DNA of 64,000 nucleotides from Pontiellaceae bacterium B1224 (GCA_029432815.1 JAROBA010000033.1:1-64000); one strand, 5' to 3'. Shown: positions 1-64,000, counted from the first letter of the stretch. The notes: generated from the sequence alone by a model not told the origin. Program-made: numbers and translations.

Positions 1-132
1 CGGATCCGCGACGTGGATGTGGCTAAGGAAACGGCTGAAATGTCGAAGTACAACATTCTGCAGCAGGTTGGAACGGCCATGTTGGCCCAGGCCAACCAGT
101 TGCCGCAGGGCGTACTTCAGCTTCTCGGCTAA
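1..132 (+). CDS. flagellin, C-terminal end (gene truncated by window edge)
   Basis: Only the last 43 codons and the TAA stop are in the window. The peptide runs from [14 protein letters not shown] to [10 protein letters not shown]. It is identical to the last 43 residues of the complete flagellin at 368-1249 and close to the end of the one at 5701-6564. This is the flagellin C-terminal D0 helix (family knowledge), which packs in the core of the filament. The gene is therefore the first of at least three flagellin genes here, two of them in tandem. A dispersed palindrome and a rho-independent terminator follow directly, so it is probably transcribed apart from the next flagellin. Confidence 0.95.
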
Positions 133-137
133 GTTGC

Positions 138-152
138 CTCCAAGGTTTGGAA
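138..152. repeat. dispersed palindrome TTCCAA-N3-TTGGAA (copy 1, one mismatch)
   Basis: CTCCAAGGTTTGGAA starts 6 nt after a flagellin stop codon and just before its terminator. It has the same 6-3-6 geometry as the other copies in this window (see 43792, 50141, 53080 and 53354 for perfect ones). Confidence 0.6.
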
Positions 153-155
153 AAG

Positions 156-190
156 ACGGGTTCCGGTTTCGGAGCCCGTTTTTGTTTTTC
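156..190 (+). terminator. rho-independent terminator of the first flagellin gene
   Basis: A 10-bp stem (ACGGGTTCCG with CGGAGCCCGT, one G-U pair) and a 4-nt loop are followed by TTTTTGTTTTT. It lies 24 nt after the stop codon of the partial flagellin. Confidence 0.85.
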
Positions 191-202
191 CGGTTCTGCA
201 GG

Positions 203-227
203 TCAATCGGCAAATTTTGCCGATTGA
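203..227. promoter_or_regulatory. perfect 25-bp palindrome, possible operator
   Basis: TCAATCGGCAAA is followed by one T and then its exact reverse complement, giving 12-bp arms around a 1-nt centre. It lies between the upstream flagellin terminator and the candidate sigma-28 promoter of the next flagellin, ending 13 bp before that -35 element. There is no T-run after it, and the symmetric, nearly gapless shape fits a protein-binding site better than a second terminator. Its function is inferred from position only. Confidence 0.5.
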
Positions 228-240
228 TCACAATTTGGTT

Positions 241-268
241 TAAGCAGGCCGCCGCCGCCGCCGAATAA
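241..268 (+). promoter_or_regulatory. candidate sigma-28 (FliA) promoter of flagellin
   Basis: TAAGCAGG, an 11-nt spacer and GCCGAATAA resemble the sigma-28 consensus TAAAGTTT-N11-GCCGATAA, with one extra A in the -10 box. A FliA homologue is encoded at 20907-21692. Transcription from here would start near position 275 and give a leader of about 90 nt containing the CsrA hairpin. The match is imperfect. Confidence 0.5.
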
Positions 269-310
269 CCAATTGCCGTTAACAGCTCTGGGTGGTCCAG
301 CGTGAGCGGC

Positions 311-334
311 AGGCAACACAAGGATGTGTTGCTT
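311..334 (+). promoter_or_regulatory. CsrA-binding hairpin in the flagellin leader
   Basis: GCAACACA and TGTGTTGC pair perfectly around the loop AGGA, with further A-U and G-U pairs outside. The core ACAAGGATGT matches the known CsrA ligand consensus RUACARGGAUGU, including GGA placed in the loop. A second GGA lies in the Shine-Dalgarno site (AAGGAGG, 356-362). A two-site leader of this kind is the usual target of CsrA repression of flagellin. fliW and csrA are encoded at 4879-5655. Confidence 0.75.
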
Positions 335-367
335 GGTAGTAAACTGCATATAACCAAGGAGGAAACC

Positions 368-1249
368 ATGCAGATTAGTAATAACACTTCGGCGTTCAAC
401 GTGTGGAAAAACTACACGACCAACGTCAGTAACCTGCGCGACTCGATGTCCAAGCTGTCTTCCGGCAGCCGCATCAATAACGCAGGCGACGATCCGTCGG
501 GTCTTGCCATGAGCGAACGGCTGCGTACGCAGTCGCGCAACACGGCGGCTGCAGCTGGAAACGTGGAAAACAAGTTAAACTACTTGCAGACCGCGGATTC
601 ATGGCTGCAGAAAACACACGACATGCTCGGCCGTATGGGTGAGCTGGCTGTGATGGCCAATGATGATACAAAATCAACTACCGACAAAGACGTCCTGCAG
701 AAGGAATTCAAGCAGATGCAGGATGAAATTGCGCGGATCGTTGATACGACCGATGGTGCCGGAAAGTTCAACGGTCTTGCCCTGTTTGGAGGCACTGCTA
801 TTGATCAGCAGGTTGGGGCCGATGGTGGCCAGACCTTTACAGGCGTAGCCATCGATTTAACTCAGGGAAGTGCGGATACGCTTTCCGGCGGCAGCAACTG
901 GGGCGACCTGATTAATAGCGGACTGGCTGACCAGACGGCTGGCCTGATTGCGATCTCGGGTGCCGAAGGCGATGCTGCTGCTGCTGTGGGCGTTGTAAAT
1001 GAAGGCATCGACTACATCAGCGACAAGCGTGCGGATATCGGCGCTGAAATGAAGCGGATGGAGCAGACCCTGGACGGGCTGCGCAGTTACGAAGAAAATA
1101 TCAGCGCCACTGAAAGCCGGATTCGCGATGTGGATGTGGCCAAAGAAACTGCTGAGATGTCTAAGTATAACATCCTGCAGCAGGTTGGAACGGCAATGCT
1201 GGCGCAAGCCAACCAGTTGCCGCAGGGCGTGCTTCAGCTTCTGGGCTAA
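368..1249 (+). CDS. fliC: flagellin
   Basis: A 293-residue flagellin, the filament subunit. The N-terminal D0/D1 helices include SSGSRINNAGDDPSGLAMSE, and the C-terminal D1/D0 helices end in [11 protein letters not shown]. The central variable region (about residues 140-210) is short and glycine-rich, so outer domains D2/D3 are absent. The start is placed at ATG 368, because AAGGAGG stands 6 nt upstream and the sequence MQISNN matches the start of the third flagellin at 5701; an open frame further upstream lies in the leader. The leader carries a CsrA-type hairpin and a sigma-28-like promoter, so both FliA and CsrA/FliW control are likely. Confidence 0.97.
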   Translation: MQISNNTSAFNVWKNYTTNVSNLRDSMSKLSSGSRINNAGDDPSGLAMSERLRTQSRNTAAAAGNVENKLNYLQTADSWLQKTHDMLGRMGELAVMANDDTKSTTDKDVLQKEFKQMQDEIARIVDTTDGAGKFNGLALFGGTAIDQQVGADGGQTFTGVAIDLTQGSADTLSGGSNWGDLINSGLADQTAGLIAISGAEGDAAAAVGVVNEGIDYISDKRADIGAEMKRMEQTLDGLRSYEENISATESRIRDVDVAKETAEMSKYNILQQVGTAMLAQANQLPQGVLQLLG

Positions 1250-1265
1250 GCATTCCCTGCTGAAA

Positions 1266-1299
1266 GAAGGCGGGATCAGTATAGTAGGATCCCGCCTTC
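1266..1299 (+). terminator. strong hairpin after flagellin
   Basis: A perfect 12-bp stem (GAAGGCGGGATC and its complement) with a 10-nt loop, 16 nt after the flagellin stop. No U-run follows, so it may stabilise the 3' end of the flagellin mRNA or terminate weakly. A second perfect 12-bp palindrome, GGCATCGATGCC, sits at 1309-1320. Confidence 0.55.
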
Positions 1300-1330
1300 G
1301 AGCTCCGGGGCATCGATGCCAGAGGGACTG

Positions 1331-1347
1331 CGGCATCCGCCCTGCTT
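1331..1347 (+). promoter_or_regulatory. sigma-54 promoter of fliD
   Basis: CGGCATCCGCCCTGCTT has GG and GC exactly 12 nt apart, as sigma-54 -24/-12 promoters require (consensus TGGCACG-N4-TTGCW). Predicted start of transcription is about 1356, leaving a leader of about 26 nt with GAGGACAGG before the fliD ATG at 1383. Confidence 0.8.
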
Positions 1348-1382
1348 AAAGAAGTTTAAAAGCGAACGTTTGAGGACAGGCA

Positions 1383-2819
1383 ATGACAATACATGTTGGT
1401 GGACTATCGTCGGGTACCGACTATTCGGGCATGATTGAAGGGCTCATGGAGGCGCGGCAAATCCCGATTGATACATTGGATAATAAGCGGATTGAGCTGG
1501 ATTACGATATGGGTGCCTGGTCGCAGTTGAACACGCTGGCCTCCGCGCTGACTTCATCGCTGGATACGCTTCGCGGATTTGAACTTTGGCGCAGTATGTC
1601 CTCCGACTCGTCGGCAGAAAGCGTTGTGACGGCTTCCGCAGCGACGGCTTCCGCCGAACAGCAATATTCGTTGGTCGTATCTAATCTGGCCAAGGCGCAG
1701 AGTATTTCTTCCGATGCAGTCGATACCTCCTCTGATCTCATTTCCGGTGGTTATGCCGCTGAAGGGGATGTGATTGAGATCGAAGGAGAGCAGATCACCG
1801 TTGAAGCGGGGGAAACGCTTACCTCTTTGCGCACCAAAATCAATAGTGCCGCGCTGGATATGCCGGAAGAAACCCGGGTACTGGCCAGTATCGTCAACAA
1901 TCATCTTGTGTTAACCCGGTCAAATACGGGGTCAGATACAATTGCACTTTCAGACACCACCGGAAGCGTCCTTCAGAATCTGGGTGTGCTGGATGCTTCG
2001 GCAGCCATTAAAAATGAAAATGTTGCCGGTGAAGATGCTCAGTTTACCGTCAATGGAATTTCCGTTGTGCGCTCTTCAAATGACAAGCTTACAGATGTAA
2101 TCGAAGGCCTGACTCTCAATCTTAAAGGGGTAGGATCATCCACACTGGATATCCATGCCGACCGCGATTCCGTGAAAACCGCCATTTCCGAGTTTGTCGA
2201 AAATTACAACGCGCTGGCTACCGTGGTGGATGACTATAGTAATATAGCGTTGGGTGGGAGTTCGGAGCTGGCCGTGAAGGGCGAGCTGTATGGTGATTCC
2301 CTTCTAAGCTCCATTCGTCTGGATCTGCGCCGAATGGCGACCGGTTCTAAATCCGCCGCGCTCGATGATACCAATGCAGCCTACAGCTACAATGGTCAGA
2401 CCGGTATTATGGATAATCTGTCCGATATCGGTATCTGGACTTCCGGCGAAACCAATGAGCTGAGTATTGTTGACAGCAGTCGACTTGACGACATGCTGGA
2501 ATATGAATTTTCCAACATGGAGCAGTTGTTTAAGGGTGTTTATGACGAGGATGCGGTTGCCTATCAGAACGGGGTGGCCTCCGATATGTACCGCTATGCG
2601 GACAAAATCAGCGCATCGTTGACGGGCGACATTGCCGTGCGTATTGAGTCGATGACTCAGAAGTACGACGACTATTCTGATGAAATAGAGGAGCTTGAAG
2701 ATGCGCTGGAAGACTATGAGCAAACGCTCTGGGATCAGTTCACCGCGATGGAAGATGCCCTCGCCAATATGGAATATCAGATGAGTTATATTGACTCTAT
2801 GTTCAATTCCAGCAGCTAG
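1383..2819 (+). CDS. fliD: flagellar filament cap protein FliD
   Basis: A 478-residue FliD (HAP2), which caps the growing filament and guides flagellin folding at its tip. The N-terminal FliD domain is recognisable by GLSSGTDYSGMIEGLMEAR near residues 7-25. The C-terminal FliD domain ends in a coiled-coil segment rich in Glu, Asp and Tyr (about residues 420-478). Length is typical of the family. It has its own sigma-54 promoter and follows the flagellin gene, the usual late-gene neighbourhood. The start is supported by a GAGGACAGG Shine-Dalgarno-like site. Confidence 0.93.
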   Translation: MTIHVGGLSSGTDYSGMIEGLMEARQIPIDTLDNKRIELDYDMGAWSQLNTLASALTSSLDTLRGFELWRSMSSDSSAESVVTASAATASAEQQYSLVVSNLAKAQSISSDAVDTSSDLISGGYAAEGDVIEIEGEQITVEAGETLTSLRTKINSAALDMPEETRVLASIVNNHLVLTRSNTGSDTIALSDTTGSVLQNLGVLDASAAIKNENVAGEDAQFTVNGISVVRSSNDKLTDVIEGLTLNLKGVGSSTLDIHADRDSVKTAISEFVENYNALATVVDDYSNIALGGSSELAVKGELYGDSLLSSIRLDLRRMATGSKSAALDDTNAAYSYNGQTGIMDNLSDIGIWTSGETNELSIVDSSRLDDMLEYEFSNMEQLFKGVYDEDAVAYQNGVASDMYRYADKISASLTGDIAVRIESMTQKYDDYSDEIEELEDALEDYEQTLWDQFTAMEDALANMEYQMSYIDSMFNSSS

Positions 2820-2833
2820 GCGATAGATCCTGT

Positions 2834-2848
2834 TTCCAACCTCTGGAA
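2834..2848. repeat. dispersed palindrome TTCCAA-N3-TTGGAA (copy 2)
   Basis: TTCCAACCTCTGGAA ends 15 bp before the -24 element of the asnB sigma-54 promoter. The same 15-mer recurs at 35415 upstream of the flgF sigma-54 promoter. Confidence 0.65.
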
Positions 2849-2863
2849 GCACGCGGTTCCCCG

Positions 2864-2880
2864 TGGCATCTACTTTGCTT
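2864..2880 (+). promoter_or_regulatory. sigma-54 promoter of the asparagine synthetase-like gene
   Basis: TGGCATCTACTTTGCTT is the closest match to the sigma-54 consensus in the window. Predicted +1 is about 2889. AAAGGAG lies between +1 and the ATG at 2906, so this transcript has a short leader with a normal Shine-Dalgarno site. Confidence 0.88.
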
Positions 2881-2905
2881 CACATAAGCAAAGGAGAAAT
2901 GTCGA

Positions 2906-4867
2906 ATGTGTGGAATTGCCGGGTTTTTCAGCTGGGATTCCGCCGCGCCAGTTCCTTCCCGTGCATTGCGTCGGGCGGGGAAACGCATGGTGCTGCGGGG
3001 TCCGGATGCAGATGGGTTTTATGAACAGAACGGAGTGGGATTTACTCATCGTCGGTTGACGGTGATCGATCTAGCCGGAGGTTGGCAGCCGATGGTGGAC
3101 CGTACGTCTGGAGTCTGTCTCACCTACAACGGCGAAATCTACAACTTTAAGGCGTTACGCACAGAGCTGACCGCTCTTGGCCATATTTTTGAAACTCAAT
3201 GCGATACCGAGGTGTTACTGCATGCCTATCTGCAGTGGGGCAGGGCGTGCCTCGATCGGTTTGTTGGCATTTTTTCGTTTGGCATCTACGATCCGCGCGA
3301 GGAGCTGCTCTTTCTCGCACGAGACCGAATGGGTGCAAAACCGCTCTATTATGCCTTGACGGACGATGGGGTTGCATTTGCTTCGACGGTCGCGGCGTTG
3401 CGTTCCTTCGATGGGGTCGGCCGTGCGGTCGATTCCGAGGCACTGCTTCATTATTTCAGCTCGATTCGCACCACCATGGGATCGCGTACGCTGTTGCGGG
3501 ATGTCCAGACTCTGGAACCGGGGACGGCCCTGGTTGCCCGGCGTTCACACCGGGCCGTCGAGTGCGTGCGATATTGGGAATTCCCGATTGTTCCGGAGTC
3601 CGAAAAGCAGGCTCCGCCGCTGGCTGAAGCCGTCGAAACGGTTCGCGCTCTGGTGGAAGACGCCGTTACGGGACAGCTCGTGAGCGATGTCCCGCTGGGC
3701 GGATTTTTGAGCGGAGGAATTGATTCGTCGGTGATTGCATCGTTGGCGGCAAAGCACGGTGAGTATGGTGCCTATAATGTTGGCTACGGAGAACATGGCT
3801 GTAATGAATGGCCTTTTGTTCGGCTGGCGGCACAGTTTGCTGAAATTCAATGTCGGGAAATCCAACTTAGCTCCGATGGATTTGTGGATGCGTGGACGTT
3901 TTTAATGAAAGAAAAAGGGCTGCCGCTCAGTACTCCGAATGAGATTCCGATTCTTCATTTGGCTCGCGCCCTGAGGCAGGACTACACCGTTGCACTTAGC
4001 GGGGAAGGAGCTGATGAGGTGTTCGGAGGATATGTGACACCCTATTTTTCGGCCTACGATTTTGATCGGGCGCGCCGGATGCCGCCCGACGCACCGGGGG
4101 CTCTGGAGCGGGCGCTGCTTCGGCTGTACGGACAAGACTGTCTCCCGGGCCATGTTGAGCACCATTTTCTGCTGAATTCTTGGATGGATCCCAGGACACA
4201 GCAAGTTTTGCTGCAGCCCGACTTGGCAGAACACCTGCCGGCGGTCTGGGATTTTTATCAGGGCTTATTCGATCGGTTTGAAGGATGTTCGACGCTCGAT
4301 AAGCATATGCATCTGCATGCCCGGATCAATTTAGAAGGACTGCTTAATCGGGTGGACTCGAGCACGATGTCGGCTTCGGTCGAGGCACGTGTGCCTTTTA
4401 CCGACCACCGCTTGGCCGACTATATGTACCGTCTGCCCGATGAATACCGCATGGCCTGGCGGGATGAAACCGCTCGTCAGCAGGGGCGAATCATGAATGT
4501 TGCGGAAATCGACCAGCGTAACCTCGTGGAGAGCAAGTTGCTTCTGCGCCGCGCTTTCAGCGCGGTAGTACCCCCTGAAATTATGAACCGCCGAAAGGTG
4601 AGTTTCCCGGTGCCGTTCCGTGAGTGGCTGGGCGGATCGTTACGCGATTTCGCCGCCGACACACTTTCTTCCTCCGAACTTGTGGCGGAAGTTGTGCAAC
4701 GTCCGGTTTTGATCGAGCTGATTGATGGTGCCGACGACCCTGCCTACGCTATGCAGCTGTGGCCGCTGGTCAATCTTGCACTTTGGGATGAACATTGCCT
4801 GCGTCCGGACTGCTCTGAGGTCTGTGGCATCGAGACTGCTTCTTCAGGCATGTCTTATTTAAATTGA
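2906..4867 (+). CDS. asnB: asparagine synthetase (glutamine-hydrolysing)-like protein
   Basis: A 653-residue AsnB-family protein. It begins MCGIAGF, so after Met removal Cys2 is the class II glutaminase nucleophile. RGPDADGF, HRRLTVIDL, YNGEIYN and CDTEVLLH mark the amidotransferase domain (about 1-200). The synthetase domain has the PP-loop SGGIDSS at residues 269-275 and the GEGADEVFGGY motif. Family members amidate aspartate using glutamine and ATP, but relatives amidate other carboxylates, including in sugar and surface-modification pathways. Its place between fliD and fliW under a sigma-54 promoter makes a flagellar role plausible, such as amidating a glycan or a filament component. That is inference, and no sugar-biosynthesis genes adjoin it. 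Confidence 0.9.
   Translation: MCGIAGFFSWDSAAPVPSRALRRAGKRMVLRGPDADGFYEQNGVGFTHRRLTVIDLAGGWQPMVDRTSGVCLTYNGEIYNFKALRTELTALGHIFETQCDTEVLLHAYLQWGRACLDRFVGIFSFGIYDPREELLFLARDRMGAKPLYYALTDDGVAFASTVAALRSFDGVGRAVDSEALLHYFSSIRTTMGSRTLLRDVQTLEPGTALVARRSHRAVECVRYWEFPIVPESEKQAPPLAEAVETVRALVEDAVTGQLVSDVPLGGFLSGGIDSSVIASLAAKHGEYGAYNVGYGEHGCNEWPFVRLAAQFAEIQCREIQLSSDGFVDAWTFLMKEKGLPLSTPNEIPILHLARALRQDYTVALSGEGADEVFGGYVTPYFSAYDFDRARRMPPDAPGALERALLRLYGQDCLPGHVEHHFLLNSWMDPRTQQVLLQPDLAEHLPAVWDFYQGLFDRFEGCSTLDKHMHLHARINLEGLLNRVDSSTMSASVEARVPFTDHRLADYMYRLPDEYRMAWRDETARQQGRIMNVAEIDQRNLVESKLLLRRAFSAVVPPEIMNRRKVSFPVPFREWLGGSLRDFAADTLSSSELVAEVVQRPVLIELIDGADDPAYAMQLWPLVNLALWDEHCLRPDCSEVCGIETASSGMSYLN
4825..4841 (+). 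promoter_or_regulatory. sigma-54 promoter of fliW-csrA
   Basis: TGGCATCGAGACTGCTT has correct 12-nt GG-GC spacing and lies inside the 3' end of the asnB coding region. Predicted +1 is about 4850, 29 nt before the fliW ATG, with AAAGGGACC as ribosome-binding site. Confidence 0.8.
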
Positions 4868-4878
4868 AAGGGACCTAG

Positions 4879-5403
4879 ATGAATACAATTGATGAAAAGC
4901 CCATACCCATGGTGCTGGAAACAGAAACCCGCACCGTACGTATCCCGGTGAGCGATGGAAACATCTTCGCTTTCCCGGATGGAGTTCCCGCATTTGAGGA
5001 CTACAAGCAATTCGTGTTATATTGCAATACCGACATGCAGCCATTCTTTTTTATGAAATCCATCGGGGTTACCCCTGAAGTTTCTTTTGTGTGTATTGAC
5101 CCATTCCTTGTGTGCCCGGATTTTCAGGTACGGGTAGGACTGGCGGATCTCGAGAAACTCGGTTTGAAGCGGGGTGAGGATGCATTTGTTTTTTCGTTCG
5201 TAACAGTTCACGACGACCCTCGCGACATTACCGCCAATCTGCAGGGCCCGGTGGTATTGAATATGAATAACTGTCTCGGTCGTCAGGTCATCAGCGAAGG
5301 AACAAAGCATGATGTGCGTTTCAGGGTGTGGGATGCATTGATGCAGTCCAAGGAAGAGCCCGATACGGCTGAGGCGTATTTGAACAGGACTCAGTATCGC
5401 TAG
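4879..5403 (+). CDS. fliW: flagellar assembly factor FliW
   Basis: A 174-residue FliW. Typical elements are FPDGVPAFEDYKQFVLY near residues 33-49, a LQSI-like core (MKSIGVTPEVSFVCIDPF), and a C-terminal part ending in RQVISEGTKHDVRFRVW. FliW binds both newly made flagellin and CsrA. When flagellin is exported, FliW is freed to block CsrA and so relieves repression of flagellin translation. It is directly followed by csrA (28 nt apart), and flagellin genes lie on both sides. The protein is slightly longer than most homologues (about 150) because of N- and C-terminal extensions. Confidence 0.95.
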   Translation: MNTIDEKPIPMVLETETRTVRIPVSDGNIFAFPDGVPAFEDYKQFVLYCNTDMQPFFFMKSIGVTPEVSFVCIDPFLVCPDFQVRVGLADLEKLGLKRGEDAFVFSFVTVHDDPRDITANLQGPVVLNMNNCLGRQVISEGTKHDVRFRVWDALMQSKEEPDTAEAYLNRTQYR

Positions 5404-5430
5404 ACGGAACTCGAAGCCAAGGAGGGCGAT

Positions 5431-5655
5431 ATGTTGATCCTAACAAGAAAGTCGGATGAAAGCGTTATCCTGGGGGATGACATCATAGTTAAAGTACTCG
5501 GAGTCCGCGGAGACCAGGTCAGCCTGGGTTTTTCAGCACCCCCCGAGATGAGCATTAACCGAAAAGAAATATACGAGGCGATTCTGGCCTCCAATAAAGA
5601 AGCGGCTGAAAAGACAAACGAGTCGCTAGATGCCCTGCGCGGGCTGTTCAGCTAA
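5431..5655 (+). CDS. csrA: carbon storage regulator CsrA
   Basis: A 74-residue CsrA, the RNA-binding dimer that represses translation by covering Shine-Dalgarno GGA sites. MLILTRKSDESVILGDDI and VRGDQVSLGFSAPPEMSINRKEIY are the family hallmarks. The RNA-contacting strands at both ends and the central R-G-D-Q loop are intact. AAGGAGGGCGATATG gives a good start. Its partner fliW is immediately upstream and a flagellin follows 45 nt downstream. The flagellin leader at 311-334 carries a consensus CsrA hairpin, so the target is visible in the same window. Confidence 0.97.
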   Translation: MLILTRKSDESVILGDDIIVKVLGVRGDQVSLGFSAPPEMSINRKEIYEAILASNKEAAEKTNESLDALRGLFS

Positions 5656-5700
5656 TGGTCGTTTCCGAAAGAAATAGCCATTTGAACTAAGGAGAAAATC

Positions 5701-6564
5701 ATGCAGATATCGAATAATACTACAGCGTTTAATGTTTGGAAAAATTACAAGGGCAACGTTGATAATCTTCAGGCATCCATGGCCAAGCTGTCCTCGGGCA
5801 GTCGTATTGACAATGCGGGTGATGACCCCTCCGGTCTTGCCATGAGTGAACGGCTGCGCACGCAGTCGCGCAATACATCGGCAGCTGCGTCCAATGTGGA
5901 AAACAAGCTGAATTATTTGCAGACGTCTGATTCGTGGATGCAGAAGATGCACGACATGCTCGGCCGCATGGGCGAACTCGCCGTGATGGCCAACGATGGA
6001 ACGAAGTCGGATGTCGACCGAACAGTGCTGCAACAGGAATTCGCGCAGATGCAGGACGAAATCGCCCGGATTACAACGGGATCGAACGCTGCGGGAAAAT
6101 TTAATGGTATTGCTCTCTTTCAAGGCGGTACCGGAATTACTCAGCAGGTCGGTGCCGATGGAGGCCAGACCTTTACATCTGCAGTGATGGACCTGTCTAC
6201 AGCAAATGCAGACGATCTGGGCAGTGGTACCACCTGGGGGCAGCTGGTCGACAGCGCGGGAACCATAAATATTTCCGACCAGATTAATGCTGACGCTGCC
6301 GTCACCGATTTGCAGCTGGGGATCGATTATCTGAGCCAGAAGCGGGCCGATGTGGGGGCGGAGATAAGCCGGATGGATCAAACCCTCGCGGGACTCCGCA
6401 GCTACGAAGAAAATATTGTGGCCACGGAAAGCCGGATTCGCGATGTGGATGTCGCGAAGGAAACTGCGGAGATGACAAAATACCAGATTCTGCAACAGGT
6501 CGGTACGGCCATGCTTGCCCAGGCCAACCAGCTTCCGAACAATGTTATGCAACTATTCGGCTAA
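5701..6564 (+). CDS. fliC: flagellin (third copy)
   Basis: A 287-residue flagellin starting MQISNNTTAFNVWKNY, with a Shine-Dalgarno site TAAGGAG. It shares the conserved termini with the flagellin at 368 but differs in the central region (about residues 130-210) and ends QLPNNVMQLFG instead of [11 protein letters not shown]. Like the other copy it lacks an outer variable domain. It lies 45 nt after csrA with no clear promoter of its own, so it is probably co-transcribed with fliW-csrA from the sigma-54 promoter at 4825. The leader lacks the CsrA hairpin found before the flagellin at 368, so the copies may be regulated differently. Confidence 0.97.
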   Translation: MQISNNTTAFNVWKNYKGNVDNLQASMAKLSSGSRIDNAGDDPSGLAMSERLRTQSRNTSAAASNVENKLNYLQTSDSWMQKMHDMLGRMGELAVMANDGTKSDVDRTVLQQEFAQMQDEIARITTGSNAAGKFNGIALFQGGTGITQQVGADGGQTFTSAVMDLSTANADDLGSGTTWGQLVDSAGTINISDQINADAAVTDLQLGIDYLSQKRADVGAEISRMDQTLAGLRSYEENIVATESRIRDVDVAKETAEMTKYQILQQVGTAMLAQANQLPNNVMQLFG

Positions 6565-6570
6565 CCTGAT

Positions 6571-6598
6571 GCATACCCGGAACAGTTATTCCGGATGC
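6571..6598 (+). terminator. hairpin after the third flagellin
   Basis: GCAT and CCGGAA pair with TTCCGG and ATGC around a 6-nt loop, with a 2-nt bulge, 7 nt after the flagellin stop. No T-run follows. Its last base is the first base of the next sigma-54 promoter. Confidence 0.5.
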
Positions 6599-6614
6599 GG
6601 CATTGAGCCTGCTA
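6598..6614 (+). promoter_or_regulatory. sigma-54 promoter of the LysM gene, leaderless type
   Basis: CGGCATTGAGCCTGCTA keeps the 12-nt GG-GC spacing. The C of the -12 GC is at 6612 and an in-frame ATG starts exactly 13 nt later at 6625, the same distance as in the fliO, flhA, flgB and flgF promoters. Confidence 0.7.
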
Positions 6615-6624
6615 GGTGATGGAT

Positions 6625-7323
6625 ATGAAAATGGAACGATTCAGTTTTAACACCTTACTGCTGCTTGCAGTATTGCTGCAACCCGTTGCGGGTGTATTTG
6701 CTGCTACGGTGGAGATTCCTGTGGTTGCTCCTACTCGTTTGCAGACGTTGGAACGCAAAGCCAGCGAGTACGAGCGCTATAAAGCGCAGTACACTGAAAT
6801 CCAGCAATTGCTCGATGATATGCTGAGCCTCCTGCCCGCGAATGGGCAAGAGGATGTGCCGACGCCGAAAGCCGGCTACGGAATGTTGGCGGATCTGCTG
6901 GAAAAAGCGGCCAAGAGCGATGCGCTGGCTCAGGAACTTGACAAAATGCAAGCTGAACATGAGCGAATGCTGATGCAGTACGATGCGTTGAAAAAAGAGA
7001 TTGAGGCGCTGCGGGTTGAGCACGAAAAGGTGGCTGAGACCATGCGGACCTGGCAGGCTGAATCTGAAAAATGGAAAACCAAGGCGGAAGGGTTGCGTGA
7101 AACCATTGAGCGCCTTTTGCTTGGTGAATTTGAATATTACGAGGTGAAGGAAGGGGATACCCTGCAGGGTATTGCCGCCAACCCGCTGGTGTATGGGGAT
7201 CCTTTACGTGCCGCATGGCTGCGCCAGGTGAATGAAAAATGGGTGAAGCATCTGGACAACCTGACGGCGGGTGAAGTCCTGATTATACCGCGCTTTCCTC
7301 GAGACGGAGCCTATGAATTCTAG
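6625..7323 (+). CDS. exported coiled-coil protein with C-terminal LysM domain
   Basis: About 232 residues. An N-terminal signal sequence (FNTLLLLAVLLQPVAGVFA) is followed by a long Glu/Lys-rich coiled coil (about residues 30-165) and a LysM-type domain (YEVKEGDTLQGIA to VLIIPRFP, about 172-225). LysM binds peptidoglycan, so this is probably a periplasmic protein anchored to the cell wall. ATG codons at 6619, 6625 and 6631 are all in frame; 6625 is chosen because it sits 13 nt after the sigma-54 -12 C, as in four other genes. It overlaps the next gene by 11 nt, so the two are co-translated. The sigma-54 promoter and neighbours suggest a flagellar role, but I do not recognise a named family. 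Confidence 0.75.
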   Translation: MKMERFSFNTLLLLAVLLQPVAGVFAATVEIPVVAPTRLQTLERKASEYERYKAQYTEIQQLLDDMLSLLPANGQEDVPTPKAGYGMLADLLEKAAKSDALAQELDKMQAEHERMLMQYDALKKEIEALRVEHEKVAETMRTWQAESEKWKTKAEGLRETIERLLLGEFEYYEVKEGDTLQGIAANPLVYGDPLRAAWLRQVNEKWVKHLDNLTAGEVLIIPRFPRDGAYEF

Positions 7324-8050
7324 CAAAAAGGATGGAACTGTGGTTTTGAATGCCAATGTACTGGTTTTGGATGATGAGCCGCTGGTTCGGCTGATGATCT
7401 GTACGAAGCTGGAGCAGGTCGGTGCGCTGGTCAGCGAAGCGGCTTGCTGTGCAGATGCTTTGAGGCTGGCCCGGAATACGGATTTTGATGTCGCTCTGTT
7501 TGACTACCGGCTGCCCGATGGCGATGGACTCGATTTGGTTCGCCAGTTGCGCAGAGAAGGTTTCTCGCTTCCGATTGCCATGCTCAGTGGCGAGGCGGCG
7601 GATATCGAGGCGGAAGCAGGGAACGATCTGGGGATCTGTGCCGTATTTACCAAGCCGCCCGATGTGACGAAGATTGCCGAAACTCTGGCTCGTGAGGCCG
7701 CGTGCCAAGCGGTACAGAAAACGGAGTATGTGGGACGTTATGCTTATTGGCAGGCCGATCCGAATGGAATGGAAGCTTTTGCTGAGTGGTCGAATAATGA
7801 ATGGCTGGCTATTGATCTTTCGCTCTGGGGGGATGTCCCGCTCCCCGTCTGTTTAATGGAGTGCATTGAAATGCCGCACCTTGGTGTTGCCGTTGTCGGT
7901 GCAAGCCAGGCGATGCATGAAGGGTTTAAAAGGATGGGATCAGAGATTGAGTTTGTAGCTAATGTGGACGAATTGGCTGCCTTGTCGCGCCGGCCGTTCT
8001 CCCCTTTGGAGCGGGCCGCTCTCCTGGAGGTTCCGCAGTTGCGGTGTTAA
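7313..8050 (+). CDS. response regulator with C-terminal domain of unknown function
   Basis: A 245-residue protein. Residues 14-130 form a receiver domain: acidic pair D20/D21, phospho-acceptor D64 (ALFDYRLPDGDG), a serine in MLSGE, and the lysine in TKPP. Residues 135-245 match no output domain I recognise. They contain YAYWQADPNGM, two Trp-rich segments and LGVAVVGASQAMHEG, with no helix-turn-helix or catalytic motif visible. The gene overlaps the LysM gene and is followed 10 nt later by a TPR-like gene. It may link phosphorylation to the envelope proteins of this operon (inference). Confidence 0.8.
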   Translation: MNSSKKDGTVVLNANVLVLDDEPLVRLMICTKLEQVGALVSEAACCADALRLARNTDFDVALFDYRLPDGDGLDLVRQLRREGFSLPIAMLSGEAADIEAEAGNDLGICAVFTKPPDVTKIAETLAREAACQAVQKTEYVGRYAYWQADPNGMEAFAEWSNNEWLAIDLSLWGDVPLPVCLMECIEMPHLGVAVVGASQAMHEGFKRMGSEIEFVANVDELAALSRRPFSPLERAALLEVPQLRC

Positions 8051-8060
8051 ATGAAAAACG

Positions 8061-10301
8061 ATGCGTAAAATAGCGGTCATTTTAGGGCTTGTACTGAGTG
8101 CCGTCGTAATAGAGGGCATTGTCTTTTATCTCAGTTCGCGCGTGCCGGGGGAAGCGGGACCTGCGGAACAGGAAGAGCCTGCCCCTTCCTCGACTCTCGA
8201 AGACATTCTGGCCCAAGCGGCTGAGTTTCAGGAGCAGCGGAAGTTCGATGTGGCCGGTGAGTATGTTCGAATGGCTCTCGATCTCGCCAAGACGCCCCGT
8301 GAGCGTGCTATGGCCGGTCATCAGATGGGGGGGCTGCTGTTCGAGGATTATCTGCAGGGAGGTGCCGCCCACCCGGGTGCCGCAGCTTCTTATCTGCAGG
8401 CGGCGTATGATGATTGCGTACCCGAGTCTGATTTATGGTTGAAGACCGGATTGGTGCTGGTTGATGTTTTGGAGGCTATGGGGGACGAGCAACGCGTACT
8501 CGAATATCTCGAAGACATGATTGCAACTGCGCATGAGCCTGAAAGCATCATCAAATTGTGGAAACGGAAATTCGACTATCTGATGGAGGCGGAAGGCGGC
8601 TGGCGCGAAATGACCAAAGCGATGGCAATTGCAGAAGCTATGCCACTGAAGGCGGCTGAATGGGCCGAGCTCCTGGCTGATATTAAGCTGCGCTCCCGTG
8701 AAAAGCTTCTGGCCGACGATAGCTGGGTTGGACCCTATGCGGTTGCAGAGGGAGAGCGTGCGTTGGCTGACTATCGGAAGCGCGTATTTGAGGAAGTTAG
8801 TAATCAGCTCGAATGGATTATTGAAAACGGGGAAAAGGAAAGGCAGGAGGAGGCTCTACTGCGTCTCGCAAATGCAATGGTATCGGTTGGCAATTATGAG
8901 GGCGGACAGGCATGCCTGATAGAGTTCCTCGAGCGGGAGCCTTCTGAGAACCTGTCTGAAGCGCTGCTGCTGTTGAGTCGTATCTCGAGGGTGCAGGGTG
9001 AGGTGGCCTATGCCGCCGAACTTGCCGAAGCATTGATACGGCGTTTTGACTTTACTGCATACACTCAAGAAGAAATTCTGCAGGTGGTGGAACTGCTGGA
9101 AGAACATGAACTCTATGAAGATGCTTTGGGGCTTTTACAGGGTTGCTTCAGTTTAGTGGAATCAATGGATAAAGGGCTCGGGCGTTTGATTGGTCGGGCT
9201 GCGGTGCTTGAGGAGCGTTTGGGAGATCATGCCGGGTCCTTGGGCCATATGGATCAGCTTATTGAACTGGATGCGAACTATGCATTTGAGAACGCATTGT
9301 CCGAATTGATTGACCTGAAAATGTCGGAAGGAAATTATGAGGCGGTTGAAGGCTGGATCCATCGATATATTGACAGGCTGCCGCAGAGTTCTAAGTCCAA
9401 TGGAAATGCATTGTTCGCTCTGTTTGAGGCAAAATACTGGCTTGATCGACCGGTGCTCGAGCAGTTGTTTGTCGGTTCCGCGGCTATACAGAATATTCCC
9501 GATGATCCGCGGGTGGGCTCAGTGGAGTTACGCATGGCCCGCTATATCGAAGACATGCAACTGAATGATCTTGCCGTTTCATATTATAACCGGATCGGGT
9601 TGATGAATTTTTTCCAAGGCGATGCGCCTGATACCGCATTCAGCCAAAATATCAGCGAGCAGGCTATTCTCGGAAAAGCCCGCTGTTTGAAAAAACTTGA
9701 AGATTGGGCGGCCGCCGACCACCTTTTCAGAGAGCTGTGCAATCGTACCAAGTCGCCATTGATCAAATCGGAAGCTGCTGTCGGGTGGGCTGAAATTGCC
9801 TGGCGCTTCGGGCAGAGCCGCGAGGCTGTGCGGCGCTACGACCTCGCCTATGTTCAGATGCTTTCTGCTCAGGATCAAGTCCGTTATGCGCTCGGGCGGT
9901 CGAGCCTGAAAGGCGACGAGAAACACAGCGATCCCGCCGCTATGGAAGAAAATCTTTCCCTGCTTCTCAACCTGCCTGAAGAAGAACGGCGCAGTGCTAC
10001 TGTAGCTTTCTTTAATGAGACATTCGACTATTTGCATAAGGTCCCGGACGACCGGGCCATGCTTCGCTTAATTGATCTTGCCTATCAGTCTGACTATGCT
10101 GAATGGCTGCCCATACAAAGTTATGTGCTTCGACTATACGATGATAATTTTCAGAGTGAAAAATTTGCAGGACTCGGTAGTGCGCTGCGTGAAAAAGACG
10201 AAGTGGCGGATGCATCGCTTGCAGAGATTGCGCAGGTAGTCGAAAAACTGGACGTGCTTGCCACAGCCGTGAAAAAACATCACAAGAAGGTGCTCGAATG
10301 A
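8061..10301 (+). CDS. membrane-anchored TPR-like repeat protein
   Basis: A 746-residue protein with an uncleaved or signal-type N-terminal membrane segment (IAVILGLVLSAVVIEGIVFYL) followed by helical repeats throughout. Patterns such as EALLRLANAMVSVGNYEGGQACL and AILGKARCLKKLEDWAAADH look like tetratricopeptide repeats. It is probably a periplasmic or inner-membrane scaffold. It starts with ATG just after GAAAAACG and overlaps the next gene by ATGA. Between flagellin and the flagellar regulators, under a sigma-54 promoter, it is a candidate motor- or envelope-associated scaffold. No specific family is recognised. Confidence 0.75.
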   Translation: MRKIAVILGLVLSAVVIEGIVFYLSSRVPGEAGPAEQEEPAPSSTLEDILAQAAEFQEQRKFDVAGEYVRMALDLAKTPRERAMAGHQMGGLLFEDYLQGGAAHPGAAASYLQAAYDDCVPESDLWLKTGLVLVDVLEAMGDEQRVLEYLEDMIATAHEPESIIKLWKRKFDYLMEAEGGWREMTKAMAIAEAMPLKAAEWAELLADIKLRSREKLLADDSWVGPYAVAEGERALADYRKRVFEEVSNQLEWIIENGEKERQEEALLRLANAMVSVGNYEGGQACLIEFLEREPSENLSEALLLLSRISRVQGEVAYAAELAEALIRRFDFTAYTQEEILQVVELLEEHELYEDALGLLQGCFSLVESMDKGLGRLIGRAAVLEERLGDHAGSLGHMDQLIELDANYAFENALSELIDLKMSEGNYEAVEGWIHRYIDRLPQSSKSNGNALFALFEAKYWLDRPVLEQLFVGSAAIQNIPDDPRVGSVELRMARYIEDMQLNDLAVSYYNRIGLMNFFQGDAPDTAFSQNISEQAILGKARCLKKLEDWAAADHLFRELCNRTKSPLIKSEAAVGWAEIAWRFGQSREAVRRYDLAYVQMLSAQDQVRYALGRSSLKGDEKHSDPAAMEENLSLLLNLPEEERRSATVAFFNETFDYLHKVPDDRAMLRLIDLAYQSDYAEWLPIQSYVLRLYDDNFQSEKFAGLGSALREKDEVADASLAEIAQVVEKLDVLATAVKKHHKKVLE

Positions 10302-10645
10302 ATGAATATGAAATCAGCAAACGGATAGATCAGATACAAAAGATCTGTGAGCAACTCGTGCATGTCTTCGACCTTGCTAAACAGCAGGGCCGCATGCCGA
10401 ACTTGAGCGAGGCCCGGGAGATGGATGATCTATCCAGCGCGTTGCTTCGGGAAATCCGAGAGCTGCCGGAAAATGCCTGCAACCGGTTGGAAAACGCAGA
10501 GCTCCGTGAGCGTTCAAAAGCCGTACTTACTTCAGCTGGAGGGATGCTGGAACGAATTGCACAACCAGTTAAGGTGCCCGATGTTGGAAATAACCCTGTT
10601 CCGAATGCTGCGGCAAGCCGTTTGCACGCCTACAGCATTTGTTAA
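10298..10645 (+). CDS. small helical protein, possibly FlgN/FliT-like chaperone
   Basis: 115 residues, mostly predicted helix, rich in Glu, Arg and Leu (ISKRIDQIQKICEQL, MDDLSSALLREIREL). It overlaps the TPR gene by 4 nt (ATGA), so the two are translationally coupled. Size, charge and location recall flagellar export chaperones. A separate FlgN-like gene precedes flgK at 40001, and a FliT-like candidate follows fliS. The identification is weak. Confidence 0.6.
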   Translation: MNEYEISKRIDQIQKICEQLVHVFDLAKQQGRMPNLSEAREMDDLSSALLREIRELPENACNRLENAELRERSKAVLTSAGGMLERIAQPVKVPDVGNNPVPNAAASRLHAYSIC

Positions 10646-10661
10646 CACCTAATAGAAAGAG

Positions 10662-11279
10662 ATGGATATGATGGAAACTGCACTTGTGGTGGATAATGAT
10701 TTTTTAATGCGGGGCTATGCGGTTGAAAGTCTCCAAAGGGAAGGCATACATACCTTCGAAGCCTCCTCAATAGAAGAGGCTCATCGTCTGTTAGCGGGCC
10801 AGCGCTTCGATCTCGTATTTGCCGATATAGAAATGTTCGGGACCGGCAGAGAGGCATCTGTTTCGGGGCAGGATGCAATTCATATTGTGATGACCTCGTT
10901 TCGCAATGTCGAAAAAGCCACACAGTTGATAGGGAACGTTGCATATGATTATCTTGTTAAACCGTTTTCGACGGATCAGGTTTCAATCATAGTTTCTCGA
11001 ACGCGGGAGTTATTCAAACTAAGGGCTCAAATTGAGGAATTGCAAAATAAGATGGGTCGTACCTGCGCGGTTGCACAGCACGAAGAGGCCCGGGCGCTTA
11101 CATCAGTGCAGCCAGCGATAACCAACCTGCAGGATCTCGAGCGTCAGACTATAATCCGGGTGCTTAATGAAACCTGTGGCAGTCGAAGCCGAATGGCCGA
11201 AAAGTTAGGCATCAGCGTTCGTACACTGCGAAACAAGCTCACCCAGTATAAACAGGAAACCTCGTTGCCGCTATTTTGA
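10662..11279 (+). CDS. response regulator with receiver and Fis-type HTH, no AAA+ domain
   Basis: 205 residues. The receiver domain (1-125) has D11/D13, phospho-acceptor D55 (VFADIEMFGTG), a threonine in MTSF and the lysine in VKPFS. A short linker leads to a C-terminal Fis-type helix-turn-helix (LERQTIIRVLNETCGSRSRMAEKLGISVRTLRNKL). It is NtrC-like in both end domains but lacks the central sigma-54-activating ATPase, so it cannot itself open sigma-54 promoters. It could bind the same sites as the full activator at 12069 and tune it (inference). The histidine kinase gene follows about 120 nt later. Confidence 0.85.
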   Translation: MDMMETALVVDNDFLMRGYAVESLQREGIHTFEASSIEEAHRLLAGQRFDLVFADIEMFGTGREASVSGQDAIHIVMTSFRNVEKATQLIGNVAYDYLVKPFSTDQVSIIVSRTRELFKLRAQIEELQNKMGRTCAVAQHEEARALTSVQPAITNLQDLERQTIIRVLNETCGSRSRMAEKLGISVRTLRNKLTQYKQETSLPLF

Positions 11280-11399
11280 TCATTGGTAGATGCCGATAGA
11301 TTCAGATTGTGGGTAATTGAAAAGAGCTCTTGAATTTAGCTTAAAGCCGGATATCCTCTATCAGAAGTTGTGCACTGTATGTGCCCGGGGGGAAATGGT

Positions 11400-12065
11400 G
11401 TGGTATTAGATTCAGATGGAACCGAGCGAATGGTGCGGCTTTTGCGGCACCGACTATTGAACATTGTATCCGGGGTGAAATCGGCGAACAGCTTGTTGGC
11501 ATCTGAGCTGGATGACAGGTTGACAGCGCGAGAGCGCGAGTACTTTCCGCTGATCGACAGGGAGTGCGATCAGGTTTGCGCTATGGTTGACCGGATCGAG
11601 GCACTCTTCGGAGCCTTGCCGAAGCCGAAGCCCGCACTCTTGCCGTCTGCGGTTCCCTCCATCATGTCGGATCTGAGACAAATCTGCCCGATGGCTGAAA
11701 TTCAACTCGAGGTGGATGATTCCGATTCAGAGCGACTGGTGTGCAAACAGACGCTCGAAACAGTGCTGAAAGAGGCTGTGCTCAATGCCTGCGAGATTTC
11801 AAGAAAACCGGTAACCGTTTCAATCTGTGAGATCAAGGACGGTATTTCTGTTCGTGTTATCGATCAGGGTAAGGTTCTTTCCGAGGATGTTAGGGAAATG
11901 GCTTTTGAGCCTTTCTATTCGACTCGTACGCGGCATTTAGGTGTGGGATTGTCAATCGCTAAGCGACTGGTGGAAGACCGGGGAGGAACGATATCCATCC
12001 GTGGTGAAGCGGATGGAAACTGCGTAGCATTTTTTCTGCCCGATATGGGCTTTGGGGAGAGGTAA
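11400..12065 (+). CDS. flrB: soluble sensor histidine kinase (FlrB/FleS-like)
   Basis: About 221 residues, with no membrane segment and no PAS domain. H17 in RHRLLN is the phospho-accepting histidine. The ATPase domain shows the N box (KEAVLNACEI), VIDQG, FEPFYST and GVGLSIAKRLVE. Start GTG 11400 is chosen because GGGGGGA lies 6 nt upstream; a longer frame from GTG 11370 lacks such a site. It lies 3 nt before the sigma-54 activator gene, its evident partner. In polar flagellates FlrB/FleS phosphorylates FlrC/FleR to turn on basal-body and hook operons. Confidence 0.85.
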   Translation: MVLDSDGTERMVRLLRHRLLNIVSGVKSANSLLASELDDRLTAREREYFPLIDRECDQVCAMVDRIEALFGALPKPKPALLPSAVPSIMSDLRQICPMAEIQLEVDDSDSERLVCKQTLETVLKEAVLNACEISRKPVTVSICEIKDGISVRVIDQGKVLSEDVREMAFEPFYSTRTRHLGVGLSIAKRLVEDRGGTISIRGEADGNCVAFFLPDMGFGER

Positions 12066-12068
12066 ATT

Positions 12069-13451
12069 ATGGCACAAGCGGAAAAGTTCACCGATTTAAA
12101 AGTATTGGTGGTGGAAGACGATGACCTTTTGCGCCGGGTCTTGTACGATCGTTTGATGGCTAGCGAATGCGCCGTTATGGCTGCAGATTCGCTGCACGAT
12201 GCGCGCCGTTTGCTCGGGGCGGAAACATTCGACATCATGATTACTGACATTCGGTTGCCTGATGGAAACGGGCTGGATTTGTTGGAGCAGCAACGGGAAG
12301 CGGTCCCGGATATGGCGGTGGTGGTCATGACGGCCTTTGCCGATGTGGATACGGCTGTTTCAGCACTTAAACAGGGTGCCTTTGACTACCTTTCCAAGCC
12401 GTTCGAGGACGAACAGCTTTTTAAGATTTTACGTAATCTTGAAGATAAGAGCAAGTTGTCGCGAAAAGTGGCGAAGCTCGCTGACTATTCCTTACGTGAA
12501 TTCGAAGGTTACGTGCAGTTCGACCAAATGATCGGCACATCGGCCATGAGTGAAATATTCAATATGGCAGGTCGAGTGGCGAAAAGCTCTGCCACAGTAT
12601 TGATTCTCGGTGAGAGCGGTGCGGGGAAGGGAATGCTTTCCAAGGCAATCCACCGTTCAAGTCCTCGGGCGAACGAGCCGTTTGTTGAAATCAATTGTTC
12701 AGCCATTCCCGAACATCTGCTTGAAAGTGAACTGTTTGGATATGAATCGGGTGCATTTACCGATGCGAAAAATAAAAAACTCGGTCTCTTCGAGGTGGCT
12801 GAGGGGGGCACCATCTTTTTGGACGAGATCGGAGATATGGATTTAGCCTTGCAGGCCAAGGTGCTGAAGGTTTTGGAAGACAAAGAGTTCCGTCGCCTTG
12901 GCGCATTGCGTCCAACACAGGTGGATGTTCGTATCATTGCGGCCACAAACCGGAATCTGAAAGAACTCGTCGACGAAGGGACCTTCCGGGAAGATTTATA
13001 CTACCGTCTTTCCGTTGTGCCCATCGAGGTTCCGCCGCTGCGAAACCACCCCAAAAGTATCGAGCCGATGGCAAATTATTTTCTGCAGTTGTTTGCCAAG
13101 CAAATGGGGCGTGCTGTTCAAGGCTTTGAGGCTGAGGCGCTGAGCATGTTGCTTGCATACAACTGGCCCGGCAATGTGCGTGAGCTGCGTAATGTGATCG
13201 AGCGGGGATTAATTCTCAGCGATGGCGACAGCATTAAGGCTGCCGCTCTGAATCTCAAGGTGGGGGCGGCGCCGGAAAGCTCTGAGCCGGATGCTGGTCC
13301 GTCAGACCTGCTTCCAATGGCGGAAGTTGAAAAACGGCATATTCAACGGGTTCTGGAAGAACTGGGCGGAAACCGAAAAGCGGCTGCGGAAGTGCTTCAG
13401 ATTCACCGAACGACTCTCTACAAGAAGATTGAAACCTATGAGTTGGGATAG
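12069..13451 (+). CDS. flrC: sigma-54-dependent response regulator (FlrC/FleR-like)
   Basis: 460 residues of NtrC-type architecture. The receiver domain (1-125) has phospho-acceptor D60 in TDIRLPDGNG. The AAA+ domain (about 155-385) has Walker A GESGAGKG at 181-188 and Walker B GGTIFLDEIGD. The C-terminal Fis-type HTH is HIQRVLEELGGNRKAAAEVLQIHRTTLYKKI. The sigma-54-contacting loop reads GAFTDA (228-233) rather than GAFTGA, a variant found in other active members of the family. It is the obvious activator of the nine sigma-54 promoters in this window. It directly follows its kinase gene. Confidence 0.93.
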   Translation: MAQAEKFTDLKVLVVEDDDLLRRVLYDRLMASECAVMAADSLHDARRLLGAETFDIMITDIRLPDGNGLDLLEQQREAVPDMAVVVMTAFADVDTAVSALKQGAFDYLSKPFEDEQLFKILRNLEDKSKLSRKVAKLADYSLREFEGYVQFDQMIGTSAMSEIFNMAGRVAKSSATVLILGESGAGKGMLSKAIHRSSPRANEPFVEINCSAIPEHLLESELFGYESGAFTDAKNKKLGLFEVAEGGTIFLDEIGDMDLALQAKVLKVLEDKEFRRLGALRPTQVDVRIIAATNRNLKELVDEGTFREDLYYRLSVVPIEVPPLRNHPKSIEPMANYFLQLFAKQMGRAVQGFEAEALSMLLAYNWPGNVRELRNVIERGLILSDGDSIKAAALNLKVGAAPESSEPDAGPSDLLPMAEVEKRHIQRVLEELGGNRKAAAEVLQIHRTTLYKKIETYELG

Positions 13452-13534
13452 GGTTGTGGTGTGGAACGTCCATTCCTTGACATTCAAATGAGGTGAATTG
13501 TCAGGATACTATACGCTGTTCAGTCTGTATTGAG

Positions 13535-13551
13535 TGGCATACGCACTGCTT
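13535..13551 (+). promoter_or_regulatory. sigma-54 promoter of fliS
   Basis: TGGCATACGCACTGCTT with correct spacing. Predicted +1 is about 13560, giving a leader of about 29 nt with AAGAAGGGTACAGAG before the fliS ATG at 13589. Confidence 0.82.
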
Positions 13552-13588
13552 ACAATGACGGTAGTGACATAAAGAAGGGTACAGAGTA

Positions 13589-14026
13589 ATGGCAGAATTG
13601 AACCAATATCAGAAAACGGCGGTGAATACCGCTACCGCGATGGAACTCGTATTGATGGTCTACGATGAGTGCATCCGTAGTCTGGATAAAGCGAAAGAAG
13701 CGTTCAAACTTGAAGGTCCCGAGCGCATTGAACAAATTGGCAACCATCTGCGGCATGCTCAGGATTCGATTACCGAACTGTCGATCTCTCTGGATATGGA
13801 ACGCGGAGGGGAAATCGCAGAAAATCTCGGGAGATTATACGATTTTATGTCAAACCATCTGAGCCGGGCCAACCTCAAAAAGGAAGTTCAACCGGTCTTG
13901 GATGTAATGGATATGATGGTGGATTTGCGTGGTGCCTGGTGTCAGGTTGCCGAGCAGGCGCCCATGATAACTCCGGAACCTCCTGCAGGCAGCCGCGGAA
14001 CAGGAAGAATTAGCCTGGCCGGCTAG
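13589..14026 (+). CDS. fliS: flagellin export chaperone FliS
   Basis: 145 residues. MAELNQYQKTAVNTATAMELVLMVYDECIRSLDKAKEAF is the FliS signature (NQYxxxxVxTAxPxELxxMLYD). FliS binds the C-terminal D0 helices of flagellin in the cytoplasm, prevents premature polymerisation and delivers it to FlhA. The C-terminal 20 residues are a proline-rich extension. It heads a two-gene unit with the following small gene, under a sigma-54 promoter. Confidence 0.93.
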   Translation: MAELNQYQKTAVNTATAMELVLMVYDECIRSLDKAKEAFKLEGPERIEQIGNHLRHAQDSITELSISLDMERGGEIAENLGRLYDFMSNHLSRANLKKEVQPVLDVMDMMVDLRGAWCQVAEQAPMITPEPPAGSRGTGRISLAG

Positions 14027-14033
14027 TGTTGCC

Positions 14034-14330
14034 ATGACCTTAATGGAACAGCTCGAACTGATTGAGCAACGGATGGAACGATCATTCCTTCTGGACCGCT
14101 TCGATACCTTTAATCAACTCCTGTCCGAGCGGTTCATACTGCTGAAACAGGCGCGGAAGCTTCAGGAGAACAATGCGTTTTTTGAACAGGCGCGTAAGCA
14201 GACCAATCGCTGGAACGAAGTGCTTGGAAAGCGGATTTGTGAACATCGCCAGCGTCAAAAGCAGGCACAGGCGATGAGCGGCTATTGCAAAGAGATTCCG
14301 TCAGGCCGCGTGCTAAACCGTTCATTATAG
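14034..14330 (+). CDS. small helical protein after fliS, FliT-like candidate
   Basis: 98 residues, all helix-like, Gln/Arg/Glu-rich (MEQLELIEQRMERSF, RFILLKQARKLQENNAFFEQARK). In many genomes the gene after fliS is fliT, the chaperone of FliD. Size and helical pattern agree, but sequence similarity is too weak to name it. The ATG at 14034 lies 7 nt after the fliS stop. Confidence 0.65.
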   Translation: MTLMEQLELIEQRMERSFLLDRFDTFNQLLSERFILLKQARKLQENNAFFEQARKQTNRWNEVLGKRICEHRQRQKQAQAMSGYCKEIPSGRVLNRSL

Positions 14331-14356
14331 CCCTTTTTCCCGGTTCCGTCATCCTG

Positions 14357-14373
14357 TGGCATCCGGCCTGCTT
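14357..14373 (+). promoter_or_regulatory. sigma-54 promoter of fliOPQR-flhB, leaderless type
   Basis: TGGCATCCGGCCTGCTT. The C of the -12 GC is at 14371 and the fliO ATG starts 13 nt later at 14384, with TGC just before it. Predicted +1 is 14383, giving at most 1 nt of leader. Confidence 0.82.
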
Positions 14374-14383
14374 CAGGGTATGC

Positions 14384-14680
14384 ATGGAAACGAATGGAAT
14401 GGGAATGGGGGACGGCGGCCTGGAAATCATCCGTATGGTGGTTTCTCTGGTAATTGTTCTGGGAATGATGTACGCGGTCTACTACTGGCTGAAGCGCCGC
14501 GGCGCTATGCCGGGGGCGACGCAGAAACGTCTGCGTGTCATTGAACGTCTTCCTATCGATGCCCGGCGAAGTATTTTGCTACTGCAAATTGATGGGGAGG
14601 AATTTCTCGTTGGCGTGGGCGGCGATACGATTGCTCCTCTCAAGAATCTCAAGCAAGGGGCCGGGGATGATGAAGCGTAA
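14384..14680 (+). CDS. fliO: flagellar export protein FliO
   Basis: 98 residues from ATG 14384. A single membrane segment (IIRMVVSLVIVLGMMYAVYYWL) is followed by the FliO-type cytoplasmic domain (LRVIERLPIDARRSILLLQIDGEEFLVGV). FliO helps assemble the FliPQR export gate. The open frame extends upstream, but that part lies in the promoter, so ATG 14384 (or in-frame ATGs at 14399 and 14405) is used. It overlaps fliP by 14 nt. Confidence 0.88.
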   Translation: METNGMGMGDGGLEIIRMVVSLVIVLGMMYAVYYWLKRRGAMPGATQKRLRVIERLPIDARRSILLLQIDGEEFLVGVGGDTIAPLKNLKQGAGDDEA

Positions 14681-15431
14681 GCGAATATTCTTCCTGATAA
14701 TACTTTGTTTCGGTGCCAGTTTTGCCGCATGGGGACAGCAGTCCACCTCGCTGGCTGCACCCGGCCTGAACATTCAGATTGGAACTCCGGGTGAGGATGC
14801 TGCCGGCCTTGGCCAGGCTATCCGTATTGTTCTTTTGCTGACGGTGCTCAGCCTCGCACCCTCGTTTGTCATTCTCACAACCTCCTTCACCCGCATCCTT
14901 GTTGTGTTCGGTTTTCTGCGTCGAGCACTTGGTACGCAGTCGGCTCCGCCTACTCAGGTACTGGCCGGCCTATCGCTATTCCTTACAATCTTCATCATGC
15001 TTCCGGTCTGGAAGGAAATCGATAAAGAGGCAATCAAGCCCTATCAGGCTCAGGAACTTTCAGCTGAGCAAGCCTGGGAAGCCGGCTTTAAGCCTCTGCG
15101 AAAGTTTATGGCCAGTCAAACCGGAGAAACGGAATATGCTTTGTTTGTAGAACTGGGAGGCCAGCCTGTTCAGGATATGGAACAAGCTGAAATGAACCTG
15201 TTGGTCCCGGCATTTATCCTCAGTGAGCTCAAAACCGCTTTCAAGCTCGGTTTCCTGATCTATCTGCCTTTTCTGTTGATCGATCTGGTTACAGCCACGG
15301 TATTGATGTCGCTGGGTATGATGATGCTTCCTCCAATGATGGTGTCGCTGCCGATTAAAATTCTATTTTTTGTACTGGCCGATGGATGGACCGTTTTGAT
15401 CCGCGGCATTCTTGCAAGTTTTATGGGATAG
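14667..15431 (+). CDS. fliP: flagellar export gate protein FliP
   Basis: 254 residues from ATG 14667 (ATG 14670 also possible), with GGGGCCGGGG as ribosome site. A signal peptide (RIFFLIILCFGASFAAWGQQ) and FliP signatures are present: VLSLAPSFVILTTSFTRI, FLRRALGTQSAPPTQVLAGLSLFLT, and four membrane segments. FliP forms the core of the export gate with FliQ and FliR at the inner membrane. An open reading frame extends upstream inside fliO, but MKRKR plus signal peptide marks the real start. Confidence 0.96.
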   Translation: MMKRKRIFFLIILCFGASFAAWGQQSTSLAAPGLNIQIGTPGEDAAGLGQAIRIVLLLTVLSLAPSFVILTTSFTRILVVFGFLRRALGTQSAPPTQVLAGLSLFLTIFIMLPVWKEIDKEAIKPYQAQELSAEQAWEAGFKPLRKFMASQTGETEYALFVELGGQPVQDMEQAEMNLLVPAFILSELKTAFKLGFLIYLPFLLIDLVTATVLMSLGMMMLPPMMVSLPIKILFFVLADGWTVLIRGILASFMG

Positions 15432-15435
15432 GAAA

Positions 15436-15699
15436 ATGACGCCGGAAGCAGCTCTTGAAATTTGTCATTTTACACTGGTCACGGCTGCCAAGCTGTCGGC
15501 TCCTTACCTGTTGGCAACGGTCGTTATCGGGGTGCTGATGAACATTCTGCAGACGGTGACTCAGCTCAAAGACCAGTCGCTTTCCTTTATTCCTAAGGTG
15601 GCCGTCGTCGGAGTCGTCGGTCTGCTCGCACTGCCATGGGAACTCACCGTGCTTCTGGCCTATTTTAACTACATAATCGAACTGTTCGGTTCGGTTTAA
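15436..15699 (+). CDS. fliQ: flagellar export gate protein FliQ
   Basis: 87 residues with two membrane segments. It starts MTPEAALEICHFTLVTAAKLSAPYL, and NILQTVTQLKDQSLSFIPK is the family hallmark. Four FliQ copies wrap the FliP/FliR helix of the export gate. ATG 15436 is chosen over an in-frame ATG at 15412 because it gives the standard FliQ length and lies just after the fliP stop. Confidence 0.96.
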   Translation: MTPEAALEICHFTLVTAAKLSAPYLLATVVIGVLMNILQTVTQLKDQSLSFIPKVAVVGVVGLLALPWELTVLLAYFNYIIELFGSV

Positions 15700-15709
15700 G
15701 GGTGGGGCT

Positions 15710-16492
15710 ATGCATTTGCACCTTCCCCTCTATCCGATCACTCTTCTCTTGGTTTTCTTCCGCTTTGCGGCCCTCGTGGGAATGACCTCCATCTTCGGTC
15801 GCCAGCTCATACCGGTTCGGATCCGTGTGGCCATTGCCATTGCGCTGACATGGTTTGCCGCTTCCCACCTTCCTCCTGAATGGACCACACACTGTCAGAG
15901 TATCACAACAATCGGGGCTCTGGTGGTGGCGGTGCTTGGCGAGCTCCTGCTCGGTGCCGCTATGGGACTGGTCTGTGATATGTTCTTTGCGGTGCTTAAT
16001 ATGACCGGCCTGATTATCGGCCGTGAAAGTTCACTCATGATGGCCCGCATGATGGATCCGGGAAGCGGCGAGGATGATATCATTGTCAGCACATTGTTCA
16101 GTTTGCTCCTGTCGTTGCTGATTCTTCTCTGGGATGGGCACCTTTTTGTGATCAAACTGGTAATGCAAAGCTTCAAGGTCCTCCCCCCAGGCTTTTCCTG
16201 GTTCAGGAAGGAATTGCTTGAAATGTATTCCCTGCTCGGGAGTGATATCTTTGCGTGGGGTATTCGTTTTGCACTGCCGGCTATGGTAGGGGGACTGCTC
16301 GTTGCCGTGGCTATGGGGCTTATGGCTAAGATGGCACCTGAATTCAATGTCTTGTTCCTGTCGTTACCCATTCGTCTTTCTGTAGGGATCGGCCTGTTGA
16401 CCGTCTTTATGCTCTATGGCCGCGATCCGTTATATCATGTTTTTGAAACCATGCTGTATCATGTGAAGTATGTCCTTTTGGGAGGGGTTTAG
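15710..16492 (+). CDS. fliR: flagellar export gate protein FliR
   Basis: 260 residues, about six membrane segments. VFFRFAALVGMTSIFGRQLIPVRIRVAIAIAL and LPIRLSVGIGLL are typical FliR features. One FliR completes the FliP5-Q4-R1 gate. A Shine-Dalgarno-like GGGTGGGG precedes the ATG, 10 nt after fliQ. It is followed 2 nt later by flhB. Confidence 0.95.
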   Translation: MHLHLPLYPITLLLVFFRFAALVGMTSIFGRQLIPVRIRVAIAIALTWFAASHLPPEWTTHCQSITTIGALVVAVLGELLLGAAMGLVCDMFFAVLNMTGLIIGRESSLMMARMMDPGSGEDDIIVSTLFSLLLSLLILLWDGHLFVIKLVMQSFKVLPPGFSWFRKELLEMYSLLGSDIFAWGIRFALPAMVGGLLVAVAMGLMAKMAPEFNVLFLSLPIRLSVGIGLLTVFMLYGRDPLYHVFETMLYHVKYVLLGGV

Positions 16493-16494
16493 TC

Positions 16495-17595
16495 ATGGCA
16501 TTCCTCTATCCGGAAGAAGGGGCCGACGGGAAAACAGAACGCGGTACAGAGAAAAAGCGCAAGGATGTGCGAAAAGACGGAAAGGTGGTGATGTCTAACG
16601 AGGTGGTTACGGTGGCGGTCATCAGCTGCGCTGCCGTAGTGTTCATGATCACATTACCGATGTTGCGGCATTACCTGTCCGGTTTCATACTTAACTGGAC
16701 TCAGGTCGACGTCACCGGCGACTGGAATCTCGATCTGGTTCAGGGACTCTTTATGCAGGGCACCTTTCTATGTGCTCTCGGTATAATGCCCATTGGGCTG
16801 GCGGTTATGTTAGGTTCCATTGTGGCCAGTGTGGCCCAAACCAAACCTTTTTTTCAGACCGAGGCACTGAAGCTTAACTTTAAAGCCTTGAGCCCGTCCG
16901 CCGGTGCGAAAGAGCTCTTTTCCAAAGACAGCATCGTTAAACTCGTACTTTCGATGCTGAAAGTGATCGTGATTTCTTTGGTGGTATGGGGGGTGGTACG
17001 TTCGCATATCGGGGAACTGGCTTTTCTGCACCGACTCAGCATTGCCGAAGCACTTCAATGGTTCATGATCCTGTTTATCCGCATCGTTTGGCGCGTCCTG
17101 TTGCTTTTTGCCCTGGTGGCGGTACTGGACTGGATCAAAGAAAAACGGAAGTTCGAGAAAAGCATCATGATGACCAAGCAGGAAGTGCGGGATGAACACA
17201 AAAACCAGGAATCCAGCCCTCAGATGAAGCAGCATCTCCGTCGGAAAATGCGAGAGTTGTCGACGGCTCGCATGATGGCATCTGTACCGGACGCCACGGT
17301 GGTAATAACCAACCCGACCTTCCTGGCCATTGCCATTAAATATGATACCTCTTCAGGGGGGGGGCCTGTTGTGGTGGCCAAAGGTAAGCGACTTTCTGCT
17401 AAGCGCATACGCCGGCTTGCCGAGGAAAGCGGTATCACCGTGATTGAACGCAAACCGCTTGCACGGGCCATGTATAATAAAGTCGAAGTCGGGAAGCCTG
17501 TGCCGGCTGCTTACTACCAAGCCATTGCCGAACTGCTGGCTTATCTCTACCGTATGGGTGATGCCCGTATTCGCGAGCAGTTGTCTCGACGTTGA
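16495..17595 (+). CDS. flhB: flagellar export switch protein FlhB, with NPTF in place of NPTH
   Basis: 366 residues. Four membrane segments (about 35-215) and a cytoplasmic domain with PPVV/KG-type motifs (VVVAKGKRLSAKRIRRLAEESGITVIE, PLARAMYNKVEVG). FlhB switches export from rod/hook to filament substrates after self-cleavage between Asn and Pro of NPTH. Here residues 273-276 read NPTF (AAC CCG ACC TTC). The scissile N-P pair is kept but the His is Phe. Cleavage may be slower or altered (inference). No frameshift is seen. It is the last gene of the fliOPQR-flhB operon. Confidence 0.95.
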   Translation: MAFLYPEEGADGKTERGTEKKRKDVRKDGKVVMSNEVVTVAVISCAAVVFMITLPMLRHYLSGFILNWTQVDVTGDWNLDLVQGLFMQGTFLCALGIMPIGLAVMLGSIVASVAQTKPFFQTEALKLNFKALSPSAGAKELFSKDSIVKLVLSMLKVIVISLVVWGVVRSHIGELAFLHRLSIAEALQWFMILFIRIVWRVLLLFALVAVLDWIKEKRKFEKSIMMTKQEVRDEHKNQESSPQMKQHLRRKMRELSTARMMASVPDATVVITNPTFLAIAIKYDTSSGGGPVVVAKGKRLSAKRIRRLAEESGITVIERKPLARAMYNKVEVGKPVPAAYYQAIAELLAYLYRMGDARIREQLSRR

Positions 17596-17619
17596 TGAAT
17601 CGGGGCCCTTTTTCGCCTT

Positions 17620-17636
17620 TGGCATCGGGACTGCTA
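17620..17636 (+). promoter_or_regulatory. sigma-54 promoter of flhA, leaderless type
   Basis: TGGCATCGGGACTGCTA. The -12 C is at 17634 and the flhA ATG starts 13 nt later at 17647, preceded by GGC. No Shine-Dalgarno site could lie on the predicted transcript. Confidence 0.8.
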
Positions 17637-17646
17637 CACACGTGGC

Positions 17647-19749
17647 ATGTTGAATATTCGCAAATCCGATATCGTAACCTCGCTCGTGCTTTTGCTGGTG
17701 CTGGCTGTCATGTTCATCCCGATTCCCACGCCGTTGCTCGATATGCTGCTGGTCATCAATATTGCCGTCAGTATTCTGATGATGGTCTATATCATCAGCA
17801 TCAAGGATCCTTTGGAGTTTTCCTCCTTTCCGACTGTGCTGCTGCTTGTAACGCTGATGCGGCTGTCGGTGAATGTGTCCTCCACCCGGCAGATTCTGCT
17901 CAATGCCTTTGCTGGTGATGTAATTGAATCGTTCGGCGATTTTGTTGCCGGAGGAAACTATCTCGTTGGCCTCGTTATTTTTGCCATTATTGTAGTCATA
18001 AATTTCAAGGTGATCACCAAGGGTTCCGGCCGCATCGCCGAAGTTGCTGCACGATTTACGCTAGATGCGCTTCCGGGGAAACAGATGAGTGTCGATGCCG
18101 ACCTCAACCAGGGAATTATCGACGAGAAAGAAGCGATTGCCCGTCGGGAAAAACTCGTCAAGGAAACGGATTTCTATGGAGCTATGGACGGGGCCAGCAA
18201 ATTTGTCAGCGGTGACGCCATGGCAGGCCTTATTATTATCGTTCTCAACATTATTGCCGGCTTTGCCATCGGAATGACACAAAAAGGTATGGGAGCCGGT
18301 GAGGCACTTTCGCGTTATACCATCCTCACCATCGGCGACGGCCTGGTGTCGCAAATTCCGGCACTGGTCATCTCCACAGCGGCCGGTGTGCTCGTCACCC
18401 GCGCCACCAGCGATGGTGACCTTGGGATGGAGGTCAAAGGGCAGCTCTTCTGTCAGCCGCGACCAATGATGCTCACCGGAGGAATGCTTGTTGCCGCCGG
18501 TCTGGTCCCGGGGCTGCCGTTTTTTCCGTTCATGCTGATCGGTGGTATATCCGGTGGAATGGGCTATGCGCTCAACGTCAAACAGAAGCGTGAAAGCGCG
18601 AAACCTGCACTTGCGGGTGGCGGCGTGGCCGGTGCACTCGAATCTTCTACGGCGAATCTGCCTTCCGCACCGCAAAAAAATGCCGAGCCTACCGCAAAGG
18701 CTTACAAGGATATTTTGAATATCGCCGCTATGGAGCTGAAGATCGGTTTCGGGCTCGTTAATCTGGTAGACCGCCAGCAGGGTGGAAACCTGATCGACCG
18801 GATCGGCAACGTCCGTCAGCAGGTGGCCGAGGAAATGGGCATTATCATCCCCCCGGTCAACGTGCAGGACGACATGGGCCTGGGCAGCAATGAATACCGC
18901 GTGTTGGTTCGCGGATTGGAAGTGGCACGCTATACCATGTCCTCGGGCTGCCTGCTCGCCATCGATCCCTCCGGAGATGTCGTGCTGGAAGGTTTTCAGA
19001 AAACGAAGGATCCCTCCTTTGGCTTCTCCGCCTACTGGGTGCCGGAAGGTCGTCGCAGTGTGGCCGAAACTCACGGCCTGACTCTGGTCGATGCTGCCAG
19101 CATCATCACTACACACCTCTCTACCCTGGTCCGGTCCCATGCGGCCGATCTGCTGGGGCGTCAGGATGTCAGCGATCTGATCGATGAGGTTAAAAATCAC
19201 CACAAAACCGTCGTTGAGGAGCTGATTCCCAATAAACTTGAAATCGGTTCCATACATCGTGTGCTCCAGGAGCTGCTTAAGGAGCAGGTATCCATCCGCG
19301 ACCTGCCCAGCATTCTGGAAACACTGGCCGACAGCGCTTCACAAACGAAAGATACCGGTTTGCTTACGGAGCTCAGTCGTCACGCTTTAGGTGGCACTAT
19401 TGTTCAGCCCTATCTAACTCCGGACGGAATGCTCAAGGCGATTGGCCTGCATCCTGATTTGGAAAAACTACTTAAGGAATCGGGCACCGCCATTGGGGCA
19501 ACGACCACATTACGAATGGATCCCGAGCTTGCGCGTGGAGTGCTCGACCATATCAGTTCGGCCGTCGGTGCCGCCCGCGAAGCCGGTGCCGAGCCCGTTT
19601 TAATTGCCAGTCCTGCCGTGCGCCGGTTGGCCAAACAATTGGCGCAATGCGAAATTAAGACCCTGCCGGTACTCTCGCTTGGCGAGATACCGGAATGGGT
19701 TAATGTCGATATCATCAATATGATTCCCGCCCCCGCAATAGCTGCTTAG
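17647..19749 (+). CDS. flhA: flagellar export protein FlhA
   Basis: 700 residues, the usual FlhA length. Eight membrane segments occupy about residues 10-310 and include the conserved FHIPEP-region sequence VTLMRLSVNVSSTRQILL and the FliPQR-facing loop RFTLDALPGKQMSVDADLNQG. The C-terminal cytoplasmic domain (about 350-690) forms the nonameric ring that docks chaperone-substrate pairs such as FliS-flagellin. It heads its own operon with flhG, a small membrane gene and fliA. The flhF gene that usually follows flhA is absent. Confidence 0.97.
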   Translation: MLNIRKSDIVTSLVLLLVLAVMFIPIPTPLLDMLLVINIAVSILMMVYIISIKDPLEFSSFPTVLLLVTLMRLSVNVSSTRQILLNAFAGDVIESFGDFVAGGNYLVGLVIFAIIVVINFKVITKGSGRIAEVAARFTLDALPGKQMSVDADLNQGIIDEKEAIARREKLVKETDFYGAMDGASKFVSGDAMAGLIIIVLNIIAGFAIGMTQKGMGAGEALSRYTILTIGDGLVSQIPALVISTAAGVLVTRATSDGDLGMEVKGQLFCQPRPMMLTGGMLVAAGLVPGLPFFPFMLIGGISGGMGYALNVKQKRESAKPALAGGGVAGALESSTANLPSAPQKNAEPTAKAYKDILNIAAMELKIGFGLVNLVDRQQGGNLIDRIGNVRQQVAEEMGIIIPPVNVQDDMGLGSNEYRVLVRGLEVARYTMSSGCLLAIDPSGDVVLEGFQKTKDPSFGFSAYWVPEGRRSVAETHGLTLVDAASIITTHLSTLVRSHAADLLGRQDVSDLIDEVKNHHKTVVEELIPNKLEIGSIHRVLQELLKEQVSIRDLPSILETLADSASQTKDTGLLTELSRHALGGTIVQPYLTPDGMLKAIGLHPDLEKLLKESGTAIGATTTLRMDPELARGVLDHISSAVGAAREAGAEPVLIASPAVRRLAKQLAQCEIKTLPVLSLGEIPEWVNVDIINMIPAPAIAA

Positions 19750-19765
19750 TTTAAAACCAATTGAA

Positions 19766-20653
19766 ATGGAATGCGCAATGGAAACAAAGGAACAAAGGTC
19801 TGAAGCAACTGTCTCACGTCAGCTGCGCTGTCTTGCGATCGGCAGCGGGAAAGGGGGCGTAGGCAAAACCGTTGTCTCTGTCGGGCTGTCCGTGGCACTC
19901 GTTGAGATGGGCTATCGTGTCCTGCTCTTTGATGCCGATCTGGGTTTGGCGAATGTTGACCTGCAGATCGGGATTGATCCGGTCTTCACTTTGCAGGATG
20001 TGGTCTATGGCGAATGCCCGCTGGAACAAGCTGTGGCATCGGTTCCGGGGGGGCCTGATATTTTGGCGGCTTCGTCCGGTGCTCGCGAAATGGCAACCAT
20101 GAGCGAATCGCGCCGCGACATACTAGTAGATGATCTGATTAAATTTTCCGCCGGGTACGATTTTCTGATTATTGATACAGAGGCGGGGATTGGAGCAGGA
20201 GCCATCGCATTTCTGCAGGCCATGCCGCAAGTTAATGTGGTCGTCGCGAATGAACCTACTTCCGTGATGGATGCCTATTCGCTCATCAAGATTCTCTTCG
20301 GCCAGCCTGTACCACCTGAGATTCGGTTGGTGGTCAATAGCGTTAAGACCGAAGATGAAGGGCTCCGGCTTGCCGCGCGCTTAAACGAAGCAACGAAACG
20401 TTTCATGGGGCGGACTATCGAGACGGCCGGAATCGTTTTGTACGATTCCGTTGTGGGCGATGCCATAAGAGCGCGGCGCAGCGTGGTTCAGTTCTCTCCA
20501 CAGTCGGCCCCGGCACTTTGTCTGCGGCATCTTGCCCAGTCGATCGTTTCTTCCAGTAAAGCGCGCGATTTCGGAAAGCCGATGAAGCGCAGTGCTTTTG
20601 GTAATATAGCATCGGTAGGACAGGGCGACTCCCATCTGGAGGGTCAGGTATGA
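19766..20653 (+). CDS. flhG: MinD-like ATPase FlhG/FleN
   Basis: 295 residues with the deviant Walker A motif SGKGGVGKT (27-35), switch I-type DADLGLANVDLQIG, and DFLIIDTEAGIG as Walker B. FlhG controls flagellar number, acting on FlhF and on the master activator. An in-frame ATG at 19778 (METKEQ) is another possible start. It overlaps the next gene by ATGA. Because flhF is not next to it, FlhG may work with a distant FlhF or without one. Confidence 0.9.
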   Translation: MECAMETKEQRSEATVSRQLRCLAIGSGKGGVGKTVVSVGLSVALVEMGYRVLLFDADLGLANVDLQIGIDPVFTLQDVVYGECPLEQAVASVPGGPDILAASSGAREMATMSESRRDILVDDLIKFSAGYDFLIIDTEAGIGAGAIAFLQAMPQVNVVVANEPTSVMDAYSLIKILFGQPVPPEIRLVVNSVKTEDEGLRLAARLNEATKRFMGRTIETAGIVLYDSVVGDAIRARRSVVQFSPQSAPALCLRHLAQSIVSSSKARDFGKPMKRSAFGNIASVGQGDSHLEGQV

Positions 20654-20910
20654 GTGCAGTATTGGTTAATCTGGCCATGGTTGTGGGCTTTTTGCTCAGT
20701 ATGTTTTCGCTGGTGGTTGGACTGCTGCGGGGAGTTCCGGTTTGGACGGGACTGTTTCGTTCTGCCATAGTTCTGGCTGTTAGCACCGTTGTTGTAATGG
20801 CATTTTTTCGATTCTTCAATGTCGTGCTCTTCCGTTTCCTGGCAGAAAAACTCAAGGCGCATCGCGAACGGGAAGCGGCCGAGGAACTTGAGGGAGTGTC
20901 TGAAGAATGA
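20650..20910 (+). CDS. small membrane protein between flhG and fliA
   Basis: 86 residues with two membrane helices (about residues 5-25 and 35-62) and a charged C-terminal tail (KLKAHREREAAEELEGVSEE). ATGA overlaps with both neighbours (flhG and fliA) show tight translational coupling. I do not recognise the family. Its fixed position in the operon suggests a flagellar role, perhaps placing FlhG or FliA at the membrane (inference). Confidence 0.75.
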   Translation: MSAVLVNLAMVVGFLLSMFSLVVGLLRGVPVWTGLFRSAIVLAVSTVVVMAFFRFFNVVLFRFLAEKLKAHREREAAEELEGVSEE

Positions 20911-21692
20911 TCGGAAGCGCTCCAGTCAAACCCGTTGCTTCGGCAGCAGATTCTCACGCGGCGCTTTGGAACGCGTTCCGGGAGAACGGGGGTGATGCTG
21001 TTGATGCACTCATTGATGTTTACATGCCGCTTACGCATCGGGCTCTCGAGAGAATTTCTATTCGATTGCCGTCCCACGTTGCAGTCGACGACCTTCTGCA
21101 GGCGGCCCTCGTCGGGCTCTATAAGGCGATAATGGATTTTGATCCGGAACGCGGGGTACCCTTTGAAGGCTATGCCTATCCACGCATTCGTGGTGCCATC
21201 CTGGATGAGTTGCGTGCCAGTGATTCCCTCTCGCGCAGTAAACGCAAACGGGTGGATCGGGTTGAAGAGGTGATTGCGGAATGGATGAAAGAAAACGGAG
21301 AAATGCCTTCCGAAGAGGAAATTGCCGCTGAGCTTGGGATGAGCATTGGGGAATTCAATCAACTGATGGATGAAGCTAAACCAATGTGTTCGCTGGATGC
21401 CGGCGGCGTCGATACTATGCCGCTGCATGAAACGATTGCAGATCCGAACGGCGTCGCCGAAGCGGGGGCCCAGCGGCACGATTTGCAGCAGCTGCTGCGT
21501 ATCGGTTTCCGCAAGCTGGATCAACGCGAGCAGAAAATTCTTTATCTCTACTATTTTGAAGAGCTGCGCCTTAGTGAAATCGGTGCGCTCTTTGATCTGT
21601 CTGAAGCGCGCATTTCGCAGATCCATGCGCTGAGCGTTGTTCGCCTGCGTGCGGTGCTGCTCGACCACTTTCCCTCCGAATTTGCAGCCTGA
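20907..21692 (+). CDS. fliA: flagellar sigma factor FliA (sigma-28)
   Basis: 261 residues. Region 2 (LPSHVAVDDLLQAALVGLYKAIMDFDPERGVPFEGYAYPRIRGAILDELR), region 3 (EGEMPSEEEIAAELGM-type) and region 4 (LDQREQKILYLYYFEELRLSEIGALFDLSEARISQIH) are in the order of FliA/WhiG sigma factors. It reads late flagellar promoters; the only candidate found here precedes the flagellin at 368. It ends the flhA-flhG-orf-fliA operon. No flgM anti-sigma gene is in the window. Confidence 0.95.
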   Translation: MIGSAPVKPVASAADSHAALWNAFRENGGDAVDALIDVYMPLTHRALERISIRLPSHVAVDDLLQAALVGLYKAIMDFDPERGVPFEGYAYPRIRGAILDELRASDSLSRSKRKRVDRVEEVIAEWMKENGEMPSEEEIAAELGMSIGEFNQLMDEAKPMCSLDAGGVDTMPLHETIADPNGVAEAGAQRHDLQQLLRIGFRKLDQREQKILYLYYFEELRLSEIGALFDLSEARISQIHALSVVRLRAVLLDHFPSEFAA

Positions 21693-21731
21693 TCCCGGCT
21701 GAAATTTCCCGTTTTTTTTCGATCCGTTCTG

Positions 21732-21748
21732 TGGCATTGAGACTGCTT
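21732..21748 (+). promoter_or_regulatory. sigma-54 promoter of the flgB-fliN operon, leaderless type
   Basis: TGGCATTGAGACTGCTT. The -12 C is at 21746 and the flgB ATG starts 13 nt later at 21759, preceded by GGC. It drives the 14-kb operon that ends at the terminator near 35400. Confidence 0.83.
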
Positions 21749-21758
21749 TAAGAGAGGC

Positions 21759-22109
21759 ATGAACGAAACGGTCGAAATTCTAGGCAAGTTGATGGACGCA
21801 ACAGCGCTCCGCCAAAGAGTACTTTCTAACAACCTCGCAAATGCGAACACTCCCGGCTATGTGCGAAAAGATGTTGAGTTCAGTACAGCTTTAGCCGATG
21901 CGCTGGATGGCAGCATTAATGACATTCGCAAGGTGACACCGGAAGTGGTTACCGACACCGATGCCCCGGTTGATAACCGCGGGAACAGCGTTTCGCTTCA
22001 AAAGGAAATGGGTGAAATTGCCCAGAATGCATTGCTCTATGATTTTGCCGCGGAAATGACAGGACAAAAATTCAACCTGCTCCGCAAAGCCATTTCAGGA
22101 ACTAAATAA
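21759..22109 (+). CDS. flgB: flagellar rod protein FlgB
   Basis: 116 residues. RQRVLSNNLANANTPGYVRKDVEF is the rod/hook N-terminal signature, and the C-terminal helix LYDFAAEMTGQKFNLLRKAISG is typical of FlgB. FlgB forms the proximal rod above FliE. It is the first gene of the long operon and is predicted to start at, or one base after, the transcript end. Confidence 0.94.
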   Translation: MNETVEILGKLMDATALRQRVLSNNLANANTPGYVRKDVEFSTALADALDGSINDIRKVTPEVVTDTDAPVDNRGNSVSLQKEMGEIAQNALLYDFAAEMTGQKFNLLRKAISGTK

Positions 22110-22120
22110 CGAGGATCATC

Positions 22121-22549
22121 ATGTCTGAAATTACACTGATGCCAGGAGTCAATATTTCCGCTTCGGGGCTGGATGCCGAGAGTCGGCGGATGGAGATTAT
22201 TGCTAATAACGTAGCAAACTCACAAACCACCCGTGGACCGGATGGAAAAGTTTTTCAGCGCAAAGATGTCGTGTTCGGACAACGACTCGATGCGGCGCTG
22301 GGTAAAGGCGATCTCGGCGGCGTCGAGATTCTCGACATTGTTGCTGATGCCTCGCCGGGGCGGCAGGTCTATCGTCCGGGCCACCCGGATGCCAATGCCG
22401 ACGGTATGCTCGAAATGCCTAATGTAAACTCAGTGGCTGAAATGGTGGATATGATGAGTGCCTCGCGTGCATTTGAGGCCAACCTTTCAGCGATGAAAAC
22501 CTCCCGAACCATGGCCTCAAAAGCCCTTGGAATCATGAACGCAAAGTAG
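22121..22549 (+). CDS. flgC: flagellar rod protein FlgC
   Basis: 142 residues. ISASGLDAESRRMEIIANNVANSQTT is the FlgC N-terminus, the central loop is short, and the C-terminal helix is NVNSVAEMVDMMSASRAFEANL. Proximal rod subunit. ACGAGGATCATC precedes the ATG, 11 nt after flgB. Confidence 0.95.
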   Translation: MSEITLMPGVNISASGLDAESRRMEIIANNVANSQTTRGPDGKVFQRKDVVFGQRLDAALGKGDLGGVEILDIVADASPGRQVYRPGHPDANADGMLEMPNVNSVAEMVDMMSASRAFEANLSAMKTSRTMASKALGIMNAK

Positions 22550-22559
22550 AGGAATTACC

Positions 22560-22868
22560 GTGGATATTGCAGCATTATCATTAAATGGAACGTCGCCACT
22601 GGGCCCGATGCAGGGAGCCGTCGCACGACCGGTGGCACCGGCAGCCGGACAGGGCTTCGGGGAGTTGCTGACCAACCTTGTGGACAAGGTGGACGGGATG
22701 CAGAAAACAGCCGATGCCTCTTTGGGCGATGTCATTTCAGGCAAGGTGACGGATGTTCACCAGGTGGCTGTAAAGGTGCAGGAAGCCGGGGTGGCTTTCG
22801 ATTTAATGCTGGGTGTACGCAACCGCCTCATGGATGCGTACCAGGAACTGATTAAAATGCAGGCATAG
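22560..22868 (+). CDS. fliE: hook-basal body protein FliE
   Basis: 102 residues with a GTG start (GAGGAATTACC upstream). FGELLTNLVDKVDGMQKTADASL and VAVKVQEAGVAFDLMLGVRNRLMDAYQELIKMQ are the two FliE helices. FliE links the MS ring to the rod and is an early export substrate. Placed between flgC and fliF as in most flagellar operons. Confidence 0.93.
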   Translation: MDIAALSLNGTSPLGPMQGAVARPVAPAAGQGFGELLTNLVDKVDGMQKTADASLGDVISGKVTDVHQVAVKVQEAGVAFDLMLGVRNRLMDAYQELIKMQA

Positions 22869-22883
22869 GGAGTTTATTGAGAT

Positions 22884-24434
22884 ATGCAAGAGCCTTTAAA
22901 AATGCTATCAAAACAAGTCCGTGAAATCTGGCGGCAATTCGGTGCTCCGCAGCGCATGAGTGTCGTGATGTCGCTTATGGTGGCCACTTCGGTCCTGGCT
23001 GCGTTGCTCTATTGGGGAACCCGGCCGGACTACCGCGTGCTGTACAGCAATCTTACTCTGACCGATTCCGCACAGATGCGCGAGAAACTCGAGGAGGCGA
23101 AAGTACCCGTCAAGCTGGGGCAATCCGGGATGTCGATCTCTGTGCCGGCATCGAAACTGTATACCGCCCGTTTGATGCTGGCCGCCGAAGGTTTGCCGGG
23201 GGATTCCTCCACCGGGTTCGAGCTTTTCGAACAGCCGAAATTCGGACTCACCGATTTTGCACAGAAGGTGAATTATCAGCGGGCACTGCAGGGGGAGCTG
23301 GAACGTACAGTAACCGCGATGCAGGGCATTCGTGCCGCACGCGTCATGCTGGTGCTGCCTAAAGAACATCTCTTTTCCTCTGCAGAGGAACGCCGTTCCC
23401 AGGCGTCGGTCATGCTCACTCTTAATGGTGCTACCGCGATCGGTGACGCTCAGGTTCAGAGCATTGTTCATTTACTGGCCAGCTCAGTTCAGAATCTCGA
23501 CCCGACGCAGGTAACCGTAACCGATCAGACCGGCCATCTGCTGACCCGTTCGCACAACGCGGATTCTGTGATGGAACACGGCAACGAACAACTTGATGTG
23601 CAGGAACGTACCGAGCAGCGCTTGGTGGAAAAGGCACAGGATATTCTGGATCGGGCGCTCGGCATAGGTAATTCCATTGTCCGCGTAAGCGTTGCGCTGG
23701 ACTTCAGCGATACGGAGCAACGCAACGAAATGTTTGATGCTGAAAACCGGGTTGCAACGTCAGAGCGCATTGTTTCCGAAGATAAATCAGCTGGTGGCGA
23801 GCGTGCCGGGGGTCGGGCCGGTATTGTGGCGAATGTATCGGTCGGGAATCCTACCGATATGAAGCTGGATGCCAGCGGCAACAAGGATAAGAGCGAAGAA
23901 ATCTACACAGAATATGTGGTGCCGTCGAACGTGAGCATGGTGCGCCAGAAAGGAATTCGTATTGAGCAGCTTTCTGTGGCGGTCTGTCTGGCCCAGAAGG
24001 GGGATGCCGCCCGAAGCGAGATGGAAATCAAGGCGATCTCTGAATTGGTTTCCAACGCCCTCGGAGTGAGCACAACTCGTTCAGATACGATCCACGTTTC
24101 TGAGATGCCGTTCATTGCTCCTCAACAGCCGGCCAAACAGGACTGGTGGGAGCGGCTTCCCGTGACCTATGACACCATTTTCAAAGGAATGGGCGGCATG
24201 GTGGCGCTGTGCGTCGTCTTCGGTGCGAGCCGTAAGGTGAAGCGGGCTTTGCTGGCAAGCACTCCATCTCTTGAGACACCGATCAACGAAGCTCGCGATG
24301 AAGAGCGGGAGCGCATCCTCAAAGAGGAACCGCTGGAGATGGAAAATCACCTTGAAGCAGTAGGCCAGCTGGCCCGGGAAAACCCGAAAACAGTTGCGGC
24401 ATGGATTACCAATGCTGCGGAATGGAACGGTTAA
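22884..24434 (+). CDS. fliF: flagellar MS-ring protein FliF
   Basis: 516 residues. First membrane helix at about residues 31-48 (MSLMVATSVLAALLYWG), YscJ-like ring domains (YRVLYSNLTLTDSAQM; VNYQRALQGELERTV), the periplasmic collar region, a second helix at about 433-450 and a C-terminal tail that binds FliG (ERERILKEEPLEMENHLEAV ... NPKTVAAWI). It is the platform for the motor and export gate. The stop codon abuts the fliG start. Confidence 0.96.
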   Translation: MQEPLKMLSKQVREIWRQFGAPQRMSVVMSLMVATSVLAALLYWGTRPDYRVLYSNLTLTDSAQMREKLEEAKVPVKLGQSGMSISVPASKLYTARLMLAAEGLPGDSSTGFELFEQPKFGLTDFAQKVNYQRALQGELERTVTAMQGIRAARVMLVLPKEHLFSSAEERRSQASVMLTLNGATAIGDAQVQSIVHLLASSVQNLDPTQVTVTDQTGHLLTRSHNADSVMEHGNEQLDVQERTEQRLVEKAQDILDRALGIGNSIVRVSVALDFSDTEQRNEMFDAENRVATSERIVSEDKSAGGERAGGRAGIVANVSVGNPTDMKLDASGNKDKSEEIYTEYVVPSNVSMVRQKGIRIEQLSVAVCLAQKGDAARSEMEIKAISELVSNALGVSTTRSDTIHVSEMPFIAPQQPAKQDWWERLPVTYDTIFKGMGGMVALCVVFGASRKVKRALLASTPSLETPINEARDEERERILKEEPLEMENHLEAVGQLARENPKTVAAWITNAAEWNG

Positions 24435-25460
24435 ATGAATGCAATAAACGTGTCGGAGCAGGCATTGGTTTCTCAAAAAATGACGCCGGAAAAACGAGTG
24501 GCGGTTGTACTCGCCAGTCTGGAACCGGATGTGGCGGCAAAGGTGATGCGGGAACTTGATCCGCATATAATGACCCGGGCGGCAGAAAGCATTCGCAGTC
24601 TGGGTATTGTGCCGGGCAACCTGTTCAGGAAGGCCATTGCTGAAAGCCTGCAGGAGCTTCAGGCCTACAACGATGCTGTTCATGGAAACGACAGTCTTGC
24701 GGTTGGTTTGCTCAGTAAGGTGGTTGGCGAACAGCAGGCAGCCTCGATGCTGGAACTCGGGCAAATGGCCGGGAACCGCTTTGGTGCATTGGTCTCCCGA
24801 AAACCGGAAGAAATTGCACGAATGTTAGCGGCGGAATCTTCGAGCGTGGTGGCCGTGGTCATGCGCTTTCTGCCTTCACAGCTGGCCTCCGAAACCCTTT
24901 CGCATATCAGTGAAGACGTGCGGCGTAAAGTTGTGCTGCAAATCGCAACCGCAGAGCTTCCATCGGAGCGGGTCATCGACCAGATTGAGCAGCAGCTGGT
25001 GTCGCGTCTGCCGGCCTCCGTTAAGAGAAAGCAGGATGACAAGGAGCGCATCGACTCGCTGGTTTCCATTATGCAGCGTTCCTCCAAAGAGGTGGCGGAT
25101 GCCATGCTCGAAGAGCTCAGTAAACAGGATTCCGCGCTGGCTGATCTCGTTCGCGACCGCATGTTTGTATTCGAAGATATTGCCCGGTTGGATGATGCCG
25201 CTGTGAGGCGGATCATGCAGGAACTCGAGACGGGAATTCTATCTACGGCACTCCGTAAAGCTTCAGACGAAGTGCGCAACCGCTTTCTTTCCAATATGTC
25301 GCGCCGTGCGGCTGACGGGCTTCAGGAAGAAATGGAATATGCCGGGAAAATGCCTTTCTCAGAAGTGCTCGCCAAACAAAAGGAAGTCGTGCAGGTGGCA
25401 CGGACACTGGCGGAACAGGGCGAAATTAAGATTGGTTCTTCGGAGGAGGAATATGTCTAA
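24435..25460 (+). CDS. fliG: flagellar motor switch protein FliG
   Basis: 341 residues. The N domain binds FliF (TPEKRVAVVLASLEPDVAAKVMRELDP). The middle domain is near residues 115-195. The C-terminal torque domain contains FEDIARLDDAAVRRIMQELE and FLSNMSRRAADGLQEEMEYAG, with the charged Asp-Asp and Arg residues in the stator-facing helix. The ATG directly follows the fliF stop codon, so the two are translationally coupled. It overlaps fliH by 8 nt. Confidence 0.96.
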   Translation: MNAINVSEQALVSQKMTPEKRVAVVLASLEPDVAAKVMRELDPHIMTRAAESIRSLGIVPGNLFRKAIAESLQELQAYNDAVHGNDSLAVGLLSKVVGEQQAASMLELGQMAGNRFGALVSRKPEEIARMLAAESSSVVAVVMRFLPSQLASETLSHISEDVRRKVVLQIATAELPSERVIDQIEQQLVSRLPASVKRKQDDKERIDSLVSIMQRSSKEVADAMLEELSKQDSALADLVRDRMFVFEDIARLDDAAVRRIMQELETGILSTALRKASDEVRNRFLSNMSRRAADGLQEEMEYAGKMPFSEVLAKQKEVVQVARTLAEQGEIKIGSSEEEYV

Positions 25461-26070
25461 CACAATTTTTATCGATACCGATGTGCTGGCCTTTGTTCCG
25501 TCGTCGTTGGCGGAAGACAATAGCACATTCGCTGATCAGGTGGATACAGCCGAACTCGAGCGTGAGCTTCGGGCTGAACTCGAAGCTGAATATGAGCAGC
25601 GGCTGGAGCGTGAAGTGACTATCCGGCTGGCGGGTGAGCGCCGGAAGTTTGATCAGGCGCTGAACCAATGCATGACCAGTTTTGACCAGTGCATTAACAC
25701 CCTGCGCAAGGAAATTCAGTCCAATGTGGTAGACCTTTCCATTCGCATGGCAGAGGTCATTGTCCGGCACGAACTGCCCGACCGGGATATGCTGCATAAT
25801 TTAATCGTGAAAACCCTCGAACCCGTATCAGATCTGCAGGGGGCTCTCGTGCGTTTGAGTTCCAGTGATTGGAAGTTATTCGGGGAACAGATCAGCAGCG
25901 GCGACCACCTTGGTGTGGGCAGTACCGTACAGTTTGCTGAAGACCCGAACCTTTCCGCCGGCGATGTGATTGTGGAAAGCCGTAACGGCATCTTTGATGC
26001 CCGTTTAGACGAACGTCTAAAGCTCTTAAAGGAAACGTTACATGAACGCAGCGGCAGAAAACTTTCATAA
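25453..26070 (+). CDS. fliH: flagellar export stator protein FliH
   Basis: 205 residues from ATG 25453 (GAGGAGGAAT upstream, overlapping the fliG end). A central Glu/Arg-rich coiled coil (ELERELRAELEAEYEQRLEREV) and a C-terminal V-ATPase E-subunit-like domain (VDLSIRMAEVIVRHEL, AGDVIVESRNGIFDARLDERLKLL) are typical. FliH links the FliI ATPase to FliN at the C ring. A longer in-frame extension inside fliG is not expected to be translated. Confidence 0.9.
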   Translation: MSNTIFIDTDVLAFVPSSLAEDNSTFADQVDTAELERELRAELEAEYEQRLEREVTIRLAGERRKFDQALNQCMTSFDQCINTLRKEIQSNVVDLSIRMAEVIVRHELPDRDMLHNLIVKTLEPVSDLQGALVRLSSSDWKLFGEQISSGDHLGVGSTVQFAEDPNLSAGDVIVESRNGIFDARLDERLKLLKETLHERSGRKLS

Positions 26071-27382
26071 CCTACTGGCATTCGACGATCTCTTCCAGGG
26101 ATTGGAAGCCTCAACGCTGGCGCGCTCCGAAGGGCGCGTGGTGGAAGTGGCCGGGCTTACCGTGAAATCAGTAGGGCCGCATGCTTCGATCGGCGATCTG
26201 GTATGGATCGAACCGCTGTATGGTGACGGCCAGCGACGGATTCCGTGTGAGGTGGTGGGATTCCATGATCGCTATGTGGTCTCGATGCCGGTGGAACGCC
26301 TTGGACGCGTTCATCCGGGCGCACGTGTCATTCCGGGCGGCCGCATGAAAGTGGGGGTTGGCAGCGAACTGCTCGGGCGGGTCGTTGATTTTATGGGCCG
26401 ACCGATCGATGACGGGCCCGAGCTGCAGGGACTGCAGCAGGTCGATATCGAACGCGATGCGCCGCCGGCCATGACTCGCCAGTCGCTTTCCTCTGTTTTC
26501 GAGACCGGAGTCCGTGCCATTGATGGCGTGTTGACCTTGGCCAAAGGGCAGCGCGTGGGGATCTTTGCCGGCAGCGGAGTGGGCAAGAGTGTGCTGATGG
26601 GCAGTCTGGCGCGTAATGCGCGTTCAGGTGTGAATGTGATTGCGCTCATCGGGGAACGCGGCCGCGAGGTGAAAGAGTTTATTACCCGCAACCTCGGTGA
26701 AGAGGGATTGCGGCGTACGGTGGTTGTGGCGGTCACATCCGACCAGTCTCCGGTCAGTCGTCTGAAAGGCGCTTCAACAGCCATGACGATTGCCGAATAT
26801 TTCCGCGACCAGGGCGAAGATGTGATGTTGATGATGGATTCCGTGACTCGTTATGCCATGGCACAGCGCGAAATCGGCCTGGCAGTGGGAGAGCCGCCAA
26901 CGACCCGCGGATATCCACCCAGTGTGTTCAGCCTGTTGCCGCAGCTGCTGGAACGAGCGGGAGCATCAGACAAGGGAACAATCACGGCCTTCTATACCGT
27001 GCTGGTTGAATCGGATGATATGAACGACCCCATTGGTGACAGTGTGCGGGGAATTCTCGATGGTCATATTGTGCTTTCTCGAAAAATTGCCTCAATGGGC
27101 CATTACCCGGCCATCGATGTGCCGGTGAGTCTGAGCCGATTAATGAGCGAGATTGCAACACCCGAGCACAAAGAGCTTTCGTCCCGGTTGCGATCATTGC
27201 TGGCGGTCTATCAGAAGGCGCAGGATCTGGTGAATGTGGGCGCTTATGTTTCGGGGAGTAATCCGCAGATCGATGAATCGCTGGCCCGTATCGAAGGCAT
27301 CAATGCCTTTCTTCAGCAGAAACCTGAAGAACGCGAGGGGTTCGAGGCCATGCAGAACATGCTTAGAAAGGTGCTTGTATGA
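26042..27382 (+). CDS. fliI: flagellum-specific ATPase FliI
   Basis: 446 residues, related to F1 beta. Walker A GSGVGKS lies at 177-183, followed by VIALIGERGREVKEF, and Walker B is DVMLMMDSVTRYAMAQRE. It energises docking and unfolding of export substrates. AAAGGAAAC stands before the ATG, which lies inside the fliH end (29-nt overlap). It is followed by fliJ through an ATGA overlap. Confidence 0.97.
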   Translation: MNAAAENFHNLLAFDDLFQGLEASTLARSEGRVVEVAGLTVKSVGPHASIGDLVWIEPLYGDGQRRIPCEVVGFHDRYVVSMPVERLGRVHPGARVIPGGRMKVGVGSELLGRVVDFMGRPIDDGPELQGLQQVDIERDAPPAMTRQSLSSVFETGVRAIDGVLTLAKGQRVGIFAGSGVGKSVLMGSLARNARSGVNVIALIGERGREVKEFITRNLGEEGLRRTVVVAVTSDQSPVSRLKGASTAMTIAEYFRDQGEDVMLMMDSVTRYAMAQREIGLAVGEPPTTRGYPPSVFSLLPQLLERAGASDKGTITAFYTVLVESDDMNDPIGDSVRGILDGHIVLSRKIASMGHYPAIDVPVSLSRLMSEIATPEHKELSSRLRSLLAVYQKAQDLVNVGAYVSGSNPQIDESLARIEGINAFLQQKPEEREGFEAMQNMLRKVLV

Positions 27383-27828
27383 AGAAGTTTTCTTTTTCTT
27401 TCCAGTACCTGCTTGATGTTCACAGCGCCAAGGAACAGGCAGCAGAATGTGCTTTGCAGAAGGCGGTTGCAGCGCTTGAGGATGCTGAACGTGCGCTCAA
27501 AGCCATTGTGGAGGCAGGCGCACGGCAAACGAAAGTGATCGAGCAAATGACCGGGGTGGTGCAATACACCGATTATGCGATTCATCGCCGCAATATCGAC
27601 TATATCCAAGAGCAGATGTCGGGGTATGAAAAAGCATGCAGGTCGCAGGCTGATGTGGTGGAGGAGTGTCGTGTGCTACTGCGCAAGGAAGTGACCTCGC
27701 GGCGCATTCTTGAAAATCTTTGCAAACGCGAACAAAGCGAATGGGCCGATGCCCTCCAGAACGAAGAGCAAAAGCAGATGGACGAATTGGCTGTAGTCCG
27801 TTGGAGCAGGCAGGAGATTAGAAAATGA
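27379..27828 (+). CDS. fliJ: flagellar export protein FliJ
   Basis: 149 residues, almost entirely coiled coil, starting MKKFSFSFQYLLDVHSAKEQ, as FliJ proteins do (F-x-F-x-x-L-L-x-x-R/K). FliJ inserts in the FliI hexamer and contacts FlhA. It overlaps fliI and the following gene by 4 nt each. Confidence 0.9.
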   Translation: MKKFSFSFQYLLDVHSAKEQAAECALQKAVAALEDAERALKAIVEAGARQTKVIEQMTGVVQYTDYAIHRRNIDYIQEQMSGYEKACRSQADVVEECRVLLRKEVTSRRILENLCKREQSEWADALQNEEQKQMDELAVVRWSRQEIRK

Positions 27829-28418
27829 AGATACTGTGTTTATTGATGAGTTTAGTGATCGCCATATTATCCGGTTTGTTGATTTTTACCGCTCAGTCCG
27901 GGCATTTTCCGATGTCGCAAGTCGCTGAAACGGACGAAATTCCTGTGGTGGAAGAGAGCAAGACCGTCAAAACGCTGATCAGCTCGCAGATCGGTTTAGT
28001 TGACGAGTTGGTGGAATCCCTGCAAGTGGCGCGCGAAGAACTGGATGCCAGCAAGCTGCGCCTCGACAAACGCGAGAAAAATCTTCAGGAGCTCTATTCC
28101 ACCTATCTGAAGCTCCGTCAGGAAACCAGCCTGTTGATCGAGGATTTTGAAAGTCAACTGGTTAAGGTGGAAGAAAGCGAATTTAAGAATTGCAAGAAAC
28201 TGTCGGGGGTTTATTCGAAGATGGATCCCGCCTCGGCGGCACAGTCTCTCAAGCACATGGAAGCAGAGCGCGTGGCCTTGATTCTTAGCCAAATGGAAAG
28301 TCGTGCTATGGCGGCCATCATGGAGGAAGCGGTTACGATCTCGGTGGATGGAAGCGAATCTGTTGCACAGTGGTCGGATGCAATCCGACGGCTGAATGAA
28401 AATAAGGGTGAAGCGTAA
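27825..28418 (+). CDS. motE: MotE-like protein (FliG/MgtE-like C-terminal fold)
   Basis: 197 residues. N-terminal membrane helix (ILCLLMSLVIAILSGLLIFTA), a periplasmic coiled coil (about 70-125) and a C-terminal domain with YSKMDPASAAQSLKHMEAERVALILSQMESRAMAAIMEE. That motif is the MgtE_N/FliG-M-like fold of MotE, a periplasmic chaperone of the stator protein MotC in epsilonproteobacteria. Similar genes lie between fliJ and fliK in many other genomes. The symbol is by family resemblance. Confidence 0.75.
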   Translation: MKILCLLMSLVIAILSGLLIFTAQSGHFPMSQVAETDEIPVVEESKTVKTLISSQIGLVDELVESLQVAREELDASKLRLDKREKNLQELYSTYLKLRQETSLLIEDFESQLVKVEESEFKNCKKLSGVYSKMDPASAAQSLKHMEAERVALILSQMESRAMAAIMEEAVTISVDGSESVAQWSDAIRRLNENKGEA

Positions 28419-29623
28419 TGAGCAAAATGGAGTCCATGTTGGAGGTAACACCGCAGTCAGCCAAGATTCCGAAAAAAACTGCAGATGGCGCAGGAGGAAA
28501 GTCGAGTGTTGACTTTTCAGCGTTTCTGGCAGCTCCGCTGGCTGAAGGCGAAAGGTTCCAGAGTTTGGAAGAAACGCTGAAGGTTGACGGAGAAGTGTTC
28601 CAGAGTCCGGAAGAAACCCCGGAGGCTGCCGGAAAGGTTTTCCAGGGTCAGGAAGAAACGGCGAAGGTTGCCGCAAAGGTTTTTCAGGATCTGGAAGAAA
28701 TCCCGGAGGCTGATGGAAAGATTTTCCAGGGGCCGGAAGAAACGCCGAAGGCTGGCGGAAAGGTTTTCCAGAGTCTGGAAGAAGCGCCGAAGGTCGCCGG
28801 AGAGGCTTCCCCGGGGGTGAAAAAAAAGCCGTTGGTTGAGGGTAAGGTTTCCCAGAGTCTGGAGGAAACGCCGAAGGTTACCGGAGAAATTTTTCAGGAG
28901 GCGGAACATGTGTCGGCAGCCGCTGAAGAGGCTTTCCAGAGTCTGGAAGAAACTCCCGCCCGGAAACCGGCCAAGGTCAATGAGGCGGAATACGCTTTTA
29001 CTGAGGTTTTTATACCGGTTTCAGAGCATCGGGTTTTTCGCAGGATGGCCATGCGACCGCAGTTTGAAGTGGCTGCAGAGCCGGAATCAGCGGCATCGCT
29101 GACAGCATTGGAAGGAAAATCCGCCCTTCCAACGGATGTTGCTTCACGGGCACCTGTTCAGCAGGAGGTCCCTGTTCTGCAACCCAGTCTGGTGAACGAA
29201 AAAACCATTCGCCTTGAGCAGCTGGCCGATCGGTTTGATCAGCGGTTGCTTTCGATGGTTCAGGGCAATGAGAAGGTAATGCGGATTACGGTTCAGCCCG
29301 CCACTATGGGGCGTTTAACGATTATGTGCAGAGAGGAAAATTCAACGCTGTCGGTTGAAATTGTTGCTCAGACCAGTGGCGTTCGGGAATTGATTGCCGG
29401 ACAGGAGGATGCTGTTCGACGTCTGATGCAGGAGCATTCTGTTGAGTTGGGAAGCTTCGATGTGTTGATGGATCAGGGACAGAGCGGCGAGCGTAAATTT
29501 GGAGCCGGCACTTCGTCGGATCATCCCGATGCCCGTGGCACCGCTCCTGCTTTGAATGAGGGTGAAGATCCGCATGCCTTTACGCATGTGCATAAGAGCG
29601 GTGCAGTTTCTTTAATTGCTTAA
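28418..29623 (+). CDS. fliK: hook-length control protein FliK with an internal 14-residue repeat array
   Basis: 401 residues. The C-terminal Flg_hook domain (about 265-370; VMRITVQPATMGRLTIMCREE, VRRLMQEHSVELGSFDVLM) interacts with FlhB for substrate switching. Residues 44-183 are ten tandem 14-residue repeats with consensus GKVFQSLEETPKVA. The N-terminal part of FliK acts as a molecular ruler, so repeat number could set hook length (inference). The repeats are less conserved in the seventh and ninth units. The ATG overlaps the motE stop. Confidence 0.88.
   Translation: MSKMESMLEVTPQSAKIPKKTADGAGGKSSVDFSAFLAAPLAEGERFQSLEETLKVDGEVFQSPEETPEAAGKVFQGQEETAKVAAKVFQDLEEIPEADGKIFQGPEETPKAGGKVFQSLEEAPKVAGEASPGVKKKPLVEGKVSQSLEETPKVTGEIFQEAEHVSAAAEEAFQSLEETPARKPAKVNEAEYAFTEVFIPVSEHRVFRRMAMRPQFEVAAEPESAASLTALEGKSALPTDVASRAPVQQEVPVLQPSLVNEKTIRLEQLADRFDQRLLSMVQGNEKVMRITVQPATMGRLTIMCREENSTLSVEIVAQTSGVRELIAGQEDAVRRLMQEHSVELGSFDVLMDQGQSGERKFGAGTSSDHPDARGTAPALNEGEDPHAFTHVHKSGAVSLIA
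28547..28966 (+). repeat. ten 42-bp tandem repeats inside fliK
   Basis: Each unit is 42 bp and encodes a version of GKVFQSLEETPKVA. The FQSLE part is written TTCCAGAGTCTGGAA or a near form, which is the same interrupted palindrome (TTCCAR-N3-YTGGAA) found dispersed in the window. The units at about 28557, 28764 and 28935 match it best. Confidence 0.85.
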
Positions 29624-29635
29624 CGAGGTATCACG

Positions 29636-30088
29636 ATGGAAATACAGAGTCTATATGAAACAAGCCAGGTTTCGGTGGGATCCCTGACCGGAACTGCGGG
29701 TGGCGAGCTTGGCAAGGATGAGTTCCTGCAGATGCTCGTGACACAGATGCAGAACCAGGACCCGATGGACCCGATGGATAACTCCCAGATGACTGCCCAG
29801 TTGGCGCAGTTCAGTGCGCTTGAGCAGATGGAAAATCTAAACTCCCAGTTCGAAGGATTCCAGCAGAGTTCCACCGCGGCGATGTCGCTGATGAATTCCG
29901 GCGAATCGGTGGTCATGGAGTTGATCGATGGTTCGACGGTTGCAGGGATGCTCGAAAAAGTTCAATGGATGGACGGAGAAACGCAGTTCGTAGTGGATGG
30001 GGTAACCTATTCAAGTGGAAATGTAACCAGTTTGCAGACGGATGAGCCAGTGGCCGACGCTGCAGAAACAACGACCGAAGCGTCTTAA
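29636..30088 (+). CDS. flgD: flagellar hook cap protein FlgD
   Basis: 150 residues. GGELGKDEFLQMLVTQMQNQDPMDPMDNSQMTAQLAQFSALEQMENLN is the defining FlgD N-terminus. It is shorter than enterobacterial FlgD, keeping the N-terminal part and a small domain (VVMELIDGSTVAGMLEKVQWMDG) but not the full Fn3/tudor region. FlgD is the scaffold on which hook subunits polymerise. It lies between fliK and flgE as expected. Confidence 0.95.
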   Translation: MEIQSLYETSQVSVGSLTGTAGGELGKDEFLQMLVTQMQNQDPMDPMDNSQMTAQLAQFSALEQMENLNSQFEGFQQSSTAAMSLMNSGESVVMELIDGSTVAGMLEKVQWMDGETQFVVDGVTYSSGNVTSLQTDEPVADAAETTTEAS

Positions 30089-30099
30089 GGAGAAATAAA

Positions 30100-30906
30100 A
30101 TGATTAACAGTATGTGGAGTGGAGTTTCAGGATTACGTTCGCACCAAACCAGTATGGATGTGATTGGTAACGATATTGCCAATGTCAACACCCTGGCATT
30201 CAAACAGAGCAACGTCTCGTTTCAGGATGCGTTCTATAAATCGCTCACCAATCCTGGCGAAGGAACGAATGGAAAGCAGGTGGGGCTGGGTGTCTCTGTC
30301 GGAAAGATCACGCAGGATTTCAACGGCGGCATGCTTCAGGAGACAGGAGTTGCCAGTGATATGGCGATTTCCGGCGACGGTTTTTTTGTTATGAAAGATG
30401 CGGCAGGACTGAATACAACCTACACCCGTGCCGGTAACTTTGACCTGAGCTACGATTCCGCGTCCGATAGCCTGAACCTGCTTGGGCCCGACGGAAAATA
30501 TCTGTACGGCACAAGTGGTGCGTCCGGTGGATCGGCTGGAACCATGATTTCCCTGCCGTCCGATATTCAGGATATGATGGTTTCGAGCGATGGCGTGATT
30601 TCGTATATCGATGGCACAGGCGCCCTGGTTGAAGATGCGTTTACTGTGGATATTGCCACATTCGCAGGCCAGACGGGACTTTCGCAGGTCGGCGGAAATC
30701 AATATGCCGAGAGCGCAGCTTCCGGCACCCCTAGCTTTACTTCCACCGACTATCAGGTGGTACAGAGCCACTTGGAAAACTCAAATGTGGACCTGGCGCA
30801 GGAATTCACGGAAATGATTGTGGCTGAACGCGGCTTCCAGGCGAACTCCCGCACGGTGACCACTTCGGATTCCATGCTGCAGGAGCTTTTGAGCCTGAAA
30901 CGCTAG
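30100..30906 (+). CDS. flgE: flagellar hook protein FlgE
   Basis: 268 residues. N-terminus INSMWSGVSGLRSHQTSMDVIGNDIANVNTLAFKQSNVSFQD and C-terminus SNVDLAQEFTEMIVAERGFQANSRTVTTSDSMLQELLSLKR belong to the rod/hook family. It is of the short FlgE type, like Bacillus, without a large outer domain. Position after flgD and before flbD-motA-motB fits FlgE rather than FlgF/G. A Shine-Dalgarno site AAGGAG precedes it. Confidence 0.92.
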   Translation: MINSMWSGVSGLRSHQTSMDVIGNDIANVNTLAFKQSNVSFQDAFYKSLTNPGEGTNGKQVGLGVSVGKITQDFNGGMLQETGVASDMAISGDGFFVMKDAAGLNTTYTRAGNFDLSYDSASDSLNLLGPDGKYLYGTSGASGGSAGTMISLPSDIQDMMVSSDGVISYIDGTGALVEDAFTVDIATFAGQTGLSQVGGNQYAESAASGTPSFTSTDYQVVQSHLENSNVDLAQEFTEMIVAERGFQANSRTVTTSDSMLQELLSLKR

Positions 30907-30937
30907 GTCGGAAAATTAAGAACCAGGAGCCGTAAAC

Positions 30938-31156
30938 ATGATCAAGGTAACAGACCTGCACGGAGTTGAATATTCGCTGAATGCGGAACAGATCGAAAAG
31001 GTGGAGCAAAATCCGGATACCCAGATCATGCTGCTGAGCGGACACCGCTATTACGTACGTGAATCAATCGACGAAATTGTGGCGCGTGTCATCCAGTATC
31101 GGGCTGACTGTAACGCGGCCAGGTTTGCGTCCGTCGCCGAAGGGCAAAAGGAGTAA
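30938..31156 (+). CDS. flbD: FlbD/SwrD family protein
   Basis: 72 residues. MIKVTDLHGVEYSLNAEQIEKVEQNPDTQIMLLSGHRYYVRESIDEIVARVIQY fits the small FlbD family found between flgE and motA. In Bacillus its homologue SwrD raises motor torque, probably through the stators. Its place directly before motA here fits that role. CCAGGAGCC precedes the ATG. Confidence 0.9.
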   Translation: MIKVTDLHGVEYSLNAEQIEKVEQNPDTQIMLLSGHRYYVRESIDEIVARVIQYRADCNAARFASVAEGQKE

Positions 31157-31159
31157 TCC

Positions 31160-31924
31160 ATGGATATTGGAAGCATAGTTGGTGCGGTTCTTGGATGGCT
31201 GCTGGTCTTTATTGCCATTGCGATGGGCGGGGGCAGCGGGTTTTTCAACCCGCCTTCAATCCTTATTACGGTGGGTGGGGCAATTGCCGCTACATTGATT
31301 CACTATCCGTTGCCGCAGGTGATGGCCGTGATGAAGGTGGCTCGCAAGGCTCTGTTTGTTAAGGAGCAGGATTATATGGCTCTTTATGAACAGCTTACCG
31401 ACTATGCCGTACGTGCTCGGCGCGATGGTTTGCTGGCATTGGAATCCGATATTGAACAGATCTCCGATCCATTCATGAAAAAGGGATTTCAGATGGCCGT
31501 TGACGGCAACTCCATGGAAGTACTGCGCTCCGTGCTTGAAGACGATCTCGCTGCCATGCAGGAACGCCATATTGTGGGGCAGGGCATCTTTAAAGCGCTG
31601 GGCAACTATGCGCCGGCCTTCGGGATGATCGGAACCCTGGTGGGGCTGGTGGCCATGCTGCAGAACATGTCCGACCCGAAATCATTGGGTAGCGGCATGG
31701 CAGTGGCTTTGCTGACGACCATGTATGGCGCAATGGTTGCCAACCTGGTTGCGCTGCCCACAGCAGGTAAGCTTGAACAGCGTACACAGGAAGAAGTGGC
31801 ACTGAAAACCATGGTCATCGAAGGCATTGCGGCTATTCAGGAAGGACACAGCCCGCGCATTGTGGAGGAAAAACTTCGCGCCTTCATTCCGCCTATCATT
31901 CGCCAGAAAACGATTAAAGACTAA
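31160..31924 (+). CDS. motA: flagellar stator protein MotA
   Basis: 254 residues with four membrane segments. The typical PALGMIGTLVGL-type segment reads YAPAFGMIGTLVGLVAMLQNM, and GSGMAVALLTTMYGAMVANLVALPTAGKL is also diagnostic. The cytoplasmic loop with charged residues contacting FliG spans about residues 60-150. MotA5B2 units drive rotation with ion flow. It lies 3 nt after flbD and 12 nt before motB. Confidence 0.96.
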   Translation: MDIGSIVGAVLGWLLVFIAIAMGGGSGFFNPPSILITVGGAIAATLIHYPLPQVMAVMKVARKALFVKEQDYMALYEQLTDYAVRARRDGLLALESDIEQISDPFMKKGFQMAVDGNSMEVLRSVLEDDLAAMQERHIVGQGIFKALGNYAPAFGMIGTLVGLVAMLQNMSDPKSLGSGMAVALLTTMYGAMVANLVALPTAGKLEQRTQEEVALKTMVIEGIAAIQEGHSPRIVEEKLRAFIPPIIRQKTIKD

Positions 31925-31936
31925 TCAGAGAAACTC

Positions 31937-32740
31937 ATGCGTGAACGCCCGGAACCAGATCAGGAAGGTTGCCCTTTATGGATGTTGACATTCGGCGATG
32001 CCATGTCGCTGCTGGTTGCATTTTTCGTGATGCTGGTTTCGTTTGCCGATTTTGAGGAACACTCCCTGCAAAATATGATGGGGGCTCTGAAAGGCGGGCT
32101 TCGTGCTGTTCCTCTGCCGATGGCCACGACGGTCGGTCGCGTGGATACCCAGACTGAAACGGAGGCCAGCGAGGATGTGATTTCCAAAAACGCTTCGGCC
32201 GCGGCGGTTGAATCCAGTCAGGAGGTCCTGCGGAATAATCCTGCCAGAAACATTATTAAATCCAATTCCCCTGATTACTATTTACATTTACTTAAGAATG
32301 GAATCTCGCTGGTAATTAAACGCAATTCCGCGTTTGAGTCAGGCACGGTCGAGCTGAGGGTCCCGGATCATGAAGTATGGTTGGTGGCCGGTGATTTGAT
32401 GCATTCAGTTCAGGGTGAGATTCGTATTGCCGTCACGCTTCCTGAGAATGTGCTGGTTCGGCTGGATGGCTATACCACCTCATGGGGGCTGGGGATTGAG
32501 CAGGCACTTGCAGTGCAGGAGCTGTTATGTCGTAACGGCGGTGATCGAAGTCAGATAAGCACATCAGTCCGGGTGGTTAAAAATATGCCCCATGGTGAAG
32601 CGGTCGATGGCACGGTTGAAATTCGCTTCATCGGTATCAACGAATTGAAGTTAAATACCATGCCCAGAAAAATTCTGCGCGGGATATGGCGCGATCAGGG
32701 AGGAACTGAACAGGGAGAGCAAGATGGGCAGGAAGGTTAA
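31937..32740 (+). CDS. motB: flagellar stator protein MotB
   Basis: 267 residues. One membrane helix, LTFGDAMSLLVAFFVMLVSF, carries D21, the ion-binding aspartate that is essential in MotB. An OmpA-like peptidoglycan-binding domain covers about residues 140-250. It pairs with MotA upstream. The 3' end overlaps a second motB-like gene by 17 nt. Confidence 0.92.
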   Translation: MRERPEPDQEGCPLWMLTFGDAMSLLVAFFVMLVSFADFEEHSLQNMMGALKGGLRAVPLPMATTVGRVDTQTETEASEDVISKNASAAAVESSQEVLRNNPARNIIKSNSPDYYLHLLKNGISLVIKRNSAFESGTVELRVPDHEVWLVAGDLMHSVQGEIRIAVTLPENVLVRLDGYTTSWGLGIEQALAVQELLCRNGGDRSQISTSVRVVKNMPHGEAVDGTVEIRFIGINELKLNTMPRKILRGIWRDQGGTEQGEQDGQEG

Positions 32741-33434
32741 GAAGCCGAAAGAGGAGCTCGCGCCTTCCTATTTTGTCCAGTTTGCCGCGTTGTGGTGCAT
32801 TTTATTGGGCTTCTTTGTGATGCTGCTCAGCCTGGGAAGCACACAGATGGGGCCGGGAGCAGATGGGCTCGGAGAGGTGCGCGATGCCTTTGGCAGCACC
32901 GGCGGCCTGGGCTTGTTGCCCTACGCCAAAAATTCGTTGTTCGGCAGTCACGACGGCGGGGCGAGTTCGTTTCGTATCCGTAAAAGCGCCCCGAATCAGG
33001 TGGCGAAGGTCGATGGCTATATCCGCGGTATGCTCTGGAAAAAAGGGCTGACCAATGTCTCGATGATTTCCGTGGTGCATTCCCATAATTCCTCCACGGT
33101 GATTCTTCAGATTCCTGTTGAGTTTATCGGTAATGAGAAGCTGGATCGGGAGTCGGTCAAGCTGCTCGAAATGCTTGGCGAGGTTTTTCTCAGCCTGCGT
33201 GAATACGATATGGAGATCATGGCGGTCGGTGATGATGCTCCGGATCCGGCCTCCTGCCAGCGGCAGGCGCTGCTCCGCTCGGCTGTGGTGGCCCGTTTTC
33301 TTACGGAAGAAGCAGACCTGTTGCCGGATCATGTACACGCAGTCGGATTTTCCGACACCTGGGTGCTTGATCTGCATGGCATCGAGCATGTTAATGGAAG
33401 AGTATTGATTTCGATCAAACAGAGGAACCCGTAA
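32724..33434 (+). CDS. MotB-like protein lacking the ion-binding aspartate
   Basis: 236 residues. The membrane helix VQFAALWCILLGFFVMLLSL aligns with that of MotB, but the essential Asp position is A22. The C-terminal part (about 115-230; VILQIPVEFIGNEKLDRESVKLLEMLGEVF, DLHGIEHVNGRVLISIK) still looks OmpA-like. Without the aspartate it should not conduct ions, so it may be a structural or regulatory stator partner, forming heterodimers or anchoring. It overlaps motB by 17 nt and is probably made with it. This is not a pseudogene: the frame is intact and family-like. Confidence 0.82.
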   Translation: MGRKVKKPKEELAPSYFVQFAALWCILLGFFVMLLSLGSTQMGPGADGLGEVRDAFGSTGGLGLLPYAKNSLFGSHDGGASSFRIRKSAPNQVAKVDGYIRGMLWKKGLTNVSMISVVHSHNSSTVILQIPVEFIGNEKLDRESVKLLEMLGEVFLSLREYDMEIMAVGDDAPDPASCQRQALLRSAVVARFLTEEADLLPDHVHAVGFSDTWVLDLHGIEHVNGRVLISIKQRNP

Positions 33435-33477
33435 GGGACAGGAACGTTTCTTTATACAGTAAGGCTGGGAGTATCAT

Positions 33478-33972
33478 ATGGCAGAAGACAAAGACAATGT
33501 GAAAGACGTGACTGAAGCGGATGACGTCCCGAAGAAAGGCAAGGGAACGATTCTTATTGTTGTGTTGGGGGTCGTATTGATTGCAGGAGGTATTGGTGCC
33601 GGGCTGGTTCTCGGGAAAAAATCAAGGCCGGTGCCTGCGGGGCCGGCTAAAAAGAACGAAACTCCGGTGATTATTCAATTTCAGGACCTCTATGTAAATA
33701 TTGCAGAAACCAAAGCCACCCGTGTGCTGAAACTCACCGTGGTGCTGGAACTCAGCGAAGAAAAGCTTGTCACGCCTCTGGAGGCCCACCGAGCCATTAT
33801 TCGCGACCTGATGTCCGAAGCGGCCTCGCATTTGACAATCGAGGAACTGGAGGGGCGTAATGGGCGCAGTATTCTCAAGCGTGAAATCAAAAACAATGTC
33901 AACGACTTGCTGCGGGATCGATTGGCTGGGGCCGTGATTAACGTTTATTTTTCGGACTTTCTAATTCAGTAG
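33478..33972 (+). CDS. fliL: flagellar basal body protein FliL
   Basis: 164 residues. A membrane helix (TILIVVLGVVLIAGGIGAGLVLG) follows an acidic N-terminus. The periplasmic domain has LYVNIAETKATRVLKLTVVLEL and ends VNDLLRDRLAGAVINVYFSDFLIQ, the FliL signature. FliL rings surround and stabilise stators. It directly precedes fliM by 4 nt. Confidence 0.93.
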   Translation: MAEDKDNVKDVTEADDVPKKGKGTILIVVLGVVLIAGGIGAGLVLGKKSRPVPAGPAKKNETPVIIQFQDLYVNIAETKATRVLKLTVVLELSEEKLVTPLEAHRAIIRDLMSEAASHLTIEELEGRNGRSILKREIKNNVNDLLRDRLAGAVINVYFSDFLIQ

Positions 33973-33976
33973 GCTC

Positions 33977-34963
33977 ATGACTGATCAACAACAAAATTTA
34001 TCGTCGGAAGAAATTGCAGCCCTGCGCGACGTTGCCACACCGGAAGCTGATGCAGTCCAGGCAGCGGAAAGTGCCGCAAGTGTTCAGGTTATTTCGTATA
34101 ACTTTAGGCAGCCTGGTCGCTTGAGCGCTGCTCAGCTGCGTGCTCTGAAAATGGTTCATGAGTTTTTTTCCAAGCGGCTTTCAGAGGATCGCTCGAGCGG
34201 CGTCAATCTTCCGTTTGAGCTGGGTTTACTATCCGTGGAAACCATTTCGTACAGTAATTTTATGGGATCGCTTGAAAATCCATGTTTCATGGCACAGCTT
34301 TCGAGTCGTTTCGAGCAACCCGTATTACTGGAAATGGATCTGCGGGTGGTCCGCAAACTCGTGTCTCACATCCTGGGGGATGGCGACGAGGGGGAGGAGG
34401 AGGCCCGGAAGCTGACATCTATCGAGCAGGCAATTGCCGGAAATTGGCTCGAGGGGCTTTTGCCTTTGCTGGGCGAAGCCTGGACGCTATCGGCTCCGGT
34501 TGATTTCGGGGTCAGAAGCATTGAAAGCGATCCGCGGTTCGTGCAGGTCATGCCCGACGACAGTCCGGTCGTGAGCCTGACCTTTCGGTTGCAGGCCGGG
34601 ACCGCAAAAGGACAAATGACTCTCTGTTATCCCTTGGAGCCGCTTCAGGAATTGCTCGAAGGTATGAGTTTGCGGATGAGCGGGGGCGATGATGATGATG
34701 AGGACGATGTTGAACATGGCGGCGACCGCATATTGGCTTCCTTAAAATGTATTCCATTTGAATTGCGCGCTGAGCTGGGGCACTGCTTCATACGAGCCAG
34801 TCAGCTGGCCGCACTCCGGACAGGCGATGTGCTCTGTCTGGATCGATCAATCCACGATCCGGTCGATATTCTTCTGGGAAACAACGTGGTGTTCGATGCC
34901 AACCTGGGCAAAAAAGGTGATAATTTGGCGCTGCAGATCCGCAGCCGACGTAAGGGTCGATAA
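33977..34963 (+). CDS. fliM: flagellar motor switch protein FliM
   Basis: 328 residues. An N-terminal LSSEEIAAL segment resembles the CheY-binding peptide. The middle CheC-like domain begins YNFRQPGRLSAAQLRALKMVHEFFSKRLSEDL-like. The C-terminal SpoA domain ends with VDILLGNNVVFDANLGKKGDNLALQI. An unusual acidic insert (DDDDEDDVEH, about residues 236-245) lies between the middle and SpoA domains. FliM sets rotation direction in the C ring. Confidence 0.92.
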   Translation: MTDQQQNLSSEEIAALRDVATPEADAVQAAESAASVQVISYNFRQPGRLSAAQLRALKMVHEFFSKRLSEDRSSGVNLPFELGLLSVETISYSNFMGSLENPCFMAQLSSRFEQPVLLEMDLRVVRKLVSHILGDGDEGEEEARKLTSIEQAIAGNWLEGLLPLLGEAWTLSAPVDFGVRSIESDPRFVQVMPDDSPVVSLTFRLQAGTAKGQMTLCYPLEPLQELLEGMSLRMSGGDDDDEDDVEHGGDRILASLKCIPFELRAELGHCFIRASQLAALRTGDVLCLDRSIHDPVDILLGNNVVFDANLGKKGDNLALQIRSRRKGR

Positions 34964-34983
34964 AATATTCAGGAGACGATGGT

Positions 34984-35352
34984 ATGAGTGAAGAAGTAAG
35001 TTTGGAACAAAAAGCAACTGAACAAGTTGATGTACGACCCATTTCCCCAGCTCCGCTGACCGAACCCGCCGAGGGGGTAACCGGGATGTCTGAGGAGGTC
35101 AATCTCAACATGATCATGGATATTCCGGTCGATGTACACGTCGAGATCGGACGTACCAGCCTGCCGGTCAGGGAATTTCTTCGGCTCGGTGTTGGTTCCG
35201 TTCTTCAGCTCGACCGGCTTGTCGGAGAATCCGCCGACCTGATCATCAATGGCCAGCTTGTCGGCCGCGGTGATGTTGTTGTAATTGATGAGACCTTTGG
35301 TATCCGTATCTCTGAACTGGCGGGAGAAAAGGAACTGATGGCGTCCTGGTAA
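34984..35352 (+). CDS. fliN: flagellar motor switch protein FliN
   Basis: 122 residues. The SpoA domain reads MIMDIPVDVHVEIGRTSLPVREFLRLGVGSVLQLDRLVGESADLIINGQLVGRGDVVVIDETFGIRI. The first 40 residues are a variable extension that binds FliH in other systems. It is the last gene of the operon, followed by a terminator. Confidence 0.96.
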   Translation: MSEEVSLEQKATEQVDVRPISPAPLTEPAEGVTGMSEEVNLNMIMDIPVDVHVEIGRTSLPVREFLRLGVGSVLQLDRLVGESADLIINGQLVGRGDVVVIDETFGIRISELAGEKELMASW

Positions 35353-35379
35353 TTTCTCCATATGGCAAATAACGCCTGA

Positions 35380-35412
35380 CGGCCCTGCATGAGTTTGCGG
35401 GGCCGTTTTTTT
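35380..35412 (+). terminator. rho-independent terminator of the flgB-fliN operon
   Basis: A 9-bp GC-rich stem (CGGCCCTGC with GCGGGGCCG, one G-U pair) with an 8-nt loop is followed by seven T. It lies 28 nt after the fliN stop. Confidence 0.9.
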
Positions 35413-35414
35413 AT

Positions 35415-35429
35415 TTCCAACCTCTGGAA
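35415..35429. repeat. dispersed palindrome TTCCAA-N3-TTGGAA (copy 3)
   Basis: TTCCAACCTCTGGAA is identical to the copy at 2834. It lies right after the fliN terminator and 27 bp before the -24 element of the flgF sigma-54 promoter. Confidence 0.65.
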
Positions 35430-35456
35430 AGTTCCTGCGCTTTGGAATGAATCCTG

Positions 35457-35473
35457 TGGCATCGCCCCTGCTT
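35457..35473 (+). promoter_or_regulatory. sigma-54 promoter of flgF operon, leaderless type
   Basis: TGGCATCGCCCCTGCTT. The -12 C is at 35471 and the flgF ATG starts 13 nt later at 35484, preceded by TGC. Confidence 0.83.
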
Positions 35474-35483
35474 CATAGGGTGC

Positions 35484-36200
35484 ATGAACTCAGGATTTTA
35501 CAATGCAGCCATACAGATGGCAACGGGCAGTGTCCAGGACATGGAAGTCCATACCGAAAATCTGGCGAACAGCAATATGCCGGGATACAAGCGGCTGGAA
35601 TCGAGCCATACGGCCTTTGCCGATGTGCTGGACGCGCAGGTTAGTGCACCGGAAGAACCGTCGGATCCGATTTCTGTAAATCACCATCAGGGTGCTTTGC
35701 GCTCCACGGAGCGGTCGCTCGACTTTGCAATCGAAGGCGATGGTTTTTTTGTTGTTTCAGACGGTCGTCAGGATTATTTGACGCGAAACGGAGGGTTTCG
35801 TGTTTCTGCGGATGGAACAATCGTGAATTCGCTAGGCATGGCCGTTCAGACCACTACTGGGGATCTGAGGATTCCACAGGGCGAGAACGCCTCGATGTTG
35901 GAGCTCGACGATGAATTGAACTTGCGCGTTGGCGGCAAGGTAATCGGCACTCTGAAAGTGGAGGCAGTCCAGAATCCCTCTGATTTGGATCAGGCGGGCA
36001 CCACTTTGTTTGTGAACAACGGTGCTGAAACCGTAGATGCCGAGTGCAGGGTGCTGAACGGATTCCTGGAACAGAGCAATACGGCAATTTTTGAAGAAAT
36101 GGTGGGTATGATGACCACTATGCGCAACTACGAAGCATGCCAGAAAATGCTGCAGACCGTAGACGATGCGGAAGAAAAGATGATGAGTAAGCTCGTTTAG
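35484..36200 (+). CDS. flgF: flagellar rod protein FlgF
   Basis: 238 residues. N-terminus MNSGFYNAAIQMATGSVQDMEVHTENLANSNMPGYKR, central LDFAIEGDGFFVV and C-terminal ETVDAECRVLNGFLEQSNTAIFEEMVGMMTTMRNYEACQKM mark a FlgF/FlgG-type distal rod protein. The shorter length and its position before the clearer FlgG indicate FlgF. It heads the flgF-flgK operon. Confidence 0.9.
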   Translation: MNSGFYNAAIQMATGSVQDMEVHTENLANSNMPGYKRLESSHTAFADVLDAQVSAPEEPSDPISVNHHQGALRSTERSLDFAIEGDGFFVVSDGRQDYLTRNGGFRVSADGTIVNSLGMAVQTTTGDLRIPQGENASMLELDDELNLRVGGKVIGTLKVEAVQNPSDLDQAGTTLFVNNGAETVDAECRVLNGFLEQSNTAIFEEMVGMMTTMRNYEACQKMLQTVDDAEEKMMSKLV

Positions 36201-36218
36201 CGAGCCAAGGAGTACGTT

Positions 36219-37001
36219 ATGGAAAGGGCAATGTGGTCGTCGGTTACGGGGATGAGAGCGTCAGAAATGTCGCTCGATAATATCGCCAACAACCTCGCAA
36301 ACATTAATACCACGGCGTTTAAGCCGGGGAAGGTGGCGTTTCAGGATATGCTGTATACAACGCTGACCACGCCTGGAGCCACAAACGGGGATAGCGAGAT
36401 CCCGTCCGGCATCCAGCTGGGCCATGGCACCAAGGTGGCGGAAATCTCCAAACAGTTTACGCAGGGAGCCCTGCGCGAAACCGGAGGCGATCTGGATCTG
36501 GCCATCGAAGGGGAGGGATTTTTTGAAGTGGTTATGCCGGACGGCACGTCGGCCTATACCCGCGATGGTTCCTTTCGGGCAACCTCTACCGGCGATGTGG
36601 TTACGGTTGAAGGGTATCGCGTGGCGAACTTTCCTTCCATTCCCAGCGGTACCACCGAAGTCACTTTCGCGCCGGATGGGTCGGTTACAATGATGGTGAA
36701 CGGTTCGTCGGTTTCGGGGCAGCAGATTTCGTTGGCACGCTTTGCCAATGCCGAAGGGCTGCGCAGTATGGGCCACAACCTTTATATGGAAACCGATGCC
36801 AGTGGAACGGCCGAAACCGGGCTGACGCCTGGCGAGAACGGTATGGGGCAGATCATGCAGCGTTATCTGGAAACGTCCAGTGTCAACGCGGCTGAAGAGT
36901 TAGTGAACATGATCTTGACCCAGCGTGCCTACGAAGCCAATTCAAAAGCAATCAAGGCCAGCGATGAGATGTCGTCCATGGCCAATAATTTAAAGGGATA
37001 A
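36219..37001 (+). CDS. flgG: flagellar distal rod protein FlgG
   Basis: 260 residues. MERAMWSSVTGMRASEMSLDNIANNLANINTTAFKPGKVAFQDMLYTTL, LDLAIEGEGFFEV and the C-terminal RYLETSSVNAAEELVNMILTQRAYEANSKAIKASDEM are textbook FlgG. GCCAAGGAG precedes the ATG. FlgG forms the distal rod that crosses the P and L rings encoded just downstream. Confidence 0.96.
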   Translation: MERAMWSSVTGMRASEMSLDNIANNLANINTTAFKPGKVAFQDMLYTTLTTPGATNGDSEIPSGIQLGHGTKVAEISKQFTQGALRETGGDLDLAIEGEGFFEVVMPDGTSAYTRDGSFRATSTGDVVTVEGYRVANFPSIPSGTTEVTFAPDGSVTMMVNGSSVSGQQISLARFANAEGLRSMGHNLYMETDASGTAETGLTPGENGMGQIMQRYLETSSVNAAEELVNMILTQRAYEANSKAIKASDEMSSMANNLKG

Positions 37002-37005
37002 AGCA

Positions 37006-37950
37006 ATGAAACGATTTTCATTCATTCTGATCTTCATGTGTTGCTTCTCAGGGAGTCTTCTGGCGGCGACCACGCTGCACCTGAAGAATTCCATTGAAGT
37101 GAGCTGCAAGGATGTTCTTCTGGGCGACCTCGTTGTGGATTCAAAGCTCATTCCTTTGGAATGGACCACGCGTCGTGTAATGGCATCACCGCCCGCAGGT
37201 GAGGTTACCTATTATTCGCTTACTACTGTGGCGCAGGGGCTGGCCCGCTTCGAGGATATGACGAGCGTGACTCTCAGCGGCGAACCTGTACTCACCATTT
37301 CCCGTAGTGACCGCAAGGTCGAGAAAGACGAGTTTTACAAACCGCTTCGTGCGTACCTCGGTAGCCATGAACCATGGAAGAATAATGATTTTGATGTCGA
37401 TGTCCTGAATATTCCCCGCAATGTCCGAGTTCCTGCAGGGAAAACCACCTATAAGATTACGCAGGTTAATCAAAAGACGTCAAAAGGCTATAGTGAGGCC
37501 TACGTCTCTGTATTGGTGGACGGGGTCGAAGAAGCCGAAGTGCCGGTGGGAATTGAAATCCAGTTTCTGAGCGAAGTGTGGGTGGTCGCTCGAAATCTTG
37601 AACGCGGACACATCATCGGAGAATCCGATTTGCGTAGCGAAATGCACGTGGTCGATTCAACCGGAAATTATCTGTCGAGCAAGGAAAACGTGGTCGGACA
37701 TGAGGTCAGCCGTGCGCTTACTGTCGGCGACCTGCTTCGCAGCAATGCGGTCAGCAAACCCCTTTGTGCTAAACGTGGCGATTGGGTGTCTATCAATGCA
37801 CTCGGGAACAACCTGCATATCACCTTGCGTGGTAAGGCGATGGCCAACGGTCGTTTGGGCGACCGCATTATGTGTGTAAATGAACGATCCTCACGCAAGG
37901 TGCTTGTGGAGCTGACCGGCTCCGGTAACGGCGTGTTAGTCCGACTATAG
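37006..37950 (+). CDS. flgA: P-ring assembly chaperone FlgA
   Basis: 314 residues with signal peptide (RFSFILIFMCCFSGSLLAA). The C-terminal SAF-type domain is recognisable (VVARNLERGHIIGESDL, GHEVSRALTVGDLLRSNAV, CAKRGDWVSI). FlgA is periplasmic and helps FlgI form the P ring. It starts 4 nt after flgG. Confidence 0.92.
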   Translation: MKRFSFILIFMCCFSGSLLAATTLHLKNSIEVSCKDVLLGDLVVDSKLIPLEWTTRRVMASPPAGEVTYYSLTTVAQGLARFEDMTSVTLSGEPVLTISRSDRKVEKDEFYKPLRAYLGSHEPWKNNDFDVDVLNIPRNVRVPAGKTTYKITQVNQKTSKGYSEAYVSVLVDGVEEAEVPVGIEIQFLSEVWVVARNLERGHIIGESDLRSEMHVVDSTGNYLSSKENVVGHEVSRALTVGDLLRSNAVSKPLCAKRGDWVSINALGNNLHITLRGKAMANGRLGDRIMCVNERSSRKVLVELTGSGNGVLVRL

Positions 37951-37962
37951 GAGGGAGAAAAT

Positions 37963-38553
37963 ATGAAACGAATCATTGCATATGCACTGTGCGCGGCTGT
38001 GGCCGCAACTGCTGAAGAAAATGGACTGGTCAAGCGGCTGTATGCCGACCGTACCGCCCGCCAGGTCGGCGATCTCGTGACTATCAGCATCGAGGAGCAG
38101 TCCTCGGTCCAGAAGGATGCCTCCAACGACCAAACCAAGTCTGCCGGAGGAAACATGTCGTTTAATTTCCCAGGCATGGAAGCCAATGGAACGCCGATGT
38201 GGGATGCGCTTAAGCTGCCCGAATGGACTGTTGACGCGGATAAAAATTTCTCCGCTTCCGGAGGCAAAGCAACCTCCGACGCATTTTCTGCATCAATAAC
38301 GGTGCATATTACGGAGCAACTGCCGAATGGTAACCTGATGATCATCGGCGACCGCAAGGTGAATATCGACGGTGATATTATTCTGTTTACACTCCGGGGT
38401 ATGATCCGTCCCGACGATATTGATCGTACAAATACCGTGCTTTCCTCCCGGATTGCCGGAGCAACCATCACCTATGAAACTGTGGGCGAGTTTGGCAAGA
38501 ACCAACGCAAAGGACTCTTCTCGCGTACATTGGATTGGATCATCCCATTTTAG
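37963..38553 (+). CDS. flgH: flagellar L-ring protein FlgH
   Basis: 196 residues. LYADRTARQVGDLVTISIEEQSSVQKDA and LPNGNLMIIGDRKVNIDGDIILFTLRGMIRPDDIDRTNTVLSSRIAGATITYE are FlgH hallmarks. Most FlgH are lipoproteins with an LxGC lipobox. Here the N-terminus is MKRIIAYALCAAVAATAEE, where Cys10 follows a Leu and no lipobox is visible, so it may be processed by the ordinary signal peptidase. GGAGGGAG precedes the ATG. It forms the outer-membrane ring. Confidence 0.93.
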   Translation: MKRIIAYALCAAVAATAEENGLVKRLYADRTARQVGDLVTISIEEQSSVQKDASNDQTKSAGGNMSFNFPGMEANGTPMWDALKLPEWTVDADKNFSASGGKATSDAFSASITVHITEQLPNGNLMIIGDRKVNIDGDIILFTLRGMIRPDDIDRTNTVLSSRIAGATITYETVGEFGKNQRKGLFSRTLDWIIPF

Positions 38554-38559
38554 GAACCT

Positions 38560-39708
38560 ATGAAAAGCATGATGCAAATAACTGTTAAATGGTTGCTGCC
38601 TATCAGCTGTGCTGCTCTGGCCCTGCTCCCTGCTTCCTCAGAGGCGCAGGTTGGTGGTGCACAGGTGAGGCTCAAAGATCTGGTGCGGATTCAGGGAGTC
38701 GAGCGGATTGATCTGGTTGGATACGGTGTGGTCGTTGGTTTGAATAAAACCGGAGACAAAGATATCGAACTGGCGAAAAGGACGGTTTCGAACCTGATGA
38801 AGAACTTTAATATATTCATCGACTCAAGCGATATCACCAGTAAGAACGTTGCTGTTGTCATGATCACGGCGTCGATTGAACCGTTTCATCGCCGAGGCGA
38901 CCGGGTTGGTATCCAGGTGGCTTCCATGGGCGATGCCACCTCTTTGCAGGGGGGGATTCTGTTGATGACCCCGCTGCTGGATCCAGACGGAAAAACCTAT
39001 GCCATTGCGCAGGGTGCATTGGTGGTCGGCGGCTACAGCGTCGGTGTGGGTGGAGCAGGTGGTTCCACCGAAACAAAAAATTTCCCGACGGTGGGTCGTG
39101 TGCCTAACGGAGCAACATTGAATTTCGACCACGATGTAGAGTTCATCAAGGAAGGTAAACTCGAACTTGTGTTGCGTCATCCGGACTTCACCACTGCACA
39201 GCGAATTGCTGAGGTGGTTGCGTCGGTTTCCCCGGATGGATCAATTGCCAAAGATGCCGGAACGGTAAGCATTACGATTCCTAACGATATTCTTGAAGTC
39301 GGGCTGACCAGTCAGTTTATCTCATCCATAGAATCGTTGCGTGTAACACCCGATCGCCGCGCCCGTGTGGTGGTTAACGAGCGTACCGGAACCGTGGTGC
39401 TCGGAGGTGAAGTCATGATCAGCACAGCAATCGTTGCACATGGAAACCTGACGGTACGAGTGGGTTCGACTCTTGGAGTTTCCCAGCCCGGAGCCTTTTC
39501 CCGCGTTGGTCAGACAGAGGTTGTTGAGAATGTGCAGACGGAGGTACAGGATGAGCCTGCAAAAATTATGGTTATGCCCCGCACCACCAGCGTACAGGAA
39601 CTCGCTGACGTACTTAACCAGCTCGGTGCATCACCGCGCGATTTAATCTCAATTCTTGACGCCTTGCAGAATCTCGGTGCGTTACAGATGGAACTGATAA
39701 CCCTTTAG
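38560..39708 (+). CDS. flgI: flagellar P-ring protein FlgI
   Basis: 382 residues with a signal peptide ending near ASSEAQ. VRLKDLVRIQGVERIDLVGYGVVVGLNKTGD, PLLDPDGKTYAIAQGALVVGGYSVG and the C-terminal VQELADVLNQLGASPRDLISILDALQNLGALQMEL are typical of FlgI. It forms the periplasmic P ring around the rod. The presence of both FlgH and FlgI shows a Gram-negative envelope. Confidence 0.97.
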   Translation: MKSMMQITVKWLLPISCAALALLPASSEAQVGGAQVRLKDLVRIQGVERIDLVGYGVVVGLNKTGDKDIELAKRTVSNLMKNFNIFIDSSDITSKNVAVVMITASIEPFHRRGDRVGIQVASMGDATSLQGGILLMTPLLDPDGKTYAIAQGALVVGGYSVGVGGAGGSTETKNFPTVGRVPNGATLNFDHDVEFIKEGKLELVLRHPDFTTAQRIAEVVASVSPDGSIAKDAGTVSITIPNDILEVGLTSQFISSIESLRVTPDRRARVVVNERTGTVVLGGEVMISTAIVAHGNLTVRVGSTLGVSQPGAFSRVGQTEVVENVQTEVQDEPAKIMVMPRTTSVQELADVLNQLGASPRDLISILDALQNLGALQMELITL

Positions 39709-39716
39709 GAGCCGCG

Positions 39717-39983
39717 ATGAATGCAGCAGCAATTTCAACGATCGGAACCAATGCCGCCGACTTGCAGGGACAGCAAAAGCTGAAAGAAGCCTGCGATGGA
39801 GTGGAGGGATTGTTTCTGAGGATTTTACTTAAGGAAGGTATGCAGGGCATGCTCGAAAATGCAGAGGGGCATTCGGGCTCCGCTCTGGGCTACGCCTTGG
39901 AACAGACCGCCGACGAAATTGCCCGCGACAGCGACACTGGCATTGCCGACAACATCTATGCGCAACTGTCCGCCAACCTTTAG
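39717..39983 (+). CDS. flgJ: rod-binding protein FlgJ, single-domain form
   Basis: 88 residues covering only the rod-binding domain (KEACDGVEGLFLRILLKEGMQGMLENAEGHSGSALGYALEQTADEIA). The C-terminal glucosaminidase/muramidase domain of enterobacterial FlgJ is absent, as in many other phyla, so another enzyme must open the cell wall for the rod. It starts 8 nt after flgI. Confidence 0.9.
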   Translation: MNAAAISTIGTNAADLQGQQKLKEACDGVEGLFLRILLKEGMQGMLENAEGHSGSALGYALEQTADEIARDSDTGIADNIYAQLSANL

Positions 39984-40000
39984 AAAACAGGAGACGTTTA

Positions 40001-40381
40001 ATGAAAGATAATTATCTGAAGACCAGGATTCGTGCCCTTGAAGATGCTGCGAAAGATTTGCAGGCCAGTTTGCTGAAACGCGATACCGAAGGCATCTGGA
40101 GCAACCTTTCGAAGCAGGAGTTGTCGCTGGACGAACTGGATCGCATTCAGCGGGAATCGGAGTGTGAATTGGAAGATGAAGCCCGAAACAATCCTGAAAT
40201 CCGTCGACTGCTCAAACGCAGTCTGGCGGTGGTGCAGGCCAATCGTGCGCTAACCCAGCGTTTTCTGGAAGTGGTCGGACAAACCCTGTCGCGCCTGAGC
40301 GGAGGGGAACCTCCAACGTATGCCGGCTATGGCGCCTCTCCGGTCCGAAGAGCACCCATACTTGTGAGCCAACGGGGATAA
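40001..40381 (+). CDS. flgN: FlgN-like export chaperone
   Basis: 126 residues, helical with charged segments (ALEDAAKDLQASLLKRDTEGIWSNLSKQE, LLKRSLAVVQANRALTQRFLEVVGQTLSRL) and a flexible tail containing YAGYGASP, as many FlgN proteins have. FlgN escorts FlgK and FlgL to the export gate. The gene lies directly before flgK, its client. Identification rests on position and pattern. Confidence 0.72.
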   Translation: MKDNYLKTRIRALEDAAKDLQASLLKRDTEGIWSNLSKQELSLDELDRIQRESECELEDEARNNPEIRRLLKRSLAVVQANRALTQRFLEVVGQTLSRLSGGEPPTYAGYGASPVRRAPILVSQRG

Positions 40382-40387
40382 TGTGTT

Positions 40388-41776
40388 ATGTCTGGATTGA
40401 ATGATCTTCTCCATCTAAGCGGCAGTGGGCTCAACGCCTATCAGAATCAAATCAATGTCTACAGCAATAATATTGCAAACGTGGAGACCAGCGGCTACAG
40501 CCGTCGTTCGCTCAGTCTTGAAACCGCCCTTCCAGACGATGGTCTAGGTACCGGGGTTCAGACGGGAACGGTCGCACGGCTATATAACAGTATGGGGCGC
40601 AATGCGCTGCTGCAGGAGCTGCCGAACGCGGGCTATCATTCTGAAATGTCGGCCTATCTTTCCGATCTGGAATCGCTGCTCGGCGGCGGAAGCGGAGGGA
40701 TGGACACGGTGCTGGGCAATTTCCAGGATGCGCTACAGGATGCGATCGCATCCCCGGATGATCTGGCAGCACGCACCACGTTGCTGCAAAGTGCCTCTTC
40801 ACTTGCTTCCGGGCTGAATCAGCTCGATAGCGCGCTGGCTCAGGTCGAAAGTCTGTGGGGCACCTCAGCCGACGTGGTCGACGAGATTAATTCGCTTACT
40901 TTTCAGTTGCAGGATTTGAACCGTAATATCACACGCGCAGAGAATGCAGGGCGATCTGTTCCGGATTTGCTGGATCAGCGCGATCAGCTGGTACAGGAGT
41001 TGTCGTTAATGGCCAACGTTGCCGTTTCGCCGGACTATCAGATCAGTCTGGGCGGGCAGGAGCTTGTTTCCGCCGATGGGTTTAATATGCAGGAGCTTTC
41101 GGTGGATACTGCAAACAATTTTTCTGTGAACGGTTCCGATATCACGTCTTCGATTACCGGCGGTAAGCTGGCTGCACGGGTGGACGCTGAGAATACGGTT
41201 ACAGCGCTGCAGGGCCAGATTAATACGTTGGCTGATACGCTCATTTCAGAGACAAATACTGTTTTTGACTCAGCCTATAACCTGAATGGAGAACGCCCTG
41301 CCGATCTGGGCTACTCATTCTTTACGGGGTCGGATGCAAGTGATATCGCTGTGGATGCAACCTTGTATGACCCGACCAATCCAATGGGAGCCCACCCCGA
41401 GCTGGTGGCCTTGGCTGCAACGCGCGCGAGTGCAGGGCCGCCGCCGATTCCTAACGCGGGCGACAATGCAGCGGGGCAAGCACTTTACGATGCGTTTCAG
41501 GGGCAGCTCAGTGCACTCGATGATCAGTCGATATCCGGTTTCTGGACGAATATCGAGACTTCGCTCGGCGGCGCAGTAAAAGAAGAGACAATGCTGGCGG
41601 AAAACAGTGCGAGCGTGGTCGAAATGTTCGACAACCAGATGCTTTCGGTCTCCGGCGTAAACCTCGATGAGGAACTGTTAAATCTAATGAGTGCACAGAA
41701 AGCCTATGAAGCCTGTGCGCGCGTGATGTCAACGGCAAGCAGCCTGCTAGATACACTTATAAATCTCGTACAATAA
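40388..41776 (+). CDS. flgK: hook-filament junction protein FlgK
   Basis: 462 residues. N-terminal HLSGSGLNAYQNQINVYSNNIANVETSGYSRR and C-terminal SVSGVNLDEELLNLMSAQKAYEACARVMSTASSLLDTLINLV are FlgK signatures. The central region carries coiled-coil D1 segments. FlgK is the first junction protein. Its partner flgL, normally next, is not found in this window. TAATGTGTT precedes the ATG. Confidence 0.95.
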   Translation: MSGLNDLLHLSGSGLNAYQNQINVYSNNIANVETSGYSRRSLSLETALPDDGLGTGVQTGTVARLYNSMGRNALLQELPNAGYHSEMSAYLSDLESLLGGGSGGMDTVLGNFQDALQDAIASPDDLAARTTLLQSASSLASGLNQLDSALAQVESLWGTSADVVDEINSLTFQLQDLNRNITRAENAGRSVPDLLDQRDQLVQELSLMANVAVSPDYQISLGGQELVSADGFNMQELSVDTANNFSVNGSDITSSITGGKLAARVDAENTVTALQGQINTLADTLISETNTVFDSAYNLNGERPADLGYSFFTGSDASDIAVDATLYDPTNPMGAHPELVALAATRASAGPPPIPNAGDNAAGQALYDAFQGQLSALDDQSISGFWTNIETSLGGAVKEETMLAENSASVVEMFDNQMLSVSGVNLDEELLNLMSAQKAYEACARVMSTASSLLDTLINLVQ

Positions 41777-41794
41777 CCAAAGGAAAGATGAGCC

Positions 41795-41935
41795 ATGAAA
41801 AAAAAGACCAATAAAAAAAATACGAAACGAGCTGAAAAACCGGTTGAAGCTCCTGTGAAAGGCAGCCTCGAAGCATTATCCGATTATTTTGGTTCCTACC
41901 TGTCTGCATTAGAGCTCGTGACGGCCCGTAACTAA
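41795..41935 (+). CDS. small lysine-rich ORF after flgK
   Basis: 46 residues: a basic N-terminal half (MKKKTNKKNTKRAEKP) and a helical C-terminal half (LEALSDYFGSYLSALELVTAR). AGGAAAG lies 7 nt upstream of ATG 41795, a good ribosome site. It is 18 nt after flgK, so probably in the same transcript, in the place where flgL would be expected. I recognise no family. It may be a small regulatory or chaperone-like protein. Confidence 0.5.
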   Translation: MKKKTNKKNTKRAEKPVEAPVKGSLEALSDYFGSYLSALELVTARN

Positions 41936-42557
41936 AATACAAGACAACAGTATTGAAGGAGCTCTGTCAGTCTCATCGTGACTAATACACATGATGGTAT
42001 CGAGCGGGGGAAAGCAATGTCCGGAGCTCTTTTTCGAAATTTTTTTAAATAAATCTCGCCCGGTACCGCACGCCGCAGTCGGTGCATGGATTGTCTGCTT
42101 CAGCACAGGAATCCATCGCTGGAGGTGGTGTTGCCACCCGAAAAAAAACGATGTAAACCTTCTGTGAATTACCGGATGGAAATCCGCAATCTGTTTGCGT
42201 ACATCTTTTCATCGTATTTTTCTGCAGTCTCTGTGGTAAGAGACTGCATTTTAGCAGGAAGAGGAAAACGCTTCTCTATTCGTGAAATATCCGAGTTAGG
42301 GAGAGCTGAGCTCTTCTTGCTCTGAATCAAAAAGACCCCTGCCGTATGGGGAAACCGTTTCCAAATGCCGCGTTTGCTCCGTTCGTGCGGCCCCGCCGTC
42401 CCGCATTTCCAATCATTGGAAAGTAATAAAAAGAAAAACTTGGCGCAGGTATCCGGCTTTCCATACAATCTCTAAGTTAGATCGTTGCTGTCGGCGAACG
42501 AATGCGAATGGCTGGAAAACAAGACCCGGTTGTTTCCGGGCCAGAAAGGAGTACAGG
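41936..42557. other. 622-bp intergenic region after the flagellar cluster
   Basis: No convincing gene. It holds one perfect dispersed palindrome (42407-42421), two GAGCTC-containing segments (about 41959 and 42024) followed by a T-rich stretch near 42030 that could terminate the flgF operon, and a half-copy of the palindrome (TTTCCAAATG) near 42358. A 79-codon open frame at 42086-42325 lacks a ribosome site and coding character. The promoter of the next gene is presumably near 42450-42530. Confidence 0.5.
42407..42421. repeat. dispersed palindrome TTCCAA-N3-TTGGAA (perfect copy)
   Basis: TTCCAATCATTGGAA, perfect 6-bp arms around TCA, 136 bp upstream of the zinc-ribbon gene at 42558. Confidence 0.7.
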
Positions 42558-43001
42558 ATGGCAAAGCAGATTTCTGAAGGGCGCAAAGGCGCCTATTATG
42601 CAGGGATGGTTCTGATGGGGATCGGGGGACTCATGTTCCTTTCCGTGTTTATTACCGGGGCAATGAATTTTGGCAATTTCGATAATTTTGAATCCGATGC
42701 CCGTTCGAGTATGTTTCGTGCAATTGGCGGGATGGTGCTGCTCTTTATTGGAGGAGCGGTTCGCGGTATCGGCGCGGCGGGGCTGGCAGGTTCGGGGGTT
42801 GTGCTGGATCCTGAAAAGGCCCGGTCGGAACTGGAGCCATACAGTCGGATGGCCGGCGGTATGATTAAAGATGCGATCGATGAGTCTGACATTAAACTGG
42901 GGAGCGAGCCGGAAAAGGTCATCATGATCAAATGCCGCGAATGTGGTAAATTGAATAAAGAGGACTCGAAGTTCTGCCAGGAATGTGGCAAGGAACTGTA
43001 A
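42558..43001 (+). CDS. membrane protein with C-terminal zinc ribbon
   Basis: 147 residues. Two membrane helices (about 15-36 and 56-80) and a C-terminal zinc ribbon CRECGKLNKEDSKFCQECGK with two CxxC pairs. Such zinc-ribbon membrane proteins are common and mostly uncharacterised. AAAGGAGTACAGG precedes the ATG. Two further small membrane genes follow on the same strand, perhaps one unit. No link to flagella is evident. Confidence 0.85.
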   Translation: MAKQISEGRKGAYYAGMVLMGIGGLMFLSVFITGAMNFGNFDNFESDARSSMFRAIGGMVLLFIGGAVRGIGAAGLAGSGVVLDPEKARSELEPYSRMAGGMIKDAIDESDIKLGSEPEKVIMIKCRECGKLNKEDSKFCQECGKEL

Positions 43002-43021
43002 GTCGCATTGAACCGGGATAT

Positions 43022-43480
43022 ATGAAAAATAAAACGCCCATCTGGACGTACATCATTACATTTCTCAACCCGATCATTCCTTCATGTATTATGATCGTGC
43101 TCGCGATGTCTTTCGTAATGATAACGACTACTGATTCAGGCACGAAAGAGGTTCTTTCGAGAACGACCTTTATTGAAATGCATTACGTATCAGTACTGCT
43201 GGGTCTATATCTCAGTATGACTGTTTCGTTGCTCTATTATTACGTTATTAGAGAAGGTATCCTGCGCCCGCGGTGGTGGATGAATATGCTGCTGATCCTG
43301 TTTGCATACGGCATCATTCCTTTGTCTTCATTTGTTTTGGGGGCCAAAGAAGCGGCAAGTGCTGCTAACGCTGCAATCGGCAAACAGTTCGGGTCCGTTG
43401 TGTTGATATCCATTGTCGCGTTCATTGTGATCACTATTGCAACAAAAGGTAAAATAAAGCAGGCGGCAGAGCCCTCCTGA
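43022..43480 (+). CDS. membrane protein of unknown function
   Basis: 152 residues from ATG 43022, with four hydrophobic segments (about 10-36, 57-79, 88-110 and 122-145). An in-frame ATG at 42983 would overlap the previous gene and adds a poorly coding stretch, so 43022 is preferred. No family recognised. It lies 20 nt after the zinc-ribbon gene. Confidence 0.7.
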   Translation: MKNKTPIWTYIITFLNPIIPSCIMIVLAMSFVMITTTDSGTKEVLSRTTFIEMHYVSVLLGLYLSMTVSLLYYYVIREGILRPRWWMNMLLILFAYGIIPLSSFVLGAKEAASAANAAIGKQFGSVVLISIVAFIVITIATKGKIKQAAEPS

Positions 43481-43510
43481 TAAATTCACCGTATAATCGC
43501 CGAGTATAGC

Positions 43511-43765
43511 ATGGTCCTGTTTATCATAGTGAATATGTTGATCCTCTCCCTCATCGCGGGAGGCATTATCGACTATCACAAACTGAAGAAATATGTGCCG
43601 ACAGATGCCTGTAAAGACAGGCGCTCTTCATTCCGGGTCATTGATGTCTTGTTTAATCCCGCATTTAGAGACCAGCCCCAGGCCCGGAAAATTCAGAAGC
43701 GGGCCATTTGGCTGTTCTGTGCCGCACTCGTCCTGGTGCACGCTTCCAAAGAAATATATCAGTAG
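43511..43765 (+). CDS. small membrane protein of unknown function
   Basis: 84 residues with hydrophobic segments at both ends (VLFIIVNMLILSLIAGGII and AIWLFCAALVLVHA) and a basic middle. No clear ribosome site. Short spacing (30 nt) to the previous gene suggests a shared transcript. No family recognised, and a chance ORF is possible. Confidence 0.5.
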   Translation: MVLFIIVNMLILSLIAGGIIDYHKLKKYVPTDACKDRRSSFRVIDVLFNPAFRDQPQARKIQKRAIWLFCAALVLVHASKEIYQ

Positions 43766-43791
43766 CAAATCAGATGATGGAACGCGGGGAT

Positions 43792-43806
43792 TTCCAAGGT
43801 TTGGAA
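43792..43806. repeat. dispersed palindrome TTCCAA-N3-TTGGAA (perfect copy)
   Basis: TTCCAAGGTTTGGAA ends 1 bp beyond the stop codon of the minus-strand autotransporter-type gene, between two convergent genes. Confidence 0.7.
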
Positions 43807-43807
43807 A

Positions 43808-44863
43808 TCAGAAGCGGACGGTGATTTTTCCGCTGAGGATTTGCTCGGTGTAGCCGTCAGAGAATAGGCCGTCATAATCCACTTCGAATTTGGTGTTCTG
43901 ATATTCCCAACTCCAGAAATCAAAGCCGAGGCCGATGTGGGCCATATTTTCAACCAGCGGACGGACGGCAATGGAATCGCTAATCCCGCCAGAAGTAAAA
44001 GTAAAGTCATCCTGGTCGGCTTCAAATTCATGAATGTAGTGGAGCCGAAGTTCCGGAATGAAGGCCAGCCCCTGCGAGAGCCAGTCTATCTGATGAATGG
44101 TTGAAACATTCACGCCGAGCGCTCCCTGAAGAGAGGTCGTGTCATAGTCTGAAACCGTGCTGGCGGAAAGAGCATAGCCTTCCTGTTCATAGTAGGTCAT
44201 GAGTAACGCGGCATCCGGCGTCAGCAGGATTTTATCCGTGATTTCAAAACGCCAGCCACTTCCGGCATACAGACTGATCAGGTCTGAACTGAATTCGGCA
44301 TCGTCCATTGAGAGGTTGCTCTCTTTGGTGTCACTTGTTCCGTAAGTCAGCGCCAGATCGACAAACAGATGTTCCCCTCCTACCGTTGAATAGATTGAAC
44401 CATAAATGGTGTCGATGTTGGCGTTATCGCTGTCGCTATCAAGATCGGCGCGGGCATATCCGCCGGCGAGTCCGATCAGCAGGTTGCCGAAACTTTTATC
44501 GATTCCGATTAGAGCTCCCCAGTTGCCGGAGTCGTAGGCGGAATAGTTGCCGGAAGCATCCCGGCTGGCGTTGCCCCCGTATGCACGGACCCAACCCTGT
44601 AGACTTTTTTCTTTTTGATCCGCGGGGCCGGCCACTCCCATCGGCTGAAAGATTTTCTCAGCTTGCGGTGCGTCAGATGCAAATTCGCTCATGGAGCGGT
44701 ATTCGGTGTTGCGGGCGGCAAGCTGCCGGTTGATTAACCGGCTTAAATTAACGGAGGATTCCGCGGTGTCCGGCAGTTGTGTTGCCGCATAAAGATCGGA
44801 GCCCATGGTTGCGGCACTCAGGGCGATGGCCGTTGAAAAAAATGCGACTAAATGGTTCTTCAT
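43808..44863 (-). CDS. outer-membrane autotransporter-type beta-barrel protein
   Basis: 351 residues from ATG 44863. Signal peptide HLVAFFSTAIALSAATMGSDLYA, a short spacer (about 25-95), then an autotransporter barrel with alternating strands (GWVRAYGGNASRD ... WGALIGIDKSFGNLLIGLAGGYARADL ... LFVDLALTYG) ending in the Phe-terminated strand EQILSGKITVRF. The passenger is very short. Its barrel resembles that of the large protein beginning at 60907 (RAYG, IGLGAGYASTDL, LFFDATLNY). An open frame continues upstream but the signal peptide marks the start. Confidence 0.85.
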   Translation of the reverse strand: MKNHLVAFFSTAIALSAATMGSDLYAATQLPDTAESSVNLSRLINRQLAARNTEYRSMSEFASDAPQAEKIFQPMGVAGPADQKEKSLQGWVRAYGGNASRDASGNYSAYDSGNWGALIGIDKSFGNLLIGLAGGYARADLDSDSDNANIDTIYGSIYSTVGGEHLFVDLALTYGTSDTKESNLSMDDAEFSSDLISLYAGSGWRFEITDKILLTPDAALLMTYYEQEGYALSASTVSDYDTTSLQGALGVNVSTIHQIDWLSQGLAFIPELRLHYIHEFEADQDDFTFTSGGISDSIAVRPLVENMAHIGLGFDFWSWEYQNTKFEVDYDGLFSDGYTEQILSGKITVRF

Positions 44864-45081
44864 GGCTATTAGGCTCGGTGGTTGGTCGAAATGCTTCATT
44901 ACAAAAAGATGAAGCAATGTAACTTTACCCTGTGGGCCGATCAACCCAAACCGGAACCAAAAGGGCGGTTTCATTGGAAATGTCGTTCGTAGCGGCGATG
45001 GAAATTGACGCGCCTGCCTTCTTGTCATTCCAGAGGTCAATCGCTACATTCTGCGCTTCTTTTAAAGGATTGAGGTACACC

Positions 45082-48000
45082 ATGTTTAACGAGATTTCCA
45101 GTAAAGTCAGTTTTCCGGGGATGGAAGAAGAGGTTATCAAGCTCTGGGAGGAGCTGGGTACGTTCAAGAAATCGCTGGAAATTCGTAAAAACAGCAAGGA
45201 ATTCGTCTTTTACGACGGCCCCCCGTTTGCCACGGGTTTGCCGCATTACGGCCATCTGCTGGCCGGAACTATTAAGGATATCATTCCGCGCTATCAGGCG
45301 ATGCGCGGCCACTATGTCTCCCGCCGCTTCGGCTGGGACTGCCACGGTTTGCCGATCGAAGCGCTGGCGCAGGAAGCCCTCGGCCTCGCGGGCGCGCCCG
45401 CTATTCAGGAAGCGGGCGTGGATGTATTCAACGAGCAGTGCCGCTCGATGGTCACCAAATACGTCGAAGAGTGGGAAAAAACCGTCACCCGTATGGGCCG
45501 CTGGGTTGATTTCGAAAACGACTACAAAACCATGGACACCCCGTTCATGGAAACAATCTGGTGGGTCTTTTCCCAACTTTGGAAACAGGATCGTATTTAT
45601 AAAGCGCACCGCATTATGCCCTACAGTTGGAAGCTGAATACACCGCTCTCCAACTTTGAAGCAGGCCGCAATTATCAGGATGTGCAGGACCCTGCCATCA
45701 CCGTGCGCGTCAAACTGCTCGACTTTGAATTTGAAAATGCGTCGGCCTTAATCTGGACGACCACCCCGTGGACGCTGCCCTCGAACCTGGCCATCTGCGC
45801 CGGGCCGGACATCGACTATGTGGCGATTAAGGATAAAGAAACGCATCAGATCTTCGTTTTGGCGCAGGCGCGTCTGTCGGCCTATTATAAGAAGGAAGAG
45901 GAATACGAAATTCTGAAGTCCTATAAGGGCTCCGAATTGAAGGGGCTGAAATATGAGCCGATCTTCGATTTCTTTGCGGATAACGAAAACTCATTCCAGA
46001 TTCTGAACGACGACTTTGTTTCGACCGAAGACGGAACGGGCATCGTGCACATGGCACCCGCTTATGGTGAAGACGACTACCGCATCTGCCGCGAAGTCGA
46101 CATTCCGCTGGTCGATCCGCTCGACGAGGATTGTGTGTTTACTGCTGCTGTGCCGGACTACGCAGGCCAGTTTTGCAAAGACGCCGACAAAGCGATCATC
46201 AAAGCGCTGAAGCACGGCGGCAAACTGATTCACCAAAGCACGATTCAACACAGCTATCCTTTTTGCGAACGCACCGATACCCCGCTGATCTACCGCGCCA
46301 TCGACGCGTGGTATGTGAAGGTGGAAGACCTGCGCGAGCGCATGTTGAAAAACAACGAAGGCGTGCATTGGACGCCGGACTATGTCGGCGAAAAGCGTTT
46401 TGCCAACTGGCTGGCCGATGCCAAGGATTGGAACATCAGCCGCAACCGGTTCTGGGGATCCTGTATTCCGGTCTGGGTGAATGTGGACGATAAAGACGAC
46501 ATGATCTGCATCGATTCCATTGAAAAGCTGGAAGAGCTTTCCGGTCAGAAAGTCGAAGATCTGCACAAACATTTTGTGGACGAAATTCTGATTGAAAAGG
46601 ATGGAAAAACCTACAAGCGCACGCCGGAAGTACTCGACTGCTGGTTCGAGTCCGGTTCTATGCCGTACGCCCAGAATCACTATCCGTTTGAAAACAAGGA
46701 ACATTTTGAAGCCAACTTCCCGGCCGACTTTATTGCCGAAGGGCTCGATCAGACCCGTGGCTGGTTCTATACGTTGATGGTGCTTTCGACCGCGCTGTTC
46801 GATAAACCGGCGTTCAAAAACGTGGTCGTGAACGGAATGGTGCTGGCGGAAGACGGACTGAAAATGTCCAAGCGTCTGAAAAACTATCCCGACCCGACGC
46901 TCGTCATTAATAAATACGGGGCCGATGCACTGCGCCTCTATATGATCTATTCGCCGGTCGTTCGCGCCGAGTCGCTGCGCCTGTCGGAAGACGGCGTAAA
47001 AAATTCGCTGCGTCACCTGATTCTGCCGTGGTGGAATGCCTACAGCTTCTTCATCACCTATGCCAATATCGATGGCTGGACGCCGGAGCAGTCGGTGCCG
47101 GAACGGGATAACCTGATGGATCGCTGGATCCAGAGCTCGCTGGCCCGCCTTGAACAGCAGGTGACCGATGCGATGGATCGCTACGATCTGCAGGCGGCGG
47201 TTCGTCCGTTTGTCGCCTTCATTGAAGATCTGACCAACTGGTACATCCGTCGTTCGCGTCGCCGCTTCTGGAAAACGGAAGACGATACCGATAAAGTGCA
47301 GGCGTATTCCACGCTTTACGAAGCGCTGCTCGGCCTTACTAAAATCGCCGCGCCGTTCACGCCATTCATTTCGGAAACGATTTACCAAAACCTGAAAACC
47401 GACGATATGCCGGAATCCGTTCACCTGTGCGATTTTCCGACCGCAGCCGATGCCAAGCGCGATGAAGTGCTGGAAGGCCAGATGGCGATGGTGATGAGCG
47501 CGGTGGAGCAGGGGCGTACGCTGCGTGCCGAATACAAACTGAAAAATCGCCAGCCGCTCGCAAAGATGCACGTGGTCTGCGACGACGAGAAACTGCTGGC
47601 GAATATCCAGGCATTGGAAAGTCTCATTTCCGACGAGCTGAATGTCCGCGCCGTCGAATTCGGCACTGATTCCTCCGAGCTGGCCACCATTCAGGCGAAA
47701 CCGAACTTTAAGCAGCTCGGCCCTAAACTCGGTCCGCTGATGAAAAAGGCCGTTCCGCTGATTAATAGTCTGACCGATGAGCAAATTGCCTCCATTTCTG
47801 CGGGTGAAACGGTTGCCGTTGAACTGGAAGGTAAAACGATCAAGCTGACGGATGCCGATATTGAAATCGTGCGGAATCCGAAAGAGGGCATGGCTGTGAG
47901 TGCGGAAGGCGCGCTGGTGGTTGGCCTCGATACGCAGCTGAACGACGACCTCATTTCTGAGGGGCTTGCACGCGAATTTGTAAATAAGGTACAGAACCTG

Positions 48001-48216
48001 CGTAAGGAGATGGATCTAGAAATAACGCAGCGCATCCATATTGCGTTCAGTTCGGATGAATCGATTGAATTGGCGGTTGCCAGCCATCGGAACTATATCG
48101 AAGGGGAAACGCTGGCGTTAAGTTGTGAGAAGGCCGCAAATGGCGGGGAAAAGATTACGGAAATAGATTTGAACGGACACGCCTGTGCCGTGTCTATCAC
48201 TGCCGCCGTTGAATAG
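45082..48216 (+). CDS. ileS: isoleucyl-tRNA synthetase
   Basis: 1044 residues from ATG 45082 (TTGAGG upstream; MFNEISSKVSFPGMEEEVIKLWEE is the usual N-terminus). The HIGH-type motif is PHYGH near residues 54-58 and the KMSKS-type motif is KMSKR at 594-598. The editing domain (about 190-400) and anticodon-binding domain (from about 690) are present. Length and sequence resemble the long, eukaryote-like IleS class, often tolerant to mupirocin (family knowledge). An upstream in-frame extension to 44932 has no typical IleS sequence and is not included. Confidence 0.96.
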   Translation: MFNEISSKVSFPGMEEEVIKLWEELGTFKKSLEIRKNSKEFVFYDGPPFATGLPHYGHLLAGTIKDIIPRYQAMRGHYVSRRFGWDCHGLPIEALAQEALGLAGAPAIQEAGVDVFNEQCRSMVTKYVEEWEKTVTRMGRWVDFENDYKTMDTPFMETIWWVFSQLWKQDRIYKAHRIMPYSWKLNTPLSNFEAGRNYQDVQDPAITVRVKLLDFEFENASALIWTTTPWTLPSNLAICAGPDIDYVAIKDKETHQIFVLAQARLSAYYKKEEEYEILKSYKGSELKGLKYEPIFDFFADNENSFQILNDDFVSTEDGTGIVHMAPAYGEDDYRICREVDIPLVDPLDEDCVFTAAVPDYAGQFCKDADKAIIKALKHGGKLIHQSTIQHSYPFCERTDTPLIYRAIDAWYVKVEDLRERMLKNNEGVHWTPDYVGEKRFANWLADAKDWNISRNRFWGSCIPVWVNVDDKDDMICIDSIEKLEELSGQKVEDLHKHFVDEILIEKDGKTYKRTPEVLDCWFESGSMPYAQNHYPFENKEHFEANFPADFIAEGLDQTRGWFYTLMVLSTALFDKPAFKNVVVNGMVLAEDGLKMSKRLKNYPDPTLVINKYGADALRLYMIYSPVVRAESLRLSEDGVKNSLRHLILPWWNAYSFFITYANIDGWTPEQSVPERDNLMDRWIQSSLARLEQQVTDAMDRYDLQAAVRPFVAFIEDLTNWYIRRSRRRFWKTEDDTDKVQAYSTLYEALLGLTKIAAPFTPFISETIYQNLKTDDMPESVHLCDFPTAADAKRDEVLEGQMAMVMSAVEQGRTLRAEYKLKNRQPLAKMHVVCDDEKLLANIQALESLISDELNVRAVEFGTDSSELATIQAKPNFKQLGPKLGPLMKKAVPLINSLTDEQIASISAGETVAVELEGKTIKLTDADIEIVRNPKEGMAVSAEGALVVGLDTQLNDDLISEGLAREFVNKVQNLRKEMDLEITQRIHIAFSSDESIELAVASHRNYIEGETLALSCEKAANGGEKITEIDLNGHACAVSITAAVE
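45570..45584. repeat. dispersed palindrome inside ileS (imperfect)
   Basis: TTCCCAACTTTGGAA, one inner mismatch to TTCCAA-N3-TTGGAA, read here as part of FSQLWKQ, a different frame from the miaA copies. Could be chance. Confidence 0.35.
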
Positions 48217-48311
48217 GCGGATAAGCTGATTGACACTACATAGGACAGATGATAAATACCCAACCCTTTATTCGGGTTTGGAACCGGAATTTGACAGGAG
48301 ATCACTTTAAA

Positions 48312-48818
48312 ATGCCTACAAAAAAGACAGCAAAAAAGACCGCCCGGAAAACTACGAAAAAGGACGTTGCTCCTGTTGCAGCCAGCAGCGGAGGTCCCCT
48401 GACGGGTAAAGTTGGACGAAATAAACACTTTACGGCCAAACAGCTCCGGGAACAGCTGTCCCGCCTGCTACAGCTGCGCGAGCGCGTTTCAGGTGAAATT
48501 CTCTCGATCAACCGCGATTCTCTCAGTCAGAACGATCGAGACCCTTCGCTGTCGGATCAGGGAACGGATACATTTGACCGCGAATTCGCACTCAACCAGC
48601 TTTCGAATGAGCAGGATGTTCTTTTTGAAATTGATGAAGCGATTCGCCGCATCGAAAAAGGCACCTACGGTATTTGCGAAATGACCGAAGAGCCGATCAA
48701 TATTGAGCGTCTCGAAGCTCTTCCATATGTTCGCTATTCGATCAAAGCGCAGTCGGATATAGAAAAAGGACTGGGTAAAACGTTCCGTCCGTTTGGTTCC
48801 TCCTTGCTGAACGATTAA
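48312..48818 (+). CDS. DksA/TraR-family protein lacking zinc-finger cysteines
   Basis: 168 residues from ATG 48312 (ACAGGAG 11 nt upstream). A Lys-rich N-terminus (PTKKTAKKTARKTTKK), a coiled coil (about 40-105; QLREQLSRLLQLRERVSGEI) and the DksA C-terminal pattern EIDEAIRRIEKGTYGICEMTEEPINIERLEALPYVRYSIKAQ. Canonical members have two CxxC pairs; here only one Cys remains (GICEMTEE) and the second pair is YSIK. The fold is probably kept without zinc. DksA-type proteins act in the RNA polymerase secondary channel. Neighbours ileS and lspA match its frequent context. Confidence 0.85.
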   Translation: MPTKKTAKKTARKTTKKDVAPVAASSGGPLTGKVGRNKHFTAKQLREQLSRLLQLRERVSGEILSINRDSLSQNDRDPSLSDQGTDTFDREFALNQLSNEQDVLFEIDEAIRRIEKGTYGICEMTEEPINIERLEALPYVRYSIKAQSDIEKGLGKTFRPFGSSLLND

Positions 48819-48836
48819 TTTGCCGGAAAAGTTCGC

Positions 48837-49307
48837 ATGCTTGTTCTTCTGATTGGTTTAGCCATCCTGTTGCTGGATCAACTGACCAAACAGGCCGTGC
48901 GGAATAATCTGGTCTTTAATCAGCAAATTCCGGTCATAGACGGTTTTTTTAATCTCGTTTATGTCCGTAACGATGGCGCCGCATGGAACATCCTGAGCGG
49001 GCATGGACTGATTCTTATCCTGATTTCAACTGTTGTGTTGCTATTGCTTGTTATCTATCGGAAGCATTTTCTGAAGGACAGGCTTTCCCATAAAATTCTC
49101 TTTGGTCTGATGATCGCCGGTATTGCAGGAAACCTGATCGACCGCATTCGCTTTGGCTGGGTGACCGACTTTCTGTCTTTTCATTTCGGATCGTATGAAT
49201 ACCCGTCATTCAATGTGGCTGACTCGGCTATTTGTATTGCCGTCGTGCTTTATATCATCTTCAACTTTTTTGAAAAAAAGGAAGAAGTTGCGGAACCCGG
49301 GGAATGA
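48837..49307 (+). CDS. lspA: lipoprotein signal peptidase (signal peptidase II)
   Basis: 156 residues with four membrane helices. Catalytic aspartates D102 (GNLIDRI) and D129 (FNVADSAI) are present, along with N45/DGAAW. LspA cleaves lipobox signal peptides after lipidation by Lgt, which is encoded at 55158-56015. It overlaps miaA by ATGA. Confidence 0.96.
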   Translation: MLVLLIGLAILLLDQLTKQAVRNNLVFNQQIPVIDGFFNLVYVRNDGAAWNILSGHGLILILISTVVLLLLVIYRKHFLKDRLSHKILFGLMIAGIAGNLIDRIRFGWVTDFLSFHFGSYEYPSFNVADSAICIAVVLYIIFNFFEKKEEVAEPGE

Positions 49308-50218
49308 AGTATTCCGCCCATTTTATCATCGGGCCGACCGCATCCGGAAAAAGTGGCGTGGCGCAATATATCGCCGAGCGCGAAGGGCAGTTGATTGTCT
49401 CGGCCGATTCCATGAACCTCTATCGCGGGATGGATATCGGTACTGCCAAACCGACTTCCAGTGATCGGGAAACTGTTGACTACGCTGGCATCGATCTCGC
49501 CGAACCGACCGAAAAATTCAATGTCGCGGCTTATCTGAATGCGGTGCGCCCATCCTTTGAATCTGGAAGGGAAGTTGTTGTGGCCGGTGGCACCGGGCTC
49601 TACGTCAAATGTCTGACGGAAGGTTTCGACGATGTGGCTCCCGAAAACTCCAACCTTCGGAAAGTGCTCGAAGCTCTCGATTTCCAAACCCTGGAAAAGC
49701 GCGCCAAAACCGAAGCCGCCGAACTCTATGCGAGTCTGACTGAAGACGATCAGCAAAACCCTCGTCGCCTCATCCGCATTCTCGAACGTACCGCAGGCGT
49801 CCCGCCTGCCCCGCAGAGCGGTTCATGGAATTCGGCTCCCAAACCCAAACTGGTCGGCCTTCACGTCGAACGCGAAATTCTGTTGCAGCGGATCGAGAAG
49901 CGCGTTGAAGAAATGTATGCAACCGGCCTGCTGAAAGAAGCAGAAGCGCTGCTCAAACTCAATCTCTCCCAAACCGCGCTGCAGGCCATCGGCTATGCCG
50001 AAGCTTTCGGTGTGCTGAACAACGAATGGTCGTTGGAGGAAGCCAAAGAAAAAACCATCATCCGCACGCGGCAGCTCGCGAAACGTCAGATGACCTGGTT
50101 CCGGAATCAGCTCAATATTGAGTGGATCAATACCGCCGACTTCCAAACCTTGGAAAATATCGCCACCGCCGTTTCCAATGCCTGGAAAAAAACCGGCCCA
50201 ACTCCAATTATGTTGTGA
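49304..50218 (+). CDS. miaA: tRNA dimethylallyltransferase
   Basis: 304 residues. P-loop GPTASGKS (10-17), SADSMNLYRGMDIGTAKP and AGGTGLYVKCL are MiaA motifs. The enzyme adds an isopentenyl group to A37 of UNN-decoding tRNAs. The gene contains three copies of the dispersed palindrome. Two encode FQTLE, near residues 127-131 and 280-284, and the third is in the C-terminal tail. That tail beyond the last conserved core (about residue 275) looks like sequence added by the repeats. Confidence 0.95.
   Translation: MKYSAHFIIGPTASGKSGVAQYIAEREGQLIVSADSMNLYRGMDIGTAKPTSSDRETVDYAGIDLAEPTEKFNVAAYLNAVRPSFESGREVVVAGGTGLYVKCLTEGFDDVAPENSNLRKVLEALDFQTLEKRAKTEAAELYASLTEDDQQNPRRLIRILERTAGVPPAPQSGSWNSAPKPKLVGLHVEREILLQRIEKRVEEMYATGLLKEAEALLKLNLSQTALQAIGYAEAFGVLNNEWSLEEAKEKTIIRTRQLAKRQMTWFRNQLNIEWINTADFQTLENIATAVSNAWKKTGPTPIML
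49682..49696. repeat. dispersed palindrome inside miaA (one mismatch)
   Basis: TTCCAAACCCTGGAA, read in frame as FQTLE. Confidence 0.6.
50141..50155. repeat. dispersed palindrome inside miaA (perfect copy)
   Basis: TTCCAAACCTTGGAA, read in frame as FQTLE, near the 3' end. Confidence 0.7.
50173..50187. repeat. dispersed palindrome inside miaA (one mismatch)
   Basis: TTCCAATGCCTGGAA, 17 bp after the previous copy and read in a different frame (SNAWK). Confidence 0.6.
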
Positions 50219-50292
50219 ACCACGAAATACACTAAATACACGAAAGGCTTACCGGATGAATTATTTTCGTGTGTTTAGTGTATTTCGTGGTT
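50218..50292. repeat. 28-bp inverted repeat between miaA and hflX
   Basis: Arms 50218-50245 and 50265-50292 are reverse complements with one mismatch, around a 19-nt loop. The arm is AT-rich and periodic (CACGAAATACACTAAATACACG). Similar CACGAAATACAC-type sequences recur in genomes of this bacterial group (from memory, not checked). It could be a REP-like element, a terminator-like hairpin for miaA or a small mobile remnant. It fills almost the whole intergenic gap. Confidence 0.75.
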
Positions 50293-50302
50293 AGGAAAAA
50301 GA

Positions 50303-51604
50303 ATGTCTGAATTATACGAAATGAAAAATGATGATGCCGAAACCGTTCTCCTGATTGGAGTCGTTCTTCGTAACGAAGAAGAGTGGAAGGTGAAGGACAC
50401 GATGGATGAGCTGGCCCAGCTGGCCGAAAGTGCCGGCGCTGCCGTGACCGGGCGTTTCATTGTTCGTCAGCAGAAAATCAAGGCCGGTCATTACATCGGT
50501 ACCGGCAAAGCTGCAGAGATCGCCGACTGGATCAAAGAGAACCGCGTTTCCATGGTGGTGTTCGACGACGATCTGACTCCGGCGCAAGGCCGAAATCTTC
50601 AAGAGGTATTTGAAACGCGTGTGCTCGATCGTACCCAGCTCATTCTCGACATCTTTGCCCAGCGCGCTCAGACCAAAGAAGGGTGTCTGCAGGTAGAGCT
50701 GGCGCAGCATCAATACCTGCTTCCACGTCTCAGAAACATGTGGACTCACCTTGAGCGTCAGAAGGGTGGCATCGGTCTGCGTGGTCCGGGGGAAACCCAG
50801 CTCGAAATGGACCGCCGCCGATTGGATGATCTGGTCCGCACCCTTAAGCGCGACCTCGCTCTCGTGCGAACCCGCCGAACCGAACAGCGCCGCGGTCGTC
50901 GCCGTCATGGCTGGGCGCTGGTCTCGATTGTCGGATACACCAATGCCGGTAAATCGACGCTGCTCAACCGCCTGTCCGGTGCCGAAATCTATGCGGAAAA
51001 TCAGTTGTTCGCCACGCTCGATCCGACCACGCGCCAGGTGGAGCTGCCGAATCATGAGCCGACGCTTATGACGGATACGGTGGGCTTTATTCAGAAACTG
51101 CCGCATCATCTCGTCGATTCATTCAAAGCCACGCTCGAAGAGGTGGTTGAAGCGGATCTGCTCGTGCACGTGATTGATGCTTCGCACCCGCAGGTCGATA
51201 TTCAGATTGAAGCCGTACACAAAGTGCTCGATGAGATCGGCGGGCTCGATAAACCGATGCTCTACGTCTTTAATAAGATTGATTTGGAGCGGGGCCGTAA
51301 TGCCGCCAAACGTCTGATGCGCCAGTTCCCGAAATCGGTGGCAGTTTCCGCGCAGGATGGGGAAAATATTGATATCCTTTTTGACGAGCTGGCCGACTGC
51401 CTGAAAGGCCGCAAGGTTGAGATGAAACTGTCCGTTCCGCTCAGTGAAGGAAAGCTGCTTGCGACCCTGCAGAAGAATGCATCGATCCTTGAGCAGGAAT
51501 ACGAAGGTGCCAACGCCGACCTGCTCGTTCGCGTTTCCGCCCAGCTCGCCGCTCAGTGCCGTCCTTTTTCAACTGAGGAGGAGCCGCCGGAGCCAGAGTG
51601 GTAG
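50303..51604 (+). CDS. hflX: GTPase HflX
   Basis: 433 residues. N-terminal HflX domain (about 15-205; VVFDDDLTPAQGRNLQEVFETRVLDRTQLILDIFAQRAQTKEG), then GPGETQLEMDRR, and the G domain with G1 GYTNAGKST (211-219), DTVGFIQKLPHHLVDSFKATLEE and NKID. HflX binds the large ribosomal subunit and rescues stalled ribosomes. In frame the ATG gives MSELYEMKND. The miaA-hflX order is common (hfq is absent between them here). Its 3' end overlaps the convergent gene by 36 nt. Confidence 0.95.
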   Translation: MSELYEMKNDDAETVLLIGVVLRNEEEWKVKDTMDELAQLAESAGAAVTGRFIVRQQKIKAGHYIGTGKAAEIADWIKENRVSMVVFDDDLTPAQGRNLQEVFETRVLDRTQLILDIFAQRAQTKEGCLQVELAQHQYLLPRLRNMWTHLERQKGGIGLRGPGETQLEMDRRRLDDLVRTLKRDLALVRTRRTEQRRGRRRHGWALVSIVGYTNAGKSTLLNRLSGAEIYAENQLFATLDPTTRQVELPNHEPTLMTDTVGFIQKLPHHLVDSFKATLEEVVEADLLVHVIDASHPQVDIQIEAVHKVLDEIGGLDKPMLYVFNKIDLERGRNAAKRLMRQFPKSVAVSAQDGENIDILFDELADCLKGRKVEMKLSVPLSEGKLLATLQKNASILEQEYEGANADLLVRVSAQLAAQCRPFSTEEEPPEPEW

Positions 51605-52234
51605 GCGCGCCTTGGATGGTTCTTTTTTAGCGGGCTCTATCGGGGCCTCTGTATCGTCGGCGTTGCATTTTTCCTGACTTAAAATGCAACGCATAACTTT
51701 TTCTTCTTTTCGCCGGCGGAAGCGGTGAAGGGTGCGCCGGAAGGATTTGATGATGCCGAGAAACACGACGGGTGAGGCGATGATGATCAGCGTGGTTTCA
51801 TCGAACGGAATGCGATGCTCAATATAGAGAATGCCCATCAGTCCCGGTACCAGCGAGTGACCAGGTGCCCCGAAAAATTCGGCAATCCAGGGGCGGAACG
51901 ATCGGCGGATTCCGGCGTTAATCAAAAACAGCCCATAAAGAAAAAGCATCAGAACCAAGGCCAGATTTCGGAGTCCGAAATAGGTGCCCTCGTCGACATC
52001 CTGAGCAAATGGGGAAAGCATATACGCGGTGAAAACCAGAGTGATTCCTGTCGACATCACATTGGTATGCCCGTGGGCTTCATCACTGTGGATGATGAAA
52101 TACAGCTCCGTAATCAACCACGCACCAATCAGAGGCAGATAGACCAGCGGTTCATCAACCACGATTTTGGCAATATCGATTATTCGGTGATAAACGAGGG
52201 ATAAATCCATTGGGATATTTTGAGAAGAAAACAT
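51569..52234 (-). CDS. multi-pass membrane protein of unknown function
   Basis: About 221 residues from ATG 52234 (other in-frame ATGs at 52258 and 52210; no clear ribosome site decides). Four hydrophobic segments (about 30-52, 62-83, 93-115, 146-165) and a charged cytoplasmic tail. A His-Ser-Asp-Glu-Ala-His-Gly-His segment between the first two helices could bind metal (inference). No family recognised. It converges with hflX, overlapping by 36 nt. Confidence 0.7.
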   Translation of the reverse strand: MFSSQNIPMDLSLVYHRIIDIAKIVVDEPLVYLPLIGAWLITELYFIIHSDEAHGHTNVMSTGITLVFTAYMLSPFAQDVDEGTYFGLRNLALVLMLFLYGLFLINAGIRRSFRPWIAEFFGAPGHSLVPGLMGILYIEHRIPFDETTLIIIASPVVFLGIIKSFRRTLHRFRRRKEEKVMRCILSQEKCNADDTEAPIEPAKKEPSKARLPLWLRRLLLS

Positions 52235-52327
52235 ATTTCGTAAACGGTTAAGACGCACCGTATCGAAAATAGTTCATCATGATCAACCTGCATATTCACG
52301 ATTGAGCTCGATTGAGGGATCAGTTGT

Positions 52328-54616
52328 TTAGAGCAACCCGCGTGAAAAGTTGAGCGGATCGCCGGCAACGGGTTTGTCGGAGAGGATGTCGCTGACGAGC
52401 CTGGCGGCTTGTTCGGGTGAATCGATGCCGTAGCAAAGATCAATCCGGAAGTGGCGGGCGCCGAAGGCTTTCAGATCGTCCAGCTGGTCGGCCAGGGAAA
52501 AGGGCGTGGTGTTCACCAATACAAATTCGCGGCCGTTGGTTTCGGTGCGGAAGGTGCGTTGCGAACGGTCGGTCAGTTCGCCGCTTTCCGTTTCGGGACG
52601 CGTGGCGGAAATCATCAGCGGGGAATGCTGGAAGATGGGAACGATGGCCGCTGAACCGAGCTGCTGCGTCAGCGCAAATATATTTTCCGCGTCGTCCTCG
52701 GGGGAAAGTACAAATTGACGAATCCCTTGTTCCTTCCAGTGCAGTGCGGCCTGCGTGTTCAATGTGTAAAGCGGCCAGTCGGCGGTGATATCCTTTTTCC
52801 CTTCGAGCAGGTTGAGGCCGCCGAGATTGGCGGCCTCCCATTTCCAGACCTTGGAAAATCGGGCAATCAGTTCGCGAAAGCGGTCGGTGTCTTCATCGCG
52901 AATAATCACGGGAAGCGCCAGGCGCAGTTGGTCGGGATAAGCTTTGATTGCTTTTTCAATCTCTTCCGGATGGTCGGGATCGATCTCCAGCAGAAATTCA
53001 TCGATGTGTTCAACCGGATAAAAACGTCGGGCTTTCACTGACCAGCAAATGTCGTCGGAAGTAGGCTCCAATGAAACAGTTCCAAGGGTTGGAAGTTCCG
53101 GTTCGGTTTCGTTCCAGACCGTGGAAAATGCTGCGATCAGCGTTCGGCGGGCTTCGTTCAGGACGGAGGCCGGCGCAAAGATGGCCGGACCTTCGAGTGT
53201 GAGTTGCCCGAGTTGCCAGTCGGTATCGCCCAGCTTGCCGAAACATTTTTCCAGCGCGGTGGAGGCTTTGTCGGGCTGTTTTGCTGCTTCGAATGGGCCG
53301 GGTAGGGTGAGGGAGTGCTGGACTGTATTCGCCGATGCGGTCATCACGATTTGTTCCAATGATTGGAAAACGTGAATATTCACGGCGCGGCGCTGGCGAT
53401 AGAGTCCGGGCCTTGGTGCGGTGATGTCGTAGCGTTGCCGAACAGACTGCGAGTAGGAGCAGTAGACGGGCGCTCCAATTTCGAGGTAGGGCGAGTCGGA
53501 CGGAAGCTTCAGCGCTATGTCGGCATTGGCGGGAAGCTCGAAGCGTCGTTTCTTTTCGGGGTCCGATTCCAGTCGCATTTCATTGGCGGCAAAACCGTAG
53601 GCCGAGGTTTTTCCGGCCATTTCAATTTTGAGTCCGTCGCGTTTCTGCAGGGCGCGGTTGCTGTGCAGCATCAGCCAAGGGCCTTTGACTGTGGCGACGG
53701 TGCCGATCTGCGTGCCGCGGTGTCCGTCGTTGATCGGATCGATGGGGCGGGTGGCGTCGTCACTAAGGTAGAGGTCGGTGGCGGGCCGGCCGAATATGGT
53801 TTGTATGTCAGCGATTCGCTCTCCGGCATTTTCTATTTTTCCTTCAAGGCTTTGGCGGTAGAAATCGGTGACGGCGGCGACGTAGAGCGGGCTCTTCATG
53901 CGGCCTTCAATCTTGAGGGCGGACACGCCGGCGCTAATCAGTTTTTCCAGATGATCGGCGGCGGAAAAATCTTTCATTGAAAAAGGGAGGTTGCGCTGTT
54001 CGCCGCTATTGAAGGGCTGACGGCAGCAATAGGCGCAGCGTCCGCGATTGCCGCTGCGTCCCAGCAGATGGGATGAAAAGAGGCAGAGACCGCTGTAGGA
54101 ATAGCAGAGTGCGCCGTGAATGAAGACCTCAGTCTCTATGCTGCATTCTCGTGTGATGTGTTCGATGGTTTTTACGCTCAGCTCGCGGGCGAGTACGACG
54201 CGCTTGAAACCAATCGAAGCGAGCTGCTGCGCGCCTTCCAGATTATGGACGGCCAGCTGGGTGCTGGCATGCAGGTTGAGCTGAGGAAAGTTTTGGCGGA
54301 TCAGGTGAGCGATCCCCATGTCCTGCACAATCACGCCGTCTGCATTGAGGTCGCGGATCAGGGCGAGCGCCTCCAGTGCATCGTCGAGATCGCGCTGCTG
54401 GACGAGGGTGTTGAAGGTGATGAAGACGCGGCGGCCGAGGTGATGGGCATAGCCGATCATTTCATCGAGCGCTTCCACGGAAAAATTGCCGGCTTCTGCG
54501 CGGGCGGAAAAGCGGGGCAGGCCGGCATAGACGGCGTTGGCGCCGTAGGCCAGTGCGGCCCAGGCGGCTTCCGGGGTGCCAGCGGGCGCGAGCAGTTCAG
54601 GGAGTTGTGTTTTCAT
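52328..54616 (-). CDS. U32 peptidase-family protein (RlhA-like, with DUF3656-type C-terminus)
   Basis: 762 residues. The N-terminal half is classic U32: ELLAPAGTPEAAWAALAYGANAVYAGL, HASTQLAVHNLEGAQQLASIGFKRVVLARELS, EVFIHGALCYSYSGLCLFSS and RGRCAYCCRQPF, with clustered cysteines, and GVSALKIEGRMKSPLYVAAVTDFYR. E. coli RlhA, of this type, hydroxylates 23S rRNA. The C-terminal half is variable and carries four copies of the dispersed palindrome in several frames (52842, 53080, 53112, 53354), suggesting it tolerates insertions. Confidence 0.88.
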   Translation of the reverse strand: MKTQLPELLAPAGTPEAAWAALAYGANAVYAGLPRFSARAEAGNFSVEALDEMIGYAHHLGRRVFITFNTLVQQRDLDDALEALALIRDLNADGVIVQDMGIAHLIRQNFPQLNLHASTQLAVHNLEGAQQLASIGFKRVVLARELSVKTIEHITRECSIETEVFIHGALCYSYSGLCLFSSHLLGRSGNRGRCAYCCRQPFNSGEQRNLPFSMKDFSAADHLEKLISAGVSALKIEGRMKSPLYVAAVTDFYRQSLEGKIENAGERIADIQTIFGRPATDLYLSDDATRPIDPINDGHRGTQIGTVATVKGPWLMLHSNRALQKRDGLKIEMAGKTSAYGFAANEMRLESDPEKKRRFELPANADIALKLPSDSPYLEIGAPVYCSYSQSVRQRYDITAPRPGLYRQRRAVNIHVFQSLEQIVMTASANTVQHSLTLPGPFEAAKQPDKASTALEKCFGKLGDTDWQLGQLTLEGPAIFAPASVLNEARRTLIAAFSTVWNETEPELPTLGTVSLEPTSDDICWSVKARRFYPVEHIDEFLLEIDPDHPEEIEKAIKAYPDQLRLALPVIIRDEDTDRFRELIARFSKVWKWEAANLGGLNLLEGKKDITADWPLYTLNTQAALHWKEQGIRQFVLSPEDDAENIFALTQQLGSAAIVPIFQHSPLMISATRPETESGELTDRSQRTFRTETNGREFVLVNTTPFSLADQLDDLKAFGARHFRIDLCYGIDSPEQAARLVSDILSDKPVAGDPLNFSRGLL
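52842..52856. repeat. dispersed palindrome in the U32 gene (one mismatch)
   Basis: TTCCAGACCTTGGAA. On the coding minus strand it is read as part of FSKVWK, not FQxLE. Confidence 0.6.
53080..53094. repeat. dispersed palindrome in the U32 gene (perfect copy)
   Basis: TTCCAAGGGTTGGAA. On the minus strand it is read as part of LPTLGT, a third way of translating the element. Confidence 0.7.
53112..53126. repeat. dispersed palindrome in the U32 gene (two mismatches)
   Basis: TTCCAGACCGTGGAA, 17 bp after the previous copy, the same spacing as the miaA pair. Read on the minus strand as FSTVWNE. Confidence 0.5.
53354..53368. repeat. dispersed palindrome in the U32 gene (perfect copy)
   Basis: TTCCAATGATTGGAA. 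On the minus strand it is read as FQSLEQ, the frame used in the fliK repeats. Confidence 0.7.
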
Positions 54617-54670
54617 GGGTGGGATAATAACGTATGTAGTTCAGCCTTCAGGCTGCATTCTATGAGGCCT

Positions 54671-55168
54671 TCAGCCATCGGGGAATTGGCGGCAGTATTC
54701 GTAGAGGGCGAGCGAGGTGGCGGTGGCGGCGTTATAGGAAAAGGGCATGCCCCAGACCGGGATCTCAACCACGGCGTCGAGCAGGGCTAAACACGCGTCG
54801 GCCAGACCTTCGCGTTCGGAGCCGATCACAAGCGCCGTTTTTTTCGGGAAAGCATATTCCGACAATTGGGTGGAGTTGGTGGTTTGCTCGAGGCCTACAA
54901 GCACATAGCCTTCCTGCTTCAATTTTTTGAGCACGGGCGGCAGGCTGTTTTTGACGGTCAGCTTCACGCTTTCGGCACCGTCGCGCGCAATCTTATTGAT
55001 CAGCTTGGCCTGGCCAGTGGCGATCACTTCCTGAACGCCGCAGCATCCGGCCATCCGGAAAATGGTCGAGAGGTTGACATTGCTGCGCAGGGGGCTGCAG
55101 GCGACGATCAGCGGCCTGGGCTCCGCGAGCTCACGCGGCGGTTTGTGTCGTATGTGTTCAAATTTCAT
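54671..55168 (-). CDS. TrmH/SpoU-family RNA 2'-O-methyltransferase
   Basis: 165 residues from ATG 55168 (an upstream ATG at 55195 lies inside lgt). LSTIFRMAGCCGVQEVIATG, VLVGLEQTTNSTQL, TALVIGSEREGLAD and VEIPVWGMPFSYNAATATSLALYEY correspond to SpoU motifs 1-3, which form the knotted SAM-binding fold. The usual N in motif 1 reads NVNLSTIFR. Substrate (tRNA or rRNA) cannot be told. It overlaps the lgt end by 11 nt. Confidence 0.88.
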   Translation of the reverse strand: MKFEHIRHKPPRELAEPRPLIVACSPLRSNVNLSTIFRMAGCCGVQEVIATGQAKLINKIARDGAESVKLTVKNSLPPVLKKLKQEGYVLVGLEQTTNSTQLSEYAFPKKTALVIGSEREGLADACLALLDAVVEIPVWGMPFSYNAATATSLALYEYCRQFPDG

Positions 55169-56015
55169 GGGCAAACAGCTTTTTCTTCCAGGCAATCATC
55201 AGGGCGCCGATGATCATCAGGGCCGAATAAAATTGTCCTTTGGTGATCCATCCAATGAAAAATGCCCCGTTGTCCGGCTCTCTGAAAAACTCCATGGAAA
55301 TACGGGCGAGGGCATATAAAACGAGATAGGATGCGCTCAGTGCCCCCGGTTTTTTCCCCCATCCGGTTTTCCGCAGTACCAGCATAATTCCGAAAACCAG
55401 AAAACCCTCGGTGATGGCTTGATAAAGCTGAGAGGGGTGGCGAGGCAGGAGCTGCCCCGCTTCAACCAGCTTTTCAATGGTTGGAAGTTCGTACTGTCCG
55501 TAATGAAGTCCCCGTTCCTGAGGGAAAATGACGGCCCATTTAACCTGAGTAACGCGGCCCCACAGTTCGCCGTTAATAAAATTGGCCAGACGCCCGAAGG
55601 CAAATCCGAGCGAGGTGATAACGGCCATGTTGTCGGTCAGGTTCCAGAAGGAATGCTTGTTTTTTCGTGCATACCAAACAATGAACAAAATCACACCGAT
55701 GAAACCGCCGTGACTGGCCATGCCGCCTTCCCAGACGCGGAATGCATAGGTGGGATCTTCCAGAAAAGAGCCGAAGCCATAGAAAAGGACGTAGCCCAAC
55801 CGGCCCCCGATGAAAACCCCGAAGAAGGCCAGCAGTACTACAAAATTACTGACCTCCGCCACCGGCACTTCAAAATCACCCTTTTTCGACCAGAAGCGCA
55901 GCATTAAAATGCAGGCAATAAAGCCAAGCAGATAAGACATCCCATACCATCGCAATGCAATGTCGCCATAGATCGGAAAAATGATCGGGTTAATGTTGTG
56001 GATATAATAGTTCAT
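55158..56015 (-). CDS. lgt: prolipoprotein diacylglyceryl transferase
   Basis: 285 residues with about seven membrane helices. GGRLGYVLFYG, GGMASHGGFIGVILF and FGRLANFINGELWGRVT are Lgt signatures. It adds diacylglycerol to the lipobox Cys before LspA cleavage, and lspA is in the same window. An imperfect dispersed palindrome falls within it (55472-55486), where the protein reads LPTIEKLV. It lies upstream of and overlaps the SpoU methyltransferase gene. Confidence 0.96.
   Translation of the reverse strand: MNYYIHNINPIIFPIYGDIALRWYGMSYLLGFIACILMLRFWSKKGDFEVPVAEVSNFVVLLAFFGVFIGGRLGYVLFYGFGSFLEDPTYAFRVWEGGMASHGGFIGVILFIVWYARKNKHSFWNLTDNMAVITSLGFAFGRLANFINGELWGRVTQVKWAVIFPQERGLHYGQYELPTIEKLVEAGQLLPRHPSQLYQAITEGFLVFGIMLVLRKTGWGKKPGALSASYLVLYALARISMEFFREPDNGAFFIGWITKGQFYSALMIIGALMIAWKKKLFAHEI
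55472..55486. repeat. dispersed palindrome inside lgt (one mismatch)
   Basis: TTTCAATGGTTGGAA on the plus strand; the coding strand reads LPTIEK there. Confidence 0.5.
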
Positions 56016-56227
56016 GAAGGGCAGTTTGGGGCTTGCTGTTGATGGTTTGAAGTCTCGAATTCATGAAATACGAGCGTTGAGTTTGCGCGAAAAGGACAAG
56101 GTGAAAGGTTGTTCTATCTGATCAGGGGAATTTATGTTTTCGAGGTACATTTTATGACTGATCCAACCTGACGCGATAAACGCGTGCCGAATAGTTTGAA
56201 ACCACATATGGGTGTTGATGGCGCAGG

Positions 56228-56683
56228 TCAGAATTTTGGAAGGTGCTCGAGGTCATCCAGATCCTTATGGCGACCCGATGCCAATTTATTGGCACGTAGG
56301 TCCTGGAGGGAAATTATGGGCACGCAAATGTCATCAATTGTTGCTTTATGGCATCGCTGGTAGCATTTAGAAAATTCTACACCATCAATCTCGTTGAGGA
56401 CTTCAATTCTTACAGGGGCGATGCCCATTCGCACGATATTTCCGGGCGTGGTGAAAAGTCCGGCATTGATTTCTGAAGAGACCATTCCAAAGGCATGAAG
56501 CACCTGAACTATCTTTAGCGCTGTGTTGGGGTGAATGGCGATCAATATGTCAATGACTGCCGGCGTTAGAGGGTACCCGTAATAACCGACTGCATAACCG
56601 CCTATTAATAGATATTCTAAATTATGATCGTTGAGTAACTTCAAGAACTCTTTGAAGTCGTCTGGTAGCGTTTGATTTTCCAT
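56228..56683 (-). CDS. nucleotidyltransferase-like protein, probably degenerate active site
   Basis: 151 residues. DFKEFLKLLNDHNLEYLLIGGYAVGYYGYPLTPAVIDILI matches the family of small nucleotidyltransferase-fold proteins paired with a helical partner. Canonical members have GGYAVxxxGYPRxTxDLDIWI. Here the DxD pair reads V43-I-D45, so one metal-binding Asp is lost. ISLQDLRANKLASGRHKDLDDLEHL is the usual C-terminus. Relatives occur in toxin-antitoxin-like and defence loci. The partner gene overlaps it upstream by 62 nt. Confidence 0.75.
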   Translation of the reverse strand: MENQTLPDDFKEFLKLLNDHNLEYLLIGGYAVGYYGYPLTPAVIDILIAIHPNTALKIVQVLHAFGMVSSEINAGLFTTPGNIVRMGIAPVRIEVLNEIDGVEFSKCYQRCHKATIDDICVPIISLQDLRANKLASGRHKDLDDLEHLPKF

Positions 56684-56909
56684 ATGCAGCTTGCCGATTA
56701 AGTTGGATGGCTTTCATGCGTTCTTTTGGGGGTTGAGAATGCCAGTACGCATTATCGGATCTATCGCCTAGCGATACGATTGATAATTTCGTTCGATCAA
56801 CTGTAATTCGTTTTCCATGATAAGTATAATGCGTGTTAAACGCATTGAATTCAATGAGGATTTTTAATCGGCGCGGTTTATAGCAACTGCCCTGATCCCT
56901 CCAGTGCAA
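56622..56909 (-). CDS. helical partner of the nucleotidyltransferase-like gene
   Basis: Up to 95 residues. The core SLGDRSDNAYWHSQPPKERMKAIQLNRQAAYG and RRLQRVLEVTQR is the pattern of small proteins encoded before such nucleotidyltransferases (LGxxSDxxYWxxxPPxERLxxxExLR). The start is uncertain: no good ATG lies close to the conserved part and the first 25 residues look non-conserved, so the 5' end may be damaged. It overlaps the downstream gene by 62 nt, with both frames looking family-like. Confidence 0.6.
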   Translation of the reverse strand: MHWRDQGSCYKPRRLKILIEFNAFNTHYTYHGKRITVDRTKLSIVSLGDRSDNAYWHSQPPKERMKAIQLNRQAAYGKSNATRRLQRVLEVTQRS

Positions 56910-56977
56910 AAAAACTGGACACCAGGATGGTCGGGCTATTTTTTTGTAGCATGAAGGGCCTTCGACTGCTTTCAGCT

Positions 56978-57910
56978 CTACGGTGTTTTACGGATGGCCT
57001 CTATCTGGATCTCCAGCTCCGGTGTTAACCACATATCCTGCATAATTGGAAATTTCTCATTGCCGGTAAGAAACGCTTTGGCGGTCTGATAATCACGTGT
57101 GATGTAGGTGGTCAGCATAAGCACAAAGTTTTCTCCCTTTCCGGAGATCACGACGCTCGGATTCTTCAGTCCATCTTTTTCAAGTGCAGCAATGAGGGAA
57201 GATTTTGCAGTCGAAGCGTCTTTGCCAGTTGGTTTGACAATAATCAGATGAGGGCGACTGGAGGGCATATCCAGATATTTTTCAGCATTTTCCGGTTCAC
57301 TGCCTGTAAACTCCTCGTAGATTTCGAAATATGCAATAGAGTTGTTTCCTGACAATTTACGATCAAAAATTTCGATTACCTGCGGTTGATAATTGGCCAG
57401 TGCGATAATAATGCGGTCTTGTAATTCGGGCTTCCTTTCATTTGCAGCGATATCGATCAGTAGCTCGGCCAGTTCAGGTGTTATGGTGCCAATCTGAGAA
57501 AGTCCATAGTACGCAGCATTAAAGCGGACATCCGCCGATGGGTCCTGCGCCAATTGGGTTAATATTTCGAGAACTTCCTGGTTGGGATTCTCCTGATTGG
57601 CAATAAAGTTTTCGCCAAGAATTCGGGCGGAGGTGCTTCGTAATAACGCATCCTGATCCTGTGCACAAATAAGAAGGCCGGGGAGATAACTGTCATCAAC
57701 TTTGATATTACCCTGCAGAACCATCATCAATGAATGCATTTTTAACTGGGTGGGTCCGGTTTTCAGCATCTCCTGAATAGAAATGGAAGTTTTTCCGTTT
57801 GCGGGCGCATTCGTGGGGGGGGGTAAAGTTGGGGTTGCGCTGGTTGGGGGGGCGCCGTGAGCGGTGACGGTTCCGACGGTTGCAACGATCAAAATGGATA
57901 GTCTGTTCAT
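56978..57910 (-). CDS. exported HEAT-like repeat protein
   Basis: 310 residues. Signal peptide (LSILIVATVGTVTAHG), a Pro/Thr/Asn-rich linker (about 20-40), then helical repeats of HEAT type (LLRSTSARILGENFIANQ, SADVRFNAAYYGLSQIGTITPELAELLIDIA), and a C-terminal domain of unknown type. AGGAGACTCC precedes the ATG. No known partner in the neighbourhood. It is probably periplasmic or surface-exposed. Confidence 0.75.
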   Translation of the reverse strand: MNRLSILIVATVGTVTAHGAPPTSATPTLPPPTNAPANGKTSISIQEMLKTGPTQLKMHSLMMVLQGNIKVDDSYLPGLLICAQDQDALLRSTSARILGENFIANQENPNQEVLEILTQLAQDPSADVRFNAAYYGLSQIGTITPELAELLIDIAANERKPELQDRIIIALANYQPQVIEIFDRKLSGNNSIAYFEIYEEFTGSEPENAEKYLDMPSSRPHLIIVKPTGKDASTAKSSLIAALEKDGLKNPSVVISGKGENFVLMLTTYITRDYQTAKAFLTGNEKFPIMQDMWLTPELEIQIEAIRKTP

Positions 57911-58404
57911 GGGTTGGAGTCTCCTGCTTCAAGTCTTAAAACAGGATAGGAAACCATTCTCTCAAAGACAAGCAACGAATGCAGGGAGAAAGCAGGTGCT
58001 GTCATAAATTTGACTAGTCGCAATAAGTGAAGAGCGTTCAAAAAATGCGATGGATTTATTTGTTTAGGTTGAGTTCTTTGAAGGCATAAAATCTCCAGAG
58101 ATTGAGGTGCTGTGGATCTGGCCGGTGACTTTGAAATAAATAGAGTTGAAACGTTGGGGTGAATAGGTCTTAATACACATGGTTTGTGAGAGGTTTAGGA
58201 TTGAGTTGGGTTCAATTCAAATCTTTTGCGCGCATCATGATCTAATGTTTTGCAACGTGTAATTAGTATTTTATCAGCTAAAAACCCTTTGATTGCGGGC
58301 TATAGTTGTGGAAAGCATAAAAAACAGTTGCAGGACAGAAGAGAGTGGTGTATTTGTAGCAAGTACTAAGTGGAATGGGTTCACTTATTAACAGGAGTAT
58401 TAAA
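57911..58404. other. 494-bp intergenic region between divergent genes
   Basis: AT-rich and without a supported gene; it holds the divergent promoters of the HEAT-like gene and the secreted-protein gene. A weak promoter-like pair TTGCAG-N17-TATTTG is at 58327-58355, 50 nt before the start at 58405. An imperfect small inverted repeat (ATTGA...TCAAT) lies near 58202-58218. Confidence 0.4.
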
Positions 58405-59088
58405 ATGAAAAAAATTGTAATAACAGCAGCATTAGTTGCTTGTGCGGCAGTGGTTACCGCACAGACTGTTACCAGTGCAAACATTGTAGGGTATTCGAAA
58501 AAAGACGTGGCTTCAGCCGCCTTTTCCATTGTTTCGCCTCAGTTTTATGGTGCAGAAACAGGAACTGCGTTGGGAGACGCTTTTGGCACTGTGCCTGATC
58601 AGACTGTCGTATATGTTTGGATTGGAACTGGTTATACGGAATACACTTTCTATCTTGAGGATGGCTTGGGTGGTAACTGGTACGATCAAGGTTTCGCGAA
58701 TGCAAATGATGTTGTCCTGGGGCAGGGAGATGCTGTTTGGTTGAAGGCAGGTGTTGCTGCAGCAACTCCAATCATGGCAGGTGAGGTTCCGTCAGCCGCT
58801 TCGGTAACTCAATCGGTGGCAGCCGGATTTAACCTGATTGCTAATCCTTATCCCGTAGCCTTGGCTCTTAATGATCTTGATCTCAATGGTATCTCTGATC
58901 AGGATGTAGTTTATGCATGGAATGGGACTGGGTATACTGAATACACTTACTATGCGGAAGATGGTCTGGGCGGTAACTGGTATGACCAGGGGTTCTCCAA
59001 TGCGGGTGGAGTTACGATTCCTGTAGGTGATGGAATCTGGCTGAAGAGTGCAAGCGCAGGAAATCTTGTCTTTAACAAAATGTACTAG
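58405..59088 (+). CDS. secreted protein with two internal repeats
   Basis: 227 residues from ATG 58405 (AACAGGAG upstream). Signal peptide KKIVITAALVACAAVVTAQ, then TVTSANIVGY, a start seen in many secreted Verrucomicrobia/Lentisphaerae proteins. Two copies of a domain of about 50 residues follow, each with GTGYTEYT, EDGLGGNWYDQGF and a closing VWLK or IWLK (about residues 62-115 and 165-222). It is probably a small beta-rich surface or secreted protein; function unknown. The PEP-CTERM gene follows 56 nt later. Confidence 0.78.
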   Translation: MKKIVITAALVACAAVVTAQTVTSANIVGYSKKDVASAAFSIVSPQFYGAETGTALGDAFGTVPDQTVVYVWIGTGYTEYTFYLEDGLGGNWYDQGFANANDVVLGQGDAVWLKAGVAAATPIMAGEVPSAASVTQSVAAGFNLIANPYPVALALNDLDLNGISDQDVVYAWNGTGYTEYTYYAEDGLGGNWYDQGFSNAGGVTIPVGDGIWLKSASAGNLVFNKMY

Positions 59089-59144
59089 GGTTTAAGGAAG
59101 GCATAGTTGCTTTTCTTGTGGTTAAAATCATAAAGGAGAATCAA

Positions 59145-59726
59145 ATGAAAAAATTAGTAACATTAATTGCGGTAAGTGCATTTGCTATTTCGGCATCTGC
59201 GGATCTTACCGGTTGGAAGTGGGCAGGCGGAGCTTCGTTGACAGATCAGAACGGTGCTGCGATTGCTAATGCTGGAGCTACTGTATTCACCACTCCGAAT
59301 ATGGATCTTGCTCTTGCTGCCGCAGGTGGTCAGATTCAGCTCTCGGCTATTCAGGCAGTTACCCTGTCTTTCGTTTCCCCGTCTGCAACTCCGCCCTTTG
59401 GACCCAGTGCGGGAACTTGGGGTACTTCCGTAAACAATGCATATGATGGATCTATTGTAGGTCAGGATGCATATGCTCTGATCGTAAACCGTGCAGGATT
59501 GACTAGTCTCGCAGAAGTTGTGGTTGGTGACTATGTTGGTTTCTCCGCATTGGGCGGTCAGTTTGTGGATCTGCAGCCGGGTACTGATCCGGCGCTAGTT
59601 GCGCAGTCATTTAATGGCGGTGATGTTCAGACAGCTACTGAAGTAATTCCTGAGCCAGCTACGCTGGGACTTATGGGAATTGCCGGTCTGGGAATGTTTC
59701 TGGCGCGTAAAAAAGCTCGCCGCTAA
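59145..59726 (+). CDS. PEP-CTERM sorted exported protein
   Basis: 193 residues from ATG 59145 (AAAGGAG upstream). Signal peptide KKLVTLIAVSAFAISASA, an Ala/Gly-rich middle, and a C-terminal sorting signal: VIPEPATLGLMGIAGLGMF followed by LARKKARR. PEP-CTERM proteins are recognised by exosortase, linked to exopolysaccharide-type surfaces. The exosortase gene is not in the window. A terminator follows. Confidence 0.88.
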   Translation: MKKLVTLIAVSAFAISASADLTGWKWAGGASLTDQNGAAIANAGATVFTTPNMDLALAAAGGQIQLSAIQAVTLSFVSPSATPPFGPSAGTWGTSVNNAYDGSIVGQDAYALIVNRAGLTSLAEVVVGDYVGFSALGGQFVDLQPGTDPALVAQSFNGGDVQTATEVIPEPATLGLMGIAGLGMFLARKKARR

Positions 59727-59752
59727 TTTTTAGTCGCTAAGCTTGTAAAAAA

Positions 59753-59781
59753 GGGTCCGCTTCTGCGGGCTCTTTTTTTTT
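59753..59781 (+). terminator. rho-independent terminator after the PEP-CTERM gene
   Basis: GGGTCCGC pairs with GCGGGCTC (two G-U pairs) around TTCT, followed by nine T. It lies 26 nt after the stop codon. Confidence 0.85.
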
Positions 59782-59796
59782 GTGCCCCATGCGCGC

Positions 59797-60412
59797 TTTT
59801 GCAGAGGGGTAAGCTAGAGCGGTTCGCGTTTCTGATGCCGTAATGTAGCACGATATAAACCATCCCGTTGCATCATCGGAGGTCACGGATTTGAAGGCCT
59901 TTGTAATGGCCTCAGATAACTCTTTCGGGGAACGAGCTTCCAGCTTCCGCAAAATGCTTTTTATTTTGCTCCACATCTTTTTAATGGGGTTGAAGTGGGG
60001 ACTGTATGGAGGAAGGAATAGAACTTGGACTCCGATTTGCTCGATCAGTTTGATGGATTCTTCGTTATAGTGCGCCCGGAGGTTGTTCATGACAACCACG
60101 TCTTGGTACCAGAACCTGATCAACGTAAGCCCGGAAGGCGAGCGAGTCGGTTGCGCCATCGAGTTCCATAGTTGCGGTCCCGCCGTTGAGGCGGATGGAC
60201 GATATCAACGTGGTCGTGCATCAGTGACCATGCGGGGCATGAGCAAAAAGTTGGAGTCCATGCTTGGCGCGTCCCCTAAGCTTGGTCATGTTGGTTTTGA
60301 TTCCGGATTCGTCAAGAAAACCAGTTGGTCTGAATCAAGGGTCGGTAGCATCAGCATCCACTGCTCCCGCTTGAGCTTCACATTTTCACGCTCTTTCTCG
60401 CTGGCGTGCAGT
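59797..60412 (-). pseudogene. decayed IS630-family transposase
   Basis: The minus strand from about 60412 reads LVFLDESGIKTNMTKLRGRA, then PHGH followed by TGA where the family has Trp, then TTTLISSIRLNGGTATMELDGA ... FRAYVDQVLVP, a frameshift near 60100, and VVVMNNLRAHYNEES ... LPPYSPHFNPIKKMWSKIKSILRK. The catalytic Asp of VVMDN is Asn and the Glu of NPIEK is Lys. The first quarter (helix-turn-helix) is missing. It is an inactive remnant. I found no terminal inverted repeats. Confidence 0.85.
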
Positions 60413-60906
60413 GTTTTTTTTTATATAACGAGTCTGTCCGCGTTAATCCGTGGGTCTGATTTTTTTCCTGCACCGCCGGTATTGGGTATTAAGTAGCAAT
60501 CGTGTTCCAGCCTGTCTGTCCCGGCATCGCCGAGCTGTCAAGACAGGTTGGAAACACTGTTGTGCATTATAAACCGCGATTTCAAGCCTCCTGCATTCCT
60601 GTAAAACTTCCTTAACTAAGTGTTGGCCGGGGCCAGTCCCTGAAACTTACCTATCGCAGTTATTCAGCACTTTTCCTGCAATTGTAAACATGAATTTTGT
60701 ATCAATAGTAGCGCCTGAACTTAGCCATTCTGATGGCGTAGGTCTGGCGAAAGCCCTGGAAATACGAATGCCGGACCTGCGGCTTCGCTTAAGTTCAGGT
60801 GCTGCCGAAGCAAATTTACAATTGCTGTCACTTTCCGCATGACATTATTCTGCCTTTATGAAATTATGTTCAGTTGTAACTTAAAACAATATTTCTAGGG
60901 GGTATC
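60413..60906. other. 494-bp non-coding region upstream of the autotransporter
   Basis: No supported gene. Near 60480-60560 is sequence left from the insertion region (GTCAAGACAGG, CAGCCTGTCTG). A nested inverted-repeat element fills 60678-60825. From there to the start codon lies an AT-rich stretch likely to hold the promoter. Confidence 0.5.
60678..60825. repeat. 148-bp nested inverted-repeat element (MITE-like)
   Basis: Outer arms GCAATTGTAAA (60678-60688) and TTTACAATTGC (60815-60825) are perfect. Middle arms at 60710-60723 and 60790-60803 (core CCTGAACTTA / TAAGTTCAGG) have one mismatch. Inner arms 60738-60748 (GTAGGTCTGGC) and 60770-60780 (GCCGGACCTGC) have two. The whole can fold into one long branched hairpin. 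It has no coding capacity. A decayed transposase lies about 270 bp away. Confidence 0.65.
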
Positions 60907-63900
60907 ATGAGCAGGTTATCAGCTGTTATCGCGGTGGTTTCATTGGCTGCCACTACATTTTCCGCAGACAATCAGTGGGACGGAAATAATTTCGGGTATA
61001 ACGGGGCTTTTGGCCTCTCTAACGGTACTTCTCCCAACTGGAGTACGGCAACCGATATCTGGACGATCCGGACTCCGCAGCCAACGGACACACCCAGCGG
61101 TCCGCTGGGCTACCTTAAGTTGTTGAATGAGCAAAGTACTTCAGTAACGGTAACAAACTCATTTTCAGGCCAGTTATATGTGAACAACATAGTTTCAGGC
61201 ATAACAAATACCATTACTTCAACGGATTCGGGAGCAGTTGTTACTGGTGCTGCTTCGGGGACGACTGGTGGTAGCACGGCATTGCCTGCTGCTGCAATTG
61301 AAATAAACGGACCTGCTGGTCCCCCGACCACTCAGCATGGCGCGCTCATACTTGAAGAGGGGCATTATGTTGGCGGAGAGGGAAAGCAGGGGATTTTTGC
61401 ACAGCGTCTTGCTCTATTGAGTATCAATGGCACTCAAATCGAAGGAGGAAAAGGGAGTTCCTTTTCTTCTACAGGGACTGGTAGCCTCACAAGCGGTGGA
61501 GATGGCGTATTCGGGAATTTCCTTAAAAGCCTTGTCGTCGATAATGGCCAGGGAGAATCTGACATCATACGGGGGGGCGATGGAGGTGATGATCTCTACG
61601 GTTTTTCAGTAGGTACAGCAACCGCTAATGGCGGAAACGGTATAACCAGATTTCTTTTTAACCAGGATATGGTTATGGAAAACGGCAACGTTGTTGGAGG
61701 GGATGGAGGAACTTTCATTACCGGTTCCGCTGTTACGTTTCAGCTTTCAGGCGGCATTGGCGTGAATGCCACTGCAGGTACCGTTGAGTTGAAAGATGGC
61801 ATCATTACGGGTGGTATGGGCGGTTCAGCACAGGTGAAATCGGCTACTGCCTCTGCAGCAAAAGGAGGTGCGGCACTTAGTCTGGGTTCTGCAATTGGTG
61901 ATTCTTCAATTGGTGCTCTTACCATGACTGGTGGAGATGCTGATGCTGTTATTTCGTCAGGGGCGGCACATAATTTAAATCTATCAGGAGGTAATGGCGT
62001 CGCTTCCTCAATGGCTTCAGAATTGATTATTCAGGGGGCAACTTCTACCGGTGGTGCCGGGGGTACGTTGACAAGCTCGGGCTCCACCAATGTTGTCGCT
62101 AAAGGAGGCGACGCGGCTTCGTTTACAGGTGCCGGAACGCTTGTTGTAGATGGAGGAACGTTCACGGGTGGGGCCGGTGGTTCTGTTTCGGATGCGTCTG
62201 GTTCTGCAAATGTCGGCGGTGGCAGGGCCCTTTATGCGGCTAATGGTTCCTCCGTTACAATTGGCGGAAATGCAGTGTTTACCGGCGGTGAATCGGGGTC
62301 TCTCAATGGCGTCCAAGGTATGCAGGCGGTTGCAATCGAAGTGCAGGATGCGAATCTGATTGTTACCAACGGTACCTTCAACGGCAGCAAAGGATTGGTT
62401 ACAACAACAGCTGGTGGTACCTCCAGTATCGAAATCCTGGACGGCACATTTGGAGATGTCGAGTTTGGCGGTGGAGATGAAACGATCAACCTGAGCGGCG
62501 GCAGTTATAATGAAGTGCTGGTGGCTGGCTCCGGCAGCAAACAACTTCAGTTGGGAGACGCAATTTCAATTTCTGATCGTCTGGTTTTTGATACAGGAGA
62601 GGTTGATGTTGCTGAGTGGGAAGATGAACATTTTGATAATACACTCATCTCCAACGGAGTAATCAATATTCTGAATGCCGATTTCAATATGACATCGGGT
62701 TCTTCAATCACCGTGGTTGAAAAAACTGCTGCGGTGAACTTCGGTCAGAGTGCGGTACTTGATGGTACGATCGATGTCGGCAGTGGTTCAATTACTGCGG
62801 CTTCTGCGCTGACGGTGAAGTCGGGCAGTGCGATTTCTTCCACACTTTATGCGGATGGCAGCAGCGTTAAGGGAGGTGTTATTTCCGGTAACACAGCGAC
62901 TTTTGAAGATGACGTTACCTGGACAGTCATGAGTGATGGAACGGTCACCAATACCGATATGGTGGCGGATGGTGTGCTCCTGGCTACTGCCAGCGTAAAT
63001 GACGGCATTACACAGTCGTTCGATCCAAACGGACTGGACTTCACATTCATCGGCAACCCGAGTGTGCTGCTCGGACTCAATGGAATTACCAATTATTACA
63101 ACGCTTCTGCGAGTCAGCAGGAACTGTATGCAACCTATGGTCAGCTGAGTCTGCAGAAAATTTTCGAGGATTATCCCGAAATGGAGCCGGCAATGACGGA
63201 TCTTCAGCTGGTGCTCGATTCGGATCAGGCACTTACCGACTATATATCGTCGGAGTGGACCGCGTTTGATGCGTTGAATCAGGATTTCTCGGAATCATTT
63301 ATCCGCACGCCTGAAATGGCGCCTGTGCTTATGGGATTGCAGGGGGTATTTGCGGATCAGGTAATGGAGCGTACCCGCAGTAACCTGCGTTATAAAAAGT
63401 TTGGCAGCAAAACGTCATATAGTCCTGCCGGTGCGCTTGGTCCGGACTGGTCCGGCAGCTCAACAGCTCCTTCCGGAGCCCGTGGTCCGAATTGGTATGA
63501 TGATTCGGTGCAGTGGACAAAAGATCATCTTCCGAGCTGGGATGTTAAAGGGGCCGCACGTACGGTTTCTGACAATGTGCCGACGGTTGATAAGGATACT
63601 CTGAAGAATTCTGTCAGCGCGGTTACACCGAATATTTCCGGTGACGATATTGAAGTGCCTGAAACCTATCAGGTGTGGGGACGTGCGTACGGTTCTAAAT
63701 TGGATCAGGATGCAACCTCTGGGTATATGGGCTATGATGCAACGATTGTCGGAGGCGTTCTGGCTGTTGATAAACGCTTCGAAAATATGCTGATCGGTCT
63801 TGGTGCCGGTTATGCAAGTACGGACCTTACGGGAAATGGCGGTAATGATGGAGAGGCGGACACGACGTATGTTATGGGTTATTTATCGCATAGCAGTGAG

Positions 63901-64000
63901 TCGCTCTTTTTTGATGCAACGCTGAACTATGCCTATAACGATGTTGAGACTGAAGGAGTCAGCTCAGTGGGTTATGAAGCGGAATATGATGCCAGTACGG
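60907..64000 (+). CDS. large autotransporter (partial, runs past the window end)
   Basis: At least 1031 residues in one open frame from ATG 60907 (CTAGGGGG upstream). Signal peptide RLSAVIAVVSLAATTFSA. The passenger (about 40-880) is Gly/Ser/Thr-rich with recurring GGxGG units (RGGDGGDD, TGGMGGSA, TGGDADA, TGGAGGT, TGGAGGS), as expected of a beta-helix. From about residue 920 the beta-barrel starts (QVWGRAYGSKLDQDATSGYMGYDATIVGGVLAVDKRF, MLIGLGAGYASTDL, LFFDATLNYAYND). It resembles the barrel of the protein at 43808-44863. The barrel end lies outside the window. Probably a surface adhesin or similar; substrate unknown. Confidence 0.85.
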   Translation, partial: MSRLSAVIAVVSLAATTFSADNQWDGNNFGYNGAFGLSNGTSPNWSTATDIWTIRTPQPTDTPSGPLGYLKLLNEQSTSVTVTNSFSGQLYVNNIVSGITNTITSTDSGAVVTGAASGTTGGSTALPAAAIEINGPAGPPTTQHGALILEEGHYVGGEGKQGIFAQRLALLSINGTQIEGGKGSSFSSTGTGSLTSGGDGVFGNFLKSLVVDNGQGESDIIRGGDGGDDLYGFSVGTATANGGNGITRFLFNQDMVMENGNVVGGDGGTFITGSAVTFQLSGGIGVNATAGTVELKDGIITGGMGGSAQVKSATASAAKGGAALSLGSAIGDSSIGALTMTGGDADAVISSGAAHNLNLSGGNGVASSMASELIIQGATSTGGAGGTLTSSGSTNVVAKGGDAASFTGAGTLVVDGGTFTGGAGGSVSDASGSANVGGGRALYAANGSSVTIGGNAVFTGGESGSLNGVQGMQAVAIEVQDANLIVTNGTFNGSKGLVTTTAGGTSSIEILDGTFGDVEFGGGDETINLSGGSYNEVLVAGSGSKQLQLGDAISISDRLVFDTGEVDVAEWEDEHFDNTLISNGVINILNADFNMTSGSSITVVEKTAAVNFGQSAVLDGTIDVGSGSITAASALTVKSGSAISSTLYADGSSVKGGVISGNTATFEDDVTWTVMSDGTVTNTDMVADGVLLATASVNDGITQSFDPNGLDFTFIGNPSVLLGLNGITNYYNASASQQELYATYGQLSLQKIFEDYPEMEPAMTDLQLVLDSDQALTDYISSEWTAFDALNQDFSESFIRTPEMAPVLMGLQGVFADQVMERTRSNLRYKKFGSKTSYSPAGALGPDWSGSSTAPSGARGPNWYDDSVQWTKDHLPSWDVKGAARTVSDNVPTVDKDTLKNSVSAVTPNISGDDIEVPETYQVWGRAYGSKLDQDATSGYMGYDATIVGGVLAVDKRFENMLIGLGAGYASTDLTGNGGNDGEADTTYVMGYLSHSSESLFFDATLNYAYNDVETEGVSSVGYEAEYDAST

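Follow-up and report, generated by a model that had tools for sequence, protein, structure and literature searches.

The window (the whole 64-kb stretch of DNA that was analysed) carries the flagellar genes fliH, a flagellar/type III ATPase gene resembling fliI, and fliK, and further along miaA, a U32 peptidase gene and lgt. Copies of a 15-bp interrupted palindrome lie within these genes and between genes (Table 1). Matches with at most two mismatches number 26, against a mean of 3.7 and a maximum of 8 in dinucleotide shuffles. An earlier note had described the element as TTCCAA-N3-TTGGAA, and all its coordinates were correct on rechecking, including five perfect copies of that form, the eight copies within 49682-55486 (0-2 mismatches each) and the 17-bp gap shared by the pairs in miaA and the U32 gene. 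The palindrome itself stands, but the motif is better written TTCCA-R-N-S-N-Y-TGGAA, and the narrower form overlooked the perfect-arm copies in fliH, the fliI-like gene and fliK. The three fliK copies fall within a degenerate, internally repeated stretch, and the identical ones at 28766 and 28934 may have been copied by repeat duplication.

Table 1. Palindrome copies in the 64-kb window and their gene setting; "perfect" refers to the form TTCCAA-N3-TTGGAA.
Site	Position	Strand	Setting
TTCCAACCTCTGGAA	2834..2848	.	intergenic
TTCCAGTGATTGGAA	25860..25874	.	inside fliH (25306-26070 +; Pfam PF02108)
TTCCAGGGATTGGAA	26093..26107	.	inside flagellar/type III ATPase gene, fliI-like (26042-27382 +)
TTCCAGAGTTTGGAA	28556..28570	.	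inside fliK (28418-29623 +)
TTCCAGAGTCTGGAA	28766..28780	.	fliK, internally repeated stretch
TTCCAGAGTCTGGAA	28934..28948	.	fliK, internally repeated stretch
TTCCAACCTCTGGAA	35415..35429	.	intergenic
TTCCAATCATTGGAA, perfect	42407..42421	.	intergenic
TTCCAAGGTTTGGAA, perfect	43792..43806	.	intergenic
TTCCAAACCCTGGAA	49682..49696	.	inside miaA, frame FQTLE
TTCCAAACCTTGGAA, perfect	50141..50155	.	inside miaA, frame FQTLE; 32-bp pitch pair with 50173
TTCCAATGCCTGGAA	50173..50187	.	inside miaA, frame SNAWK
	52842..52856	.	inside U32 peptidase gene (52328-54616 -), encodes FSKVWK
perfect	53080..53094	.	U32 gene, encodes LPTLG; 32-bp pitch pair with 53112
	53112..53126	.	U32 gene, encodes FSTVWN
perfect	53354..53368	.	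U32 gene, encodes FQSLE
TTTCAATGGTTGGAA, one mismatch	55472..55486	.	inside lgt (55158-56015 -)

The consensus was derived from 201 copies in 508 kb of the host genome (G000), a draft of 5.38 Mb in 204 contigs from the genus Pontiella, class Kiritimatiellia. Positions 6 and 10 are a purine (A or G) and a pyrimidine (T or C) respectively, C or G occupies the centre in 96% of copies, and there is a weak preference for T on the 5' side and for A on the 3' side. The commonest core in this genome is TTCCAATCATTGGAA. Across all 5.38 Mb, TTCCAN5TGGAA occurs 2,237 times, or once per 2.4 kb, compared with three occurrences of the reversed control, an enrichment of ~700-fold. Comparison of genome-wide counts with random expectation had been set beforehand as a refutation test, and the counts proved far above random. 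The five-base spacer is obligatory: in the 508 kb it alone is enriched, with about 201-202 copies against 0-4 for each other spacer. A larger sample of 880 kb holds 369 copies against about 4. In that sample the perfect motif is enriched ~96x, single-mismatch forms with the outermost T changed 10-13x and those with G for A at position 5, the innermost base of the arm, 8.5x, while mismatches in the TCC core leave little or no enrichment. Such a graded mismatch profile resembles that of a binding site. The half-site centres (TCCA/TGGA) lie 10 bp apart, i.e., one helical turn, and a dyad with strict half-site spacing of about one turn is what is looked for in a nucleoid-protein site. Counts at positions 6 and 10 (AT 201, GT 69, AC 61, GC 12) give no co-variation between them (odds ratio 0.57, P=0.12), and within genes the two mixed orientations are about equally frequent (A..C 53, G..T 47). 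This lack of coupling, together with the equal orientations, fits a pair of heads that read double-stranded DNA independently of each other, and does not fit an RNA stem.

The earlier note had considered the motif especially dense within housekeeping genes of the 49.7-55.5 kb interval. This does not hold, the copies being genome-wide at 0.35 per kb in genes and 0.89 per kb between them. In the 880-kb sample, where genes were called as greedy ORFs without a trained gene finder, 276 of the 369 sites are inside genes, 82 are between genes and the rest straddle gene edges, so that 77% of classified copies are intragenic while intergenic density is 2.5-fold higher. In-gene sites show no strand preference and are evenly distributed along gene length. 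Their codon phases (106/98/72) extend to the whole sample the translation in three frames first noted in the window. Intergenic density per kb is 1.03 in divergent, 1.23 in tandem and 1.34 in convergent gaps. Inter-site distances are over-dispersed (CV about 1.3). In a relative assembled as one 3.88-Mb contig (G028), for which core positions were listed over 0-2.83 Mb, the commonest cores are evenly spread across the listed part.

In the 880 kb, the peptide pattern FQxLE occurs 90 times where residue frequencies predict 2.2, a 40-fold excess, and the reversed pattern EL.QF occurs once; 87 of the 90 are encoded by the motif, compared with ~18% expected from codon use. A second frame yields S[KNR]xW[KN], found 58 times (3 expected; 57 motif-encoded), and the P..G frame is found 59 times, 53 of them motif-encoded. 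FQxLE-type peptides are in this proteome almost solely owing to the motif. Orthologues of the U32 protein at 67-70% identity have sites in the same columns with different centres. This is the case in eight genomes for the FQSLE column at 53354, and likewise in eight for the FSxxWK column at 53112 (FSTVWN in the window). At 52842 orthologues have either the motif or unrelated residues (SKVWKWEAAN vs PDQQKWEAAN) without any insertion. Conservation at site columns is mostly below the average for the protein (0.48 vs 0.73).

Two collinear genomes, G042 and G024, were compared over 183 kb of alignment at 83% DNA identity. Twelve of 16 G024 sites (75%) are intact in G042, against 22% of random windows with all ten positions kept (P=1e-5). 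In the other direction, of the 31 sites in G042, 13 are unaltered in G024 and another 13 differ by one fixed base. With both directions pooled, 25 of 47 sites are kept vs 12 of 51 control half-site pairs at other spacings (P=0.003). Fixed bases differ in 5-8% and flanks in 19%, the fixed bases changing less than either flanks or centre. From this retention and the single-base differences it follows that sites are gained and lost by point change and kept beyond expectation. The earlier proposal that selection acts on DNA and not on protein is therefore strongly supported by the peptide, orthologue and G042/G024 data.

Sites are also arranged relative to one another. In the host genome, 149 pairs have start distances of 17-47 bp vs about 29 expected, and among 50 listed pairs 18 have a pitch of 30-33 bp where 6.5 would be expected (P=3e-5). 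A general 10.5-bp periodicity of pair distances was not significant in this genome (P=0.15). A second peak is found at exactly 17 bp (7 of the 50 listed pairs), formed by TGGAA-NN-TTCCA junctions; this spacing does not correspond to an integral number of turns. Arrays of at least three sites at 30-32 bp pitch, equivalent to three helical turns, are present in 47 of 346 genomes of the class, with none for the reversed control, and some arrays include 22-bp steps. Pooled array distances are partly biased by the choice of loci, and unselected lists give the same 31, 32 and 22 steps. Within an array the spacers differ in sequence except for the T and A adjoining the arms. Arrays are intergenic and sometimes shortly upstream of genes, so local regulation by some of them is conceivable; they are found beside genes in every arrangement (tandem in 18 cases, divergent in 6, convergent in 5) with no promoter or terminator bias, and no gene family recurs beside the arrays of different genomes. 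The motif is a spacing-strict dyad that is conserved at the level of DNA, is turned over by substitution and has a favoured inter-site spacing. In one genome (G200) a segment of locus L075 occurs twice, ~1.5 kb apart, the duplication having included its two-site array (5977-6022 and 7489-7534), and later divergence has left the sites unchanged.

Of the 388 phylum genomes sampled, the only ones rich in the motif belong to the class Kiritimatiellia. Even there it is patchy: many families have none, and members of one genus range from background to hundreds or thousands of copies. Pontiella genomes carry from 0 to 2,005, and copy number within same-genus pairs such as G276/G289 and G300/G120 differs by a factor of about 50. 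Only 8 consensus sites are present in the 4.3 Mb of G003, where G004, G042 and G024, of the same genus, have hundreds; this natural loss would help in identifying the gene responsible. The residual sites of motif-poor Pontiella were considered as a core regulon and rejected, their cores being mostly random-looking and the matches scattered. Viruses carry the motif as well, with helically spaced pairs in nine viral stretches on eight contigs. Two of these IMG/VR contigs (L223 and L224) are related phages with 79-82% DNA identity, encoding terminase, portal and head proteins, and have in common an array of approximately six in-register sites, which separates the early region from the terminase gene (L223:3034-3164 and L224:2786-2946). 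These arrays imply that phages of this class acquired or evolved the host motif. In a different class, one genome (G108; family f44, genus g96) contains the reversed control pattern, AAGGT-Y-N-S-N-R-ACCTT, 52 times vs about one expected, possibly another iterated palindrome with an N5 spacer.

In a motif repeated so often, what is being selected? The data match neither a mobile repeat nor an RNA hairpin, and neither a conventional regulon nor a signal restricted to ori or ter. Inverted arms could form a stem of 5-6 bp, but a hairpin or attenuator selected in transcripts is scarcely credible given that positions 6 and 10 do not co-vary and that G-U is not preferred over A-C within genes. Nearly as improbable is the earlier note's suggestion of a short repeat that is mobile or gene-converted, which would resemble REP, MITE or RPE elements. 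The palindromes are indeed repeated, some in tandem, and the duplicated L075 segment carried its array along. However, orthologous sites arise by substitution in place without insertion, about three-quarters of copies are inside genes, centres differ, and beyond the fixed arms copies have in common only the short T/A preferences at adjoining bases, with no long shared flanks. The REP/BIME elements of RAYT transposases are likewise abundant palindromes, some in regularly spaced mosaics, but the Pontiella motif is 15 bp, largely intragenic and created by substitution, whereas REPs are described as extragenic elements of 20-40 bp (PMC3733652). Their extragenic location and spread by transposition are at odds with the intragenic majority and in-place substitution found here. 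A dyad with helix-turn-helix-like geometry, higher density between genes and tandem sites near genes would all suit the regulon of a classical transcription factor, whether spread or promiscuous. Against this, most sites are inside genes and even along them, gap types have similar densities (1.0, 1.2 and 1.3 per kb for divergent, tandem and convergent) with no enrichment where promoters are expected, and the arrays have no recurrent neighbours; this reading is accordingly improbable. Dyad sites are also used by the homodimeric chromosome organisers MatP (matS), ParB (parS) and Noc, which have tens of sites in one chromosomal domain. The Pontiella motif has a dyad site in common with these, its homodimeric protein being putative, but its sites number in the thousands, and in G028 the cores sampled are evenly distributed across the listed part (0-2.83 Mb), where matS- or parS-type sites would be confined to one region; a chromosome-domain marker was rejected on the same distribution.

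Genome-wide selection could equally stem from uptake bias or from a methylation/repair drive. In the former, competent cells would prefer DNA with the motif, and transformation and recombination would spread copies by molecular drive, in the manner of Neisseria DUS and Haemophilus USS. Copy numbers in the hundreds to thousands, gain by point change with strong retention, patchiness among relatives and location in poorly conserved protein segments, as for DUS (PMC2397512), are all consistent with this, and the earlier note's comparison with uptake sequences holds as regards copy number, conservation and permissive placement. ComEC is present in all 63 genomes tested but equally in motif-poor ones, and being universal is uninformative. 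Uptake sequences are oriented (PMC2346458), whereas this dyad has no gene-orientation preference. Density in non-shared DNA is nearly that in shared DNA (0.18 vs 0.24 and 0.09 vs 0.12 per kb, ~25% lower), and the intergenic arrays at three-turn pitch, in phages as well as hosts, are not expected of an uptake signal. We regard uptake as a serious but unlikely explanation. A less likely one is that the site is modified by an orphan methyltransferase and that copies build up through methylation-directed repair or through a protein reading the mark, a model proposed for the cyanobacterial HIP1 (GCGATCGC), which is itself patchy among relatives, has one-base deviants concentrated at its outermost bases and is of unsettled function (PMC4390886). 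The likeness is close: both are short, over-represented palindromes at one per one to few kb (here about one per 2.4 kb), patchily present, with deviants clustered at the outer bases. The Pontiella motif nevertheless belongs to another phylum and is interrupted (5+5+5, with R/Y positions and an S centre), where a HIP-type word would be the uninterrupted GC-rich palindrome or a close alternate. Preferences at the central base, R/Y positions and flanks, and the helical pitch of the arrays, are not expected of a methyltransferase target. The methylase check covered one family, type I N6-adenine methylases (PF02384), the obvious class for a bipartite site containing A. This family is not consistently present with the motif and was rejected as the cognate enzyme, being absent from the array-bearing G289, G394 and G573 and from the motif-rich G250.

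Of the earlier note's three proposals, a site for a nucleoid or regulatory protein is the best supported. The form we prefer, at roughly even chances, is that the motif is the double-stranded DNA site of a putative, probably homodimeric Kiritimatiellia protein with a nucleoid or architectural role across the genome and not of a gene-specific regulator. With a single turn between half-site centres, a pair of identical reading heads would contact the same face of the DNA, and the base at the dyad is S. Spacings of three turns (30-33 bp) between sites are favoured, and in some species they make up arrays. The favoured spacing and the arrays together suggest that same-face dimers interact, and these may form a filament or bridge. 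The AbrB protein has a TGGNA preference, and the AbrB/MazE family (PF04014) was considered as the binder. It is absent from motif-rich genomes (G028, on one contig, and G112, G120, G191, G250, G394 and G008); many genomes poor in the motif have it, and so it does not track the motif. An autoregulated binder gene beside the arrays was also sought; no family recurred, and the single large cluster turned out to be the arrays themselves, spuriously translated. No binding protein was found by either route, via AbrB/MazE or among the genes neighbouring arrays.

Few words are selected genome-wide (Chi, uptake sequences, HIP1); those that are understood best have led to a core process. In its enrichment the present motif is an extreme case. 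The Pontiella motif joins HIP1 and the uptake sequences as a genome-wide iterated word, and what is new is the interrupted dyad, the in-register arrays and the phage-borne copies. It resembles DUS and USS in copy number, point-mutation turnover, strong retention and permissive placement in proteins, and differs in being symmetric, arrayed at three-turn pitch and also present in accessory DNA and phages. A literature search on the motif string and topic, whose coverage excluded most subscription journals, returned no earlier description in Kiritimatiellota. More tentatively, with slightly less than an even chance, this may be a previously undescribed genome-wide DNA code of Kiritimatiellia, comprising a dedicated dyad-reading protein and up to ~2,200 selected sites, with in-register multi-site assemblies and phage-borne copies, rewriting protein sequences and repeatedly gained and lost between sister species. 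Since presence of the motif varies within one genus, the responsible protein should be findable by comparative genomics or pull-down, and it would then be possible to test directly why bacteria keep identical palindromes by the thousand.

There are also consequences for annotation. In these genomes FQTLE, FSNxWK, LPTLG and similar peptides are products of selection on DNA, and arrays are translated into spurious protein N-termini. Several arrays (L074:6337-6470, L081:7091-7265, L078 and others) are open in more than one frame and give spurious extensions of the type FSNPWK...FQSLE...FPTLGK, and some annotated N-termini in Kiritimatiellia may be such array-derived extensions.
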